Source: Romanomermis culicivorax
Taxonomy: Eukaryota; Nematoda; Enoplea; Mermithida; Mermithidae
NCBI GenBank assembly: GCA_963922205.1
Contig: CAWUHX010000265.1
Coordinates: 186,001-250,000, forward strand
Direction of reading: 5' to 3'
Length of the DNA: 64,000 nucleotides
Below the pieces are notes generated by a model. The model did not search any database and had not been told where the DNA came from. It saw only the letters and a list, made by a program, of their open reading frames with translations. Positions 1 through 64,000 of the stretch are shown here, in pieces; positions within the stretch are counted from its first letter, which is position 1; each line of letters starts with the position of its first letter. The translations under genes were made by a program, and so were the position numbers.

Positions 1-614
1 ACGGCTTAACTGCTTTCGAATAAAAAGATGCTTGCTCGCAATACAAAACGCTTGCAAAAAAACAAGGTGCGGGGGTCGAAAATTGAGAATTACAATAATA
101 ACAAAATCACGCTTTGCTTCTCTTTAAATATGACGTTTTTGGCCAATCCCTGGGGGTCGCAGGAGGTCATGCTTCTGTCCATCTTCTTCCCCCAATCGTC
201 GCTTCCTGCTTTACTTTTCATGCTTATTTAGTCACGCCTTTTAACACTTTTCTAGCCCGGTATGCTTTTCATGTCTTGCTTGTTTCCTACGGTGGGCTTA
301 GCCACACCTCTGTGCTTCTGTGCATGCTTCCTGTATCTGTTTCTCTGAATACACATGTTTTGTGGGGCGGTCCCTACCGTTGCACTTGAGACTACTGTCA
401 GGCGGGGCTTTTACTTATTTTACTGTGTGCAGGTGTTGTTTACGATTTTTACAGGGGATTACGGTAGCTGTAGAACGTTTGGTTTAGTGTAGGTTCTAGG
501 GGACCAGCTGCCATTTGTGCAAATTAGTTGGGGCATCTTTATTGGACTACCGGGGTGTGAACGGATCAAAATAAAGTACTTCACATAATTTTATAGGAAT
601 GTTTGGGTGTGAAT
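1..614 (-). repeat. 3' LTR of Gypsy copy A (incomplete)
   Basis: Reverse-complement copy of the LTR seen complete at 3013-3906 and 9808-10705. About 165 nt of its 3' end lie before position 1. Its 5' end (the first 125 nt or so) is missing: homology stops at about 614, where the env-like coding remnant begins. The abrupt junction indicates an internal deletion. Confidence 0.85.
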
Positions 615-1038
615 TTACGCTTAGGGAGTTATTTGTTGACCAAAATCCTGGTTGGGTTTTGTATAATTTTTGACCGTTGTGTTCTTTGTCTATAACAATT
701 GCCTTACAAACATGCGGGGTTAGATTTTGCATTTCGGTTTGGTCAAAGACAATACCTTCTGAGCCAAAAAATCCTGTATTAGTACAAATTTTCTGTCTGC
801 GGACACTGCATTTGTATGTATGCATCTGTTATGTGAGGCTTAGTGGAGGGGATATAGATTTTTTGGAATGTCTGTACCGGTTTGTCTACTGTGGAAGGGG
901 GCATGCATGATACAAGTTTTGGTATGCTGACCGAGTGACCGCTCAATGAAGTTCCACATATCTGAAATTGGGCACTACACGATGTGGGGATTATTATACA
1001 AAGAAATAAACAAAACATTGGCCAATAGAATTTTTTAG
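615..1038 (-). pseudogene. Env-like secreted/membrane protein remnant of copy A
   Basis: This reading begins with a basic residue pair and a strongly hydrophobic run (FYWPMFCLFLCIIIP) ending in a small-residue, signal-peptidase-like site. Cys-rich ectodomain-like sequence follows, with motifs such as QICGTSLSGHS and, after a frameshift near 800-825, KICTNTGFFGSEGI. The pattern looks like the start of an Env-like glycoprotein in animal Gypsy-type elements; the exact family was not identified. It is open in frame with the gag tail upstream because pol is absent, and it is cut off at about 614 where LTR sequence starts. It is clearly a fragment. The hydrophobic run and Cys spacing are observed; the Env assignment is inference. 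Confidence 0.45.
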
Positions 1039-2960
1039 TGGAGGCCGCGGGGCACTGTGTGTTTTCGTTCTGGCCGGTTTGGTGAGGCTGTTGGTGTTTT
1101 GCCTTGTGTTGAGGGGATGGCTGGTTTGTAATCTGAACAGTCTGTAAAACTTTAGAAGTTGAGTCATGGGATGGGGTTTGGATTTGCTTACTTGTGGGAG
1201 TCGGTAGTAGTGTCTGGCGGGGGCGGAATCTATGAGGTTCGGGGGTCAGGCTGTGGAGGAGGGACAAGAGATTATGGCCTGTTTTCGATGAAGTTTCGGA
1301 TGCGGTGGGCGACTTGGTGTCCTGTTTTCGGGGGATTTTGTAGTCTGCCGGGATGGTGGGCCACGATTTTTCGATTTTGGCGGTTTCAGGCGTGGGGGGT
1401 GGTGACGTGGCACACCAATCGGGTACATCCAGGTCGAGGATGTATTCCTCTTGACTACGGTCGTGAGTGGTGGGCATAATAGTTCCTAAAGTAGTCTGAG
1501 GGCCGTTAGTTATGGCAGGTAATGTTGAGTAGAATGCAGGGTCATCAATGTCCATTAGGGGTTGGGGTTGCCTGTACTCAATGCAATTTTGAAAATTACG
1601 ACTTTGTTGATTTGGACAGTACCTACTTGTATGACCTCTCTGCTTGCATAGAAAACATTGAAAATTTGAGTAGGGTTTTGAAAGGCAGTTATCAGATCTA
1701 TGTCCTGTTTGGGAACAGTGGATGCATCGGCTTTTACAATCAGGTGTACTGTGATTATTACGAAAACAAATTTCACATGATTTTCAGGTGCCTACTGATT
1801 TACAATTACGAGCTACGTGTCCCAGTTGTCCACACTGAAAGCATGTGGGTTGCCTAGGGGTAGTATCGTTCCTGTAAGCATTATTCCTGCTGTAAGTGTT
1901 GTTACTGAAATTGTTGTAGTTACTCTGTTGTGCGGGTTGAGGTTTTTGTTTGATCTGCAACTGTAAATCTTTTACTTGTTGTTCTAATTGATGCAAAAAG
2001 TCCTGTTGGTCTATATTTTTGGTTAGGGAAAAGATGGGTTCGGGTTTTAGGGGTATAAATGGAAGGGCGTTAGACTTTAACTCATTTATAACGATTTGCT
2101 GTTCAATGTAAGCTGCTTCGTTTGACATTTCTTTTAGGGTCACGAACCGTCTATACTTAATTGCTTCCCTGATTTCGTTTTGCATGCCTTCTACAAAAAG
2201 GGGTTTTATGATCATTTCTCGTGCGTCTGTGTTAAAGTTAGGGTAGGCGGGGGTTGCGAGGTGTTCTAGATCAAACAAGAATTCAGTTACTGTTTCTGAT
2301 CGCTTTTGTTTTCTCTTGCGTAAAAATTGTTGATGTAGCTCATTATCTGGGTTGTTTGGGAAAAAGGCCTGCAATGCGATTTTATACTGCTTGTATGTGT
2401 TGGGAGGGTTCTCAGAATTGGCTAAGCTTTTGAATTTTGCTAACATGGCTATTCCTAAATGAATCTCTAAACATGCCAACTTTAACTGTACGTCTGTATC
2501 TTTCATGCCTTGGAGTGCCATGAATTGTTCTAAACGTTTGTTCCATTCACCAAAATGTTGGGTCACGCCGCCTGTGAATACTGTAGGTTTCGTGTAAAAA
2601 TTATTTGCCATGTTATTACAAGTGTTTGCTGTTCTTAGATCATCTATTAGGGTAGGGTTTACTGTATTCTGGGTCAATTGTGTGCGTAGAGTACGAAAGT
2701 GTTCAGAAAATAAATCCTTTATCTGTTCTCTAACGATTTCTCCTAAATGATCTTACGTTTGGTGGGTCATTCTTGGTTTATGCTGGGATTTCTGCTTAAA
2801 TGCTTCAATTTTTGCTTCACGCTGTATTTGTACAAATGTATTGCTTAATGTTTCATTGGAGGGGATTTCCAGTTTGCTTTCTACGAATACTGTCTTACTG
2901 TAGGAAATAATTACTACTGTATTATCTAATGCTTCGGGATGCCCCGATAAGAGTACACCT
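1039..2960 (-). pseudogene. gag: Gag polyprotein of Gypsy copy A with four Cys-rich knuckles
   Basis: Structural Gag of an LTR retrotransposon: it packages element RNA in cytoplasmic particles. From the N-terminus there is a capsid-like helical region (residue stretch near 2677-2000, with a QFMALQGMKD motif), a Gln-rich linker, a classical CCHC knuckle (CFQCGQLGHVARNC, near 1850-1810), then three more Cys/His clusters (CEICF..., CIHCSQTGHRSDNC, CFLCKQRGHTSRYC) around 1790-1640. The frame reaches back to about 2960 through one TAA near 2755, and one TGA (about 1784) separates knuckle 1 from knuckle 2. Copy B at 5390-6858 has the same four-cluster layout. A Pro/Thr-rich tail (1555-1040) runs straight into env-like sequence. 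Protease, RT and integrase are all absent, so this copy is non-autonomous. Confidence 0.8.
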
Positions 2961-3012
2961 AATTGGGGCAGGGAGTTCCAGTGGTTAACCGTATGGTACG
3001 GTCACCAAAATA
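2961..3012 (-). promoter_or_regulatory. Leader and primer-binding-site candidate of copy A
   Basis: Just inside the 5' LTR on the minus strand the sequence reads TATTTTGGTGACCGTACC. TGGTGAC is a plausible tRNA 3'-end complement. The outer element at 15963 has a similar TGGTGAC next to its LTR, supporting a shared primer type. The tRNA was not identified. Confidence 0.45.
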
Positions 3013-3906
3013 TGTAAGGACCAGAATTGTGAAGCACTTTACTTTATCCAATTGGACGTTATGGTGGACAAAAAAGGGCGCGGGGCATGTAATAGGGGGC
3101 GATACCGGTAATAATAATCGAGGGCTGCTTTGAGACGTTGACACAACAAACAGGGGGGGGGGGACGCGGCGAGTACAACAACTGCTTAACTGCTTCTGAA
3201 TGAAAAGATGCTTGCTTGCAATACAAAACGCTTGCGAATAAACAGGGCGTGGGGATCCAAAAATGGAGAATTACAATAATAATAAAAATCACGCTTTGCT
3301 TCTCTTTAAATATGACGTTTTTGATCACTCCCTGGGCGCCGGGGGAGGTCGTGCTTCTGTCCATCTTCTTCCGCCAATCGTCGTTTCCTGCTTTACTATT
3401 CATGCTTATTTAGTCACGCCCTTTAAGGCTTTCCTAGTACGGCATGCTTTTCGTGTCTTGCTTGCTTCCTACAGTGGGCTTAGCCACACCTCTCTGCTTC
3501 TGTTCATGCTTCCTGTATATGTTTCTCTAAATACACATGTTTTGTGGCGTCGTCGCTACTGTTGCACTTGAGACTACTGTCTGGCGGGGCTTTTACTTAT
3601 TTTACTGTGTGCAGGTGTTGTTTACGATTTTTACGGGGGATTAAGGTAGCTGTGGAATGTGTAGTCTAGTGTAGGCTCTAGGGGACCAGCTGCCCTTCGT
3701 GCAAATTAATTGGGGCATCTCAATTGGGCTACTGGGGTGTGAACGGATCAAAATAAAGTACTCCACCTAATTTTATAGGAATGTTTGGGTGTGAATCCCA
3801 GACACCCCTGAGACGATAAAATAGGAAAATGAAATAATATTTAATAGATGTCTATCACATACAGTATGCTATTTATTTACAGTACTGCGTTAGCAGGTAC
3901 GTTACA
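3013..3906 (-). repeat. 5' LTR of Gypsy copy A (complete)
   Basis: 894-bp LTR bounded by TGTAACGTACC and TCCTTACA on the minus strand, giving the TGTAA...TTACA inverted ends. It contains a TTTAAAGAG TATA-like block and an AT-rich start shared with the LTRs at 9808-10705 and 10802-12230. Confidence 0.88.
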
Positions 3907-4073
3907 GTTAGATAAGGGAGACAATATTTTCAAATAGAATTTCATTTATATCTGTTCTGTTATGACTGTAGAGCATCACGAGAGCTTTCGATTGATGTAT
4001 TTTTATCAAAACTGTACAGACAGTTATTGAGAAAATTCCTATGAAATAACATTATATGTATTCCATCAGATGA
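3907..4073. other. Short unassigned spacer
   Basis: AT-rich sequence between the 5' LTR of copy A and the diverged LTR of copy B. No coding sequence or repeat recognised; it may be the decayed distal part of the copy B LTR. Confidence 0.3.
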
Positions 4074-4664
4074 TGTCAAACACATGAATGGTCGCATATA
4101 GCACAGAGTGGGAACGCTGTGCATGGGAGGTCCACTTGGGTCTTGCTTTCCTAACCAATTGTTGCTTCACTCTACCTGCTTCCATTTACTGTATGCTTCT
4201 ATAGCTACACCTTCATGCTTTAATTCATCCTTAACTTCCGCGCCTATATGCTTTAATCTACCGTATCCTTAGCCACACCTACATGTTTTTAGTTTTTTGT
4301 TTGTTTCACTGTTTTCCATGTGTTCCACCTGAGTCTTGTGTCTGGGTTGGGGTTGTTGCATTTTCTACATGGGCAGGTGTTTTTACGCCTCTGGGGGGAT
4401 ACTGTATTTCTTAGGAATGTGTATCCATAGGGACTCGAGTAGGTTATTGGACCAGGTGCGGATGTGAGGAATTATTATGCATGCATTCTTAATTGGGTTA
4501 CTAATGGATTTTGGATACAAGAATGTTCAAAACAAAATACTTCGGAAAATGTACAGGCCATCAATGAGACGAAAAAACCAGACATAGTGGAGAAATATAT
4601 ATATCATGACTAAAATTATATACAGTAATCCATTTTACTCTAGCATAGTATCACCTATCTTACA
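4074..4664 (-). repeat. 3' LTR of Gypsy copy B (diverged)
   Basis: On the minus strand a purine tract (GGAAGGAAGGGGA) is followed at 4664 by TGTAAGATAGG, the expected PPT/LTR junction. Blocks such as the tagccacacct and gcaggtgttttta segments align with the copy A and C LTRs in the same order, though strongly diverged. The distal end is uncertain. Confidence 0.6.
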
Positions 4665-4708
4665 TCCCCTTCCTTCCAAAATTGAAAGTCCTCCTTCAAT
4701 GGGGGATT

Positions 4709-5389
4709 CTATGAAGGGAGGTTTGTTGGGTCAGACGTTATGTGGTGGTGGAGCGGATTAGTCTTACTTGAGCTTGCAGCTGCGAGTTGATCAATTTGTG
4801 CTGGGTTGAAGATGGACGAATAGTGGAGATTGTGATTTCTTCTGGATGAGTGACCCCCCAGTTGTACATGAAGGGGAATTTCTTTGACTGATAGTATCAG
4901 CTGTCTCAAGTTGCTCAACTTTTTGTTTGATGCTTTGTTTTGCTTTTGGTGGTTTCTGAATAAAAGGTCTGTGGCTGTGTTTACAATTATTTGTTTCAAT
5001 GATGTGGGAGACAAGTGTACTGACATTCACATCCGTTTTCCATTCAGTGTAAAGGGTGGGGTATTTGGATAAGAAATTTATTAGCTCAGCTTTTTCCATT
5101 TCATTCAGGTCACTCTTGGTATGGTCAAATCTACTTTGCCTTTTACCCATGTGAATGTATTGAGCTGTTTCTGTTTGTCTTGTGTGGGGAAGTGAGATTG
5201 GGAGGGTGAATTTATCTCTGGAAAGAGACAAGAAACAGGGTGGATGCATGTGTCAGGATAGGGGATTTGGGGCTTGCTGATGATGTTTGAGACAGAACTG
5301 CAATTACCACTATTTTTACTTTGGGAAATTCTAGCTGCAAAATGGACTTTACGATTTTTTCGTGCTTTGGGGGTATGAAGAAGAGTTTT
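4709..5389 (-). pseudogene. pol: Pol remnant of copy B (start of RT only)
   Basis: The minus strand encodes a stretch matching the N-terminal part of RT in copy C at 7040-7320: DLNEMEKAELINFLSKYP corresponds to DLTETEKTQLLRALSKYP in C, and LVSHIIETNN to LVSHTIDTNG. The reading then breaks, just before the VPKKDG segment, and jumps almost directly to the polypurine tract. The polymerase palm, RNase H and integrase are therefore deleted. Frameshifts occur near 5230 and 4800. Nothing here can be functional. Confidence 0.7.
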
Positions 5390-6858
5390 TCACCAGCATA
5401 ATGTGTAGGGGTCTGTAGTGAGGCCATGCAACACTGAAAACATCGGGCGTTCCTTTTTTTTATGCTGGTTCAGATTTAGACATCTCACTTCCAGGATGTT
5501 TACGTTTCTGTGGAATTTCATTGTTTTCTGGTGGGGGGGTATTGATTTCAACATGTCACTGCTTTTTGGTGATGCAATTTTTGAAGTGCTGCCCTTATCA
5601 GGAACAGGTAGGTCAAGGATGTACTGGCCGTCAAAATGCTTACGACTGTTGGGCAAAATTGTATCTAAAATGTTGAGATCCACGTTGGACAGTGGGCAAT
5701 GTGGGGTACAGGGCTGGGTCATCTATGTTCATTTGTAGTGGTGGTAGTCTCCCTTCAGTGCAATTTCAGACGTTATGGGTCATTAGGTTGGGGCAATATC
5801 TACTGGTATGACCTTTCTGCTTACAAAGAAAACATTCTATGTCAGAGTAGCTTTTGGATATGCAATGGTTGGATGGGTGACCTGTCTGATAACAGGGAAT
5901 GCATCTGCTTTTACAGTCTCGAGTGATACGAAAGCAAATTTCGCATGATTTCTGAGTACCTTGTGAATTACAATTTCTGGCTAAATGGTCAACTTGCCCA
6001 CATTGGAAACATATGATTTGTCTAAAATTACTATTATGATGCTGGGGTTGAGTTTGAGAATTTTGCATTATTTGCAATTACAACTCCGTGACTTGATGTT
6101 CTAACTTATGTAGGATTTCCTGTTCAGTGTGGTTGCCTAATGAAAAAATGGGTTTGGGTTTGGGGGACATGAAGGGTATGTGGTTAGATTTCAATCCATT
6201 TCTGAAAATTTGTTGTTTGACATAAGCTGCCTCGTCACACATTCTGGTTACATTTGTGAAATGTCTGTACTTTATTGCATCCCTAATTTCGTTTTGCAGG
6301 CCCTCCATGAAAAGAGGTTTGACTATCATTTCAAATGTGTCTGAATTGAAATTGGGGTAAGCAAGGGTTGCTAGATGTTCGAGGTCTAACAAAAATTTGG
6401 TTACAGTTTCCAATCTTTTTTTGCTTCTATTCCTGCAAAAAATGTTGGTGTAATTCAGTGTCTCTATGGTCGGAGAAACATGCTTGTAATGCAGTTTTAT
6501 ACTGTTTGTACATTTGGGGTGAATTTTCATATTTTTTTAAACTCTTAAATTTTGCTAATGCTGCACCACCCAAGTGAATTTCAAAATATGCTAATTTTAG
6601 TTGTCCCTCAGTATCTTTCATGCCTTGTAGTACCATAAACTGCTCTAGTCCTTTGCTCCATTCGCCAAAATGTTGGGTTACTCCACCAATAAATACTGTA
6701 GGTTTTGCCTAAAAATTGTTTGCGATATACTTACGTATCTTGGCTGTTCTTGAATCGTAGATCAGGTTGGGATTCACTGTGTTTTGGCTCAATTGTGTGC
6801 ATAGAGTTGGAAAATGTTCAGCGAAAAGTTCATTGATTTGCTCTCTTACAATTTCTCT
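5390..6858 (-). pseudogene. gag: Gag of Gypsy copy B, frameshifted
   Basis: Diverged homologue of the copy A Gag, split over at least three frames (about 6858-6430, 6530-6078, 6077-5390). Capsid motifs such as QGMKDTEGQLKLAYFEIHLG and FLLDLEHLATLAYPNFNSD match A. The knuckle region has CFQCGQVDHLARNC, CEICFRITRDCKSRC, CIPCYQTGHPSNHC and CFLCKQKGHTSRYC, so the four-cluster design is ancestral to both. The N-terminus stops at about 6858, where plus-strand pol of copy C begins, leaving no leader or 5' LTR. Confidence 0.78.
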
Positions 6859-9776
6859 GAAAACCAAAACAGTCGCATATGCATATCAGTCCTAAACACA
6901 CAAGACACAGCCCAAACTCTTTACCCTGGAGCATGCATCGGAACCATCTCATATTACATCCCAAAACAAGATGCTTCCGCTAAAATAACCCCCTTGACGC
7001 AAAACCAGCCAAACCATTTTGATACATTCACATGGTGAAAAGAAAACGTTAATTTAACCTCCAGTGACCTCACAGAAACAGAAAAAACTCAACTTCTACG
7101 CGCCCTATCCAAATACCCTGCGTTATATGCTAAATCCAAAATGGACGTAGGTAGAACCACTCTTGTTTCACATACAATTGACACCAATGGCTCCCAACCC
7201 GTATGCAGACACCTCTTTCATACCTCCCCAAAGGAAAAGCAAATCATACAAGCAGAAGTTGAGCAACTCGCAGCAGCAGGTGTCATAAGCCAGAGCGATT
7301 CTCCATGGTGCACCAACACAGTTTTAGTCCCCAAAAAAGATGGAGGCCATTGCTTATGCATTGATTTTAGACGCCTCAATAAAGTCACCAAAAAAGATAC
7401 CTATCCCCTGCCCCGCATAAACAAAATTCTAGACATCCTGAGTGGAATGAAATATTTTACGTCCCTTGACCAATCCAATGCCTATTATTCCATTCCCATT
7501 GCCCAAGCAGACAGAGAAAAAACTGCATTCAATTGCTCAGCCAGACAATATCAGTTCAACTACCTCCCCTTCGGTCTCACCAACGCCCCAGCCACATTCC
7601 AAAGGCTAATGGATGTTATCCTCTCGGGATTGCAATGGAACACATGCCTTGTATACCTCGACCATGATTTAGTTCTCGCAGACTCCCATGCCCAAATGCT
7701 AGAATGTTTAGACACTATTCTTGCCCATTTCTCCCAAGCAGGCCTTAAACTAAACATACAAAAATGCAAATTCTGCCAGCCCCAAGTCCAATACTTAGGC
7801 CACGTCATTTCTCAGCAAGGCATTTCACCAGACCCTAATAAGGTACAGTCCATTTATGACATACCCACGCCCAAAACCTCCAAAGAAGTTAAGTCATTCC
7901 TTGGCCTACCCTTTTATTATCGTAGATTCATCCCAAATTGTAACCCAAATATCCAGCCCCCTCACAGCCCTACTCAAAAAGAATTCAGAATTTTCCTGGG
8001 CGCCTGAACAGCAAAACGCATTCACTAAGCTAAAAGAATTACTCATTCATGCCCCAATACTGCAGCATCCCGATTTCACAAAACCGTTTATTCTGCAAAC
8101 TGACGCCTCAAAACTTGGAATTGGCGCCATTCTCAGCCAGATAGACAGTAAAGGTCAGGATCGCCCCATCGCTTTTGGGAGCCGCACATTGAAACCCGCA
8201 GAACGCAACTATCCGATCACTGAATTGGAAACCCTTGCAGTAGTTGAGTTTGTCAAGTATTTCTGCCCCTATCCTTTCCAGCAACATGTTATTGTACATA
8301 CTGACCATACTGCAGTTCAAGCAGTCTTACAGAAAGAAAACCCGTCCCCTCGCATTGCCCGTTGGGGATTAGCCCTCTCCGGTATTCAGTTAGACATTCG
8401 ACCTAAGAAAGGCACTGCTAACCGCAATGCAGATCCTATTTCTTGTCTCCCCTCACAGACAGCGAAGCAATCTTTTGATATTGAGCAACTCAAAACCCGC
8501 CCTGAAATATCCACCATCAATTCTGTTCTTGAGGCCGAAGCAACTGAACAAGAAGAGCAACAGAAAAATTTTGCTGAACTTCAATGCACTGACCCAACTG
8601 TCAAAAGTATTCTAGCAAAAATCGCCAAAAAACACCCCCTTACTATGATCAAATTCGCAGTACATCAAAACATCCTCTTTCGTATAGTCAACAAACAGGC
8701 AAAACTATACATCCCCAAGTCACAAGTCCAGCATCTCATCGCCTCACATCATGACAGCAAATTCACAGGTCATTTCGCTGCCAGGAAAACTTTACACTTG
8801 CTCAGGCAAAAATATTTCTGGCCCCAAATGAGCCGTGATATCAAACGTTACTGCAAAACTTGCCACCCGTGCCAGACACAGAAAGTCCTCCGGCATAAAA
8901 TACATGCGAATTTGGTACCAATTCAGCCGACTAGGCCATTTGATAGAGTCAGTGTTGATTGCATGGGACCATTACCCCTCACTCAAGACAGCAACCGATA
9001 TATTGTCATTTTCATCGATTATTTCACCAAGTACGTAGAGGAATTCCCGACCCCTGATATCACTGCTGCCACTATTCGTAACCAAAATTGTTTGCCCTTA
9101 TGGGTCCCCAAAGATCATCCATTGTGATCGTGGCTCCAATTTTGTATCCGATCTCTTTTCACGGATCACAAGTTTATGCAATACTCAAAAAATTCATACC
9201 ACCCCATACCATCCCATTGCTAATGGGGAAGTCGAGCATTGCAACCAGACCCTAGCCATTCGTATCCGCATGTACATCAATTCAAATCACACTGATTGGG
9301 ATACTTATTTACCCTATGCCGTTTTTTCGATCAACATTCATAAGAATGATAGCCCCCCGTATCTCCCATTCAAAATACTCCATGGTAGACAGGCTAATCT
9401 GCCATCAGACGCAGCCTTAAATTTTTTCCCCACATCCTACATGGTTGATTTAGGCGATTCTGCCCTTCGTGTAAAATCACATTTTACAGCAGCACTCTCA
9501 ACCATGCAGAAAAGTGTACAAAAAGCCCAAGCCCACTATGCCCTCCAGTATAACAAGCACGCTCAAAACATCCATTACAAGACAGGTGATCTCATTCTCT
9601 ACAAAAATCATTCGTGTAAACAAGGGCTGACTCCCAAATTCCTCCCTCGCCAAAACGGGCCCTATACAGTTACAAATTTCATGTACCCCAATGTTACACT
9701 CAAACACCCCCATAAGAATATCACATTTACGGTACATGTAAACGAGCCAACCCCTTTCTACCCTCGAAACCCTTGA
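6859..9776 (+). pseudogene. pol: Ty3/Gypsy Pol (RT-RNase H-integrase) of copy C
   Basis: Reverse transcriptase, RNase H and integrase that would copy the RNA and insert the cDNA. RT (about 7040-7980) has CTNTVLVPKKDGG, the FRRLNKV block, TSLDQSNAYYS (motif A Asp) and YLPFGLTNAPATFQRLMD. The catalytic YLDD reads YLDH, so a key Asp is lost. A frameshift near 7935 leads to RNase H with QTDAS, TELETLAVVE and HTDHTAV. Integrase has the zinc finger (HH at 8750-8775, CKTCHPC), SVDCMG for the first Asp, CDRGSNF after a second frameshift near 9100, and NGEVEH for the Glu. A chromodomain was not seen. The protein ends at 9776, 31 nt before the LTR, with the purine tract GGAAGGAGGAAAA between. Protease is missing at the broken 5' end. 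Confidence 0.9.
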
Positions 9777-9807
9777 ACGAGGACGTTCAACTCCGGAAGG
9801 AGGAAAA

Positions 9808-10705
9808 TGTAACATACCTGCTAAAGCAGTACTGTAAATATATAGCATACTGTATGTGATAGACATTTATTAAATATTATTTCATTTTTGTATTTTATCG
9901 TCTCAAGGGTGTCTGGGATTCACACCCAAACATTCCTATAAAATTACGTGAAGTACTTTATTTTGATCCGTTCACACCCCGGTAGTCCAATACAGATGCC
10001 CCAACTAATTTGCACAAATGGCAGCTGGTCCCCTAGAACCTACACTAAACCAAACGTTCTACAGCTAGCGTAATCCCCTGTAAAAATCGTAAACAACACC
10101 TGCACACAGTAAAATAAGTAAAAGCCCCGCCTGACAGTAGTCTCAAGTGCAATGGTAGGGACCGCCCCACAAAACATGTGTATTCAGAGAAACAGATACA
10201 GGAAGCATGCACAGAAGCACAGAGGTGTGGCTAAGCCCACCGTAGGAAATTAGCAAGACATGAAAAGCATACCGGGCTAGAAAAGTGTTAAAAGGCGTGA
10301 CTAAATAAGCATGAAAAGTAAAGCAGGAAGCGACGATTGGCGGAAGAAGATGGACAGAAGCATGACCTCCTGCGACCCCCAGGGATTGGCCAAAAACGTC
10401 ATATTTAAAGAGAAGCAAAGCGTGATTTTGTTATTATTGTAATTCTCAATTTTCGACCCCCATGCCCCGTTTATTTGCAAGCGTTTTGTATTGTGAGCGG
10501 GCATCTTTTTATTCGGAAGCAGTTAAGCGGTTCTTGTACTCGCCGTGTTTCCTGTTCATCGTTGTCGATGTCTCAAAGCAGCCGTCGATTATTATTATCC
10601 ATGTATCGCCCGCATTCCTGTTCCCCCCGCTCCGTTATAGCCGTTTTGTTCGCTGTAACGTCTAATTGGTTAAAGTAAAGTGCTTCACAAAATCTGGTCG
10701 TTACA
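9808..10705 (+). repeat. LTR of copy C (first)
   Basis: 898-bp LTR from TGTAACATACC to GGTCGTTACA, preceded directly by the polypurine tract. Contains CATATTTAAAGAG (TATA-like, near 10400). Nearly the same length as the LTR at 3013-3906. Confidence 0.92.
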
Positions 10706-10801
10706 TATTATGGTGATCACATTTACGGTACATGTAAACGAGACATCCTTTCTACCCTCGAAACCCTTGAACGAGGACGTTCAACTCCGGAAGGAGGGAA
10801 A
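10706..10801 (+). repeat. 96-bp internal remnant between two LTRs
   Basis: It starts TATTATGGTGA, which resembles the post-LTR primer-site start of copy A. It then becomes a copy of 9719-9807, the Pol C-terminus plus polypurine tract. Essentially the whole internal region has been deleted, leaving LTR-stub-LTR. Confidence 0.8.
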
Positions 10802-12230
10802 TGTATTGTACCTGCTAAAGCAGTACTGTAAACAGTGTTTTTTTTTGCAGTCGGCAAATGAAAATTTCTAGCGGCAAATGTACTTTGAGTCATCATTTGT
10901 ACATGTACAAACAAGAAGAATCCAAAATTTTGCCGAAATTTGTAACAAAAATTGAGATTTCCGCTTGTCTCAGTGGAACTGTGCTGCATGTTGTGAACCG
11001 CGCCTTATTACTGTGGTATAAATTTTATGATTTTCCAAATATTGAAAATTTTGGAATTTTTTGGATGGAAATAATAAATTGAGTCTTAATTGATCTTCCT
11101 CTACTTGAATGATTTTTCGACGTGCGGCCCTGCCCAGTGTTGAATAAATTTTGTTGTTGCTGAGTATTTTTTTGATTTTATTTAGAGTGGTCTCACTTCT
11201 TCTAAAATCATAATATATTTGATTCGATATCTGTACCAATAAGTACCCAAACAAAATCGCTTAAAAAACTAATATTTTCATTGTACAAATATGTACAAAT
11301 GAAAATTGCCTACTTGTTTGTACATGTGCAAATTGGTCATGTACAAAAAAAAACACTGACTGTAAATATATAGCATACTGTATGTGATAGACATTTATTA
11401 AATATTATTTCATTTTCGTATTTTATCGTCTCAAGGGTGTCTGGGATTCACACCCAAACATTCCTATAAAATTATGTGAAGTACTTTATTTTGATCTGTT
11501 CACACCCTGGTAGTCCAATTAAGATGCCACAATTAATTTGCACAAACGGCAGCTGGTCCCCTAGAACCTACACTAAACCACACATTCTACAGCTACCATA
11601 ATCCCCTGTAAAAATCGTAAACAACACCTGCACACAGTAAAATAAGTAAAAGCCCCGCCAGACAGTAGTCTCAAGTGCAACGGTAGCGACGGCCCCACAA
11701 AACATGTGTATTCAGAGAAACAGATACAGGAAGCATGCACAGAAGCACAGAGGTGTGGCTAAGCCCACCCTAGGAAACAAGCAAGACACGAAAAGCATAC
11801 CGGGCTAGAAAAGCGTTAAAAGGCGTGACTAAATAAGCATGAAAAGTAAAGCAGGAAGCGACCATTGGCGGAAGAAGATGGACAGAAGCGCGACCTCCCG
11901 TGACGCCCAGGGAGTGGCCAAAAACGTCGTATTTAAAGAGAAGCAAAGCGTGATTTTGTTATTATTGTAATTCTCAATTTTCGACCCCTGCGCCCCGTTT
12001 ATTTGCAAGTGTTTTGTATTGCGAGCGAGCATCTTTTTATTCGGAAGCAGTTAAGTTGTTGTACTCGCGGCATTTCCCGTTTATCGTTGTCGATGTCTCA
12101 AAGCAGCCGTCGATTATTATTATCCATGTATCGCCTGCATTCCTGTTCCCCCCGCTCTGTTATAGTCGTTTTGTTCGCTGTAACGTCCAATTGGTTAAAG
12201 TAAAGTGCTTCACAAAATCTGGTTGTTACA
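10802..12230 (+). repeat. LTR of copy C (second), split by a hAT MITE
   Basis: Begins TGTATTGTACCTGC and ends GGTTGTTACA. The LTR sequence is interrupted at 10833-11358; without that insert it is about 895 bp, like the other LTRs. Confidence 0.9.
10833..11358. mobile_element. hAT-type MITE inside an LTR
   Basis: 526-bp non-coding insert with terminal inverted repeats CAGTGTTTTTTTTTG at both ends and an exact 8-bp target duplication ACTGTAAA (10825-10832 and 11359-11366). The 8-bp duplication and CAGTG ends are characteristic of the hAT superfamily. The empty site is visible in the sister LTR at about 9830. Confidence 0.9.
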
Positions 12231-12489
12231 GATCTAACCCGAAAATTTCAAGTTGATGCTACCTGGTCACGTGTGTAAAAAAGTCATTATAACCTGAAAA
12301 TTTCCAGTTGAAGGTTGGAAAATTTAGTTTGAACCAATCAGAAAATTTCGGCTTGATTCTATCTGCTAATGTGGAAAATATAAGTTGGCCCGACATGTAA
12401 TTTTCCGGTTGTCAGTATCTGTAATTTATGGGGCAACTATTTTCACCCTATTTTTTCAGGTTAATCCTATCAAAAAATTTTTTACAGTG
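12231..12489. other. AT-rich unassigned sequence
   Basis: Repeated short segments of the type gaaaatttccagttgaagg and gaaaatttcggcttgattc suggest a decayed repeat. No coding sequence or recognisable element. Confidence 0.3.
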
Positions 12490-13085
12490 TACAGCTACAG
12501 TAAACCTGTTCCCAGAAAGAAACCTCCAAAAACCTATAAGTCCTGAATTCATATTTTTTGATGCCAGTATGAATTGAAATTCTAAATGTGACTATAGCTA
12601 TAGTAATCTAGTTACAGCGAACTTTCTTTAGGATAACTTTTGAAAAGTGTACCTATTGAGCTCTGAATTCAGGAATTCACTTTTCCAACATCAATACCAA
12701 TTGAGGTTCTAGTTCCAGCTATAGCTATAGTAATTTAGGTACTGCAAACTTCCTTTCAAGAAAAACTTTCTAAATGTACTTATTGATTTAAGCACAGTAA
12801 TCAAGGTACAGTAGACTTTTCCCGGGAATAACTTTTCTAAAAGTGTAGCTATCGATTTAAGCTCTGAATTCAGGAATTTATTTTTTTGACGTCAGTAAAA
12901 AATAAGGTTCTAAATCCAACTATAGCTACAGTAGTTTACCTACAGTGAAGCTGCTTCAAAAAATGACTCTCAGAAAGCGTACATATCATCTAAGGTTTGA
13001 ATTCATGAATTCACATCAATCGAGGGCTGAAAAAAGTAAGACTCTCAATCTGACTATAGCTACAGTAACTTGCCCACAGCTTTTC
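12490..13085. repeat. Diverged tandem repeat (minisatellite-like)
   Basis: About five imperfect copies of a unit containing, in order, a ctatagctacagtaa-like block, an acttcctttcaag/ataactttt block, and a ctgaattcaggaattc block. Spacing is irregular at roughly 100-200 bp and the copies are well diverged. Confidence 0.6.
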
Positions 13086-13532
13086 CCTGGATCTAGTCTG
13101 AAGCATGTGTTTACATTTTAATGCACATGAGACTAATTGTTTCGTATTTAGATACAGTAAGCCATCCATGAGACACATGTAGCAATTAAACATATTGATC
13201 AAAATTCAAAATCCTCCATACAGTAACCTTGAATTAGATCTGCATTGGGTGTAATATGCACAAAATCTACATTTTTTCTTTTTCCTCTAAGATGTCTTAT
13301 TAATGAATTCAATCGGGCCAATTGTGGTAAATCTTCAGACAGAAAAAGCCGTCGATGGAAAATTTGGTTGAAAAATCATCAATCAAATAAGCAAGATTAT
13401 ACAGTATAAACGGAAATTTTGATGTAAATTTTTGTTATGTGGTTGCAATTTTTTGTGTATTAAATTCACACCATTTGATACAAGTTGAAAGTGCAAAATG
13501 CTGATTATCATATGAAATCTGATCATAGCTAT
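13086..13532. other. No feature seen
   Basis: AT-rich sequence without convincing coding potential, tandem structure or known element ends. Confidence 0.4.
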
Positions 13533-13640
13533 AAGAGGTCTAACCGCTTGGGGCGGGGGGGGGGGGGGGTAAACCCAAAATTTTGGAATAAACCCGAAAA
13601 TTTCCAAAATTTCAAAAAAACTCAAAAATTTTCTTAAAAA
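13533..13640. repeat. Fragment of the G-run MITE family
   Basis: Segment aagaggtctaaccgcttggg followed by a run of 14 G and gtaaacccaaaattttgg matches the arm of the palindromic elements at 24857-25395 and 53696-53848. Confidence 0.5.
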
Positions 13641-14088
13641 GCTACTCTTTTTCGAAAGTTTGACCAGTTGATTTTCATGATCAGTTTATTACACCCATCC
13701 AATTTCTGCAATTTTGATGGCTCATTTTTGACATTTAAATTCTCATAAAACGCGTAATTTTCAATTGTTTACTGTTGATATTACATCAAAAGCTTATCCT
13801 CTCGTTTGTAGAATGAATATCCATTCATCAAGTCAGACCATCCTGATCCTGAAATATCGCTTGGCTAGCAAGACCTCAGAAAAACGCCCAAAATTTATCA
13901 AATTTCAAACTTTGGCATACTGTAGCCGTGCGAACTTGCATTTTTAAACAAAACCAATGATACCATGGAACTCAGCGGACAAAATTATCCAAAATAACTG
14001 ATTTTGAGATCAGCTTATCGTAGAACACCTCAGAAATCTTGTATTAAAATAGACGGACTCACATTTTCAGAACAGAAACAACATGACA

Positions 14089-14403
14089 TCACCACCGTTG
14101 ATCGTGATATTCTTTTCGATTATTCAAACAGTTGAAAATTTTGTTCAACTCTTCATTAGTGAAGAACGGACTTTCAGAGGCTTCTAAACAGTCCACGACG
14201 AGTCTCTTCAAAATTTCCGACTCACTCCGCGTTACAAATCGTAAGCCATCCGCTCGGAAATGTTCAATGAACAGGGGCTTTATTTTTTCGGCTAAATATT
14301 TGGCGAAATTGGCGTCGTTACGTAAGAAATTGGGATCAACGTTCGATTTTAATAATACGAATAACACTAACTGTAGCTGTTTGAATACCAACACGGGATC
14401 TTC
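14089..14403 (-). CDS. Host gene, exon 4 (last): putative mitochondrial protein
   Basis: Final exon, 104 codons plus TGA. It starts after a good acceptor (tacgttcgaatttcag, then GAAGATCCC) in phase 0, matching the phase-0 donor of exon 3 at 42638. It encodes a Leu/Phe-rich helical segment (FKQLQLVLFVLLKSNVDP) and a charged C-terminus. No catalytic motif or known domain recognised. The intron upstream is 28.2 kb, almost all of it the nested LTR elements. A possible poly(A) signal (AATAAA, minus strand) lies at 13685-13690. That this exon joins the other three is inferred from phase, strand and splice sites. Confidence 0.6.
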   Translation of the reverse strand, partial: EDPVLVFKQLQLVLFVLLKSNVDPNFLRNDANFAKYLAEKIKPLFIEHFRADGLRFVTRSESEILKRLVVDCLEASESPFFTNEELNKIFNCLNNRKEYHDQRW

Positions 14404-14570
14404 CTGAAATTCGAACGTATGTAAAGTCAGAACTTAATGTGCAGCAACAAACAATATTAATCATTCTGACATATAGGAAAGAAAAAAAAATCTTTGATGT
14501 TTCGACCTAAGAGGCTGAAGTGACCAATTTATTAATCACCATCTAAGAGCGTTTAAGAACATGCATTTAT

Positions 14571-15275
14571 TGGGGATGGGCCGGGTATCAAGATCTCAAT
14601 CTGCCAACATCAGCCTAAATTTTTTGATCTAGACCTGATGGCGATCTTTAAAGAAAACACAAAAATTAATTCTTTAAAATAGCTAACTAGTGGCAATTTG
14701 TTCTACAGTTACTTCTATTTTCACTATCTTTTTTCTTTAGCCACAAACTGCTTATATATTGCTAGATGTTTCCTCTCCAAATGTTTTCTCTGACATCCAG
14801 TACCACAACCTTTTCTGGATAACTGGATTCCACATTTATTGCACTTTGCCTTTTCTTCATCATGTGGGGACACTGTGAAGTAGTCCCACACTCCGCTAGT
14901 GAAAGAAAAACTTGAATCCATAATTTCTGAAAAAAATTTTCATTTCTTTATTTCTTTTCTGATGAAATCAATATTAATCTAAACATGAATACAATTTAAT
15001 GCACATTGTGAGCAATTTCAATAAACAAACACCTCAATCATCAATAATCTATTGACAACAATGAATATAAATTCATACAGCTCAATTTTAGACAAATTAG
15101 ACATAATAATACATATACTTATTGAAAGATTAGGATCTATTATCTAATTGGATCTGTCGCTCATGATCCAGATCTGATGAATCAAATTTTTTGGATCCAG
15201 ATCCACTGAATCACATTTTTTAAGATACGGATCTGGATCTGCTATCGTCAAAAAAGTCGATCCGGCCTATACCTA
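14571..15275 (-). mobile_element. hAT-like element with BED finger
   Basis: 705-bp element with imperfect inverted ends (left TGGGGATGGGCCGG, right complement TAGGTATAGGCCGG) and a near-perfect 8-bp duplication (GCATTTAT at 14563-14570, GCATATAT at 15276-15283). It lies in intron 3 of the host gene. Apart from the BED finger it is non-coding, AT-rich sequence with GATCTGGATC-like repeats. Confidence 0.65.
14724..14921 (-). pseudogene. BED-type zinc finger fragment of hAT transposase
   Basis: 65 codons with the BED signature: an aromatic SGVWDYFTV start, KCNKC (CxxC), then HLERKH (H-x4-H). BED fingers form the DNA-binding N-terminus of many hAT transposases. Nothing of the RNase H-like catalytic domain follows within the 705-bp element, so this is an N-terminal remnant carried by an internally deleted copy. 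Confidence 0.75.
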
Positions 15276-15423
15276 GCATATATTATAGGAAGCACTGGAG
15301 AAAAATGACAAATTTTCATCAGACAATTGTCATTTATTTTCCTGGCCAGCTCAGACCCACTTTCCAATTAGATGCATGTTTTCAGCTTGCCTCTGCTTGA
15401 ACTTTATACATTAAGTGTAAATG

Positions 15424-15962
15424 TGTTGTAGTGTGTTTCAGCCGATTTTGTCAATCCACGAATGAGGCCCTCATGTGCCAAGCAGAGTGAGGGACGCAGA
15501 CCATCAACAGTCATCTTACTGTAGCACACGTTGGTACGTGTGTGCTGGCTCTCTCATGGTGTATTATTTTTTTTGTGTTTTGATAACGTGTGCCCCGTTG
15601 GCTATTTTCTCTCCACTCGCCGCCTCTCTGCACACACTCCTTTGTTTGTTTTCCTTCTTAGTGCGTGGGAGTGAACCATTTTCTATTCTCGCCCCCTTTT
15701 GTTTGTAAGTAAGTGTTTTTCAATTACATAAGATAAAATTAGAAAGGTCTCTCCTTTCCAGTTTGTATTTAATTTGGGAGACAATTAAGGAAGCAACTTT
15801 TCCTTGATTGGTGGGAACATTTGTGTCGGGTTTAAGTACAATTAATTAAGTTACACGGATAAGCATGGGCATGGGAAATACCTATATTAAGGACGAACCC
15901 CTGGAATCCCAATCGTGCCTGAACTCAAAGACCAAAGCCCCCACAACTTTTCAAATACAACA
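15424..15962 (+). repeat. 5' LTR, outer element
   Basis: 539 bp from TGTTGTAGTGTGTTTC to CAAATACAACA; matches 41857-42401 throughout, with an insertion-type difference near TTTTGTCA and scattered substitutions, so the element is not recent. CTGGTGACTGTTTGG follows directly as the primer-site candidate. Confidence 0.9.
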
Positions 15963-15982
15963 CTGGTGACTGTTTGGATTGT
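15963..15982 (+). promoter_or_regulatory. Primer-binding-site candidate, outer element
   Basis: TGGTGACTGTTTGGATT one base inside the 5' LTR. It shares TGGTGAC with copy A. The priming tRNA is not identified. Confidence 0.45.
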
Positions 15983-16252
15983 ACGCTTCCTTTCCCCACC
16001 ATTGCCCTGCATGCGAATACAACCCCAAGTTTCAAAATTCGACCACGCCGTATTTGCGCTCAAGGTTACAAAAAAGGTTATTATACCCTCCAGAAAAAGA
16101 TGCCGAAAGTAAGCCACACACCGCCAGATCTCACATGCCTCCCATCCTGATCAAGTTTGTCAAATGCTGACACAGCCGCATGCCGCGCTTTGAGTTTCGA
16201 CCAGATGTTATTGCCGCAGCCGATAAATATTACGCGATAATCAGGGGTACCC

Positions 16253-18460
16253 ATGGTAAGCCTCCCACCCCACAACCCGCCCTTGTCTACTTTCAGTAAC
16301 TCCGCGTTGGACAGGACCACACAGACTCAAGTACTGCTCATTTCCGTAAACCCCATAATAGTCAATTCTCAGGCGCCACCACCGCGAAGTCAAGACCCCC
16401 TCATCGCAGCTGTTATATGTCCTAGCGCACCGGCGGTATCACAGATACTGCCGTCTAGCACTGCCGCCCAAGGCAACAACAAACAAACCATTGCCAGGAC
16501 CAATTCATTGGACTCCTTTATCAACACTGAACCACCGCAGGCCACAACCGCCACCCGCGCTTCAGTAACCAATCACCGCAGCAGTCTAGCAATTGCAAAG
16601 GCTAACGAAGTCCATAATTTCTGAATTGAAGCACGCGACCTGTTGGACCAGCTCAGCACCGCCGCTGTGCGAATAACCAATAACTTTCCCACAGTAAAAA
16701 CGATTGATCAAATTATCAGTGCCATTTCCAATCAATTGCAAGCCCAACAACTACGTGTTCAAGGCGAAATCCAAGAGCAAGTGAAATCCACAAACACACG
16801 CTTCGCCACCCTAGCAGAACAGATTCAACAATTGATCTCAACAACGGCCCCCGCAGCCGCCGCACGCTCTTCACCCACACCAAGACTGCTGCCAGTGACC
16901 TCACAGTTTCACCGTGAGGAAAAGCGAGATATTTATATCCCGAATATAACTCTCTGTGAAACTGAACTGGCTCAGGTCTTTGGTTGACTGCCAATTCATG
17001 TCAAACCTAAAGCGCCGTCGACCGATACCCTGTACAATAACGAATTTTCTCATACCGCGCGTGGAGAAGAGGAAGGATCCCATTCTGCACCTCAAAGACG
17101 CCCTCAACCTGGGGCCAACCCCTTTGGTTTCCCGGACTACCCGCCACAACTATTATGATCATCCACAACCTCGATACGAATTGCCGCGCACGTCCCATCG
17201 CGAAGAAGATAGCCGCATCAAAACTGTTGTCGACTATATGCACCCATTAACTATCGACAGAGCCGCGATGAACAAATGCCTCCTACGCTTTTCCATTCCT
17301 TTAGAGAATGAGCTTGGATACAATGCCTCAAACTACGTCAAGATGAGCGCACTGGGCCGGCTTACCCGCGATACGCCAAGCAATATGATTCAAGATATGA
17401 CATGCTACGAAGATGCAAAAAATTTCCTCATGTTCCAAGTAGTCCCGGATTGCAACCAGATGACTCTCAAACGTGAGCTCGCGTCGATCACCCCCAAAGT
17501 CGGAGAGGAACCTGCCACAATTTTGAGCAAGGTAATGACTTATGTGCAATTGTTATATCAAGATGAAGATCAAACTTTTCGGCACAAACAAGTAATTGAC
17601 ACCCTTTTGACAAAAATAACTGTTTTCTACCAATTAACAATCCGAGAACAAGTGAAAAGTTTCACAAACATCCAACAATTGGCCAACACTGTCGCCAAAG
17701 CCTGTAGCATTCTCAATGCAAGGAAGCCAAAATTGGAACCGCAGAGCTGCCCATTCTCATCAACCAAGCTGACCCCGAAACACAGCAGGCAAGATCTCCG
17801 CTGCCGTTCAATCGCTGTTTTGACTGCCGCCCTAGCATGGATCGATCACAGGACTGCTATCGGGACCGCACACTCTCAACTGATTGCCGCCCGCAAAATT
17901 CCGCCCCACCTCCCAATAAATTCATCTCTTTTCAACGGCAGCAGCTGGAACAACCTCCGCAGCAGCCACTGCACACAGAGATACTTCTGGAGCAATTGAT
18001 TCAACAATATGATGGCGACCACAAAGAACGTAAATCACGGCAACGCCCCGAGGAAACTCAATCCAGTAACTGGCGACACAGCCCTCGCCACCAATCTCAA
18101 CCTCGAGAGACTTACGCCAACTGTTTCGACTGATCTGCAAGTCGAGATCGTCCCCGCATCATGCAACCTACAGGCCTTTGGTGCAACGCCCACAAGTCTC
18201 GCACCCACAATACTGAAGATTGCATTTGGCTCAAGGGACAAAATGCTCAATGAACCAATCGGCAAGATTTCAACTGTCCAACCTATGCTGCGCAACTGCT
18301 GCAAACCAATTTCTGGATCAACTCCAACGATATCTGTGGCCAAGGCAATTGGAGACCCTACCGCGGAGCACCGCCCCAGAGAGGTTCAAATTACTCCCAC
18401 AGTGCGAGGAATTATTTTTATGAAGGTAATCTTATAAATCGCCCGAATGATTTTGTTCAG
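16253..18460 (+). pseudogene. gag: Gag of the outer element, broken
   Basis: Spread over three frames. First comes a Ser/Thr/Ala/Pro-rich N-terminus (16253-16624) and a Gln-rich coiled-coil-like stretch (16643-16987). The capsid-like region (16956-17750) follows; its block [17 protein letters not shown] corresponds to CAPDCNLDMLKRDLLDI in the inner element at 30570-30630, so the two Gags are homologous. A nucleocapsid remnant near 18165-18235 reads [15 protein letters not shown], a C-x3-H-x4-H-x4-C type seen in retrotransposon Gags. Stops and frameshifts (16622, about 16980, 17999, 18130) make it non-functional. Confidence 0.72.
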
Positions 18461-18524
18461 AACACCTACACCATCTACCTGAATCAACATTTTCTGGCGC
18501 TATGGGAACAACACATACACTACA

Positions 18525-19397
18525 ATGCTGCGCCAGCCCCATATAACAACGCCCATGGATTCCTCGAGCTCCAGTTCTCAGTCTTCGGAACTTCAGCTGG
18601 CCCTACTGGACTTGCCATCATCCACTACCATCTCTACGACTGCTCTCGACCCACAGGCAATCAATAATTCAACTTCCGCCGCCAACATGGTCGTCCCGTC
18701 TAAAGAAATAGCATCTGCCGCCCCCATCGTGAGCCCTGGAATCATTTGTTGGAATGCAACCGGCCACGTCTTCAGAGATCCCTGCCACATCTGTTTGTCT
18801 GTTTGCCAGATCGACAATCTCACGCCATCCTCAAAGACTTTTGTTTGCAAATTCGCTTCTACAAGAGCTTTCCAAATTCCAATTAAACTTAGCGCCATCA
18901 AGGCACACGCGCTCATTGACACTGGTGGCCAATGCTCTGTATTGTCCTCAGGATTAGTCAAACGCGCTTTGGACTAGCAATCGCTTCAACTCCCGATTTG
19001 TGGAAAAACAGAAGTAGCCGATGGTGGGATTGTCAATGCCCATGGCCCAGTAGTCATTACGATGGAATCTGCGTTCGGTGAACATATGATCAAGTGTGTA
19101 ATTCTCGAGGACAATGGAAATGATCAATGTATCATCGGCACTGATTTTCTCCTGAAGCCGGATATCCATGCGATCTCAAACTTCAAGGAAAATTACATCG
19201 AAATCCGAGGTGTGAAGCTGCGGCTCAAAGTAATCGCCTCGGTTGGCCCTCAAATGGAATTGTTTTTAAATGCCTCGAACGATAACATTCTTGAGGAGAT
19301 CCCCAAAGAGGAGCAAGTAAGTTTCTATGACAATAAATCCAATATTTTCAGCCAACCTGAAGAAATCAAGGTCCAACAACCGATACGGCAAGCTTAG
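18525..19397 (+). pseudogene. pol: Retropepsin-like protease region, outer element
   Basis: The aspartic protease motif ALIDTGGQCSVLS lies near 18910-18950 and the second conserved block CIIGTDFLL near 19130. An in-frame TAG (18975-18977) separates them in one reading frame. Retropepsins act as dimers to process Gag and Pol. A Ser/Thr-rich linker precedes it. At 19388-19450 a stretch of about 20 bp (tagcctagcccacaccaacc) is followed by its complement, a small hairpin that breaks the frame. Confidence 0.72.
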
Positions 19398-19497
19398 CCT
19401 AGCCCACACCAACCCCCTCCTCAATGGTTGGTGTGGGCTAGGTCTCCATTTTGCCACATCGGTCTCCATTTTCCCACATTGCCAGCAATGGGTAAAC

Positions 19498-20480
19498 AGC
19501 ACTGTCTTCCCTACAACAACAGAAACTATTCCAGACATGATTGTTCAACTACTATCAACCAATAGCGTAGCCACAGAACTCCCAATCGAAACTGCAATCA
19601 TCAACATCATCAATGGTCACTGCCCACTACTGTTCATCAATAAAACGCCGAATAGCATCAAACTTTGCCCGAACCAACTTATCGCAATGGTAAAACATAC
19701 ACTAGGTCAGGCCGAATCCCCTATCGACTGTCAGGTAGCAACTGCTGCTGCGGACGGCGATTTAACTGACCACAAACCAGCGGCCCTCAATAAATCACTC
19801 CCTTGCCATACCGACCAGCGAAAAAGGGATTTCGCTTTGAACAAGATGACCGAAAAAACTTACATTACTGCTGCACAAAAAACAAAGGCCCACTATATGC
19901 TTTGACAGAACTGGGATGTCATCAGCCTGCCCGGTGACAAACCAACTATCATCAGCGAATTGACCCTCAGCATTGACACCGGCACTGCAAAGCCTGTATC
20001 AAACCATTACTACTGCACTGCAATGGAACAAAGACCAATTGTACGCCCCCATATTCAAGAAATGCTCGACAACGACTTTATCGAACAATCCGACTCGCCC
20101 TGGGCTGCGCCACTGTTCCTGGTAAAAAGGAAAGATGGCTCATGGCGACCCTTCGATTCAAAGTTTTGCCGTTCAGATTGAAGAATGCGGCCACTGAATT
20201 CCGACGCTTAATGGAAAGAATCCTCTGCCCGTACATTCGGAAAATTTGCCTTATCTACATTGATGTTATTATCATTTTCTCGAATTCCTTTAAAGAACAT
20301 TTGGAGCATTTACAAATCATTTTCGACACCTTCCACGCAGCCAATCTTACGCCAATTCCTGCTGCGGCAAATTCCTGCAACCGCAAGTCAAATTCTTGGG
20401 ACACCTTCTTAGCGCCCCTGGGATTGCTGTCGATCCAGAGAAAGTCAAGGCTATCACCGACTACGCCTTCCTGACTACCA
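19498..20480 (+). pseudogene. pol: Reverse transcriptase with internal deletion, outer element
   Basis: The N-terminal RT block [20 protein letters not shown] and VKRKDGSWR (to about 20150) is followed directly by [15 protein letters not shown] (from 20154). About 70 residues that normally lie between, including motif A and its catalytic Asp, are deleted. The catalytic YIDD reads YIDV (about 20255). Together these rule out polymerase activity. Frameshifts occur at about 20150 and 20400. Confidence 0.82.
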
Positions 20481-21065
20481 AAAAAGGTATGCAGTGTTTT
20501 CTAGGTTTAGTTCAATGGTGCAAGCGATTTATCCCGAAATTGGCGACCTTGTCTAGTCCATTGTATGCACTCCTCCGGAGAGATGCTCAATCAATCGCCA
20601 CGGAGGAACACCATGCTGCATTTGAAAGTATCAAGAAAGCCCTCACATCATTGCCCTTTCTCTGTTACCCGGTCTACAACAGTAAAGCTCAATTCGTTAT
20701 CCAAACCGATGCCAGTACAACCCCCATTGGAGCAATTTTGTACCAGGAAAATGGAAACGATCAATGGGTCATCGCCTACAACAGCCGCCTACTCACTGAC
20801 GCCAAAACCGGCTACAGTACAACTGAGCGCGAATGCCTCACCATTGTCTATGGCTTCAGGATGTACTGCCACTATGTTTATGGCCAAAAAGTTATCGTTC
20901 ATACTGACCACAAGCCCTGGAATGGCTCAAAGACGAAAAACACCAAAACTCGCGCCTCCAAGGTTTTGCAATAAACCTCCAAGACTACGATTACAGGGAT
21001 GAATACGTGAAAGGCAAAGACAACGCTTGCCCCGATTTTCTGTCCAGAACAGATGACGGCGACAA
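20396..21065 (+). pseudogene. pol: RT connection and RNase H, outer element
   Basis: Connection block CFLGLVQWCKRFIPK, then RNase H with QTDASTTPIGAILYQ (first Asp), TERECLTIVYG (Glu) and VHTDHKPW (second Asp). A frameshift near 20925 leads to the DNACPDFLSRT segment, the usual end of Gypsy RNase H. It would degrade the RNA strand of the cDNA hybrid. Catalytic positions look retained, but the frame is broken. Confidence 0.82.
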
Positions 21066-21177
21066 ACCACTGATCCCGAATACTTAAAACATAACGGCCA
21101 AAATTTTCTGACAAAATTTTTGCCCTGATGGTGCATCATCAGCCGCTGACTTAACGGTACCCGATATACTCCCAGAA

Positions 21178-22610
21178 GTGGCCTCACCACCCTTGGAAAT
21201 CGATGTGGACGTCAACCCTGCCACTCGAGCAATGACCAAAAAGACCATCAGTCAACCCACACTCTCTGACTCCATACTGTTGGCCCCCGATTTCCGGCCA
21301 CCTCCGGTCGAAGCCAAAACAATTGTCTCCCACGAGGAAGTGAAACAAGCACAAGCCGCTGATCCCGCTGTCACCAAAATCATCGCCACCCTCCAAATGA
21401 AAAACGCCATGAAACATCCACCTGTCTTGTTCAGCGAAGATGGTCTTTTGTATCCGCAGATCAAAGACAACCGCCAGTTAGTTGTTCCTGCATCTATGGT
21501 TGATCAAACACTACACCAATTCCAGGGCGCAAAAATTTTGAATCACTAAGGATCAAGCCGCATGCTCGCAGCCATCAAGGCTCATTTATGGTGGCCTCGC
21601 AAGGAAGAAAACATCCGCAATTGGATCAAGACCCGCAAAATTTGCCAACTGACAAGGCCGCGCATAGCACTGCTTCTGCCGCTGTTGCGGATCCAATCCA
21701 AGCATCCTTTTGAGATTGTTGCCACCAATATTGTCAACATTTCACCGGTAGGTGAAAAACGCAAATACGTTATTGTTTTTCGGGATTACTTTACGAAATG
21801 GGTTTCCCCGGACCCCATACCCCATCAAAAGGCTTCAACAATCATCGAATGCTTCGTGAACAACATCCTCCTCACACACGGTAGCCCCCTTCTTCTTCTT
21901 TCCGATCAAGGTGGATGCTTCACGTCAAAGCTCATGCAGGCTATTTGCGAGCTACTCAAAATACAAAAAGTCAAAACAACAGCGTATCACCCCCAGTGCA
22001 ACCGAATGGTCGAGTGTTTCAATCAAACCTTGATTGCCCAACTGAAGAAGTACACCACCCACGATCCGGACAACTGAGAACGCTACTTGCCATACACCGT
22101 CTTCACCTATAACACAATGCCGCATACAGCTACACGCCACTCGCCCTTCAGCTTATTGTGAGGATACAAACCGCGCATAACCTTTGACTACGACTGCACC
22201 CGCGGACTCACATTGCGGCTCAATTACGACGCGTATCAGCATGCCCTCATGCAAGCGCAACTAAAGATGCATGAGAAGATAAAAGCTAACCTTGATGCAG
22301 CCGCCACAGTCAGTAAAGAATACTTCGATCCCAAAGCCGGAGCACACAAATTCTCCATCAACGATCTTGCCCTCTTGACCAACACGTGAAAGGCGAACAA
22401 AATCCAACCTGATTTCATTGGTCCTTTTAATATCACAGATGCGTCTCCGGCAGCCGAAAACGTCATCACAATTGATTCACTTGCTGCACCCCGCCTGCTG
22501 CAAACTGTTTCCAAGACGCAATTGAAACCATTCATACCGCGCCCGGCCAAAGACGTTTTTGCTCTCGAAACTGGCAGACCATGTTTGCCTCACACTTCAC
22601 GCCACCAATA
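21178..22610 (+). pseudogene. pol: Integrase, outer element
   Basis: The zinc-binding region is damaged (IKTRKICQ, one Cys of the CxxC lost; stop at 21547). In the DDE core the first Asp appears as Asn (VATNIVNIS), the second is intact (LLSDQGGCF) and the Glu is present (RMVECFNQ). Three TGA stops (22076, about 22160, 22387) interrupt the C-terminal half, which ends near 22610 with a basic tail. The inner-element integrase (32478-34001) aligns throughout. It is inactive. Confidence 0.85.
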
Positions 22611-23130
22611 GTTTGCTTTGAAATTTATCTTTTGTGATATGGCGCTCATCACGCTGAGTTGTACATAACTTTCACATTTTGTTTAATTTAGTTCATGGTG
22701 ACCATGTTGACGAGACAACGATTGCGGACTAAATGTAACCCATTCGGTTACATTCTCTATGCCCAATTCAGCACCAGTGAAAGATCTACCAACTTTACAC
22801 CACCGCCCTTTCCTGTTTCCCAGTTTTCCACACTTCCGCCATAGGAGGGGGTGTCTTCTTTAATGTTAGGTTCTGTTCCGCGCGAGGCCGTTTGGTTTAT
22901 TTCCGCCCGACCCTGGCCGTATTCACTCTCATAAGACTAACTGGAAAAGGTTGATTTTAGCTCCCATTAACATAGTGGTGTTTGTATCGCTTGTTCATAA
23001 CCATAGTTTTGCATTTTCTTACTTTACACTTTCTTCACCTTACAGCGGCTTATTCCTTTACTATTTCATTTCTATTTCTCACTTCCGCCCGCCATAGTGG
23101 CATTTTCCTGCGGCTCCCAAAAATATTTTT
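22611..23130 (+). other. Post-pol leader of ORF3, outer element
   Basis: Pyrimidine-rich, mostly non-coding, corresponding in position to 34002-34518 of the inner element. No domain seen. Confidence 0.35.
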
Positions 23131-23133
23131 CAA

Positions 23134-23270
23134 CATGACGACACCCTTAACTTCTTCCGCCTCCGCAGCTGATGAACCCCCATTGTACCGCGAATTAATA
23201 AATGTTAACGAAGGTTACATACAATGGGCGGAACAGCAGCCCCACCAAATCGATTTGAGCTTCACCTGTG
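23134..23270 (+). other. Short upstream reading frame with possible splice donor
   Basis: A 45-codon reading starts MTTPLTSSASAADEPP and ends in TGTGATG just before GTACAT. The inner element has a like-placed reading at 34519-34626 (MGTPNKCTRTYK..., ending CACG before GTAAGC), also phase 1. Both precede the exonuclease domain. It may be the first exon of a spliced ORF3 message, but the acceptor phases checked did not join cleanly. Confidence 0.3.
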
Positions 23271-23749
23271 ATGGTACATTTCATTTTTACACTTTCTTTG
23301 CTTTATTTCTGCATGCTCTTTTGCTTGGGAACCCATGGGAAACGCCCTCACTATGTAGTCTTGCGCCAGAACCCAAGGTCAGCAGCCGCGATCCCATCAT
23401 CGTCAAGTTGTGGTAACTATTACGCCACAACCGGCTGGTGCTTTGACCCCCGCATACGATGACTCTTGTCATCTTGCTATCGTAGCCCAATCCAGTTGAC
23501 AAAATGTGCTCGTCAAAGTGACATTGCCGCCCAAGCCGCCATCTCCCCGAGGCATGTCTCCCTTTTTGGAACAGCAATCAATGCTATATCTTTCTTGGTT
23601 CCATTTTCAAGTCAACCTTTAGACCCTATTTTGTTTCCTCAATCTAGCACTCCCTGTGTCCTATGCCCAATATTGCGCTCACTCTTGTTTGAGAAAACAA
23701 TGTCAAATGATTGATTCACACAGCTGATTTGGAATCTTAGTACATCTCT

Positions 23750-24690
23750 ATGTACCCCAGACCTCGGAACCTGCTGCCGCCACCGATCTTCCTTTCACCC
23801 CGAAGTTTGGGGCAGGCCTTGGCCGCCCAACCCACACCAAACTTCTGTGGCTACACTTTGGTCGGCTTCAACACCGAGTCGATTATGGCCGCCGATATGA
23901 AAATTTCCAACTTACCCTGCCCATGCCAGCCGATTCTACAGCATCTAGCTATCCGCGCTACGTCCACAGTTTCGAAAGGTTCGCCGCTACCTGGAGGACT
24001 GGACCGCGCTATTCTCCCTGGTCGACGGCGAACACACCATCGTTGTTTCCTTCGATGGAGCCAACGACTGGGCGGGAATATACGCCCTGTTAGGTACCCA
24101 GTTCCAGACTGATTGCCAAAAGAAGAATAAGGACCCCCTCGTCAAAGCGATCCATTTTGATGCCTACCGCATAATCTGCAACATTGACCTCTCCCGGCCG
24201 CTGTAGGAGCTGGCTCGGAGAATAGGGTTTTTCCCTGAAAAGCGCACTTTGAAAGTCACCCTTTCCGCCATGTGGGTGCTGGATGTATCGAAACCCATGC
24301 TCAGATTTCCCGCCCCCTTGCGTTTCTTCAACAACCTGGCGACATTGTTCCTACAATCAGACTTTCTCGCATGCACCGCCCTCGAGGCCTACTATCTGCT
24401 TTTATTGTTTTTGGCTGTTACGGCTTCATCCCCGAGGTATACAATGCTCCCGGGATGTTTCCCTACGACTCGTTGGATGCCCCCGAAATTGATCATCTCA
24501 TGGAAACAATAATCGCCACTTTTCACAACATCACACTGTCAGAAGTTCTACCTGCTGATTCAGCGGATAGAGTTTATCCCACTATGTCACAAATCGCCCT
24601 CCCTGCAATTATGCGAGACGAGGTTCTTTCCGCATACAAATTTTTGATGTTTGATTGTGCATCATCTGACCATGGTGGGTCTCTTTGATA
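23750..24690 (+). pseudogene. DEDDy-type exonuclease-like domain of ORF3, outer element (decayed)
   Basis: Homologue of the exonuclease at 35368-36372 in the inner element. Motif I reads LVGFNTES (Asp to Asn). Motif II is TIVVSFDGANDWAGI with the Asp kept (about 24070). The conserved spacer RRIGFFPEKRTLKVTL aligns with SRKAGICPETLKLKGL. Motif III reads ACTALEAYYLLLLF (Tyr and Asp both replaced). Frameshifts near 23990 and 24400 and a stop near 24205 split it. The segment after motif III (APGMFPYDSLDAPEIDHL) matches VANFPHDIVDPAQIEIL of the inner copy. Active-site losses show this copy is dead; the residue-by-residue correspondence shows the domain is ancestral to both elements. Confidence 0.65.
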
Positions 24691-24856
24691 CGGAACGGTG
24701 CTTAACGGTTTTCGCAGCGTCAAAGTTTTGACACGTATGACGCACCCGAAGCTTCTCAAGGCCCCGAAAGTGCCTAAAAAGAAAAAGAAGAAGCAAAAGG
24801 ACGAATGGAACAAATCCCCGGACATATCAGACGAAAAGATCTGGCCCTCCTACCTA

Positions 24857-25395
24857 TACCTGTAATTGGGCCATACCTGTACTTGGGGGGGGTTGAGGGG
24901 GGGACCCCCCCAACTTGGCCAACCCTATACCCAAAATCATTCCCCCCAATCCCCACCCAGTCTGGAAAAAAAAAATTTTCAAAAAAGTGTGTTTTTTGGC
25001 CTTTTTTGGGGAAAATTTCGACTTTTTCCTACCCCCCCCCCCAAAATTTCGGATTTACCCACCCCAACTGGTTAGAGGTCTTACAGGTATGAATTGGGCC
25101 GGTCGGGGGTTGTGGGGGGACCCCCCCCCAACTTGGTCAACCATATACCCAACCTCCCCCCAGCATACCTGTAAGACCTTCAACCAGTTGGGGGGGGGGG
25201 GTAAATCTGAAATTTTGGAAGGGGGTAGGAAAAAGTCGAAATTTTTCCAAAAAAAGGCCAAAAAACACACACTTTTTTGAAAATTTTTTCAATTTTTCCC
25301 AAACTGGAGGGGGGTTGGGGAGGGGAAATGATTTTGGGTACAGGGTTGGCCGAGTTGGAGGGAGGGTCCCCCCAACCCCCCCAAGTACAGGTATG
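24857..25395. mobile_element. G-run palindromic MITE in ORF3 of the outer element
   Basis: Near-perfect inverted repeat: CATACCTGTACTTGGGGGGG at 24872 is mirrored by the complement ending at 25395. Long G and C runs flank AT-rich arms containing aaaagtcgaaatttt. A direct repeat CTCCTACCTA occurs at 24847-24856 and 25396-25405, a plausible 9-10-bp target duplication. It interrupts ORF3 of the outer element. Confidence 0.7.
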
Positions 25396-25522
25396 CTCCT
25401 ACCTAGATCGATATTGGATGACCCGAAATGACTTCAAGCAGCTGTTACTTCAGCCATGAAGAGCAGCCTTACGGACCAGCTCGTCGAATTAATCAACTTT
25501 CCGGTTTCGCCTATGTACAAAT

Positions 25523-25956
25523 CATACTTGTAATTGGGGGGAAGTGCAATGGGAACCCCCCCAGAAATCGTCGACCATATGGATAGCCATTGGGCGACCC
25601 CCCCCAGGATTTTCCAATCCTATGGCTAGCCATATGATAGCCCTAAAGACCCCCATAGCTTTAGTCGGAAAATACTGAAAAGTGTCACTTTTTCCTTGAA
25701 GAATGTCAATTTTTGAGCAAAAAATGGTCAAAAACGTCAATTTTCTCGAGGCTTGGCGCCATAAGTACATATTTAATCATTTTTAGACAAAAATTACTAC
25801 TTTTTAAACCGTTTTTCGGACATTTTTCATGGAAAAAATCGAATTTTTTTTCCTTCAGGGACCCCTCCCCCCCACCTTTCGAGAATTACTGACCCCCAGC
25901 CCCAAAAAAGTGCTCCAACCCCACCCCCCAGACCTCGGAGCTCTGTTACATGTATG
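25523..25956. mobile_element. CATACATGTAA-family MITE with 8-bp duplication
   Basis: 434 bp, starting CATACTTGTAATTGGGG and ending TTACATGTATG, flanked by exact 8-bp GTACAAAT (25515-25522, 25957-25964). The interior has the palindromic ccatatgg/gctagccat block and an aaaaattgacattttt region shared with many copies at 42.8-47.2 kb and 51.4 kb. The 8-bp duplication suggests hAT mobilisation. Confidence 0.8.
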
Positions 25957-25964
25957 GTACAAAT

Positions 25965-28715
25965 TAGCTATCCGCGATCACCTTCAATAGGAATCTGATC
26001 CCGCCCTGCCACCACTTCTGCAAGAGGTTGACGACGTGTGGATTGAAAGCATCGCCGCGGAACAACCGCTATGCGACTGGACCTACCAGGGTACCCATTA
26101 CCGTTATCACCCCATCACCATTTTTAGTTTTTTACAGGTGGATGGTGACTGGTTTTGAGGCCTAACAACTTTCATGCAGTTGGCTGCACTTCTGGCTTCG
26201 CCTTGTTCTGCCGCTGAATAAGCCTAGGTTAACAATTTGTTGCTTCGCCACCCCCAAAACTTTGATTCAGCAATGCGAACGGCATTCTAAAACTGTCACA
26301 TCTCACTGAATGGATGAACCGTATACCGGAGTGAGAGCTGTCCTTTGCAAGCGACCCCGGAACATAGGTCTGCAACTGGTTCCCTCTATGCCTGATCATC
26401 TCTGACGAGGAATTCCACATGGAAACATCTGTTGAACAAATAGAGATTGACGAATACGACTACACGGCCAATCCCGATAGCCGTTTTCATTTCTACTCAA
26501 CTTTCCTCAACATCATCGACTTTCAAAATCGGTTTTCATTCCCTGCGCCAGTGTACACGTACCCCTTGTCGACTACGGCCTCAGTGCACAAACTCACCAC
26601 CGAGGAACTACTGGATCGCCCAACTTCAGTGATAAATGTAGAGCCTGCTGACGATGAGCTTTTGGACAGGCCGATTTTTGATTTGAATATCACGAAGCTG
26701 CCACTGTCAACTGACACGTCGGCCCTTCCTCCACCCGCTGCAACAGCCAATCTTAAGGCGACGGCCACGCAAATATTCGATTTTTTAAAATGGACGCTTG
26801 ACGAAATATCAACACTCGCCCTGGTGCGGATGGTCGAATCTACTCCGGTCCAACCCACCATGATGGAGGCCGAAACAAACACCACCACGGATCAAACGCT
26901 AAGGGATATACCCGAAGAAAGCACCATCGACCAGTCCACATCAATGGACATTGTGCCTACAGAACCGGCAACAGTATTGCCTCTGACGGGGCCCACCGTG
27001 GATTTGTGCATTTATTTGGCCACTCCCGCAACCCTGCCCGCACTTCCGATTATTGCCACTGTTGCCGCTGCCAGGTATAGTGCTCCTGTTTGTTTTTCGC
27101 AACATATCATTTCAGATCAGCAATGGCAAGCACTAGCAGCAGCTCTCACCACGTACCATTTTTCGTCACCGCCGCCTGGTATGTTGTTCCCGGAACACAA
27201 TTGGATGGATTACCCAGATGCGCTCAAGGAGGAGATACAACGTATTTTGCTGCAGCAACTGATGCCAGCTGCATTGGTTCCTCAAATCGCTCAACCGGCT
27301 CTGGCAATCGCTCAAGCGGCCCTACAGCCGCCCACTGCACCACCATGGCCGCCAGTACCACAACCACCACCGCCCACGACTCTATTGCCACCAACGGCGC
27401 CTATGGATGTTCAAACCCCACAGGCTCTCAGCACGTCTGTGCTGGATTTAGATCACCATGGCCAGCCTATTCGGAAACCCGGACATTATGAACACTCCCT
27501 GAAATGCAAACAACACCTTCAGGATGAAGCTGACTACCGTAAGTCTCACAAAACGCGTACGACAGACGAGCCACGCACCCGGCGAGCGCCGCCACCCAGT
27601 ACTTTGTGTGCTGAGGGTGGCAAGACGCCCAGCGAATGAACAACCCGTCGCCACGAACAACGCAATCAACAAAAAGCTTGCGAAGAGGCCCGTCAATCTA
27701 GTTCGCAGATGGAAATGCTGCAGCCGAAGGACAAATCTACAAAGTCAGCAGCACCAGCCAAACAAACGCTGCCTGCCCGCTACTCGGAAAGTCAATGCTC
27801 ACGCCACGAGTCGCACTCTTGTGATGACCGCCACTGGAAAGAAACCCAACAATTCCACACTACAAGCCATGACAGACACCAATACGAAGGCCGCAACGAT
27901 GCACCGCAGCACCGCACTCAACAAATGCACCAGGTGCACTCCACAGGCTTCTACGAAGACGCATACAGGCATGGTTTCTGCTGATGACCACCGAAGTTAA
28001 CTGACTATATTAGCCCATTGAAGCACGATGCCCAAATCCAGAAATGTTTGGAAGCTTTGAAAAATTTGCCGAAAGCGTTGTTCAAGGTCCTGCTCCCGCC
28101 ACCACACCTGATGGACGTGGAGCCAGCCACGTCATGGGCAACTTCGCTGCAGCCCAGGGCCATGTTGCTGCCACCTACGGCCCCGACGTCCCCCATGACA
28201 ACTACCGTAACTCACACCACGTTGTTGCCGCCTACAGCCCGGACATCAGTTCAGAGCACTACACCCGCCCAACCACAATTGGTTGCCACGACAAGACTGG
28301 TTCTCGGAGTTGCTCCACCAACCAGTTCTGCACAATGTTTCAAACCACGTTTACCCATCCAAGCAACCAGACTGCCAAACTACTTCCATTTCTGAACCAC
28401 AGACTCGCTGCATTGTATTACACTGGCGACGCCTCGTCACCCACCATGTATCGAGTTCATCCCTCGAGTTTTTCATGCTGCGCACCTTGCACAAAATAGT
28501 TTTGATCAATTTTTCTGGGGAATAGGCATTCCCCTTACCATGGCCATTCACATTGGTGCAAGGAACGCATTGTTGGCCTTGTACCAATATTTCTGCGACC
28601 ACTACCGTACCATGTATCATGAACAGCAACCACCCCTATCGCCTGACATCGCCGCACTCATTCTGTGATGGGTTGCTGGCCTCTGAGCCGAGGAACTCCG
28701 TGTAGTCAATGCCAT
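25965..28715 (+). pseudogene. ORF3 of the outer element, central Pro/Thr-rich region
   Basis: After a badly decayed stretch (25965-26418), one reading frame continues from 26419 to 28390 with TGA stops at 27637, 27982 and 27985, and a further TGA at 28393. It is acidic at first (DELLDRPIFDLNITKLPL), then extremely Pro/Ala/Thr-rich (repeats of LPPTAPMDV type), then basic and Arg/His/Ser-rich ([31 protein letters not shown]), then Pro/Thr-rich again. From about 28500 a helical domain begins ([17 protein letters not shown]) that is cut at 28715 by the inner element and resumes at 40728. It looks like long disordered linkers joining the exonuclease to a C-terminal folded domain. It resembles predicted mermithid nematode proteins; function unknown. 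Confidence 0.6.
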
Positions 28716-29312
28716 TGTCAGGGATGGACATAGTCTATCTCCAAGTTGCGAAGAAATCACCAAAGTCGACGCAAAACGCGTCGACACTGATTTGCATAGA
28801 CACTATGCATAAAAGTGCCAGTCGTCTATGTTTTTGGTCATTCTCTGATTGTTTGTTTGTTTTATAATAAAAGAAAGTCGACGGGCCAGTAGGCCATATT
28901 GTTATATAATATTTTATTATATTTTTGTGGAGATTTTCCCGGAAATACAACGTCCCTCCCCTGGACATTTATTGGACGACTCCCAGCGGAGGGAACACAG
29001 GTTAGACCCTGGATCTCTAGAGTGCCAGCCAGCGCGCAAGTCTACATTTACAACTCAATTCTGGGCCTGACTTCTAGGGTTGCCCAGGATTTGAAGTTAC
29101 TTGAGCTCAGAGAGTTAATTAATCTTCTGCAGTTCTTAGGAATGAAAGCAGGAGATCTTTGTTGATTTTGAGACTGACTGAACTGTTGCAAACTGATTCT
29201 ACCTAAGGTTTCGGCCTGATTAGGTGAATTAGTGAGTGACTGATTAGGTCTATTTTTGATACCAATTCATTTATTTATATTTCTCAAGCTCGACACAAGT
29301 CTCATCTCATCA
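28716..29312 (+). repeat. 5' LTR, inner element
   Basis: 597 bp, starting TGTCAGGGATGGACATAG and ending CTCATCTCATCA. It has CATAAAAG (TATA-like, near 28808) and AATAAAA (near 28866). It differs from the 3' LTR at scattered sites (for example accaaagtcgac versus gccaaagtggac), so the insertion is not very young. Confidence 0.92.
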
Positions 29313-29335
29313 AGTGGTGGCTTCTGACATTCAAA
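29313..29335 (+). promoter_or_regulatory. Primer-binding-site candidate, inner element
   Basis: TGGTGGCTTCTGACATT begins 2 nt inside the LTR, the usual position and TGG start for a tRNA primer site. The tRNA is not identified. Confidence 0.45.
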
Positions 29336-29410
29336 GTAACGGAAAATCAAAGGCAAACTCGAGGAGTCAAAAAACCTATTGGTTTTTACAGAGAATTGGG
29401 AGGTTACAAA

Positions 29411-31056
29411 ATGAGTAAAGACAACCTAGGTGGCCTCAAGAGTTCGGGTTTGCCCAGAACACCACCAGGAAAAAAGGCTCGTGATACAGAAAAGTTAATT
29501 GTCCTAACTTAAGCTGAAACTTCAGCTGAAGAGGACAATTGCTCAGATCATAGGCCTTTATCAGTGGAAAATGAAGGCAACCGACCTACGACCTTGGCAG
29601 CTGTCGAGAGGGAGGACAACGACGCCATATTATCGGTCAACGAAGATCAAATTTTTAAAATTCCGTCGTCAACGAACCTCCCCAAGAGAGGGGAATATTT
29701 ACAACCGCCTATTAGGGGACCGGCGCGTCCATTACTGAAGATGAACATTCTGGTTTTGGATCAACAGCAGCGCCAGCTGACAAATAAACCCGCCCAATTA
29801 TTTGATACTTACCATCGATTATATTGGGACAATGAGCGGGAAGAACACTGCGAAAATCCTCGAAAGAGCTCATTGGAGGATAAGCTGGACCAAATCATGA
29901 ACAGGTTAGATGTTTATGATAGAATATTCGCCAACATTGCTAATACAGGTTCACAGAAAGCCAGTAAGGCAAATGAACCGAGGCAAAGCAATGCTGGTTG
30001 TTTGGAACAAGGTGGTGCATTGAAGTTTGAGCAGGCCCAGGAAGAGTTAGGGTGGCAAAATGATGGCATCACTCTTCAGCAAGACTGTAGATGGAAAGAC
30101 CAAAAGTCAAGTCTCGGTCCTAAAGAGCAGTATATGCCTCATTTGCCCACTACCTCAAAAGTGGAGCAGAGGGTGAGCAGTTGTGGTTTTGACGAAGGCG
30201 TAAAAAACCCGAGTCTGATAAATCCAACTGTATCACAACAGAGCAGTTGTATTAGGGGAGAGACCCCAAGTGTCAGGCAGCAGGTTATGCCTACAATGAT
30301 CCCGATTGATCCGGCTTTATGGGTCAATCCGGCTCAAGTAGGCCCAACTGTCTATGACATTGAAAGGGCGATCAAACCGAAATTACTGCAATCTGATATG
30401 CCAAGTAAACAGGTTCTTGCTTTTCTAGTGGAGCTAGAAGGTGAGTTTCGAAAGAATACTCCCAATGAGGTGAAGCTAGAAGCATTAACCCGTTTGTCAA
30501 GGGACTTGCCGAAAGAATTGGCCGAAGAGTCAACGATATATAGGGAGGCCCGAGACAAGATTTTGAATTATTGTGCTCCAGATTGTAACCTGGACATGCT
30601 CAAACGAGATTTATTGGATATTAAACAGGAACCCGATGAAGCAGCAACCAAATTTTTAAAAAGGGTTAGAGCACATGTGAATCTCTTTTACCAGAGTGAA
30701 GCAAAGGAGTTTAAAAACAAAGTGATCATTGAAACCTTTTTCTATAGAAGTTCTTTAACTTATCAATTAGAACTGCAGAAAGACATAGCAAAATTCAAAA
30801 ATTGGTATGATCTTTCGCAGGCAGTCTATGAGATAGAGTTAAAGTACAGAAATGCAATTAGAACATTTGGGCCAAGAGAGCAGCCCATGATGATAAATAC
30901 GGCACAGACGGAAATTGCTGAGGAGCAGCAAGCTGATGTGAATGTAATCCAAAGGCCTTACGAAAGCACCCAAAAGCGCAATAAGGACTTTAGAAGACCA
31001 AACACAGAAAGGCAAACTCCAATGCAATCTTTGCAAAATCAATTGATAGATATAGC
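29411..31056 (+). pseudogene. gag: Gag of the inner element
   Basis: Start at ATG 29411 (MSKDNLGGLKSSG), followed by one in-frame TAA near 29512. From there it is open to the MITE at 31057, about 540 codons in all. The N-terminal half is charged and Gln-rich with a short coiled-coil-like stretch (SLEDKLDQIMNRLDVYDRI). The capsid-like helical region (about 30350-30850) contains CAPDCNLDMLKRDLLDI and RVRAHVNLFYQ, matching [17 protein letters not shown] and [10 protein letters not shown] of the outer Gag. No zinc knuckle is seen. The reading passes directly into RT motifs after the MITE, so the nucleocapsid, protease and RT fingers appear deleted. Confidence 0.78.
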
Positions 31057-31322
31057 CAGGCCCGTAGCCAGGGGGGGCGGGGGGGCACTGCCCCCCCCGA
31101 AATGGGAAAGAAGACGAAATTTTCCTAAGTACCCTACCTTTGAATTTCCTAAGTACCCTACCGTCATTGACATTTTTGCTGATAAAGATCATCGTCGAAT
31201 TGCTCTATCTCATCTACTATGGCCTAATTTTCCAGATAAGACAACCGTTTTGCAACTGAATTTACTTAGGTCAAAACTAAACATGTGCCCCCTCCCGAAA
31301 AAAATTCCTGGCTACGGCCATG
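31057..31322. mobile_element. hAT-type MITE at the gag/RT junction
   Basis: 266 bp with inverted ends CAGGCCCGTAGCCAGG / complement CATGGCCGTAGCCAGG and an exact 8-bp duplication GATATAGC (31049-31056, 31323-31330). It creates an artificial Gag extension rich in Gly, Pro and Arg. The 8-bp duplication fits hAT. Confidence 0.88.
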
Positions 31323-31330
31323 GATATAGC

Positions 31331-31760
31331 AGATGATGAACTGCCTTGAGAGAGCAAAATTTTATACGACTCTTGACCTTAAGTCTGGTTATTGGCAAGT
31401 GCCAATGGAAGAAGGCAATAAAGAAAAGACTGCTTTCCTGTGTCAAGAAGGGTTGTTCCAGTTCAAAGTAATGCCCTTTGGACTGAAAAATGCACCAGCC
31501 GAGTTCCAGAGGATGATGGAAAGAATCCGTCATTTCCATGTTTGGAAGATATGTCTAGTTTACATAGATGATATCATAGTGTTCTCAAATATGTTCGAGG
31601 AACACATAGAAAATTTGAAATTGGTCCTGGATGCTCTGAGACGAGCCCAGCCTACACTTAAACCGGAAAAATATGAATTCCTAATAAAAAACAAGGTACA
31701 TTTTCTTGGTCACATCTTGGATTCTAATGGAATTTCCCGGATCTGAAAAAAGCGCAAGCT
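31331..31760 (+). pseudogene. pol: Reverse transcriptase, N-terminally truncated, inner element
   Basis: Motif A region LERAKFYTTLDLKSGYWQ with catalytic Asp, then FKVMPFGLKNAPAEFQRMME and a fully intact LVYIDDIIVFS active site, then HFLGHILDSNGIS. The fingers domain (KKDGSWR block) and protease are missing, because gag sequence adjoins at the MITE site. A one-base deletion near 31740 shifts the frame into the connection domain. Palm residues are intact but the protein is incomplete. Confidence 0.85.
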
Positions 31761-32477
31761 ATAAAGCAGTTTGAATTCCCAGACTCGGTCAAGCGTTTGC
31801 AAAGGTTTCTCGGAATGCTCCAGTGCTGTAAAAAATTTATACCACATCTGGCAAAGCACGCAGAACCTTTGTATAAGCTGACGGCCAAGAAAAGGAATAA
31901 ATGGCTCGTCACAGAGGATCATTAGGAAGCATTTAATGCTTTGAAAGAAGCACTGGTATCGGTTCCATTTCTTAGGTACCCAGTAATGCATGGCTCAGCC
32001 CAATTCATTCTGCAAACTGATGCCAGTGGAACAGCACTAGGGGCTGTTCTGTATCAAGAGTCTGGAGATGACAAGTGGGTCATAGCATATAATAGCTGTG
32101 TGCTAAAAGAGGATGAGAAAAAGTGGTGCGCAACTGAAAGGGAGTCCCTCCTGATTATCTACGGCCTCAAAATCTATTGGCACTATTTATTGGGGCAGAA
32201 AGTATTGGTTAAGACAGATCACAGACCACTGTTATCAATGAAAGTCAATACTACAACAAATGACAAATTGAAACAGTGGTATGCAATCATAAATCAATAC
32301 AACCACAAGTCAGAATAGGTCCCCGATAGACAAAATGCTATGGCTGACTTTCTCTTCAGAACAGATGAGCCAGAGGATGTGGTGAAATCACCACCTAAGT
32401 GGGAAAGCATGTTCAAATCGGATGTTGTTTCCTCTCATGTAAAAGGAATAAATTAACAAGAACAACAACAAATTTCC
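31741..32477 (+). pseudogene. pol: RT connection and RNase H, inner element
   Basis: Connection: RLQRFLGMLQCCKKFIPHLA. RNase H: LQTDASGTALGAVLYQ (Asp), TERESLLIIYG (Glu), VKTDHRPLLSM (Asp), then AMADFLFRT, the usual C-terminal Asp-containing end. Stops at 31923 (TAG), 32317 (TAG) and 32455 (TAA) interrupt one reading frame. Catalytic residues are all present. Confidence 0.85.
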
Positions 32478-34001
32478 TTGGTGGACGAGAGGAACAACAT
32501 CTACAAGGAGAATAAATCCAACAAGGATAGAAAGGAAGGAGAGGATGCTCGAATTAGTCCTCAGGATGAAAGAGAGCATTCTAAAGGAGTAGAATTGGTG
32601 GAAACCCGAAGCAAAGCTAGTGTTTCGGAAAAGGTGCAGAAAGAAAATCAGGAAACTGATAAATCCGCGATACCTAAGGAACAAGACAATGTGCAGTGGT
32701 TATACCCTAGAAAGGAGGAGGCATTTGATAAACTGGGAACATCAGGAGAAAAAGAGATATCTATTGGCCTGATCCCAGATGACTTGATGAGGAAACTGCA
32801 AAAAGCAGACAAAAGCTTAAAGCCAATCTGGGACAGATTAGGTGCAAATAGCACAACGAAGTATCACACTGGGTTCTACGAAGAAAATGGTGTATTGTAT
32901 AGGGAAACTGAGGCAGAAAGTGAAGACCAATTGGTTGTACCCACAAACTTCAGGGACTCTGTACTGCATCAGCATCATGGTGCTGTAATAATGACACACC
33001 AGGGTTTCAAAAGAACTATCAGTGTCATGAAAAGGCATTATTGGTGGCCTGGCATGGAAAAAGATGTCAGGGAATGGATAAAATACTGCGTTGTCTGTCA
33101 AATAGCAACTGCAGGAAAGCCATCCATTCCTCCGTTGATACCCATTGTGCCACAAGGTCCATTCAACATTGTATCCTTGGATATAGTAGGAATTTCGCCT
33201 TTGGGAGAAAGCATCCCCTATGTTATAGTTTTTCAGGACTATTTCACAAAATGGGTTGAAGCTGAAATGATCCCAGATCAATCAGCAAACTCAGTTGTGA
33301 ATGCGTTCTTAGAAGCTATAATATTTAGGCATGGAACACCAACAAAACTCCTAAGTGACAATGGATCTTGTTTTACTTCGGATTTAATGAAATCAGTTTG
33401 CGACTTATTAGAGTCTAAGAAGATCTTCACTACTGCTTACCACCCTCAGGGTAATGGTATGGTAGAGAGGTTCAACCCAACTCTAATAAAACAGCTGAGA
33501 AAAGTAGCTATTGGAGAACCCGATAGCTGGCCAAGATATCTCAAATCAGTGGTCTTTGCCTATAATGCTACCCCACATGCAGTGACAAAGGCATCACCAT
33601 TTATGTTGTTACAGGTCCATGAGGCAAAGTTTGGGATGAATCTCTCAAAAGCCCTCAAAATAGTAATGCCCATGAATTATGAGGCATATAAATTTATCCT
33701 AACCGACCACTTAACCAGGCTTTATGGTATTATTGCCGAAAATATCCAGAAAGCAGTGGAAGCTAGCAAAAAATATTTTGACAAGAAAATTAAAACCTCG
33801 GTTTTTAAAGAAAATGATTGGATACTTCTTAAAGTTGATAAGCACAAGAAATTAGGCTTAACTTGGGAAGGACCCTTCATTATAACTGATGTTTCCAGGT
33901 TAGAAGATGATGTCATAACAATTGCACGTTATGATAATCTTTTGCTACGGCAAAAGGTTTCAGCAAGTAGGCTAAAAATTTTTCACTACGAGACTACATG
34001 A
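32478..34001 (+). CDS. pol: Integrase of the inner element (open)
   Basis: 507 codons open from 32478. A charged N-terminal linker (to about residue 110) is followed by the HHCC zinc-binding region (MTHQGFKRTISVMKRHYWW ... CVVCQ). The DDE core reads VSLDIVGISPLGE, LLSDNGSCFTS and GNGMVERFN; the three acidic residues are present. The C-terminal part contains PFMLLQVHEAKFG and a basic end without a recognisable chromodomain. This is the best-preserved enzyme region in the nested pair. In the intact element it would be cut from a Gag-Pol precursor and insert cDNA with short duplications (here 4 bp). Confidence 0.9.
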   Translation: MVDERNNIYKENKSNKDRKEGEDARISPQDEREHSKGVELVETRSKASVSEKVQKENQETDKSAIPKEQDNVQWLYPRKEEAFDKLGTSGEKEISIGLIPDDLMRKLQKADKSLKPIWDRLGANSTTKYHTGFYEENGVLYRETEAESEDQLVVPTNFRDSVLHQHHGAVIMTHQGFKRTISVMKRHYWWPGMEKDVREWIKYCVVCQIATAGKPSIPPLIPIVPQGPFNIVSLDIVGISPLGESIPYVIVFQDYFTKWVEAEMIPDQSANSVVNAFLEAIIFRHGTPTKLLSDNGSCFTSDLMKSVCDLLESKKIFTTAYHPQGNGMVERFNPTLIKQLRKVAIGEPDSWPRYLKSVVFAYNATPHAVTKASPFMLLQVHEAKFGMNLSKALKIVMPMNYEAYKFILTDHLTRLYGIIAENIQKAVEASKKYFDKKIKTSVFKENDWILLKVDKHKKLGLTWEGPFIITDVSRLEDDVITIARYDNLLLRQKVSASRLKIFHYETT

Positions 34002-34518
34002 TGGCAGAACTACATGAAAAATCGATGGTACAGTCTTACTGTACCTTCCCAATCAGGGGAGAGTAGAGCGACGCCTGATGTAGTTTTGTAGCGGCAAAAT
34101 CTGCCGATTTGCATGTATTTATTTTACATATTTAATAAATATTTATTCTAATTGTGTTTTGTAACGGTTAAAATCCGTTTTAATATTTTTTGACGTATAG
34201 GATTGTGTTTTAACGAAGCGGAGGAAAAGCTTCTAAAGGGAGAGACCCGTTTTCATAAATTTTTTCATTTTACACTTTCTTGGTTAACAACTCCAAATCA
34301 TTCAAAACTTTCAAAAGTCCTGTCCCACGTCTGCTAACATTTTTCAAATCTTTTTCTAAAAATATTTTGAATGGATGAATCCTCCTGTCAGGCAATTTGC
34401 AGCTGCAAGGGAATAGACTGTAAATGTTTTATACATCTGTCTACTTTTTACAGCTGCAAATTCGGTTTTAAAAAATTTTAATATATTTTGGTGCAAGGAA
34501 AACAGGCCCAACATTTCA
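34002..34518 (+). other. Post-pol spacer, inner element
   Basis: AT-rich non-coding region (several ttttaaaat runs) between integrase and the ORF3 leader. Short minus-strand readings here look like chance. Confidence 0.4.
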
Positions 34519-34626
34519 AATGGGTACGCCGAACAAGTGTACTCGTACGTACAAGGCGATGGACAACGAAGTCCAGTTTGGGGAGCTGCACCAGTGGCAG
34601 AATAATCGATATTTTTTGGTCCACGG
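34519..34626 (+). other. Short upstream reading frame with GTAAGC donor, inner element
   Basis: Begins MGTPNKCTRTYKAMDNE and reaches CACG at a strong donor GTAAGC. Its counterpart in the outer element is at 23134-23270, at the same place between pol and the exonuclease. It may be a leader exon of a spliced ORF3 transcript; the acceptor is not established. Confidence 0.3.
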
Positions 34627-35367
34627 TAAGCAACCATTTTTTATCCTTGTAAATAGTTAGGTAAGATAATGAGCGAAGGTTACGCTCATCAGGGGAGTTT
34701 TGCAAGACTATTTCTGTGCCCTTTCTTGGACGAGCTACCAACTGGGAGTTGAGAAATAAACACAAAAAATTAGGTAAAAGGGGGTGGCAAGGGCCGAACC
34801 TAGGTGATCCGGAAAAGACTTTGGTCGAATTAGGTGATCTGATTAGGGGAGGTTTTTGTCATTCCCGCTCCCTCTGGTTTCCGCAAAGCGGCTGAGAAGG
34901 GGATTAGCAAAAATTAGTTGTGGAAATCAGGATTGTGATCGATTAGCGCTGATCGAGTAGCAAGAGTGTGTTGGGTTGGAGTGAAAAAAAAACACACCTA
35001 ATTTCACATATTTTTGCCTATAAATTTTGGTTTCTATAAAGGGACACCCAACAGCCAGAAAGGCTAAATATCAAGTTCCCGCTCCCAAAATTTCATAAGT
35101 TCAAAAGTTCAACGGTGTTCTGCACACAGGTGCTAGAGTTTCCCCAAAGGTAAAAAGTATTAGTGGGTAAAATTACCCAAAGAGTTGGGAAAAAAGGGTC
35201 ACGTAAATGCACATAAAGGAGTAGTAGAGTATATCTGAACTTAAATCTCTCCCCAATTTTTAGACCATAACATCCATCAGGCAATGCGGATAGCTGAGTT
35301 AGAAAGGTGGTTTTTTGCCAGTTTTGAGTTCTGACCGACCAACCCAATCGAGCGGATAACTGTTCCC
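34627..35367 (+). other. Candidate ORF3 leader intron or UTR
   Basis: Non-coding, with several stops in all frames and a pyrimidine-AG site (ctccccaatttttag) at 35260. Nothing else recognised. Confidence 0.3.
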
Positions 35368-36372
35368 ATGGGAAGTGTGGAAAGAGTGGTAAAACACCTT
35401 GAAAGCAGCACTTTCCGAGGCATGAACATTGTCGGCTTCGATGTAGAGAAGGTGAACCGCGAGGACGCTAAAAAACTATTTAGGTGGGGGGTCGATAACG
35501 AAAAAGGCAACCAGTTTGCCAGATTAGTTTTGTTCGCCCACCTAAATGGTAAAATGTTCGTAATTGACTTGATGTTGCTGCAAGAGCAAGAGTGGAACAT
35601 TTTGTTACACTTTTTTCGCTCAGCAATGTTGTTAGTCGGTTACGCCATTTTGGAGGACATAGTTTCAATTATTAATGTCTGAGGATGCGGAAAAAGCACC
35701 GATGGTCGCAATTTGTCTGACGCGATTAGATGTAGTATCAAGGATGGAAATCTTGGAAGATACTATGATCTAAGCGTCACCGCAAAGCAGATTATGGGAA
35801 GCGAGATTACCAAATCCAGGAAAGCAGGAATCTGCCCTGAGACATTGAAATTGAAAGGCCTTTTTGCCGAAATGTATCTGGCTAATATCGGTCCTCACCA
35901 GACTGATTTCAGTCTTTTACGTAATAGGCAAAATGTGGCCAAAGAAAGAGTCCCCGAAGAGATACTGCAGTACGCTGGTATGGATGGGTACTTTTCTTTG
36001 GCAATTTTTATGGGGGCATTTCACTATGGGTACGTGATTGAGCTATGTGGGGGAGTTGCTAATTTTCCTCACGATATAGTCGATCCGGCTCAGATTGAAA
36101 TTCTCTCATATAAATTTTATCAGTTTTACTCATATATAGTGACGGACTATAAACTACGTAACTTTGTGGGTACACCTGATATTGTGGTTAGGCAGCCTGA
36201 GGCCACCTACCACATGATGCGCCAAGAAATGTATGCAAGATGGGCCACGCAAGTGCAAGAAATAGGGCCTAAATTTCATTGCCACCGGGATATTTGCAAT
36301 CCTAGGAAAGGGAAAGAAATTTGCCATGGCGGGGCATCTACCCAGGTGCTTATTGTCAAGGTAAAAAATTAA
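35368..36372 (+). pseudogene. DEDDy 3'-5' exonuclease-like domain, start of ORF3, inner element
   Basis: 334 codons in one frame with a single internal TGA at 35680. Motif I is IVGFDVEKV (Asp25-x-Glu27). Motif II is LLVGYAILEDIVSI (Asp97), the VGxxIxxD form seen in WRN-like exonucleases. Motif III is QYAGMDGYFSLAIF (Tyr-x3-Asp; about 202 and 206), the DEDDy arrangement. DEDDy enzymes remove nucleotides from RNA or DNA 3' ends with two metal ions bound by these acidic residues. The segment after motif III ends in a Cys/His cluster (HCHRDICNPRKGKEICH) that might bind zinc. It lies downstream of integrase, in the ORF3/env position. The ATG at 35368 is chosen because a stop lies 33 nt upstream in frame. 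A role in trimming cDNA or RNA ends is inference. Confidence 0.72.
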
Positions 36373-37607
36373 AGCCCAATTCCTATGATGAAGCAAGTGA
36401 CCCCGATGACAACGAGGCCTGAACAGCGCTTGTCAGCCAAGGATAAATTGGGCTTGGAGTTGGTGGAGGAGATGGCGCAAGGAAAGCAGTATCATGAGCT
36501 TATGCAGCCAGCGTCCTTAGTGTGGTTCATAGACACAGCGAGAAAGGTTGTCAAATTACCCCAGGATCGTCAAAAGCAAGCACTACTGGATGCCCTAAAA
36601 AACCATCTGGTTCATGTGCCTATTGACATTGATCCTGGAGTGGGGTATTTTGACAAAGATCACTGGAAGCCTCAGCTGGCGGAGTATGCTAAGGCATTTG
36701 AGGAAAAGCGGTTCTCAGAACTGCAAGCCGCTTGTGCCTTAGTCCCGTGGCCTTCCACATGATCTGGCCCCATAGCAGAAAGGAACTGGAATTTGTAATG
36801 GCCGAAATGTTTAGTTACAGGTTCATTACATCGTTCAGCCCAGAGTTACAGGATAAGATAAAGGAAATGGCTCGGCGGTCAGATGAAAGGTTATCCCAGT
36901 ATCTTTTGTTGGCGAAAACTCTTCCAAGCATAGAGTATGAGGTACCCCGAAAAGGTGCTGGAATAGTTGTTTGGATGAATCAATTCGGATTTATGCCGAT
37001 TCAGTTAAGGTTATGGAAGGACGTGGATGTGTGTGCGCTGATCCCTGGTAGTCCTGACACAATAACTAGGGACAGTAAGAGCTATAGCTCAAATCCGTAT
37101 TATTATGTTAGGTTCTACCATATCGAGCTAGCACAAAGGACGCCTTTATTAAGATATGGGGTAACCTGACAAACCAAAATTGACAAGGTTGGAGATGTCT
37201 ATGGGTCATTGGCTGAAAATAGGGAGTATAGTACAGCCTTCCCTAAAAAGATCTTTGACCATGGACCTTTGGCCTCAGATTTACCGGGAATTCAGCACAC
37301 ATTTAGTTATAAAAGGGGTGAAGGTGTTGTCACCAAACTAGCTGGCAAGATTAGTCCCCACCAAGCTGGAGTAGGTGTAGTTGAATTTCCGATACTTTCA
37401 GGTCAGGAAGTCCAAACGTCGGAAAGTGAAATCTTCAGCGATGCAGTTGGACTGCTGGCTGAGGGTGAATCACAAGACAAAGGGCTAGATGAGGACGTGA
37501 CTGAACTGTCGGAAGAAGAGCAGCAGGAAGAGCAATCGGTTCCGGCAACGGAACTGATGCAAGCTCAAACTGCTCAGAAGCAGTCCGAACTCAGCAACCA
37601 ACATTGA
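36373..37607 (+). pseudogene. ORF3 middle region, inner element
   Basis: Continues the exonuclease reading after a TAA (36370) in the same frame to about 36745, then shifts frame once and goes on, with TGA at 37167 and 37605. The first part is helical and charged (KDKLGLELVEEMAQGKQYHE; QALLDALKNHLVHVPIDID). The second has Tyr-rich beta-like sequence (SNPYYYVRFYHIELAQ), and it ends acidic and Gln/Glu-rich ([17 protein letters not shown]). No known domain recognised. If the interruptions are late mutations, ORF3 was about 1310 codons long. Confidence 0.55.
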
Positions 37608-39311
37608 TTGGAGGAAATTTTAAAGATGGAAGAGGAGGGGAAGGAAAAGATTCAACTCCAACATGAGCAAATGGAGGAAGAATTGAGGAAAAGTATGGTG
37701 ATTTACAATGAAAAAGTTCGTCAAATGTCAATCCAATTCGGACTCCAAAAAGACGATACCGCAGGGCCCGAGATGGAAGCAAAAGTAGTTGTATTAGAGC
37801 CACCATCGCCGATGAAGGTAGACAACAATATGGCCTCCGACAAGCTTGTTATTGATGAAATGATAGTGGAAACGCCCGAATCGGAGATGAGGGAGAGCAA
37901 GGAGGTAATAGCGTTTTCTGCTGATGGGGGTGTTCCAGGTTTATATTCAGCCAAAGTCGTTCAGAGTATGAGAGAAAAGGGTTGGAACGATGAAAGAATA
38001 CTGTTTATGGCTGAAAGAAAGAAGAAAATGAGATTGAAGGAGAAGGAAAAGAGGAAGAAGGGTGGCAAGGGATCAAAAGTAGAACAGAAAGAGGAAGACA
38101 GTAAGACGGGGACTTCGTCCGTCATATCGACTTCAACTTCTACAATTACCTCCACTGCTACCCCCACATCCCAAATTACTTCCACTTCAAATGGAACACC
38201 GTCATTGGCTACATCTTCAGTGGCAACTGCAACTCAAGATAGTATATCTAAGACTAGTCAAACTTCAGGCCCAATAGGCCTTGCCATGGCGAAACCGACA
38301 CCGAAAGGTCAGGCAGAACCCAGCAAGGACCAAAAACCAGGAGTGGCAGCTAGTCAGGTGCAAGGGGCTGGTCCTAGCAAAATTAAGCGGGCACAGGCTG
38401 CTCAGGCAACTGAAATGCTGGAAGTGACTGCAGAAAAATTCAAGGACAGTCTTTTGGACTTCTGGGATGTCTATCAACCAAAAACCAGAGAATCTGGACC
38501 CATATCATTTTTTATGAGTGCAGTGGCCAAATATTTTGCTTTCGAGCAATTCGAGTCAGAAAGGGTTTTCTTCATGGTAAATGATGCTGTTAGAGAAATC
38601 TACTGGGATTATGAACAACAGTTCAGAGTCCAGGGAGCGTTTCTCTATGATCGGACCAATTTACCAGAAGAACTCTGGGAAAGAGTCATTTATGACTTTC
38701 TCCCCAGGTGGCTCAAAGGAGAGAGAGCACCTGATGTGTTTTCCTTGGTAAGGTATCTGGTTATGATGCTATTCCTTGTGTTGGAATGCACCCTGCTATC
38801 CCCGATGCATATTGGCAACATTTATGCCAGGGCGATGGTGGCGGTGAATAACCGACTGTTGAGGGTGTATAATAGCCGGGATACCCCCTTGGAATTCAAA
38901 ACGGCGTTTCGATCAGTGATGCTCAGTAGCAATCACCAGGTCGGAGTGATGGGAGCCAAAAGAAGTGCCAGTTCAGACTTGCAAAGCTCTGTTAAGTTCA
39001 GTGAAGCTCAAGACGGAAAAACTGGTGCAACTTTGAAGGTTCCCGGACCTCAAGGTCAAGGTCAAAGCAAAGGAAGCCAGGAATTAGCCCCGATTACGCA
39101 AGGAAAGGTGCAAAAAACTGGTAACCACGGCTGAGGCCAATTTCAGTTCCACAACCCCAACCAGGGTGGTCATGGAGCAGTGCATGGCAGAGGTCCTGCG
39201 CCCCAGGTGCAAGGTAGAGGTGGCCAGCAGGGCCAGTGGGTATGGAGGCCTTACCGATGTTGTGGAGGAGTGCACAGAGGGGCGCAAGGAGGCGGCCAGC
39301 CGCAACAGTAA
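37608..39311 (+). pseudogene. ORF3 C-terminal region: coiled coil, Ser/Thr linker, helical domain, RG-rich tail
   Basis: The same frame as the preceding part, separated by one TGA. Order: a Glu/Lys-rich coiled coil (37610-37750), a Lys-rich basic block ([18 protein letters not shown], near 38020), a Ser/Thr-only linker ([15 protein letters not shown], 38130-38240), a Gln/Ala linker, and a folded helical domain (38400-38940: [35 protein letters not shown]). A TGA at 39132 is followed in frame by a Gly/Gln/Arg-rich tail with RGG-like repeats (HGRGPAPQVQGRGGQQGQW) to TAA 39309. The helical domain aligns loosely with [19 protein letters not shown] of the outer element. Helical domain plus basic tail recalls a Gag capsid plus nucleocapsid; this is inference. 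Confidence 0.55.
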
Positions 39312-39521
39312 TTTAGCTGCAAGGTTTTTGGCCTAAAAATATCATTTTTTGCATTTATTTTGGATAAAAAACATAAAATACAAAGAAAATATTAAACCAC
39401 TAAAATACAAAATCCAAAATACAAAAAAAAATTTTTCTCAATTGTTGCGTGCTTTAAATTTTTATTCGTTTTTCGTACCTCGCATATCCAAAACGGGCAT
39501 GTAAAAAATTTATTTTTTCAC
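39312..39521 (+). other. AT-rich 3' untranslated stretch, inner element
   Basis: Simple A/T-rich sequence with several aaaatacaaa motifs; nothing coding. Confidence 0.4.
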
Positions 39522-39902
39522 TTGATCCCCATTATAATGTCGCCTTATTTTTTCTTTTTTTTTATTTTTTGCTCAATCGATAGGCCCTGGATATTTGATT
39601 TTTTTGTGATAATCGTACTAATGTACATATTTTGTAGATTATTTAGATATAGTAGAAAATTTTTGGATGAGGGCAACGTTGGAAAAAGGGCATGGACTTC
39701 ACAGCGAAACACGCAACCTGAAAAAGATAGACAGATAAATGTTCTGTCCCTGGCGTCCGGTGTATGGCACAAAACGAAAGGTCACCGGATGGTCGGCAAC
39801 CGAAGACCCTCGGCCCTGGTGCAGCTCAAATCCGATACGGCGGTAGGCCAACAAAGTCAAGCAGACGTGGAGTCATCAATCTGTCGGCATCCAGACCAAT
39901 AG
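39522..39902 (+). CDS. Small hydrophobic protein before the 3' LTR, inner element
   Basis: 126 codons starting MIPIIMSPYFFFFFIFC, with two hydrophobic stretches (residues about 5-16 and 23-40, DFFVIIVLMYIFCRLF) followed by a basic juxtamembrane segment and a hydrophilic tail. It could be a short membrane protein. A hydrophobic reading also occurs just before the 3' LTR in the outer element (from 41277) and in the element at 59-64 kb (60039-60320). AT-rich sequence readily gives Phe/Ile-rich readings, so this may be fortuitous. Confidence 0.35.
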   Translation: MIPIIMSPYFFFFFIFCSIDRPWIFDFFVIIVLMYIFCRLFRYSRKFLDEGNVGKRAWTSQRNTQPEKDRQINVLSLASGVWHKTKGHRMVGNRRPSALVQLKSDTAVGQQSQADVESSICRHPDQ

Positions 39903-40128
39903 ATAGCGCACCCGGACAGCCTTGTGAACATTCCGGTATGCCTGGTAAAAAGACTTGACGTAAGAGGGTGGTCATTCGGAAAGCTTTCCGCAAGGGGGCA
40001 TGAATGACCAAAAAGGTTCAGAAAACTGCTTTGACTGTATTAGGTCCTGAAAAGGTTCCGAAATTGTCGTGGTGGCATATTATGAATCTTTTTCACCTCC
40101 CCTTGGTCAGTTTCGAGGCTCGAGGAAT

Positions 40129-40723
40129 GTCGGGGATGGACATAGTCTATCTACAGGTTGGGAAGAAATAGCCAAAGTGGACGCAAAACGCGTCGACGCC
40201 GATTTGCATAGACACCGTGCATAAAAGTACTGGTCGTCTATGTTTTTGGTCATTCTCTGATTGTTTGTTTATTTTATAATAAAAAAAAATCGGTGGGCCA
40301 GTAGGCCATATTATTATATAATATTTTATTATATTTTTGTGGAGATTTTCCCCAAAATACAACGTCCCTCGCCTGGACATTTATTGGACGACTCGCAGCG
40401 GAGGGAACGCAGGTTAGACCCCGGATCTCTGAAGTGCCACCCAGCGTGCAAGTCTACATTTACAACTCAATTCTCTGCCTGACTTCTAGGGTTGCCCCAG
40501 ATTTGAAGTTACTTGAGCTCAGAGAGTTATGAAATCTTCTGCAGTTCCTAGGAATGAAAGCAGGAGATTTTTGTTGATTTTGAGACTGACGGAACTGTTG
40601 CAAACTTATTCTACCTAAGGTTTCGGCCTGATTAGGTGAATTAGTGAGTGACTGATTAGGTCTATTTTTGATACCAATTCATTTATTATATTTCTCAACT
40701 TCCACCAAAGTCTCATTTCAACA
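40129..40723 (+). repeat. 3' LTR, inner element
   Basis: 595 bp, TGTCGGGGATGGACATAG to CTCATTTCAACA, matching 28716-29312. A modest purine-rich GAGGCTCGAGGAA precedes it. CCAT target duplication follows at 40724. Confidence 0.92.
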
Positions 40724-40727
40724 CCAT

Positions 40728-41289
40728 GCACACCGCCCATTTGGCTCTCTTTCTGTATGAAGCACGAGGCTTGGACAACCCATTGTGTCTATTGCAGGCC
40801 TACAACACTGCTGTGGGCTTGATTGATAGCTGGATGGCCTACCCCCAATATTCTCTATTTGCACAACCGCCCAAAATTGCCGATATCCAACGAATCTACC
40901 TCCAGTATCATAGCGAAACTGACCGTCCCATACCCCTGCTGCGCCGGCATGATTTCTCCTACCGGTGGAACTTGTTGCCTCTGCAACTGTTGCCGCCAAC
41001 AGGGCTACCTTCCGACCACCCCTCGTTGATAGCTACGCAGTTGCTGCCTCAGGGCGTCAACTGTCTCGCCCTGTGGCAAACCTCCACTTCATCCTCCCAC
41101 CGGGGCAATGCTGCCGACTACGGCCGCTATCCCCGCCATTCTCGTTCAGTTCGTTTTGATGGCCATGACGATCCTCGCGATCCCCATGGTTATCACAATG
41201 ACCACTATCGCCAAGAAAACCGCAACCGCCGCGACAATCAGCAACAATCTCGATCCGCATCCGACACTCGCCATCATGGCTGCCATTGA
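40728..41289 (+). pseudogene. ORF3 of the outer element, C-terminal part after the inner insertion
   Basis: Continues the reading broken at 28715. It first gives the remainder of a helical domain ([20 protein letters not shown], then [12 protein letters not shown]), then Pro/Leu-rich sequence. The tail is very basic and His/Arg/Asp/Asn-rich ([38 protein letters not shown]) and ends at TGA 41287. The domain order (helical, then basic tail) matches the inner ORF3. Confidence 0.6.
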
Positions 41290-41650
41290 TTCCAAGCTTT
41301 TGTACAGTACCATTTGTTTTTCCTTTTTGTTTTTCATTAACCTCTTTTATACCGGTTGTTTTTTCTTTGGTGTGCTTTATTTTGTACTAGTATTCCCAGC
41401 GCATGTGCAGCCGATGCTAAGACCACGCAGTAAGACGACTCGACTTGTTCTATGGTCACACGCCTCCGCTTGCACCGTTTTATCCTTTTCCGCCTCTGCT
41501 GCCATATGCCGGTATCATTACTGCCACCGTCCTAGTGGCCGGCCTCACCTTCCCATCCACATGGCGCTGTATACTGGTGCGCTCCAGTATATCAGTGTGG
41601 AGGGAGTGACAACGCGAGCTGTGGTGTTGCCGAATTTATGGCCTCCCTAA
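41277..41650 (+). CDS. Hydrophobic reading before the 3' LTR, outer element
   Basis: An overlapping reading in another frame (open from 41108) contains a clear hydrophobic block, [20 protein letters not shown] then GVLYFVLVF, followed by a basic, Ser/His-rich tail. It overlaps the end of ORF3 and stops 206 nt before the LTR. It might be a membrane protein like the one at 39522. Evidence is composition and position only. Confidence 0.3.
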
Positions 41651-41840
41651 TTGCAACCCGTGTTGGGAGGTCTCACCCTATGCGCCGTCCGAAGTCGGCT
41701 CAAACAAATGCAAGGACTCTGTCGGCCCCACTGCGCAATGCCGAAGATCCCTTCAGCCACCCCGGTGATGGCCTGTAGTGGCGGTGCCCTTCCCCTTGCA
41801 CGTTTTGGTTATTTTTTGACGATCGCTTAAGGCGATCTAC

Positions 41841-41856
41841 TGCAAGGGGGGAGGGG
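41841..41856 (+). promoter_or_regulatory. Polypurine tract, outer element
   Basis: GCAAGGGGGGAGGGG immediately upstream of the 3' LTR at 41857: the primer for plus-strand DNA synthesis. Confidence 0.8.
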
Positions 41857-42401
41857 TGTTGTAGTGTGTTTCCGCTGATTTTGTCATATTTTGTCAATCC
41901 CCGAATGAGGCCTGCAAGTGCCAAGCGGAGTGTGCGACGCGGACCATCAACAGTCGTCCTACTGTAGCACACGTCGGTACGCGTGCGCTGACTCATGGTG
42001 TATTATTCTTTTTGTGTTTTGATAATGTGTGCCCCGTTGGCTATTTTCTCTCTACTTGCCACCTCCCCGCACGCACTCCTTTGTTTGTTTTCCTTCTTAG
42101 TGCATGAGAGTGAACCATTTTCTACTTTCGCCCCGTTTCGTTTGTAAGCAAGTGTTTTTCCATTACGTAAGACAAAATTAGAAAGGTCTCTCCTTTCCGG
42201 TTTGTATTTAATTTGGGAGACAATTAAGGTAGCAACTTTTCCTTGATTGGTGGGAACATTTGTGTCGGGTTTAAGTACAAGTAATTAAGTTAAACGGATA
42301 AGCGTGGGCGTGGGAAATACGTACATTAAGGATGAACCCCTGGGATCCCAATCGTGCCTGAACTCAAAGACCAAAGCCCGGACAACTTTTCAAATACAAC
42401 A
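41857..42401 (+). repeat. 3' LTR, outer element
   Basis: 545 bp, TGTTGTAGTGTGTTTCC to CAAATACAACA, matching the 5' LTR at 15424-15962 with multiple substitutions and a small indel. Confidence 0.9.
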
Positions 42402-42637
42402 AAAGTTCCAAATTGCTGAGACAGCAATATCAAACTAACCACAAAGATCACTATCACAAACAGGCATCAAAAAGCGTCTAGCAATGGGCCTCGCCTCGAT
42501 GCATTTGAAATTTGTTCCCAATTTGAATGTTAAACAAGATAAATGGTTGAAATTTCGAATTAAGACTTGTAATTTAAGGCAAAAGTAAAATCAAAGAAAA
42601 CGAGAAAGAAGTTAAGAACGGAAAATATAGTGCTCAC

Positions 42638-42769
42638 ATCAATTTCAAGCCCTCGATTCAACATAAATTCGAACCAATCATGCCAAAAAGGCAAATTGTT
42701 GACGTGCCACCGACAAAATAGTAGCGCAATTTCATCCTTGCACAGTAGAAACAATCGTTCATCTCGAAT
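42638..42769 (-). CDS. Host gene, exon 3
   Basis: 132 nt (44 codons), phase 0 at both ends: acceptor cacttttag then ATTCGAGATGAA, donor GAT then gtgagc. Encodes a Trp/Phe/Leu-rich helical stretch (CRWHVNNLPFWHDWFEFMLN). No stop in frame. It lies between the nested retroelements (intron 3, 28.2 kb) and the palindrome region (intron 2). Confidence 0.65.
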
Positions 42770-42831
42770 CTAAAGTGCTATACAGGGTGAGCCAAAAAAG
42801 GCGACCGGTGCTGTCTTTCATAACTTTCGAA

Positions 42832-43270
42832 CATACATGTAACGGAGCCCCGAGGTCTGGGGGGTCGAGCGACTTTTTCAGGGCCGGGGGTCAGCAATTC
42901 CCAAAATTTTGGAGGGAGGGGTCTCTCAACGAAAAAAATTCGATTTTTCACGAAAAAATTCCGAAAAATAGTTCAAAAAATAGTAATTTTTCCTAAGAAA
43001 ACCCGAAAAAAAGTTTTCATGGCGCAAAGGGCCAAGAAAATTCCCATTTTTCACCATTTTTCGTTCAAAAATTGACATTTTTAATCAAAAAATTGACATT
43101 TTTCAGTATTTTTCCGACCAAAAGTATGGGGGTCCCAACGGCTACCATATGACTAGTCATTGGATTGGGAAATCCTGGGGGAGCGGTCGCCCAATGACTA
43201 GCCATATGGTCGACGATTTCTTGTGGCGGGGGGTTCCCATAGCACTCCCCCCCAATTACATGTAGGTATG
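42832..43270. mobile_element. CATACATGTAA-family MITE copy
   Basis: Starts CATACATGTAACGGAGCCCCG and ends CCAATTACATGTAGGTATG, with an exact 8-bp duplication CTTTCGAA (42824-42831, 43271-43278). It forms the outer end of the left arm of the large palindrome. Confidence 0.85.
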
Positions 43271-45458
43271 CTTTCGAACGGATGAAGCTTTTTAAGGCAG
43301 ATTGCTGCATTAGAATGTCTTGTTTGTCTTTGTTACAAATACCAAATTTTATGCTCCAAGCATTTATGGTTTATGTACAAACAGAAATGTAATAGAAGTG
43401 GTCATTTTTCAAAAAGTAAAAGTTGTCGCATTGTGAAAAAAGTTTTGTTAAGTGGCCCACACACAAGAATACACTGAAAATCATCCAGATGTGTAAGTTA
43501 CAAAATCATCCGGATGTGCAAGTGCTATAGGAACCGCCCCCCCCCCTACCGAAATCGTCGGCCATATGGCTAGCCATTGAGCGACTCCTCCCCCGGAGTT
43601 TCCTACCCTGTGTGCCATATGGTAGTCATAGGTATCCCCATACTTTTGGTCGGAAGAATACTGAGAAATGTACATTTTTTAGGGGAAAATAGCAATTTTT
43701 CAACAGAAAATGGTGAAGAACGTCAATTTCCTCGGCGCTTCACGCCCTGAATACATTTTTACGGTTTAATAGATAAAATTTACAATTTTTTGAACTTTTT
43801 GCCAAACTTTTCTGGTGAAAAAATCGGAATTTTCTCCCTTCAGAGACCCCTCCCCCAAAATTTTGGGGAATAACAGACCCCCGGCCTACAAAAAGTCGCC
43901 CGACCCCCTAACCCAGACCTCGGGACCCCGATACATCTATGATCTAAAGTCATCAACTTTTTGTTTCAAAATTGGGAAAAAAGCAAAATCAATTCTGTCC
44001 AGGACCAGACCAAAAAACAATTAAAATCATTGGTGAAACAGAAAGTACGACACACTAAAATGACTCTCTTGTAATTTCCAGCTGTTATATGGTCCTTATG
44101 ATCGGATCTATTGTAGTTTCGTGCTGTAAAACATGTTGATTTTATCATTTTTTCAAAATTTATTGGCAAAAAACTCGACGTTTAGTATTTTAGATTCTAG
44201 TCAGTCGATATTCGAGCAATCTGACTGAAACGCCGCAGTTTGTATGCCAGATGCTTTCATGGGCCTCTGGTAGGAGGGTTTACCTCCCCCCGACCCCCCT
44301 ATGTGCTTGCATGTGGTTTCCTGCAGTCGACAGATAAAGCATCTGGCATTGAAACTGCGGCGTTTCAGTCAGATTGCTCGAATGTCGACTGACTAGAATC
44401 TAAAATACTAAACGTCGGGTTTTTTGCCGATAAATTTTGAAAAATTGACTAAAATTGATAAGATCAACACGTTTTACAGCACGAAACTACAATAGATCCA
44501 ATCATAAGAACCATATAACAGCTGGAAACTACAAAAGAGTCATTTTAGTGTGTCCTACTTTCTGTTTCACCAATAATTTCAATCGTTTTTTGGTCTGGTC
44601 CAGGACAGAATTGATTTTGCTTTTTTCCCAATTTGGAAACAAAAGCTCTTGATTTTGGAGAAATTTTTTCCTATATTGAAACAAAAAGTTCATGACTTTA
44701 AACCATAGATGTAACGGGGTTCCGAGGCCTGGGGTAGGGGGGGGGGGTCGGGCGACTTTTTGTAGGCAGGGGGTCTGTAATTCCCAAAATTTTGGGGGAG
44801 GTGTCTCTGAAGGGAGAAAATTCCGGTTTTTCCACCAGAAAAGTTTGGCAAAAAGTTCAAAAAATTGTAATTTTTATCTATTAAACCGTAAAAAATATAT
44901 CCAGGGCGCGAAGCGCCGAGGAAATTGACGTTTTTCACCATTTTTTGTTCGAAAATTGCTATTTTTCCTTGGAAAAATGTACATTTCTCAGTATTTTTCC
45001 GACCAAAAGTATGGGAATACCTATGACTACCATATGGCTAGCCATAGGATTGGAAAATCCTGAGGGAAAGTCGCTCAATGGCTAGCCATATGGCCGACGA
45101 TTTCGGGGGGGGGGGGGTTCCTATAGCACTTACACATCTGGATGATTTTTAGTGTATTCTTGTGTGTAGGCCACTTAACAAAACTTTTTTCACAATGGGA
45201 CAACTTTTACTTTCTGAAAAATGACCACTTCTATTAAATTTCTGTTTGTACATAAACCATAAATGCTTGGAGCATTAAAATTGGTATTTGTAACAAAGAC
45301 AAACAAGACATTCTAACGCAGCAATCTGCCTTAAAAAGCTTCATCCGTTCGAAAGCATACCTACATGTAATTGGGGGGAGTGCTATGGGAACCCCCCGCC
45401 CCAACAAAGTCGCCCAACCTCCCCCCGACTTCGGGGCTCCGTTACATGCATGCCCTGA
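42832..45458. repeat. Large palindrome 1 (about 2.6 kb)
   Basis: The left arm (42832 to about 44260) is mirrored by the right arm (about 44335 to 45458). Examples: ttcgaacggatgaagc at 43273 against gcttcatccgttcgaa near 45345, and actgaaacgccgcagtttg at 44223 against its complement near 44357. The loop of about 75 bp contains C/G runs. Each arm holds a copy of the CATACATGTAA MITE near the middle (43490-43946; 44700-45160) and another at its outer end; the right outer one (45362-45458) has lost about 340 bp. Interpretation: a fold-back element, or an inverted duplication in intron 2 of the host gene. Confidence 0.85.
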
Positions 45459-45585
45459 ATTGAAAAAAATGGTCAAACACACCTCCCTGAACTTTTTCGA
45501 AGACAGTTTTTTCCATATTTTTGATGTATATTTTGCATGAAAAACTTTCATGTGGAAGTTGTTTTGTTCTTTTTTAATCATCCAC

Positions 45586-48188
45586 GCAAGAGGTCCCCAA
45601 GGTCAAAAATTTAGGTAGGGGTAAAATCGTACATTTTAAGGGTAGTACTTGAAATATGCCGTGACCTTTTTTTTTGCTCCCAACTTTTTGCCAAGGAGGG
45701 GGAAAATGTAGTACTCTAACCACATAGAACTTACAAAAATGGATAATGCCCCTACTTTATACTTTTTACACTCAAAAAACAGTTAATACTTCAACTCCAT
45801 TTTCCAGCTGCAACTTTAATGCACTAATTATACGTACAGAATAGTCACACTTTGAAGACTGTTGTGCCAACTGATTCCTGCACATTTCAAGAATCGGGCA
45901 CAACATATGTTTGGAAACATTGTTTCAACCAGCATCTTCAGCAGTATGGGCTTATCCCATCACTGATTAAGCTTGGAACAGTGCTTCCAATTGGAAGTCC
46001 TGATGCTGAATGTGACTTTAGTATTATTAATCCCATTAGACTATGAACTACGAGTTTGAAACCAAGTACCACTCCTGATCCACGTCAACAGACCTCACAT
46101 GTCTCAACTCATAGCAGGAAAGAATGTTACAGCTTGGGTAACCATATGCGCACAGAACACCCAATGCAGAAGCGGAGAAGAGGAAAGGAGAGCATGAAGA
46201 GGAAGAATTTTAAGAACATAATGGTTTTCTTCCCAAGGGGCGATTTTTTGATAAATCACATAAACATAAGTCATTATTTCATCTCCCAATTATATTTATA
46301 ATGATTTCCTACAAGTAGTATATATTAATGTGCTGATATCCTTTCCTAAAAATCGCTATATGGCACAGAAGTTGCATACTTTCCCATTACCATTTGCTCA
46401 GTAAATGTGTCAAAAAGAGCAGTGAGTAATTCCTCAGAATCACACATTCTGCAGTTTTTCTCGAATTAGTATAACCTACTGGGGAGAGGATGAAGTCAAC
46501 CAAAATTCTTTGCTATAGTGAGCTGTTTTTATGGGGGTAGTAAATGAATTTCCAAATCTAAGACGGGGGTAATACCCAACCCCCATACCCCCCATGGGGT
46601 GCTCTGATCCACGCCCACCGCCTGTTGATGAAAAGTCGGGGGATCCTCCCCCAAGAAAATTCTTGCCGTGGTTGTCCGAGAAACAACATTGAAAAAGCTT
46701 CACCCACAGAGCATCCCATGGGGAGGGGTATGGGGGCATACATGTAATTGGGGGAGAAGTGCTATGGGAACCCCGCCAACAGAAATCGTCGACCATATGG
46801 CTAGCCATTGGGCGACCCCCCTCAGGATTTTCCAATCCTATGGCTAGCCATATGGTAGCCCTAGGGAACCCCATAGTTTTAGTCGGAAAAATACTGAAAA
46901 ATGTCATTTTTTAAATGAAAAATGTCAAATTTTGAACAAAAAATGTTTAAAAACGTCAATTTTCTTGGCGCTTCGCGCCATAAGTACATATTTTATCATT
47001 TTTTAGACAAAAATTACTACTTTTGGAATCGTTTTTCGGACATTTTTCATGAAAAAAATCGAATTGTTTTTCCTTCAGGGACCCCTCCCCCCAAAATTTT
47101 GGGAATTACTGACCCCCGGCCCCAAAAAAGTGCTCCGACCCCCCACCCAGACCTCGGAGCTCCGTTACATGTATGATGGGGGGAGGGGGGTATTACCCCC
47201 GTCTTAGAATTAAAAATTTATTTACTACCCCCATAAAAACAGCTCACTATACCAAAAAATTTTGGTAGACTTCATCCTCTCCCCAGTAGGTTATACTAAT
47301 TCGAGAAAAATTGCAGAATGTGTGATTCTGAGGAATTACTCAGTGCTCTTTTTGACACATTTACTGAGCAAATGATAATGGGAAAGTATATGCAACTTCT
47401 GTGCCATATAGCGATTTTTAGGAAAGGATATCAGCACATAAATATATACTACTTGTAGGAAATCATTATAAATATAATTGGGAGATGAAATAATGACTTA
47501 TGTATATGTGATTAATCAAAAAATCGCCCCTTGGGAAGAAAAACATTATGTTCTTCAAATTCTGCCTCTTCATGCTCTCCTTTCCTTTTCCGCGCTTCTG
47601 CGTTGGGTCCTCTGTGCGCATATGGTTACCCAAGCTGTGGCATACTTTCCTGCTATGAGTTGAGACATGTGAGGTCTGTTGATGTGGATCAGGAGTGGTA
47701 CTTGGTTTCAAACTCGTAGTTCACAGTCTAATGGGATTAATAATACTAAAGCCACATTCAGCATCAGAACTTTCAATTGGAAGCACTGTTCCAAGCCTAA
47801 TCAGTGATGGGATAAGCCCATACTGCTGAAGATGCTGGTTGAAAGATGTTTCCAAAAGTATGTTGTGCCCGATTCCTGAAAAGTGCAGGAATCAGTTGGC
47901 ACAACAGTCTTCAAAGTGTGGCTATTCTGTACGTATAATTAGTGCATTAAAGTTGCAGGATTGGGAGCTGGAAAATGGAGTTAAACCAGTAAATGTTTTT
48001 TGACTGTAAAAAGCACAAAGTAGGGGCATTATTCAATTATGTAAGTTCTATGTGGTTAGAGTACTACATTTCCCCCCTCCTCGGCAAAAAATTGGGAGCA
48101 AAAAAAAAAGGTCACAGCATATTTCAAGCACTACCCTTAAAATTTACGATTTTACCCCTACCTACATTTTCGACCTTGGGGACCTCTG
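45586..48188. repeat. Large palindrome 2 (about 2.6 kb) with hAT C-terminal remnants
   Basis: Arms 45586-46580 and 47176-48188 are inverted copies (gaggtccccaaggtc against gaccttggggacctc). The spacer holds a smaller inverted repeat (46581-46735) and a CATACATGTAA MITE (46737-47175). Both arms contain the reading GSPDAECDFSIINPI (plus strand near 46000; minus strand near 47750, less intact), which resembles the C-terminal dimerisation motif of hAT transposases. Both also keep an 81-codon reading (MKPSTTPDP...). Confidence 0.8.
46737..47175. mobile_element. CATACATGTAA-family MITE copy
   Basis: 439 bp, CATACATGTAATTGGGGG to CCGTTACATGTATG, in the spacer of palindrome 2. The target duplication is ambiguous because the flanks are G-runs (tatggggg / atgggggg). 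Confidence 0.75.
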
Positions 48189-48204
48189 TTCACCCATATG
48201 AAAC

Positions 48205-48420
48205 ATACATGCACATAGGGGGTGGAGGGGTAAACCCCTATACCTGAGACCCTAGCCGCCCCCCTGGCCGAAAAAAATCGTCAAACATCCCCCTGAAACT
48301 TTTTCAAGACAGCTTTTTTCATGATTTTTGTGCATATTTTGAATGAAAAACAGGCTTGCAGAACTTTTTTTGTTTTTTGTCCATCCAGCCTCCCTACCCC
48401 CTAGGGAAAAAATCCATGGA
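48205..48420. repeat. Interspersed repeat with ctgagaccctagccgcc block
   Basis: The same segment (catacatgcacataggg ... gacagcttttttcatg ... tgcagaactttttt) recurs inverted at 49760-49915 and diverged at 50885-51055 and 45460-45570. Element boundaries unclear. Confidence 0.5.
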
Positions 48421-48534
48421 CCTTCCCCATCGAAAATTCTTACCGTGCATGTCTGATTTGAAAGCTATGACAGCCAGTACCAGTCGCCTTTCTTTGACTC
48501 ACCCTATTTACTTAAGAATAATCTTTTTCCTCAC

Positions 48535-48859
48535 CGATATACTTTCCGATTCGTCCATTAATTGAGCATAATAACGAAAACATTGAACGGCCAAATTTAC
48601 AACTTCCTCTTTCGTTTCTTCTTCTAGCAAACAGGGCTGATGAAGGCCGACTTCAATGCAGATAATTAGCCTTAGAATATCCGCAGTAAATTTTTGAAAT
48701 TTCTCGTCAACGTTCAGACTTTCCACGTATTTCAAGCGCTGCGTTATATAAATTGATAGCGAATAATTCAGAAGTCCATATAAACTGGGAAGGTTCCACT
48801 TTCTGAACGCATGATGTTTGGCAAGAGTATCAGCAGCGACGACGCAATTATATATTGAC
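48535..48859 (-). CDS. Host gene, exon 2
   Basis: 325 nt between acceptor (gtgcttgtag) and donor (ATATCG then gtgagg). Its first base completes the split Arg codon from exon 1, and it ends in phase 0. It encodes 108 codons of helical, Leu-rich sequence (NLPSLYGLLNYSLSIYITQR; ADILRLIICIEVGLHQPCLL) without stops. The matching phases on both sides support real exons. Function is not recognised. Confidence 0.75.
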
Positions 48860-49000
48860 CTACAAGCACGGAGAAAGACAAAAATGAAATTTAATGCAAG
48901 CGAACATCAACGAAAAATTTATCGTACAATAACCCTAATTCAGCCAGTAACACATCTGCACGGGACTAATTTCAACCACAAGTATTTGTTGTATGGTAAC

Positions 49001-49222
49001 CAGGGTTTTTTTTGTACACAGCAAGCACATTTCGGGCTGTGCAACCAAATTTTTCCTCTCAAGTTGTACAGTGCAACCTAGGACTGGGTGCCCTTTTGAT
49101 TAGCTTAGGGTTTGCTCATACCTGTACTTGGGGGGGGGGGGGGGGGGTTGGAGAGACGATACAATCAAAATTTTTCCCTAAAGTTGCACATTGCAACCTG
49201 GCCTGTACAAGGAAAAACCCTG
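49001..49222. mobile_element. hAT-type MITE in intron 1
   Basis: 222 bp, CAGGGTTTTTTTTGTACA at the left and TGTACAAGGAAAAACCCTG at the right, with near-identical 8-bp flanks (ATGGTAAC / ATGGCATC). It includes a G-run of about 19. Confidence 0.7.
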
Positions 49223-49244
49223 ATGGCATCCACCCATAGTAACG

Positions 49245-49460
49245 ATGTCTCAGCCAATCCAAGGGTTCGGAACCTGGCTATTTTCGTTGGGCCCTGGTCG
49301 GGATGGTCACACCTACCCCGACATTGACCAGTGGTGGGACAGCTCTGGCGGCAAACAGGAAGCCCTTAAAAAATTTATTGCTTGCACTAATCAGAAATTT
49401 AAAACTCTGGATCAAATGAAAAGCGGAGGAAGTCTGATTAAATCGATAAATTACGATTAA
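49245..49460 (+). CDS. Unrecognised 71-codon reading in intron 1
   Basis: Opposite strand to the host gene. MSQPIQGFGTWLFSLGPGRD leads a Trp/Gly-rich segment (YPDIDQWWDSSGGKQEALKK) and a Lys-rich end. The composition looks more like real protein than the AT-rich surroundings, so it may be a fragment of a transposon or displaced exon. No function can be assigned. Confidence 0.3.
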   Translation: MSQPIQGFGTWLFSLGPGRDGHTYPDIDQWWDSSGGKQEALKKFIACTNQKFKTLDQMKSGGSLIKSINYD

Positions 49461-50121
49461 ATTTGAAAGTAGTTACCAAATGGGTGAAATCTTTGTTGAT
49501 GAAAGCAAACGAAAGCACAACTAGATGCTGCTCATAATATAATCATTTAGATATCATGTGGCGCGGTAGCGTCAACCGGTATTAGTGTAGAACGTATTGA
49601 TTTAACATTTTTCTCCATTTGAGTGAAGTCAATCATTAGCATGCATATCATTTCGATCCCGAAAAATTTTAGTCTGTTCGATACAATGCTGTGGGAGGAC
49701 AAAATGCGTGGGGCTGCATAATAACCTTTTCCACGGACATAAACAATTTTCGAATGGGGGTGGCTGAGCAAAAACAAAAAAAAAAGTTCTGCAAGCCTGC
49801 TTTTCATACAAAATATGCACAAAAATCATCAAAAAAGCTGTCTTGGAAAAAGTTCAGGGGGGTTACCAGAGACTCAGGTATGGTGCTTTACCCTCTACGC
49901 CACCCTATGTGCATGCATGATCGAAGTGCATCAGTTCCAGAATCAAATTGGTCTCTTCCATTTTTTTCCGTTTGAAGGGCTACCAAAAAGGAAAAAGTTT
50001 TTCTGGGCGATTTTCGACACTTTTCTCATCCTGAATTTAGGACAAATGCTCATAATTTTAGCTGGGCGCTATATTTCTGAGAAAAAGTTCATTCACTTTA
50101 AATATTTGCTCAACGACTTAC

Positions 50122-50802
50122 CTACAATACACATGTGTAATATTATCATTTTTCTCTAAAGCATATGCAAACCAGGTCGTGAGGCGATCAGAGCCGACAA
50201 CGGACAATAATTTCTTATCACTATTCGATGGTTTGCCCACTATTTTTGCAAACGCCCATATGGCTATGGATAAACCGAAGGACGTGATATATTTTTGCTC
50301 TAGACCAAAATCGATGGCTTTTATCCAATTAACTAGCGATCTTTCGTTTGGAAATTGACCATTGTTGAAATGAAGGCAAGCCAGTGGAATTTTGACTAGA
50401 TTGTCATTAACTTTCCCGTTTTTCTTATCCAAAGGTGAAACAAAACTTTCTGGCGATTCCACTTCACCCAATTTTTTGGCGAGCAAATAAGCCGCAAAAT
50501 ATTTATATTTATGGTTTCCGTCCTGTAATTTAAGAACAGAATTATCGCTACTTTCTGTCGCAGAAAAATCAGAGAAGTTGTTATTTGCGGATATTGGTGT
50601 TCTCCTCGATGGCTTAGAATTGTCGTACGTCGAAACTTCATTATCGTAATCTGTAAAACTATCCACGACCCCTTGTGAACAGAAATTTCGTTTGTATGAA
50701 TCGAACGTTCGCCTGAGCAACGATGAATCGTAATTCATATATTTTTTGGGAACGAATTTCGGTATTGAATATTTGGCGAACCTCACTATTGTGGCCATTT
50801 AT
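50122..50802 (-). CDS. Host gene, exon 1: start of a putative mitochondrial protein
   Basis: Starts at ATG 50798 (MATIVRFAKYSIPKFVPKK), an N-terminus with several Lys/Arg and no acidic residue in the first 20, typical of a mitochondrial presequence. 225 codons plus two bases, ending at donor TGTAG then gtaagt. A Ser/Asp/Asn-rich linker (residues about 45-95) is followed by a helical region with FGLSIAIWAFAKIVGKP, reminiscent of helical-repeat RNA-binding mitochondrial proteins (FASTK/OPR style), though too weak to name. With exons 2-4 (48535-48859, 42638-42769, 14089-14403) it gives about 482 residues in phase. TTTTTTTGCTTCTAG lies just before the exon and ends 4 nt upstream of the ATG, so the message may be trans-spliced or have an upstream non-coding exon. 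Confidence 0.75.
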
Positions 50803-50818
50803 CTAGAAGCAAAAAAAT
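50803..50818 (-). promoter_or_regulatory. Splice acceptor just upstream of the start codon
   Basis: Minus strand reads tttttttgcttctag then ATAAATGG: a strong pyrimidine-rich 3' splice site 4 nt before ATG. In nematodes this is the usual form of a spliced-leader addition site; an ordinary 5' UTR intron is the alternative. Confidence 0.55.
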
Positions 50819-51399
50819 CAATAAATGATTTGCTCAATGAGTTTTTGAAAAATTCTGCCGAATGCTTCAATACTTCCTTACGTGCTAAGCATACACGCAC
50901 ATAGAGAGCTACATAACTGTCCTTCCTACCCGAGACCCTGGGCACGCCTGCCTGGCCCGAAAAAATGCTCAAACATCCTCTGACTTTTTGGAAAGGTGTT
51001 TTTTAATCATTTTCATGTATATTATGTATGATGAACATGCTTTTGGACATACTGGGGGAAGTGCTATGGGAACCCCCCCCCAGAAACCCATCAAAACGAT
51101 TAGTCCTTCTCTGTCTAACTTTATTCCTGTGCATGCCCTCCGACCTGTAAATTAGGAGCCCACCTGACACTTTTTTATCTCCACCGTATCACATGAAGGT
51201 CTGCGGTCAGCTGCTGCGATTTCTGAGGTCGTCAAAGCTATGACTTAGCTTGAACCCAATTCCGATGTCATAGACAGCCGCTGCCTTGACTGGTCTATAC
51301 ACTACTTCGCATCGCCTTGCTCAGGTGGGATGATTGGAATCGACAAGACCTGCCAGTCATGGTGAGATTGCTGCCCAAGTTGCAGCCGTCTGAGAAATC

Positions 51400-51624
51400 T
51401 CCCAATTTAAAAAAAAAACACATTTTTCATTAAAAAATTGATATTTTTCTGTATTTTTCCGACCCAAAGATGAGGGTCCCTAGGGCTACCATATGGCTAG
51501 CCATAGGATTGGAAAATCTTAAGGGGGAGCGGTCGCCCAATGGCTAGCCATATGGTCGACGATTTCTGGGGATGGGGTTCCCATAGCACTTCCCCCCCCC
51601 CCCCCCAAATACATGTATGCCCAA
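51400..51624. repeat. Truncated CATACATGTAA-family MITE
   Basis: Contains the gctaccatatggctagcca and gcggtcgcccaatggctagc blocks and ends cccccaaatacatgtatg. About half of the element is missing. A shorter piece is at 51050-51090. Confidence 0.6.
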
Positions 51625-51726
51625 AGGTAATGGTCGACCTCAACCTCCCATTCGCATGGACTCGAAGGCTAGTGCGCTCTACTATATATCCGAGTTTCTG
51701 AATTTGAATATTCTAGAATGCTGGAA

Positions 51727-52371
51727 TGTTGAGGCAACCTGTTCCCGCCACTCGGGGCTTCAGTAAAAGTTAGGCTCGGTCTGGGACTTGAACCCAGGAC
51801 CTTGCGGCTACCGTCCGCACGCTCTAACCAACTGAGCCAACCGAGCAGCGGGAAAGGCGCTCTCTTTTTGCAACAATTCGTAGTTGAGGTGGCTGCTTTG
51901 GCCACTCTCAACATCCCTCCGCCGTCGAGTTTGACGGACCGTCAAGGGCCACCAGTGTTGAGGCAACCTCTTCCCGCCACTCGGGGCTTCAGTAAAAGTT
52001 AGGCTCGGTCTGAGAATTGAACTCAGGACCTTGCGGCTACCGTCCGCACGCTCTAACCAACTGAGCTACCCGAGTAGCGGGAACGGCGCTCTCTTTTTGC
52101 AACAATTCGTAGTTGAGGTGGCTGCTTTGGCCACTCTCAACATCCCTCCGCCGTCGAGTTTGACGGACCGTCAAGGGCCACCAGTGTTGAGGCAACCTGT
52201 TCCCGCCACTCGGGGCTTCAGTAAAAGTTAGGCTCGGTCTGGGACTTGAACCCAGGACCTTGCGGCTACCGTCCGCACGCTCTAACCAACTGAGCCAACC
52301 GAGCAGCGGGAAAGGCGCTCTCTTTTTGCAACAATTCGTAGTTGAGGTGGCTGCTTTGCCACTCTCAACAG
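51727..52371 (-). repeat. Three tandem 229-bp units with a tRNA-like head (SINE-like)
   Basis: Units start at 51727, 51956 and 52185, exactly 229 bp apart; the third is truncated. On the minus strand each has a 73-nt cloverleaf (51774-51846, 52003-52075, 52232-52304). In copies 1 and 3 the acceptor stem GCTCGGT/ACCGAGC pairs fully. The D stem, anticodon stem TGCGG/CCGCA and T arm GGGTTCAAGTCCC (B box) are also intact. The anticodon loop ACGGTAG has C instead of U at position 33. A conserved tRNA-unrelated part (gttgcaaaaagagagcgcc side) follows, as in tRNA-derived SINEs. Confidence 0.8.
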
Positions 52372-52689
52372 GAAAATAAATCTTTCTAGCTTTCATTTCC
52401 CAGACAGAAGGTTTGATTTCTCAGTGAATTTAATTAATTTTCAGACGGACAAAATAAAATTCAAAAACCAGTCAAACGACTAAGAATTAGGATCTTTCAA
52501 CCGGCAAGCTAAACCGATTCAGATATCAAATTTTCAGCCAGAAAAATGGCAAATCAACACTATTCAATGTTTCCGGCATTAACTCACACAATTCCAATTT
52601 TTTATCGTATCAATTTCTGGACGCCATGAACCAATATGTCGAAAATGATCAGTTGGCTGAATTGAGGGTCAGTCCCTATAATTAATCTA

Positions 52690-52854
52690 AACTTTAAGTA
52701 GGTTGGTACCAACATAATTTTTGTGTCTTTAATTAAGGATTCGAAGAGTTTCTCTATACATGTTGACGAGTCGACTGATATTTCGAAAAATTGGCTTGTA
52801 AAAATTTGGAATGGCTTGTAAAATTTTGTAGTACTCTGCGTTGATACCACTGCT
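52690..52854 (+). pseudogene. hAT transposase fragment (DESTDIS motif)
   Basis: The plus strand near 52738-52800 reads KDSKSFSIHVDESTDISKNW. D-E-S-T-D is a hallmark near the first catalytic Asp of the hAT RNase H-like domain. Coding signal continues upstream (MNQYVENDQLAELR near 52625) with a probable break at 52680-52730, and is cut off by the N-gap at 52855. Confidence 0.65.
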
Positions 52855-52954
52855 NNNNNNNNNNNNNNNNNNNNNNNNNNNNNNNNNNNNNNNNNNNNNN
52901 NNNNNNNNNNNNNNNNNNNNNNNNNNNNNNNNNNNNNNNNNNNNNNNNNNNNNN
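52855..52954. other. Assembly gap (100 N)
   Basis: Exactly 100 N, the conventional length for an unknown-size scaffold gap. Confidence 0.98.
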
Positions 52955-53695
52955 TTAATCTTTTCACCTTTTATTTCGCAGACAGAAGGTTTGATTCAGT
53001 GTTTTTTTTTGTGCCAAGACATGGCTTTTGGCAAAATGCAAAGAATTTTCGGCGCTTCGCGCCGAGTCAATGAATATAATATTTCCTATTCCTATATTTG
53101 ACTCGAAAGTGAACAATTTCTCTTCGAACAGTGTATATTAGTATAGTTACAGAAAATTCTATAGGCTGTCAATGACTGATGAATGAGAATAAATTTTGAA
53201 TATTCTCTGTTAACTCAGTCAGATTTGGATTCAAAACTGCAATTCTTACTTTTTGTGTTTGATTGATTCAAAATAGAAAAATCGATATATAGTTGGTAAT
53301 GGTACAATATTTCGACCGAAAATTTACACAATTTTTGACTTTATTTTCCCTAGTCTTTACATTGTTGTTAAATATATAGAGATAATTTATATTCGTAGTC
53401 GAATTGCACGGACTTTTGTGCAAATTGGCACAAGAGGCCCAATGGCACAAAAAAATTTTTTCTACTAGAAACATACTGAAAACTGCGGAAAAGTTTTATG
53501 CCAAAAGTTCGATAAAAGGTTAACGTTTAAAACGCATTAATTTTTTGTGAAAATTGTGCTCAACCTATTTTTCAGCTAAACCATGTCAGTCAGATAAGAA
53601 AAAACTGTGCAAGAAAATGGTTCACGACGACTGTAAAAGAAATGGAATATACTGACAAAATTCTAAAAAGTCTATAATTGTTCAGGAAGTTCATT

Positions 53696-53848
53696 GATGC
53701 ATACCTGTAAGACCTCCGACCAGTTGGGGGGGGGGGTAGAAAAAAGTCGAAATTTTTCCCAAAAAAGGCCAAAAAACATACACTTTTCGGCAAATTTTTT
53801 TAATTTTTCCCAAACTGGGGGGGGGGGGTGGAGGGGGGAAATGATTGG
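53696..53848. repeat. G-run MITE fragment
   Basis: catacctgtaagacctccgac, a G-run, then aaaaagtcgaaatttttccc, as in the palindrome at 24857-25395. Confidence 0.6.
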
Positions 53849-54549
53849 TATTACTGCGTCTGGTTCACACCCAGCGTTTTTTTTTGTGGGCAGAAATTTG
53901 TGCCAATTGGCACAAGAGGCCAAAAAAATTTGTGCCAATGGTACGAAAATTTTTTTTTAACTAAAGACATACTGAAAAATGCGGAAAAGTTTTAGGCCAA
54001 AAGTTTGATAAAAAGTTATTGTTTAACGCATTAATTTTTTGTAAAAATCGTTCCCAACCTATTTTTTAGCTAACCATGTCAGTGAAAACAGAAAAAACTG
54101 TGGAACAAAATATTCCCAAAAATCCGAAATCCCAAAAAGAAATGAAATGCTGAGACAATTTAAATAGCTCTAGAATTGTTCAGGAAGTTCAAATTGATCC
54201 AATTTTTGACTACGAACGAATATCTATGTTATGTATATTTAACAACCATGTAAAGACTAGAGAAAATAAAGTCGAAAATCGTGTTAATTTTTGATCGAAA
54301 CATGGGGCCATTATCTACGATATCGATTTTTCGATTTGAATCAACCAAACGAAAAAAGTAACAATTTCAGTTTTAAATCCGAATCTGACTGAATGAAGAG
54401 AGAATATTCAGAATTTCTTTTTACTCATCAATCTTGACAGCCTTATAAAGTTTGCTGCAACGATACTGATACACTGTTCAAAGAGAAATCGATCGCGTTC
54501 GGGTCTAATATACGAATAGGAAATATTATATTCATTGATTCGGCGCGAA

Positions 54550-55607
54550 CAGGGTTGGCAAAAACCCAGTTTTTGAAATCTTCAATTTTGGGTTTTTGGG
54601 TTTTTGGGTGGGTTTTTCTGGGTTTTTGGTGGGTTTTTGGTGGGTTTTTCTAGGGTTTTTGTTCCAGTTTTGTACTAATGAATGATCATTTTACTTAAAA
54701 TATATATGAGAATGTTATTTTTAACGTATAAAGTGTATTAAATTGCTGAACAGTGTTCAAGACTGACTATACATTTGGTTGTAACATATTTACACGAGTC
54801 ACGCGACTGCACATTGCACAACGATTTTATCGATTTGGCTCATTAAAACGATTGGCTGTTTATTGAATTTTTTATTGCATGATCTAAACACTAAAAATTG
54901 AAATGTCACTTTAAAAAATTGAAAATTACGGAAATCAAATTTCACGCTTCGGCTTCGCTCACTTCATCAGATTCACAGTCACGGGAACTTTCTAGCAGCC
55001 CAAAGTTTGTCTTAACGAATACCAGTTTGCGCACTGTTTCCGTCGACAATTGATTTCACAGCTTGGAATGTATGAAGCCATAGCCAAAGGTAGAGAAGTT
55101 TCTTTCCGAAGATGCGGTAGAGACAACGAGCGAAAAAACCTCAATTAATTTTTTGTACATGTAATACATTGAAACAAATAACATGTTATCTATGTGTACC
55201 TTCAGAGCGATTCGTTGCACCAGCGGCCAGTCAGCTCCATCTGTGAGCCAATACTCAAGGACAGACTTTTTCTTTTTGACGAGCATCTGGTCTGGCAGAG
55301 AAATGAGTTATTTTGTTTTTGTAATTTTGCCTCAATCATGCATTGCGTCAATTCTTGATACACAGCACTTTTTTGGTCAGCTAGTTCTGGATTTGCCACA
55401 GGGAAATTAACGATGAAATCCTCAATCTCATTCTGGATTTGCCACAGGGAATTTAACGATGAAATCCTCAAATTAACGATGAAATCCTCATTTTAAAAGA
55501 ATTAAGAAAAACCCAAAAACCCAAAAACCCAAATTTTGTCAAAAAAATGCACCCAGAAAAACCCAGAAAAACCCAAAAACCCAAAAACCCAGGTCTTGCC
55601 AACCCTG
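54550..55607 (-). mobile_element. hAT element with exact 8-bp duplication
   Basis: 1058 bp, inverted ends CAGGGTTGGCAAAAACCCA / TGGGTCTTGCCAACCCTG complement, exact duplication GGCGCGAA (54542-54549 and 55608-55615). Carries a transposase C-terminal remnant. The ends also include runs of ACCCAAAA-type repeats. Confidence 0.9.
55056..55471 (-). pseudogene. hAT transposase C-terminal dimerisation domain, frameshifted
   Basis: The second half reads FSLVVSTASSERNFSTFGYG then FIHSKL, matching the conserved end of hAT transposases (the dimerisation domain: Ser/Ala-S-E-R-x-F-S). Upstream is VLEYWLTDGADWPLVQRIAL, the usual hydrophobic/Trp segment. One frameshift near 55285 separates this from 55471-55290 (RISSLNSLWQIQNEIEDFIV). 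The catalytic region is absent. Confidence 0.8.
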
Positions 55608-56609
55608 GGCGCGAAGCGCCGAAAAATTTTTGCATTTTCAGCCCCTAAAACGTCTAAAAATCAAGGAAATTTAATGTTTGACCAGCCAAAAAATTTGTGC
55701 CAATTGGCACAAACGCTCAAATTTTTTTGTGCCATTCCAAATTTTTTTGTGCCAAAAACCATGTTTTGGCACAAAAAAAGCCGCCGACTCCAAGCATTTG
55801 GGACGAAGTGTTAGCCCTCTTCTGATGGTCATAAATCTGGTTTGTCCTATGAAGATAGACTTCAAAAGCTAGGTCTAGGCAAGCTTGATATTCGTAGATT
55901 AGAATCTGCCCTCTGTACCATGTACAACATATTAAAAAAAACAATTCTAAATCCTGATTACTTTTCTGTATAAACAACAACAATACACGTCGTAATCATG
56001 ATCTAAGATTGACAATAAAGTGAGTTTATACTACTGCTTGCCAATTTGATTTTTTTAACCGTTATATTAACTGTCTGGAACTCTTCATCTTTTGATATGG
56101 TTAATTCTCCCAGTTTGCACACTTTCAAAGAAAAAACTAAACTTCTAAACTTTGATAATCGAATTGGGGGGGGGGGCATGTAAGTTGTTACTTTTCATGT
56201 GACCTTTGCACCCTATTGCTGCATGATTTATCTATTTCTTAAAATATTAACGTTTCTTGCGTTTTTTATTGTGCACGGACATTTGTGCCAATTGGCACGA
56301 ACGGCCAAAAAAATTTGGGCCAATGGCACAAAAAAATTTTTTCTACTAGAAACATACTGAAAAAGTGCGGAAAAGTTTTATGCCAAAGTTTGATGGAAAG
56401 TTAACGTTTAAAACGCATTAATTTTTCAGAAAAATCGTGCTCCTCAACCTATTTTTCAGCTAAACCATTTCAGTTAGATAAGAAAAAACTGTGCTAGAAA
56501 ATACTTCACAACTCTAAAAGAAATGGAATGCTGACAAAATTGGACAGGAATTGAAATTGACGGGAAGTTGAAATTGATTCACTTTGACTTACGACGAATA
56601 TGAATTATC

Positions 56610-57599
56610 GGTATTACTGCGTCTGGTTCACACCCACCCTATAGCGTTAGCAACGCAAAAGGTACCTACAGTAAACGTTGTAGCATGTTCACGTCATACA
56701 ATAAATGCAAATACTTGGGAATCGCGTTGTTTGCGCGCGAAATTCAAAGCAGCTATTTGGTTATGCAACGCGGTTTCGGACGCGATGACTAAAATTTAGT
56801 CAACCTTTGACCCGAGTGACCTAAATGCTAACTTTAAGAGTATAATGCCTGTGTAATATTCTGAAGAATAATGAACAAAGTAATTATATGTTGTGCTGTG
56901 TTAAATCGAGATTCAGACCAATGGTCCTCCGAATGACTAGTGGTCAACCGAGTGACCAGTGGTCTGGTCACTCGGATGACCCACATTTCAATTTTATCCA
57001 AACTTACGCTGTGTATTTTTAGTACTACTCATCAGAAAACGCGTCTTTTGATTTGGTTGGTCACTTGGATGATCACTAGCCACAAAATGAGAGTTTTCTC
57101 CGCCAAAGAAAAGGTTTGCTGAGTTGATTGATCGCTAGTCACTCAGCTGATCTGGTCACTCGGATGACCCCTGGGCACCAATCTTGAGTGAAAATTAGAT
57201 AACATTCAAATTGCCAGTTAATGGGCTAATTCTCCATCAAAAAATATGTTCGTTGACTTGAGTGACCACTGGTCACTCGGTTGACCACTGGTCTGAATCT
57301 CGATTTAACACTGGACAACATATAATTCGCCTGTTCATTATTCTTCAGAATATAACACAAGCATTATACTCGTAAAGTTAGCATTCAGGTCACTCGGGTC
57401 AAAGGTCGACTAAATTTTGGTCATTGCGTCGGAAACCGCGATGCATAACCAAATAGCTGCTTTGAATTTCGCGCGCAAACAACGCGATTAACAAGTACTT
57501 GCGTTTATCGTATGACGTCAATATGCTACTACGTTTACTGTAGGTACCTTTTGTGTTGCTAACGCTATAGGGTGGGTGTGAACCAGACGCAGTAATACC
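56610..57599. mobile_element. Palindromic MITE with 8-bp duplication
   Basis: About 990 bp, ends GGTATTACTGCGTCTGGTTC at both sides in inverted orientation, exact duplication GAATTATC (56602-56609 and 57600-57607). Arms of several hundred bp pair nearly throughout, and the centre is built from repeated ggtcactcggatgacc-type words. Confidence 0.85.
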
Positions 57600-58110
57600 G
57601 AATTATCGATATGCATTTAGCAACACTGTAAAGACTAGGGAAAATAAAGTTAAAAATTGTGTAAATTTTCGGCCGAAATATTGTACCATTACCAACGATA
57701 TCGATTTTTCTATTCGAATCGAATCAATCAAACACAAAAAGTAAGAATTCCAGTTTTGAACCCGAATTTGACTGAATTAACAGAAAATATTCAGAATTTT
57801 TTCTCATTCATCAGTCATTGACAGCCTATAAAATGTGCTGCAACGATACTAATACACTGTTCGGAGAGAAATCGTTCGCATTCGGGCGGGCCAAAAATAG
57901 GAATAGGAAATATTATGTTCATTGACTCGGCGCGCGTGAAGCGCCGCAAATTTTTGTATTTTCAGCCTCTAAAACGTCTAAAAATCAAGGAAGTTTAACG
58001 TCTGACCAGCCAAAAGCTTTGTGCCAATTGGCACAAACGCTCAAAATTTTTTGTGCCATTCCAAATTTTTTTGTGCCAAAAACCATGTTTTGGCACAAAA
58101 AAAAACACTG

Positions 58111-58710
58111 GCTCACACACCTACCCTACAGCGTTAGCAACGCGGAAGGTACCTACAGTAAACGAGGTAGCATTTTTAAGTTATGCAATGAACGCACATA
58201 CTTGTGCATCACATTGTTTGTGCGCGAAATTCAAAGCAGCTATTTGGTTACTCATCGCGGTTCCGGACGCGATGAACAAAATTTAGTCAACCTTTGACTC
58301 GAGTGACCTAAATGCTAACTTTACGAGTACGATGCTCGTGTTATATTTTGAAGAATAATGAAATAATTTTGAAGAATAATGAATAATGTGCTGTCTTATC
58401 GAGATTCAGACCAGTGATCCTCCGAGTGACCAGTGGTCACTCAAGTCAACAAACATATTTTTTGATGGAGATATAGCCCATTAACTGACAATTTCAATGT
58501 ATTCTAATTTTCACTCAAGATTGGTGCCCAGGGGTCATCTGAGTGACCAGACCAGGCGAGCATTAATCTCGAGTGAAAATTAGATAACATTCAAATTGCC
58601 AGTTGATGGGCTAATTCTCCATCAAAAAAGATATTCGTTGACTTGAGTGACCACTGGTCACGCGGTTGACCACTGGTCATTTGGAGGATCACTGGTCTGA
58701 ATCTCGATTT
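58111..58710. repeat. Second copy of the palindromic MITE (one end lost)
   Basis: Begins ggctcacacacctaccctac, equivalent to ggttcacacccaccctatag of the copy at 56610, then gttagcaacgcggaaggtac and the ggtcactc words. It abuts the right end of the composite hAT element. Confidence 0.65.
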
Positions 58711-59242
58711 GGGTATTTTCTACTTTACCGGAATTTTTTATTTTTGGGTTAAAATAACTTTTTTTGGCATTTTAAAAGTCGCTGATTCCAAAAAAACCAA
58801 TCATTTTGCGCGGAAACTATTGTTTCAATATGTTTTATTTTTTTAGATATGTAACTTAATTTTGATGATATTGCTAAATTGTGTGCTTAGGCTTAGGCTT
58901 GTCACATTAAGTAGAAATTGGGAGCCATGTCACATTAAACGAAGTGGTGATTAGTCACATTAATGGGGAACCCATACCATATCCCATAGGTAATATGGCT
59001 ATGTCACTGGAAGTGGCATGCTGTGACCCCGTTGGGTGGCTCCGTTATGATTTATCTACTTCGGGAACCCAACCAGCTGGCACTACCACAGGTAAACCTA
59101 TGGTGTACCTCGGCCTTGTCCTAGGGTTAATGCTGTAGAATAATGGACAACGCGGCTGGGTCGGGGGTGTCAATCCCTAGTCCTCATCCACTGGAATGGG
59201 GACGGTGCCATTCGAAGAATGGCTTACTGTAGGGGACCCGAT
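58711..59242. other. Unassigned sequence next to the LTR
   Basis: The first part is AT-rich; from 58960 composition changes abruptly to GC-richer sequence (ccccgttgggtggctccg; ccctagtcctcatccactgg) with little coding signal. It could be a non-LTR element end or SINE body; not identified. Confidence 0.3.
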
Positions 59243-59828
59243 TGTTAAAATAAATCCCCTTTTTGGCCCTGACCTTAAGGGTCTGAGGGCTCTCTTAACT
59301 GAGGGTACTTCTGAGGGAAAACTAGCTTAGGGGAGACTCCCACAAATATACCCTCAACAACAATAACCCCTGAGAAGACTTATGACACCTCTTCTCAAAT
59401 TACTCGGTGCTGGGTGACGGGTTCGGGGTCGAACACGGGGTCCTACGGACAGCGATGTGGGAACGAACTTCGAGCGATTTGGCGTAGGGGTTCGGCGGCT
59501 GCTAAACGGCAGGCGGCGATAACGGACGTTTCCTCGGCGAGGGGCCACGGGGCTCTACAATAGACGGCGACGGGGACGGGTTCCTACGGTTGGGTTACTG
59601 TAGGCGATGTGTGTATGTGTAGGTCGGGGAACGAATATGCTAATTTATTCGACGTGTGGGGACAACGCAGTTGACAACAATAAAATATAATAAAATTGAA
59701 GACGGCGAATGCGACGTAAGGCTAAAATGACGAAAAACCAGTTAGGCCCAATAATGAGTGACAAAAAGACAAAACATGCCCTTTTAAAGGGCTCCATAAA
59801 CTACAGTATGCCTTGGGCGGAGTTAACA
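59243..59828 (-). repeat. 3' LTR of Gypsy copy D (proposed limits)
   Basis: On the minus strand a purine tract (GCTTGGGGGAG) is followed at 59828 by TGTTAACTCC, and a matching TTTTAACA end occurs at 59243, giving a 586-bp LTR with TGTTAA/TTAACA ends. It contains CTTTAAAAG (TATA-like, near 59780) and AATAAA (near 59660). The partner LTR is outside the window, so the limits are inferred. Confidence 0.5.
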
Positions 59829-60788
59829 CTCCCCCAAGCTAACTTCTGCAGCGGAAATCGTTGCAGAAGATGCCTATGATCACATAGACATTTTCCAGTT
59901 CACAACGTTAAGCATTGGGGCGAGTTTTCACTCTCCATGCTTAACATAGGAACGTCACTAGTGAGAATTTCAACTAGTCGTTTCACGTTGTGAAACGTCG
60001 CTAGTTTTTACTGATAAGAGGTGCACGTTGTGCTCCAATTACAGCGATGAGCTCGGAGAGCTTATCTCAAACCGAAATTCTTGACTAGCGGGCATATACC
60101 GTAGTCTGCGTGTGCGATTGAAAATAATAAATCGAAACAGAAATAAAAGTGCGCAAAAGCAACAGAAATAAACATAAAAAGTACACACATAAATTGCATG
60201 TAAAAAGTCTAAAAACGAAACACAAAATTGATGTAAATTACTGTAACACAAAACATAACGAAAAACATAATGAAAAATTGTGATGTGAATCACGTGACGT
60301 TTGACGAAATCCGTCGGCACGTGACATGGCAGTCCTTCGAAAAAGGGCGTCCTCGTCCTTGTGTGCGTCTGCGAGGGTCAAACGTTCAGGTGATGGTGGC
60401 GGCAAGCGGTCGATGGTTCAGTGGTTTTTTCGGTGTGTTCTGGTTTGTGGAATTGTGTCAATGTTGCGTGGAGTTGCTGACATTGGTTGGAGATGCGTGA
60501 AGTTGCTGACGTCATTTGATCCCTTGGGTGAAGTTGCCAATTGTTGGTTGATTTGTGAAATCTGAAATGAGACTAAAAGAAAAATTTTGGAGGCGAGATA
60601 TAGGCTATCGCATGGATGCGCCTGTGATGTGAGGCAATACCCTAGTTTAGATGCATTGATTGCTGCTCATTCTCTTCTTTACACTGCTATTCCAGCATGG
60701 AATAGGAGTGGGTATCCTGTGAGGGGCACGGCGGTCCTTCAAAAAAGGACGACCCAGTCCGTAAGTAAAGAAGAGAATAGCTACCTGA
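59829..60788 (-). other. Post-pol region of copy D
   Basis: Mostly non-coding, with inverted repeats around gtttcacgttgtgaaac (59990) and agttgaaattctcactagt (59960), and two related hairpins (gtccttcaaaaaaggac near 60735; tccttcgaaaaaggg near 60332). A Phe/Cys/Tyr-rich reading of 93 codons (60039-60320) has a long hydrophobic run (YVYFCCFCALLFLFRFIIF). Confidence 0.45.
60039..60320 (-). CDS. Hydrophobic reading before the 3' LTR, copy D
   Basis: 93 codons starting MPTDFVKRHVIHITIFHYVF, almost entirely hydrophobic from residue 12 to 68 and then basic (NRTRRLRYM). It could be a small membrane protein in the env position or a chance product of AT-rich sequence. It occupies a place comparable to 39522-39902 and 41277-41650. 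Confidence 0.3.
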   Translation of the reverse strand: MPTDFVKRHVIHITIFHYVFRYVLCYSNLHQFCVSFLDFLHAIYVCTFYVYFCCFCALLFLFRFIIFNRTRRLRYMPASQEFRFEISSPSSSL

Positions 60789-63700
60789 TTACAGGTCGCC
60801 GACCTCTGCATCAAGATGTGGGTCAATGAGATCTTGTGTAAAATCTCTGTTTGTTGATGGGATCAACAAAGGTGCTGTCCCGATGACCGGGGAAGTGGAA
60901 GGTATCTCCTCTTCTTCTGTAGGCTGAGCAGGTGACACGTAGCGTCTAAGCTGATTGACATGCACAGTATCCTCTTGATCAGTCTCAAGTCAAATGGTGA
61001 CATTAGGATAGGCCACATTCGTGACAAAGTAGGGTCCATCATAATTGGGTAATAATTTGGGCGTTAAACCACGTTTTCCAGTAGTGCGCAGTTTGAGCAC
61101 TTGATCCCCAGCTTTGTATGAGACATCTCGTGCCATGCGGTCGTAGGACCGAGCATAAGCCGCCTGTGATCTCTCAATTCTGTCCTGGATCAACGTCAAG
61201 GCATTTGTAAAATGCTGTTTGACCTCCATATCATAAGTAGAAACGTCTATGATATGAGCCCCAGGGTTGAATGAGAGTGCTGCATCAAAAGGTAGCATGG
61301 GAGTACGACCATACATGAGCTCAAAGGGTGAATACCCTGTGGACTCATTCATGCTAATGTTGACAGCGAACACAGAATATGGCAGGTGTTCATCCCAATC
61401 AGTATGACCTTGATGGACATACATACGTAACCGTGTGGCTAGCATTTGGTTAGCTCTTTCCACTTCGCCGTTTGTGATGGGATGATAAGCAGTGGAGTGG
61501 ATTTTCTTAGTTGAACAAATGGCAGTGATTTCAGTCATCAGTTTGGACGTGAAATCAGTACCACAATCAGACTGAAGAATCTGCGGTGCCCCATGTCTGC
61601 AGACAATTTGAGTAACGAAAAGTCGAGCTATGGTTTGCGCAGTAATGTCCGGAGTAGCGAAAGCTTCGACCCATTTAGTAAAGTAGTCTATAAAGACTAC
61701 AATAAATCGGTTTCCATTTTCACTAGTGGTCATTGGTCCCATACAGTCGACACCGACTCAATGAAACGGCCCCGTAATTGAAATTGGTTTCAGAGTTGCA
61801 GGGGTCTTTTGTCTCGCAGGTTTATTCCGTTGGCAAAGATCACACTGCTGACAAAAGGACTTGACGTCCGCACTGAGGGAAGGCCAGTGGTACCTGCGGG
61901 CTATAAGCCTCGTGGTACGTTTTGCACCAAAGTGTCCAGCAAGAATGTCGTTATGATGAGCTTCAATAATGGTAGTAACCATTGAACGAGGGACAACAAT
62001 CTTGTTGGACTCGCCTGTCCACTTCTGAAGGATGTTATCCAACAGGTGGTAGCCATTCACATCATTCTGATCACCGTAGGGTTTTAGTGACCTAAGAATG
62101 GAGGCTAATTCCGGATCCTCAAATTGAGTTGCGAGAAGGTCATGGTGCTGCGCATCCTGTGATATCTCTGCATAAGACTCAGTCCTGGCCAGGTGCTGCG
62201 CACCATTAGTGGTCCTTTGGGATGAGTTCGCCAGGCGCTGCCCACCATCGGAGATCATCATAACTTCTCCCTCGGGTCTGTATAGGGGCATATCCTAAAT
62301 ACTCTCCCCGGCAAGGGAATTAGGATCAGGAAGGCGTGATAACCCGTCAGCATTACCATTAGACCGACCTTTTCGCGGCCGAATAGTCAGTTTGAATTCA
62401 GCTAACGCGAGGCCCCACTGAGCTATCAGGGATGAAGGGTTGGGTTTTTCCAACACAGCCTTAACAGCAGTGTGATCGGTCTGAATGACCACCTCATGTT
62501 AAAAGAGGTAAGGCCAAAAGTGCTTGACCAAATGGACAACAGCGAGAGTCTCTAACTCCGTAATAGTGTAGTTCTTCTCAGCTGCCGTTAACTCTCTACT
62601 GGCGTACCCAACAGGATGGTCGTATCCATTTTCGTCCAACTGGCTTAGAACTGCTCCTATCCCCGAAATACTTGCATCAGTTTGAAGTATAAAGGATTTC
62701 GTAAAGTCCGGATGGCGCAGGACAGGAGGGTTCAACAACAGCCTTCGGAGTTCGTCGAACGCCGCTTGCTGAGGTTTTGACCACTGGAAGGTAACTTCCT
62801 TCCGTAAGAGCTTGGTCAGCGGCTCGCTGAGCCGAGCGCAACCAGGGATGAAATGCCTATAATAAGACACAAGACTAAGAAAAGACTTGATGTCTTTAGC
62901 ATTCTGTGGAATGGGTAGATCCTGGACGGCAGCGAATTTGACTTTATCCGGTTTGAGACCTTTCTGTGTGATGCGGTACCCGAGATATTCTACCTCAGAG
63001 TGCGAAAACTTGCACTTGCTCAGTCTGAGCTTCATTCCACCCTGACGGAGACGCGTAAACACATCCGTCAGGCGCTCAAGCATCTGGGTGTGAGAGTTCC
63101 GGAACACCAAGATGTCATCGAGATAGGTCAGTGCAGTGCGCCACTGCAATCCTGTAAGAAGCAGATCCATGAGGCGTTGAAACGTCCCAGGGGCATTGCA
63201 GAGACCAAAAGGCAGATAGTTGAACTCGTAAAGTCCAATAGGCGTATTAAACGGCATTTTCTCTTTGTCTGCCTCGGCAATAGGTATAGACCAGTAGGCA
63301 TTAGCCTGGTCAAGGGTAGTAAAGTATTTCATACCCTTGAGTGTGTCCAGGATATCATCAATCTGTGGGAGAGGATAAACATCCTTTTTCATAACCTCGT
63401 TAAGACCACGAAAATCAACACACATCCGGTGTGACCCATTTTTCTTGCGGACCAGAACTGTGTTAGTAGCCCAGGGAGAAGTGCTAGGCCGAATAATACC
63501 TTTTTCCTGGAGCGCCTTGACCTCTTGTATGATGAGATCCTTTTCCTTGGGCGCGGTGCGGTAAGGGAAACAGCGGACTGGGCGAGCGTCACCCGTGCTG
63601 ATCTCGTGGTGCACGAGGTCAGTGGAACCTGTGTCCTTTTCATCAATAGCGTAGAGGTCAGTAAATGCGACCAGCAGATCGAGCAACGCTGTTTTATCCT

Positions 63701-64000
63701 GTGAGGAGATATCTGAAGATATGACAGCATTGGCTTCAACCCACTTACGGTCAAGAATGGTATCGGACTTGACCGCCGATCCCTGTGAGGAATCAGTATG
63801 CATCTGCACATGACCGATGGTTGTGTGCGGGTAGAGAACCACTGAGTGTGTACTCGAGTTAACTACCTGTAGGGGTATGCGACCATTGGTCACAGTACTC
63901 ACAGTACCAGCAAAGTAGACATTGGGTTGTTGTCCCAAAAGAGGCTTAGGAAAGAAAGCTACTTCTGGCACAGTTGCGTACATTGAAGGTACAGGTGCAG
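60789..64000 (-). pseudogene. pol: Ty3/Gypsy Pol of copy D (RT-RNase H-integrase)
   Basis: One continuous minus-strand reading from the window edge to TAA at 60789, broken only by four stops (about 62496 TAA, 62295 TAG, 61758 TGA, 60990 TGA). RT has TNTVLVRKKNGSHRMCVDF, FTTLDQANAYWS, NYLPFGLCNAPGTFQRLMD and an intact YLDDILVF. RNase H has QTDASISGIGAVLSQ, ITELETLAVVHL, QTDHTAVKAV and NADGLSRLP. Integrase has the HHCC region (HHNDILAGHFGAKRT ... CQQCDLCQ), VDCMG, SDCGTDFTS and NGEVERANQ, so all catalytic positions are kept. The C-terminus runs past the last TGA (VHVNQLRRYV) to an acidic end. Protease and gag lie outside. It is the best-preserved Pol in the window. Confidence 0.92.

What the first reader, a model, noticed from the sequence alone, without database searches (positions are those of the whole stretch)
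35368..36372. A retrotransposon ORF3 that encodes an apparently complete DEDDy 3'-5' exonuclease fold
Downstream of integrase the inner element carries a domain with all three exonuclease motifs: FDVE, VGxxIxxD (LLVGYAILEDI) and YAGMD. All four acidic residues and the Tyr are present, and only one TGA interrupts it. Most LTR elements carry nothing or an env gene here. DEDDy ORF3s are known from bdelloid rotifer LTR and Penelope-like elements; to my knowledge a nematode-like occurrence is not widely described. It could trim cDNA or tRNA-primer ends, or counter host RNA silencing.
Basis: partly seen in the sequence, partly recalled or inferred. Interest (0 to 1): 0.9.

Follow-up and report, generated by a model that had tools for sequence, protein, structure and literature searches.

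The report
Conserved exonuclease-like retrotransposon accessory gene
A very common jumping gene of a mosquito-parasitic nematode carries an extra large protein that begins with what looks like an RNA/DNA-trimming enzyme and is kept intact by natural selection, an arrangement described before in rotifers.

Summary
In detail: FDVE, LLVGYAILEDI and YAGMD lie where stated. The window copy is a decayed piece of a larger gene. The genome matches Romanomermis culicivorax v2 in size and scaffold number. It gave 150 scored copies; 33 of these 150 lie in a 1398-codon open frame (hand count).

In open copies ORF3 is 1357 aa from a Met aligned with window 35284 and sits between integrase and 3' LTR. Selection on it is strong: pN/pS is 0.095 in the exonuclease-like region against 0.98 just before the Met (27 copies). 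FDVE, LEDI and QYAGMDAY are identical in 26 of 26 open copies.

The DEDDy assignment is likely, not proven. PF01612 matches natural copies only below its cut-off (best E 0.00044), the window pieces alone match nothing, and the whole-domain fold was not tested. The same genome holds other multi-copy frames with clear PF01612 domains.

Rotifer LTR elements carry DEDDy ORF3s (PMC5408684). New here: a nematode host, fusion to a long protein with an RGG-type tail, and clear purifying selection. Substrate and role are inferred.

The parts
28716..29309 (+). 5' LTR of the inner element
   Evidence: 91.9% identical to 40128-40720 over 594 columns
31330..31743 (+). reverse transcriptase, partial
   Evidence: PF00078 E 3.6e-28, profile 64-205 of 205
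32457..34001 (+). integrase frame (H2C2 zinc domain and core)
   Evidence: PF17921 E 1.2e-18, PF00665 E 2.3e-12; pol of L009 matches window 31737-34085 at 89.7%
35240..35283 (+). stretch before the ORF3 Met with a T-run and AG ending about 20 nt before it, a possible 3' splice site
   Evidence: T-run plus AG present in 31 of 31 loci aligned (31 of the 36 fetched) and in the window; splicing itself is inferred
35284..36369 (+). ORF3 N-terminal part with the DEDDy-like domain; stops at 35332 and 35680, closing stop at 36370
   Evidence: motif residues at 35440, 35446, 35656, 35971, 35983
36373..39278 (+). rest of ORF3 (middle region, Glu/Lys-rich stretch, Ser/Thr-rich linker, conserved block), broken, in changing frames
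   Evidence: tblastn with natural ORF3: 35284-36759 and 36732-39278
40128..40720 (+). 3' LTR of the inner element
   Evidence: the LTR also follows ORF3 in 15 of the 16 loci of 9.9 kb

Best explanation
The stretch is a decayed copy of the N-terminal domain of ORF3 of a high-copy Ty3-type LTR retrotransposon of R. culicivorax. SHOWN: ORF3 is a 1357-aa gene between integrase and 3' LTR, under purifying selection from its Met onward, with D-x-E, D and Y-x3-D identical in the open copies examined. LIKELY (about 0.85): its first ~300 residues are a DEDDy (DnaQ/PF01612-like) domain; active as a 3'-5' exonuclease, about 0.7. INFERRED: ORF3 is made from a spliced mRNA; the long C-terminal part with its RGG-type tail binds RNA; the protein works inside the element's RNA-protein particle and trims 3' ends of the element's RNA or cDNA. 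The confidence given is for this whole chain.
For: pN/pS 0.095 (95% bootstrap 0.054-0.164) for the domain against 0.982 (0.577-1.878) for the 41 open codons before the Met, 27 copies; in the same 7 loci pol 0.133, domain 0.087. Motifs identical in 26 of 26 open copies. PF01612 in 9 of 10 natural copies at E<=10; it is the top Pfam hit in 7 of 8 copies scanned singly over the domain, E 0.00044 to 0.024, and second in L022, E 0.15. Collinear blastp alignment with an in-genome domain that has a clear PF01612 match (E 0.002 against two sequences; PF01612 E 1.3e-11 for that domain); hhalign E 0.008 for the block up to motif II, probability 5%. Two home-made DEDDy profiles rank L010 and L014 above 2001 shuffled or reversed versions and above 145 other ORFs. 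Tail: net charge +15 and ten RGG/RGR/GRG triplets in the last 108 residues.
Against: No copy reaches the PF01612 cut-off of 23.6 bits (best 20.5); the window pieces match nothing, and the 229-aa window piece scores only 1.3 bits with the home-made profile. L022 scored below one of 2001 shuffles with the first profile, and another Pfam family outranks PF01612 in it. No DEDD chain by PDB sequence search. hhalign against RNase D: E 0.088, while the control (C-terminal part of ORF3) gave 0.049. Folds of the pieces are weak; in the first, the segment of the fourth strand is drawn as helix. Motif I is not covered by the profile matches. No data on expression, activity or substrate.
Confidence: 0.45

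Rival explanations
1. Same DEDDy protein, but it acts against the host's RNA silencing: it degrades or competes for small RNAs or their precursors.
For: Silencing small RNAs are a main defence of nematodes against transposons (PMC4323106 and PMC8837657, search listing with start of abstract only). Strong selection fits an arms race as well as a core role.
Against: No direct evidence. pN/pS is low throughout the domain, whereas arms-race genes often evolve fast. The rotifer authors discuss a silencing role and find it hard to reconcile with survival of self-limiting elements (PMC5408684, Discussion).
Confidence: 0.2
2. ORF3 is a conserved structural, RNA-binding or RNA-export accessory protein, like Cer1 CERV of C. 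elegans, and the DEDDy part is a dead or merely RNA-binding derivative, as in animal Maelstrom, or only a chance likeness.
For: The profile matches are sub-threshold and the folds uninformative. CERV is a large novel protein from a spliced mRNA of a nematode LTR element (PMC10309623, passages); animal Maelstrom lost its catalytic residues and binds RNA (PMC4408791, passages).
Against: All catalytic positions are retained in 26 of 26 open copies, which a dead enzyme need not do; decayed copies do vary there (L019, L022, L023).
Confidence: 0.25
3. ORF3 is an envelope-like protein.
For: Position after integrase, the usual place of env.
Against: No env-like Pfam match at E<=1 in the two open frames scanned; RGG-type tail. 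No transmembrane predictor was run.
Confidence: 0.03

Closest known systems
DEDDy ORF3 of bdelloid rotifer LTR elements (Vesta, Juno) and of Athena-type Penelope-like elements (PMC5408684: abstract, Results part 1 of 2 and Discussion read)
   Same: A DEDDy-type domain in an ORF downstream of pol of LTR elements; the rotifer genomes too hold several families with it.
   Different: Nematode host; here the domain opens a 1357-aa protein; motif residues D, E, D, D kept here while the paper reports DEDD changed to DEED; strong purifying selection here while the paper reports no significant departure from neutrality. No sequence comparison with the rotifer proteins was possible: my three protein searches returned only R. 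culicivorax proteins and one unnamed protein.
Cer1 CERV, ORF of a C. elegans LTR retrotransposon (PMC10309623, passages)
   Same: Extra protein of a nematode LTR element, from a spliced mRNA, acting on element RNA.
   Different: CERV is 517 aa with no exonuclease mentioned (0 occurrences of the word); splicing of the ORF3 here is only inferred.
PF01612 DNA_pol_A_exo1 (RNase D, WRN and kin; the member names are recalled)
   Same: Motif layout D-x-E, D, Y-x3-D; weak profile match.
   Different: Below the curated cut-off; no significant match to RNase D or to PDB sequences.
Maelstrom domain (PMC4408791, passages)
   Same: DEDD-type fold family linked to transposon control.
   Different: Animal Maelstrom lacks the catalytic residues, which are kept here; a zinc site here was not tested.

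Membership tests
DEDDy 3'-5' exonuclease (PF01612-like) | D-x-E, D and Y-x3-D in order, with conserved spacing | tested here: met
   Present in the window and identical in 26 of 26 open copies
DEDDy 3'-5' exonuclease (PF01612-like) | profile score over the curated Pfam cut-off | tested here: not met
   Best 20.5 bits against 23.6; window pieces no match
DEDDy 3'-5' exonuclease (PF01612-like) | RNase H-like fold bringing the four acids together | tested here: inconclusive
   Only the two window pieces folded apart, weak models; whole domain not folded
DEDDy 3'-5' exonuclease (PF01612-like) | metal-dependent 3'-5' exonuclease activity | not testable with these tools
   needs protein
Ty3-type LTR retrotransposon | LTRs and pol order RT, RNase H, H2C2 and core integrase | tested here: met
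   LTR pair; RVT_1, then integrase domains in the window; RNase H then integrase in L009, whose pol matches the window at 89.7%
Ty3-type LTR retrotransposon | primer binding site and clade placement by an RT tree | not tested
   no tree or primer analysis was made
DEDDy ORF3 of rotifer type | DEDDy ORF downstream of pol, before the 3' LTR | tested here: met
   Order pol, ORF3, LTR; the LTR follows ORF3 in 15 of 16 long loci. The DEDDy nature itself is likely, see above
DEDDy ORF3 of rotifer type | common descent with rotifer ORF3 rather than with cellular proteins | tested here: inconclusive
   three searches returned no rotifer protein; no tree
Envelope (env) protein | homology to a viral glycoprotein | tested here: not met
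   no such Pfam match at E<=1 in two open frames

The most novel reading that the evidence does not exclude
Mobile elements of a mermithid nematode share a radiating pool of DEDDy exonuclease genes, as rotifer retroelements do, and one LTR family has fused such a domain into a 1357-aa RNA-binding protein on which its spread depends, perhaps by destroying the host's silencing RNAs.
Probability: 0.25. Interest if true: 0.85.

Novelty: new variant of a known kind. Interest (0 to 1): 0.6.

Why it matters
The rotifer paper left open whether DEDDy ORF3s help their elements, reporting no significant departure from neutrality (PMC5408684, Discussion). Here many copies in one long-read assembly show, for one family, that the gene and its exonuclease-like domain are under selection about as strong as that on pol. 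This makes the question what an exonuclease does for a retrotransposon directly testable in nematodes, where RNA silencing is well studied and itself uses a DEDDy-type enzyme, MUT-7 (recalled; the rotifer paper also names mut-7 among the cellular homologs and in connection with silencing).

Tried and rejected
Window pieces against Pfam and PDB: no DEDD match. NCBIfam and PHROGs on a natural copy: no DEDD family at E<=1. PDB search with a natural copy and with a profile: no DEDD chain at E<=1. Viral contigs and phages: no relative. hhalign against RNase D: not significant, and the control did better. Folds of the two pieces: weak; Foldseek and VIA-align lists for the first show no DEDD chain among 50 rows each; the second model (pLDDT 40.9) was not searched. 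Integrase map: 150 scored of 5797 candidates; by eye one of the 150, C150:375716, has a DEDDy match of the ~31% band (C150:377496) 1.6 kb downstream on the same strand. By my own arithmetic about 0.05-0.14 such pairs are expected by chance, so the element class of the other DEDDy families stays open. A Maelstrom-like zinc site (Cys and His near the domain's end) was considered, not tested. Ustyantsev et al. 2017 is cited by PMC6338049 for a DnaQ-like domain in LTR elements; the search listing counts 0 occurrences of 'exonuclease' in that paper (PMC5348765), which I did not open.

Literature: eight searches listed no paper that, by title or start of abstract, reports a DEDDy ORF3 in a nematode element; the library holds open-licence PMC papers only. 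PMC10879605, PMC6338049, PMC5718144, PMC6431247, PMC10309623 and PMC4408791 were seen as passages.

Full report
Where it lies. The window is C265:186001-250000 of a genome of 359,112,060 bases in 595 contigs. R. culicivorax v2 has 359.1 Mb in 595 scaffolds (PMC10879605, passages), and four of the five hits of the first protein search are named R. culicivorax, the fifth has no name. So I take the host to be this mermithid parasite of mosquito larvae. The inner element has LTRs at 28716-29309 and 40128-40720, 91.9% identical, a partial reverse transcriptase and an integrase, then the finding.

The real gene. A search of the genome with the window piece after the TGA at 35680 scored 150 of 2761 candidates; all 150 match, and 33 of the 150 rows lie in a 1398-codon open frame (hand count). 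I fetched 36 of the 150, chosen mostly for long frames, with some diverged or broken ones, so the sample leans towards intact copies. From the Met the protein of L010 is 1357 aa. A 3' LTR follows it in 15 of 16 loci of 9.9 kb; the 20 loci of 5.5 kb are too short to show it. In the window this gene is broken: its first frame has stops at 35332, 35680 and 36370, and the match changes frame near 36732-36759.

Selection. Codons are numbered in the 1398-codon frame, Met at 42. In 27 open copies pN/pS is 0.982 (95% bootstrap 0.577-1.878) for codons 1-41, 0.094 for 42-69, 0.095 (0.054-0.164) for the exonuclease-like region 70-345, 0.115 for 346-760, 0.207 for 761-1080 and 0.108 for 1081-1250. One search, with 26 copies, agrees. 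Of 36 loci 9 and 10 were left out in these two counts, because no frame over 900 codons held the search key. The change at the Met is an internal control and marks the start. In the same 7 loci pol has 0.133 (0.076-0.221) and codons 42-345 have 0.087 (0.045-0.157); in 13 loci with older copies pol has 0.335. FDVE, LEDI and QYAGMDAY are identical in 26 of 26; VGYA in 24. Outside this set, L019 and L022 differ in motif I and L023 in motif III.

Expression. A T-run and AG ending about 20 nt before the Met is present in 31 of 31 loci aligned and in the window (31 of 36 fetched loci, those with a clean start). Diversity there is not clearly lower than around it, so this is a possibility, not a result. 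One public gene model, P0006, joins a pol segment to a start like this one, but it is annotated as myosin heavy chain and looks like a chimera. No transcripts were seen.

Is it DEDDy? For: PF01612 matches 9 of 10 natural copies at E<=10. Over the domain, 8 copies were scanned singly: PF01612 is first in 7 (E 0.00044 to 0.024) and second in L022 (E 0.15, behind RSN1_TM at 0.016). Over two complete frames E is 0.047 and 0.048, the only Pfam match at E<=1. The copies are near-identical, so these are not independent tests. Another in-genome domain has PF01612 at E 1.3e-11 (L136) and 2.5e-14 (L137). ORF3 aligns with L136 over residues 78-246 with 48 gap positions (E 0.002 against two sequences); with L137 only over motif III (E 0.005). 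hhalign of the two alignments gives E 0.008, probability 5%, for the block up to motif II (no control was run for this pair). With two home-made profiles L010 and L014 score above all 2001 shuffled or reversed versions; L022 is below one shuffle with the first profile. Both also score above 145 other ORFs, a set that includes the window's own ORF3 pieces, of which the 229-aa one scores 1.3 bits.

Against: no score reaches the cut-off; PDB searches and the RNase D comparison fail; the folds are weak. The model of the first piece has helix, strand, helix, three strands and a long helix, which swallows the fourth strand that a DEDDy domain should have. I put the DEDDy reading at about 0.85, resting on motif order, weak profile matches in register, the in-genome relative, and selection; activity at about 0.7.

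A wider pool. PF01612 has 91 matches at E<=0.01 in this genome (119 candidates), all marked over the cut-off, two of them only with their neighbours. A search with L136 gave 146 matches in bands from 100% down to 27% identity, several in frames of 500-667 aa. So the genome holds several multi-copy DEDDy families. Which elements carry them is not known; one copy lies 1.6 kb after an integrase domain, suggestive only.

How it may work. After the exonuclease-like part come a conserved middle, a Glu/Lys-rich stretch and a Ser/Thr-rich linker with net charge -16, a conserved block, and a tail with net charge +15 and ten RGG/RGR/GRG triplets. No coiled-coil or RNA-binding predictor was run. This suits an RNA-bound protein. 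I favour 3'-end processing of the element's RNA or cDNA inside its particle; destruction of silencing RNAs is the main alternative. Both are inference.

Comparison. The rotifer elements (PMC5408684; abstract, Results part 1 of 2 and Discussion read) are the same kind of thing. New here are the nematode host, the long fusion and the selection. In the eight paper searches I saw no report of a DEDDy ORF3 in a nematode element.

Noticed in passing
G000, places; loci L136, L137, L138: Several further multi-copy families of DEDDy ORFs with clear PF01612 matches, in frames of up to about 667 aa, from near-identical to 27% identical to L136.
   Followed up: partly
window 15548-15847 and 41987-42286; pol 20369-22533: The element of the finding lies inside an outer LTR element (300-base repeats 92% identical) whose pol is 38-51% identical to that of the inner one; ORF3 of the inner element has no match there at E<=1e-3.
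   Followed up: partly
P0006 (A0A915K0E6_ROMCU): A public R. culicivorax protein named myosin heavy chain contains ORF3 and pol segments of this element, probably a chimeric gene model.
   Followed up: no
51727-52413: Three head-to-tail copies of a 229-base unit, 79-100% identical to the first.
   Followed up: no
G000:C158:182059, 187837, 193615: Three DEDDy fragments at an exact spacing of 5778 bases, a tandem array.
   Followed up: no
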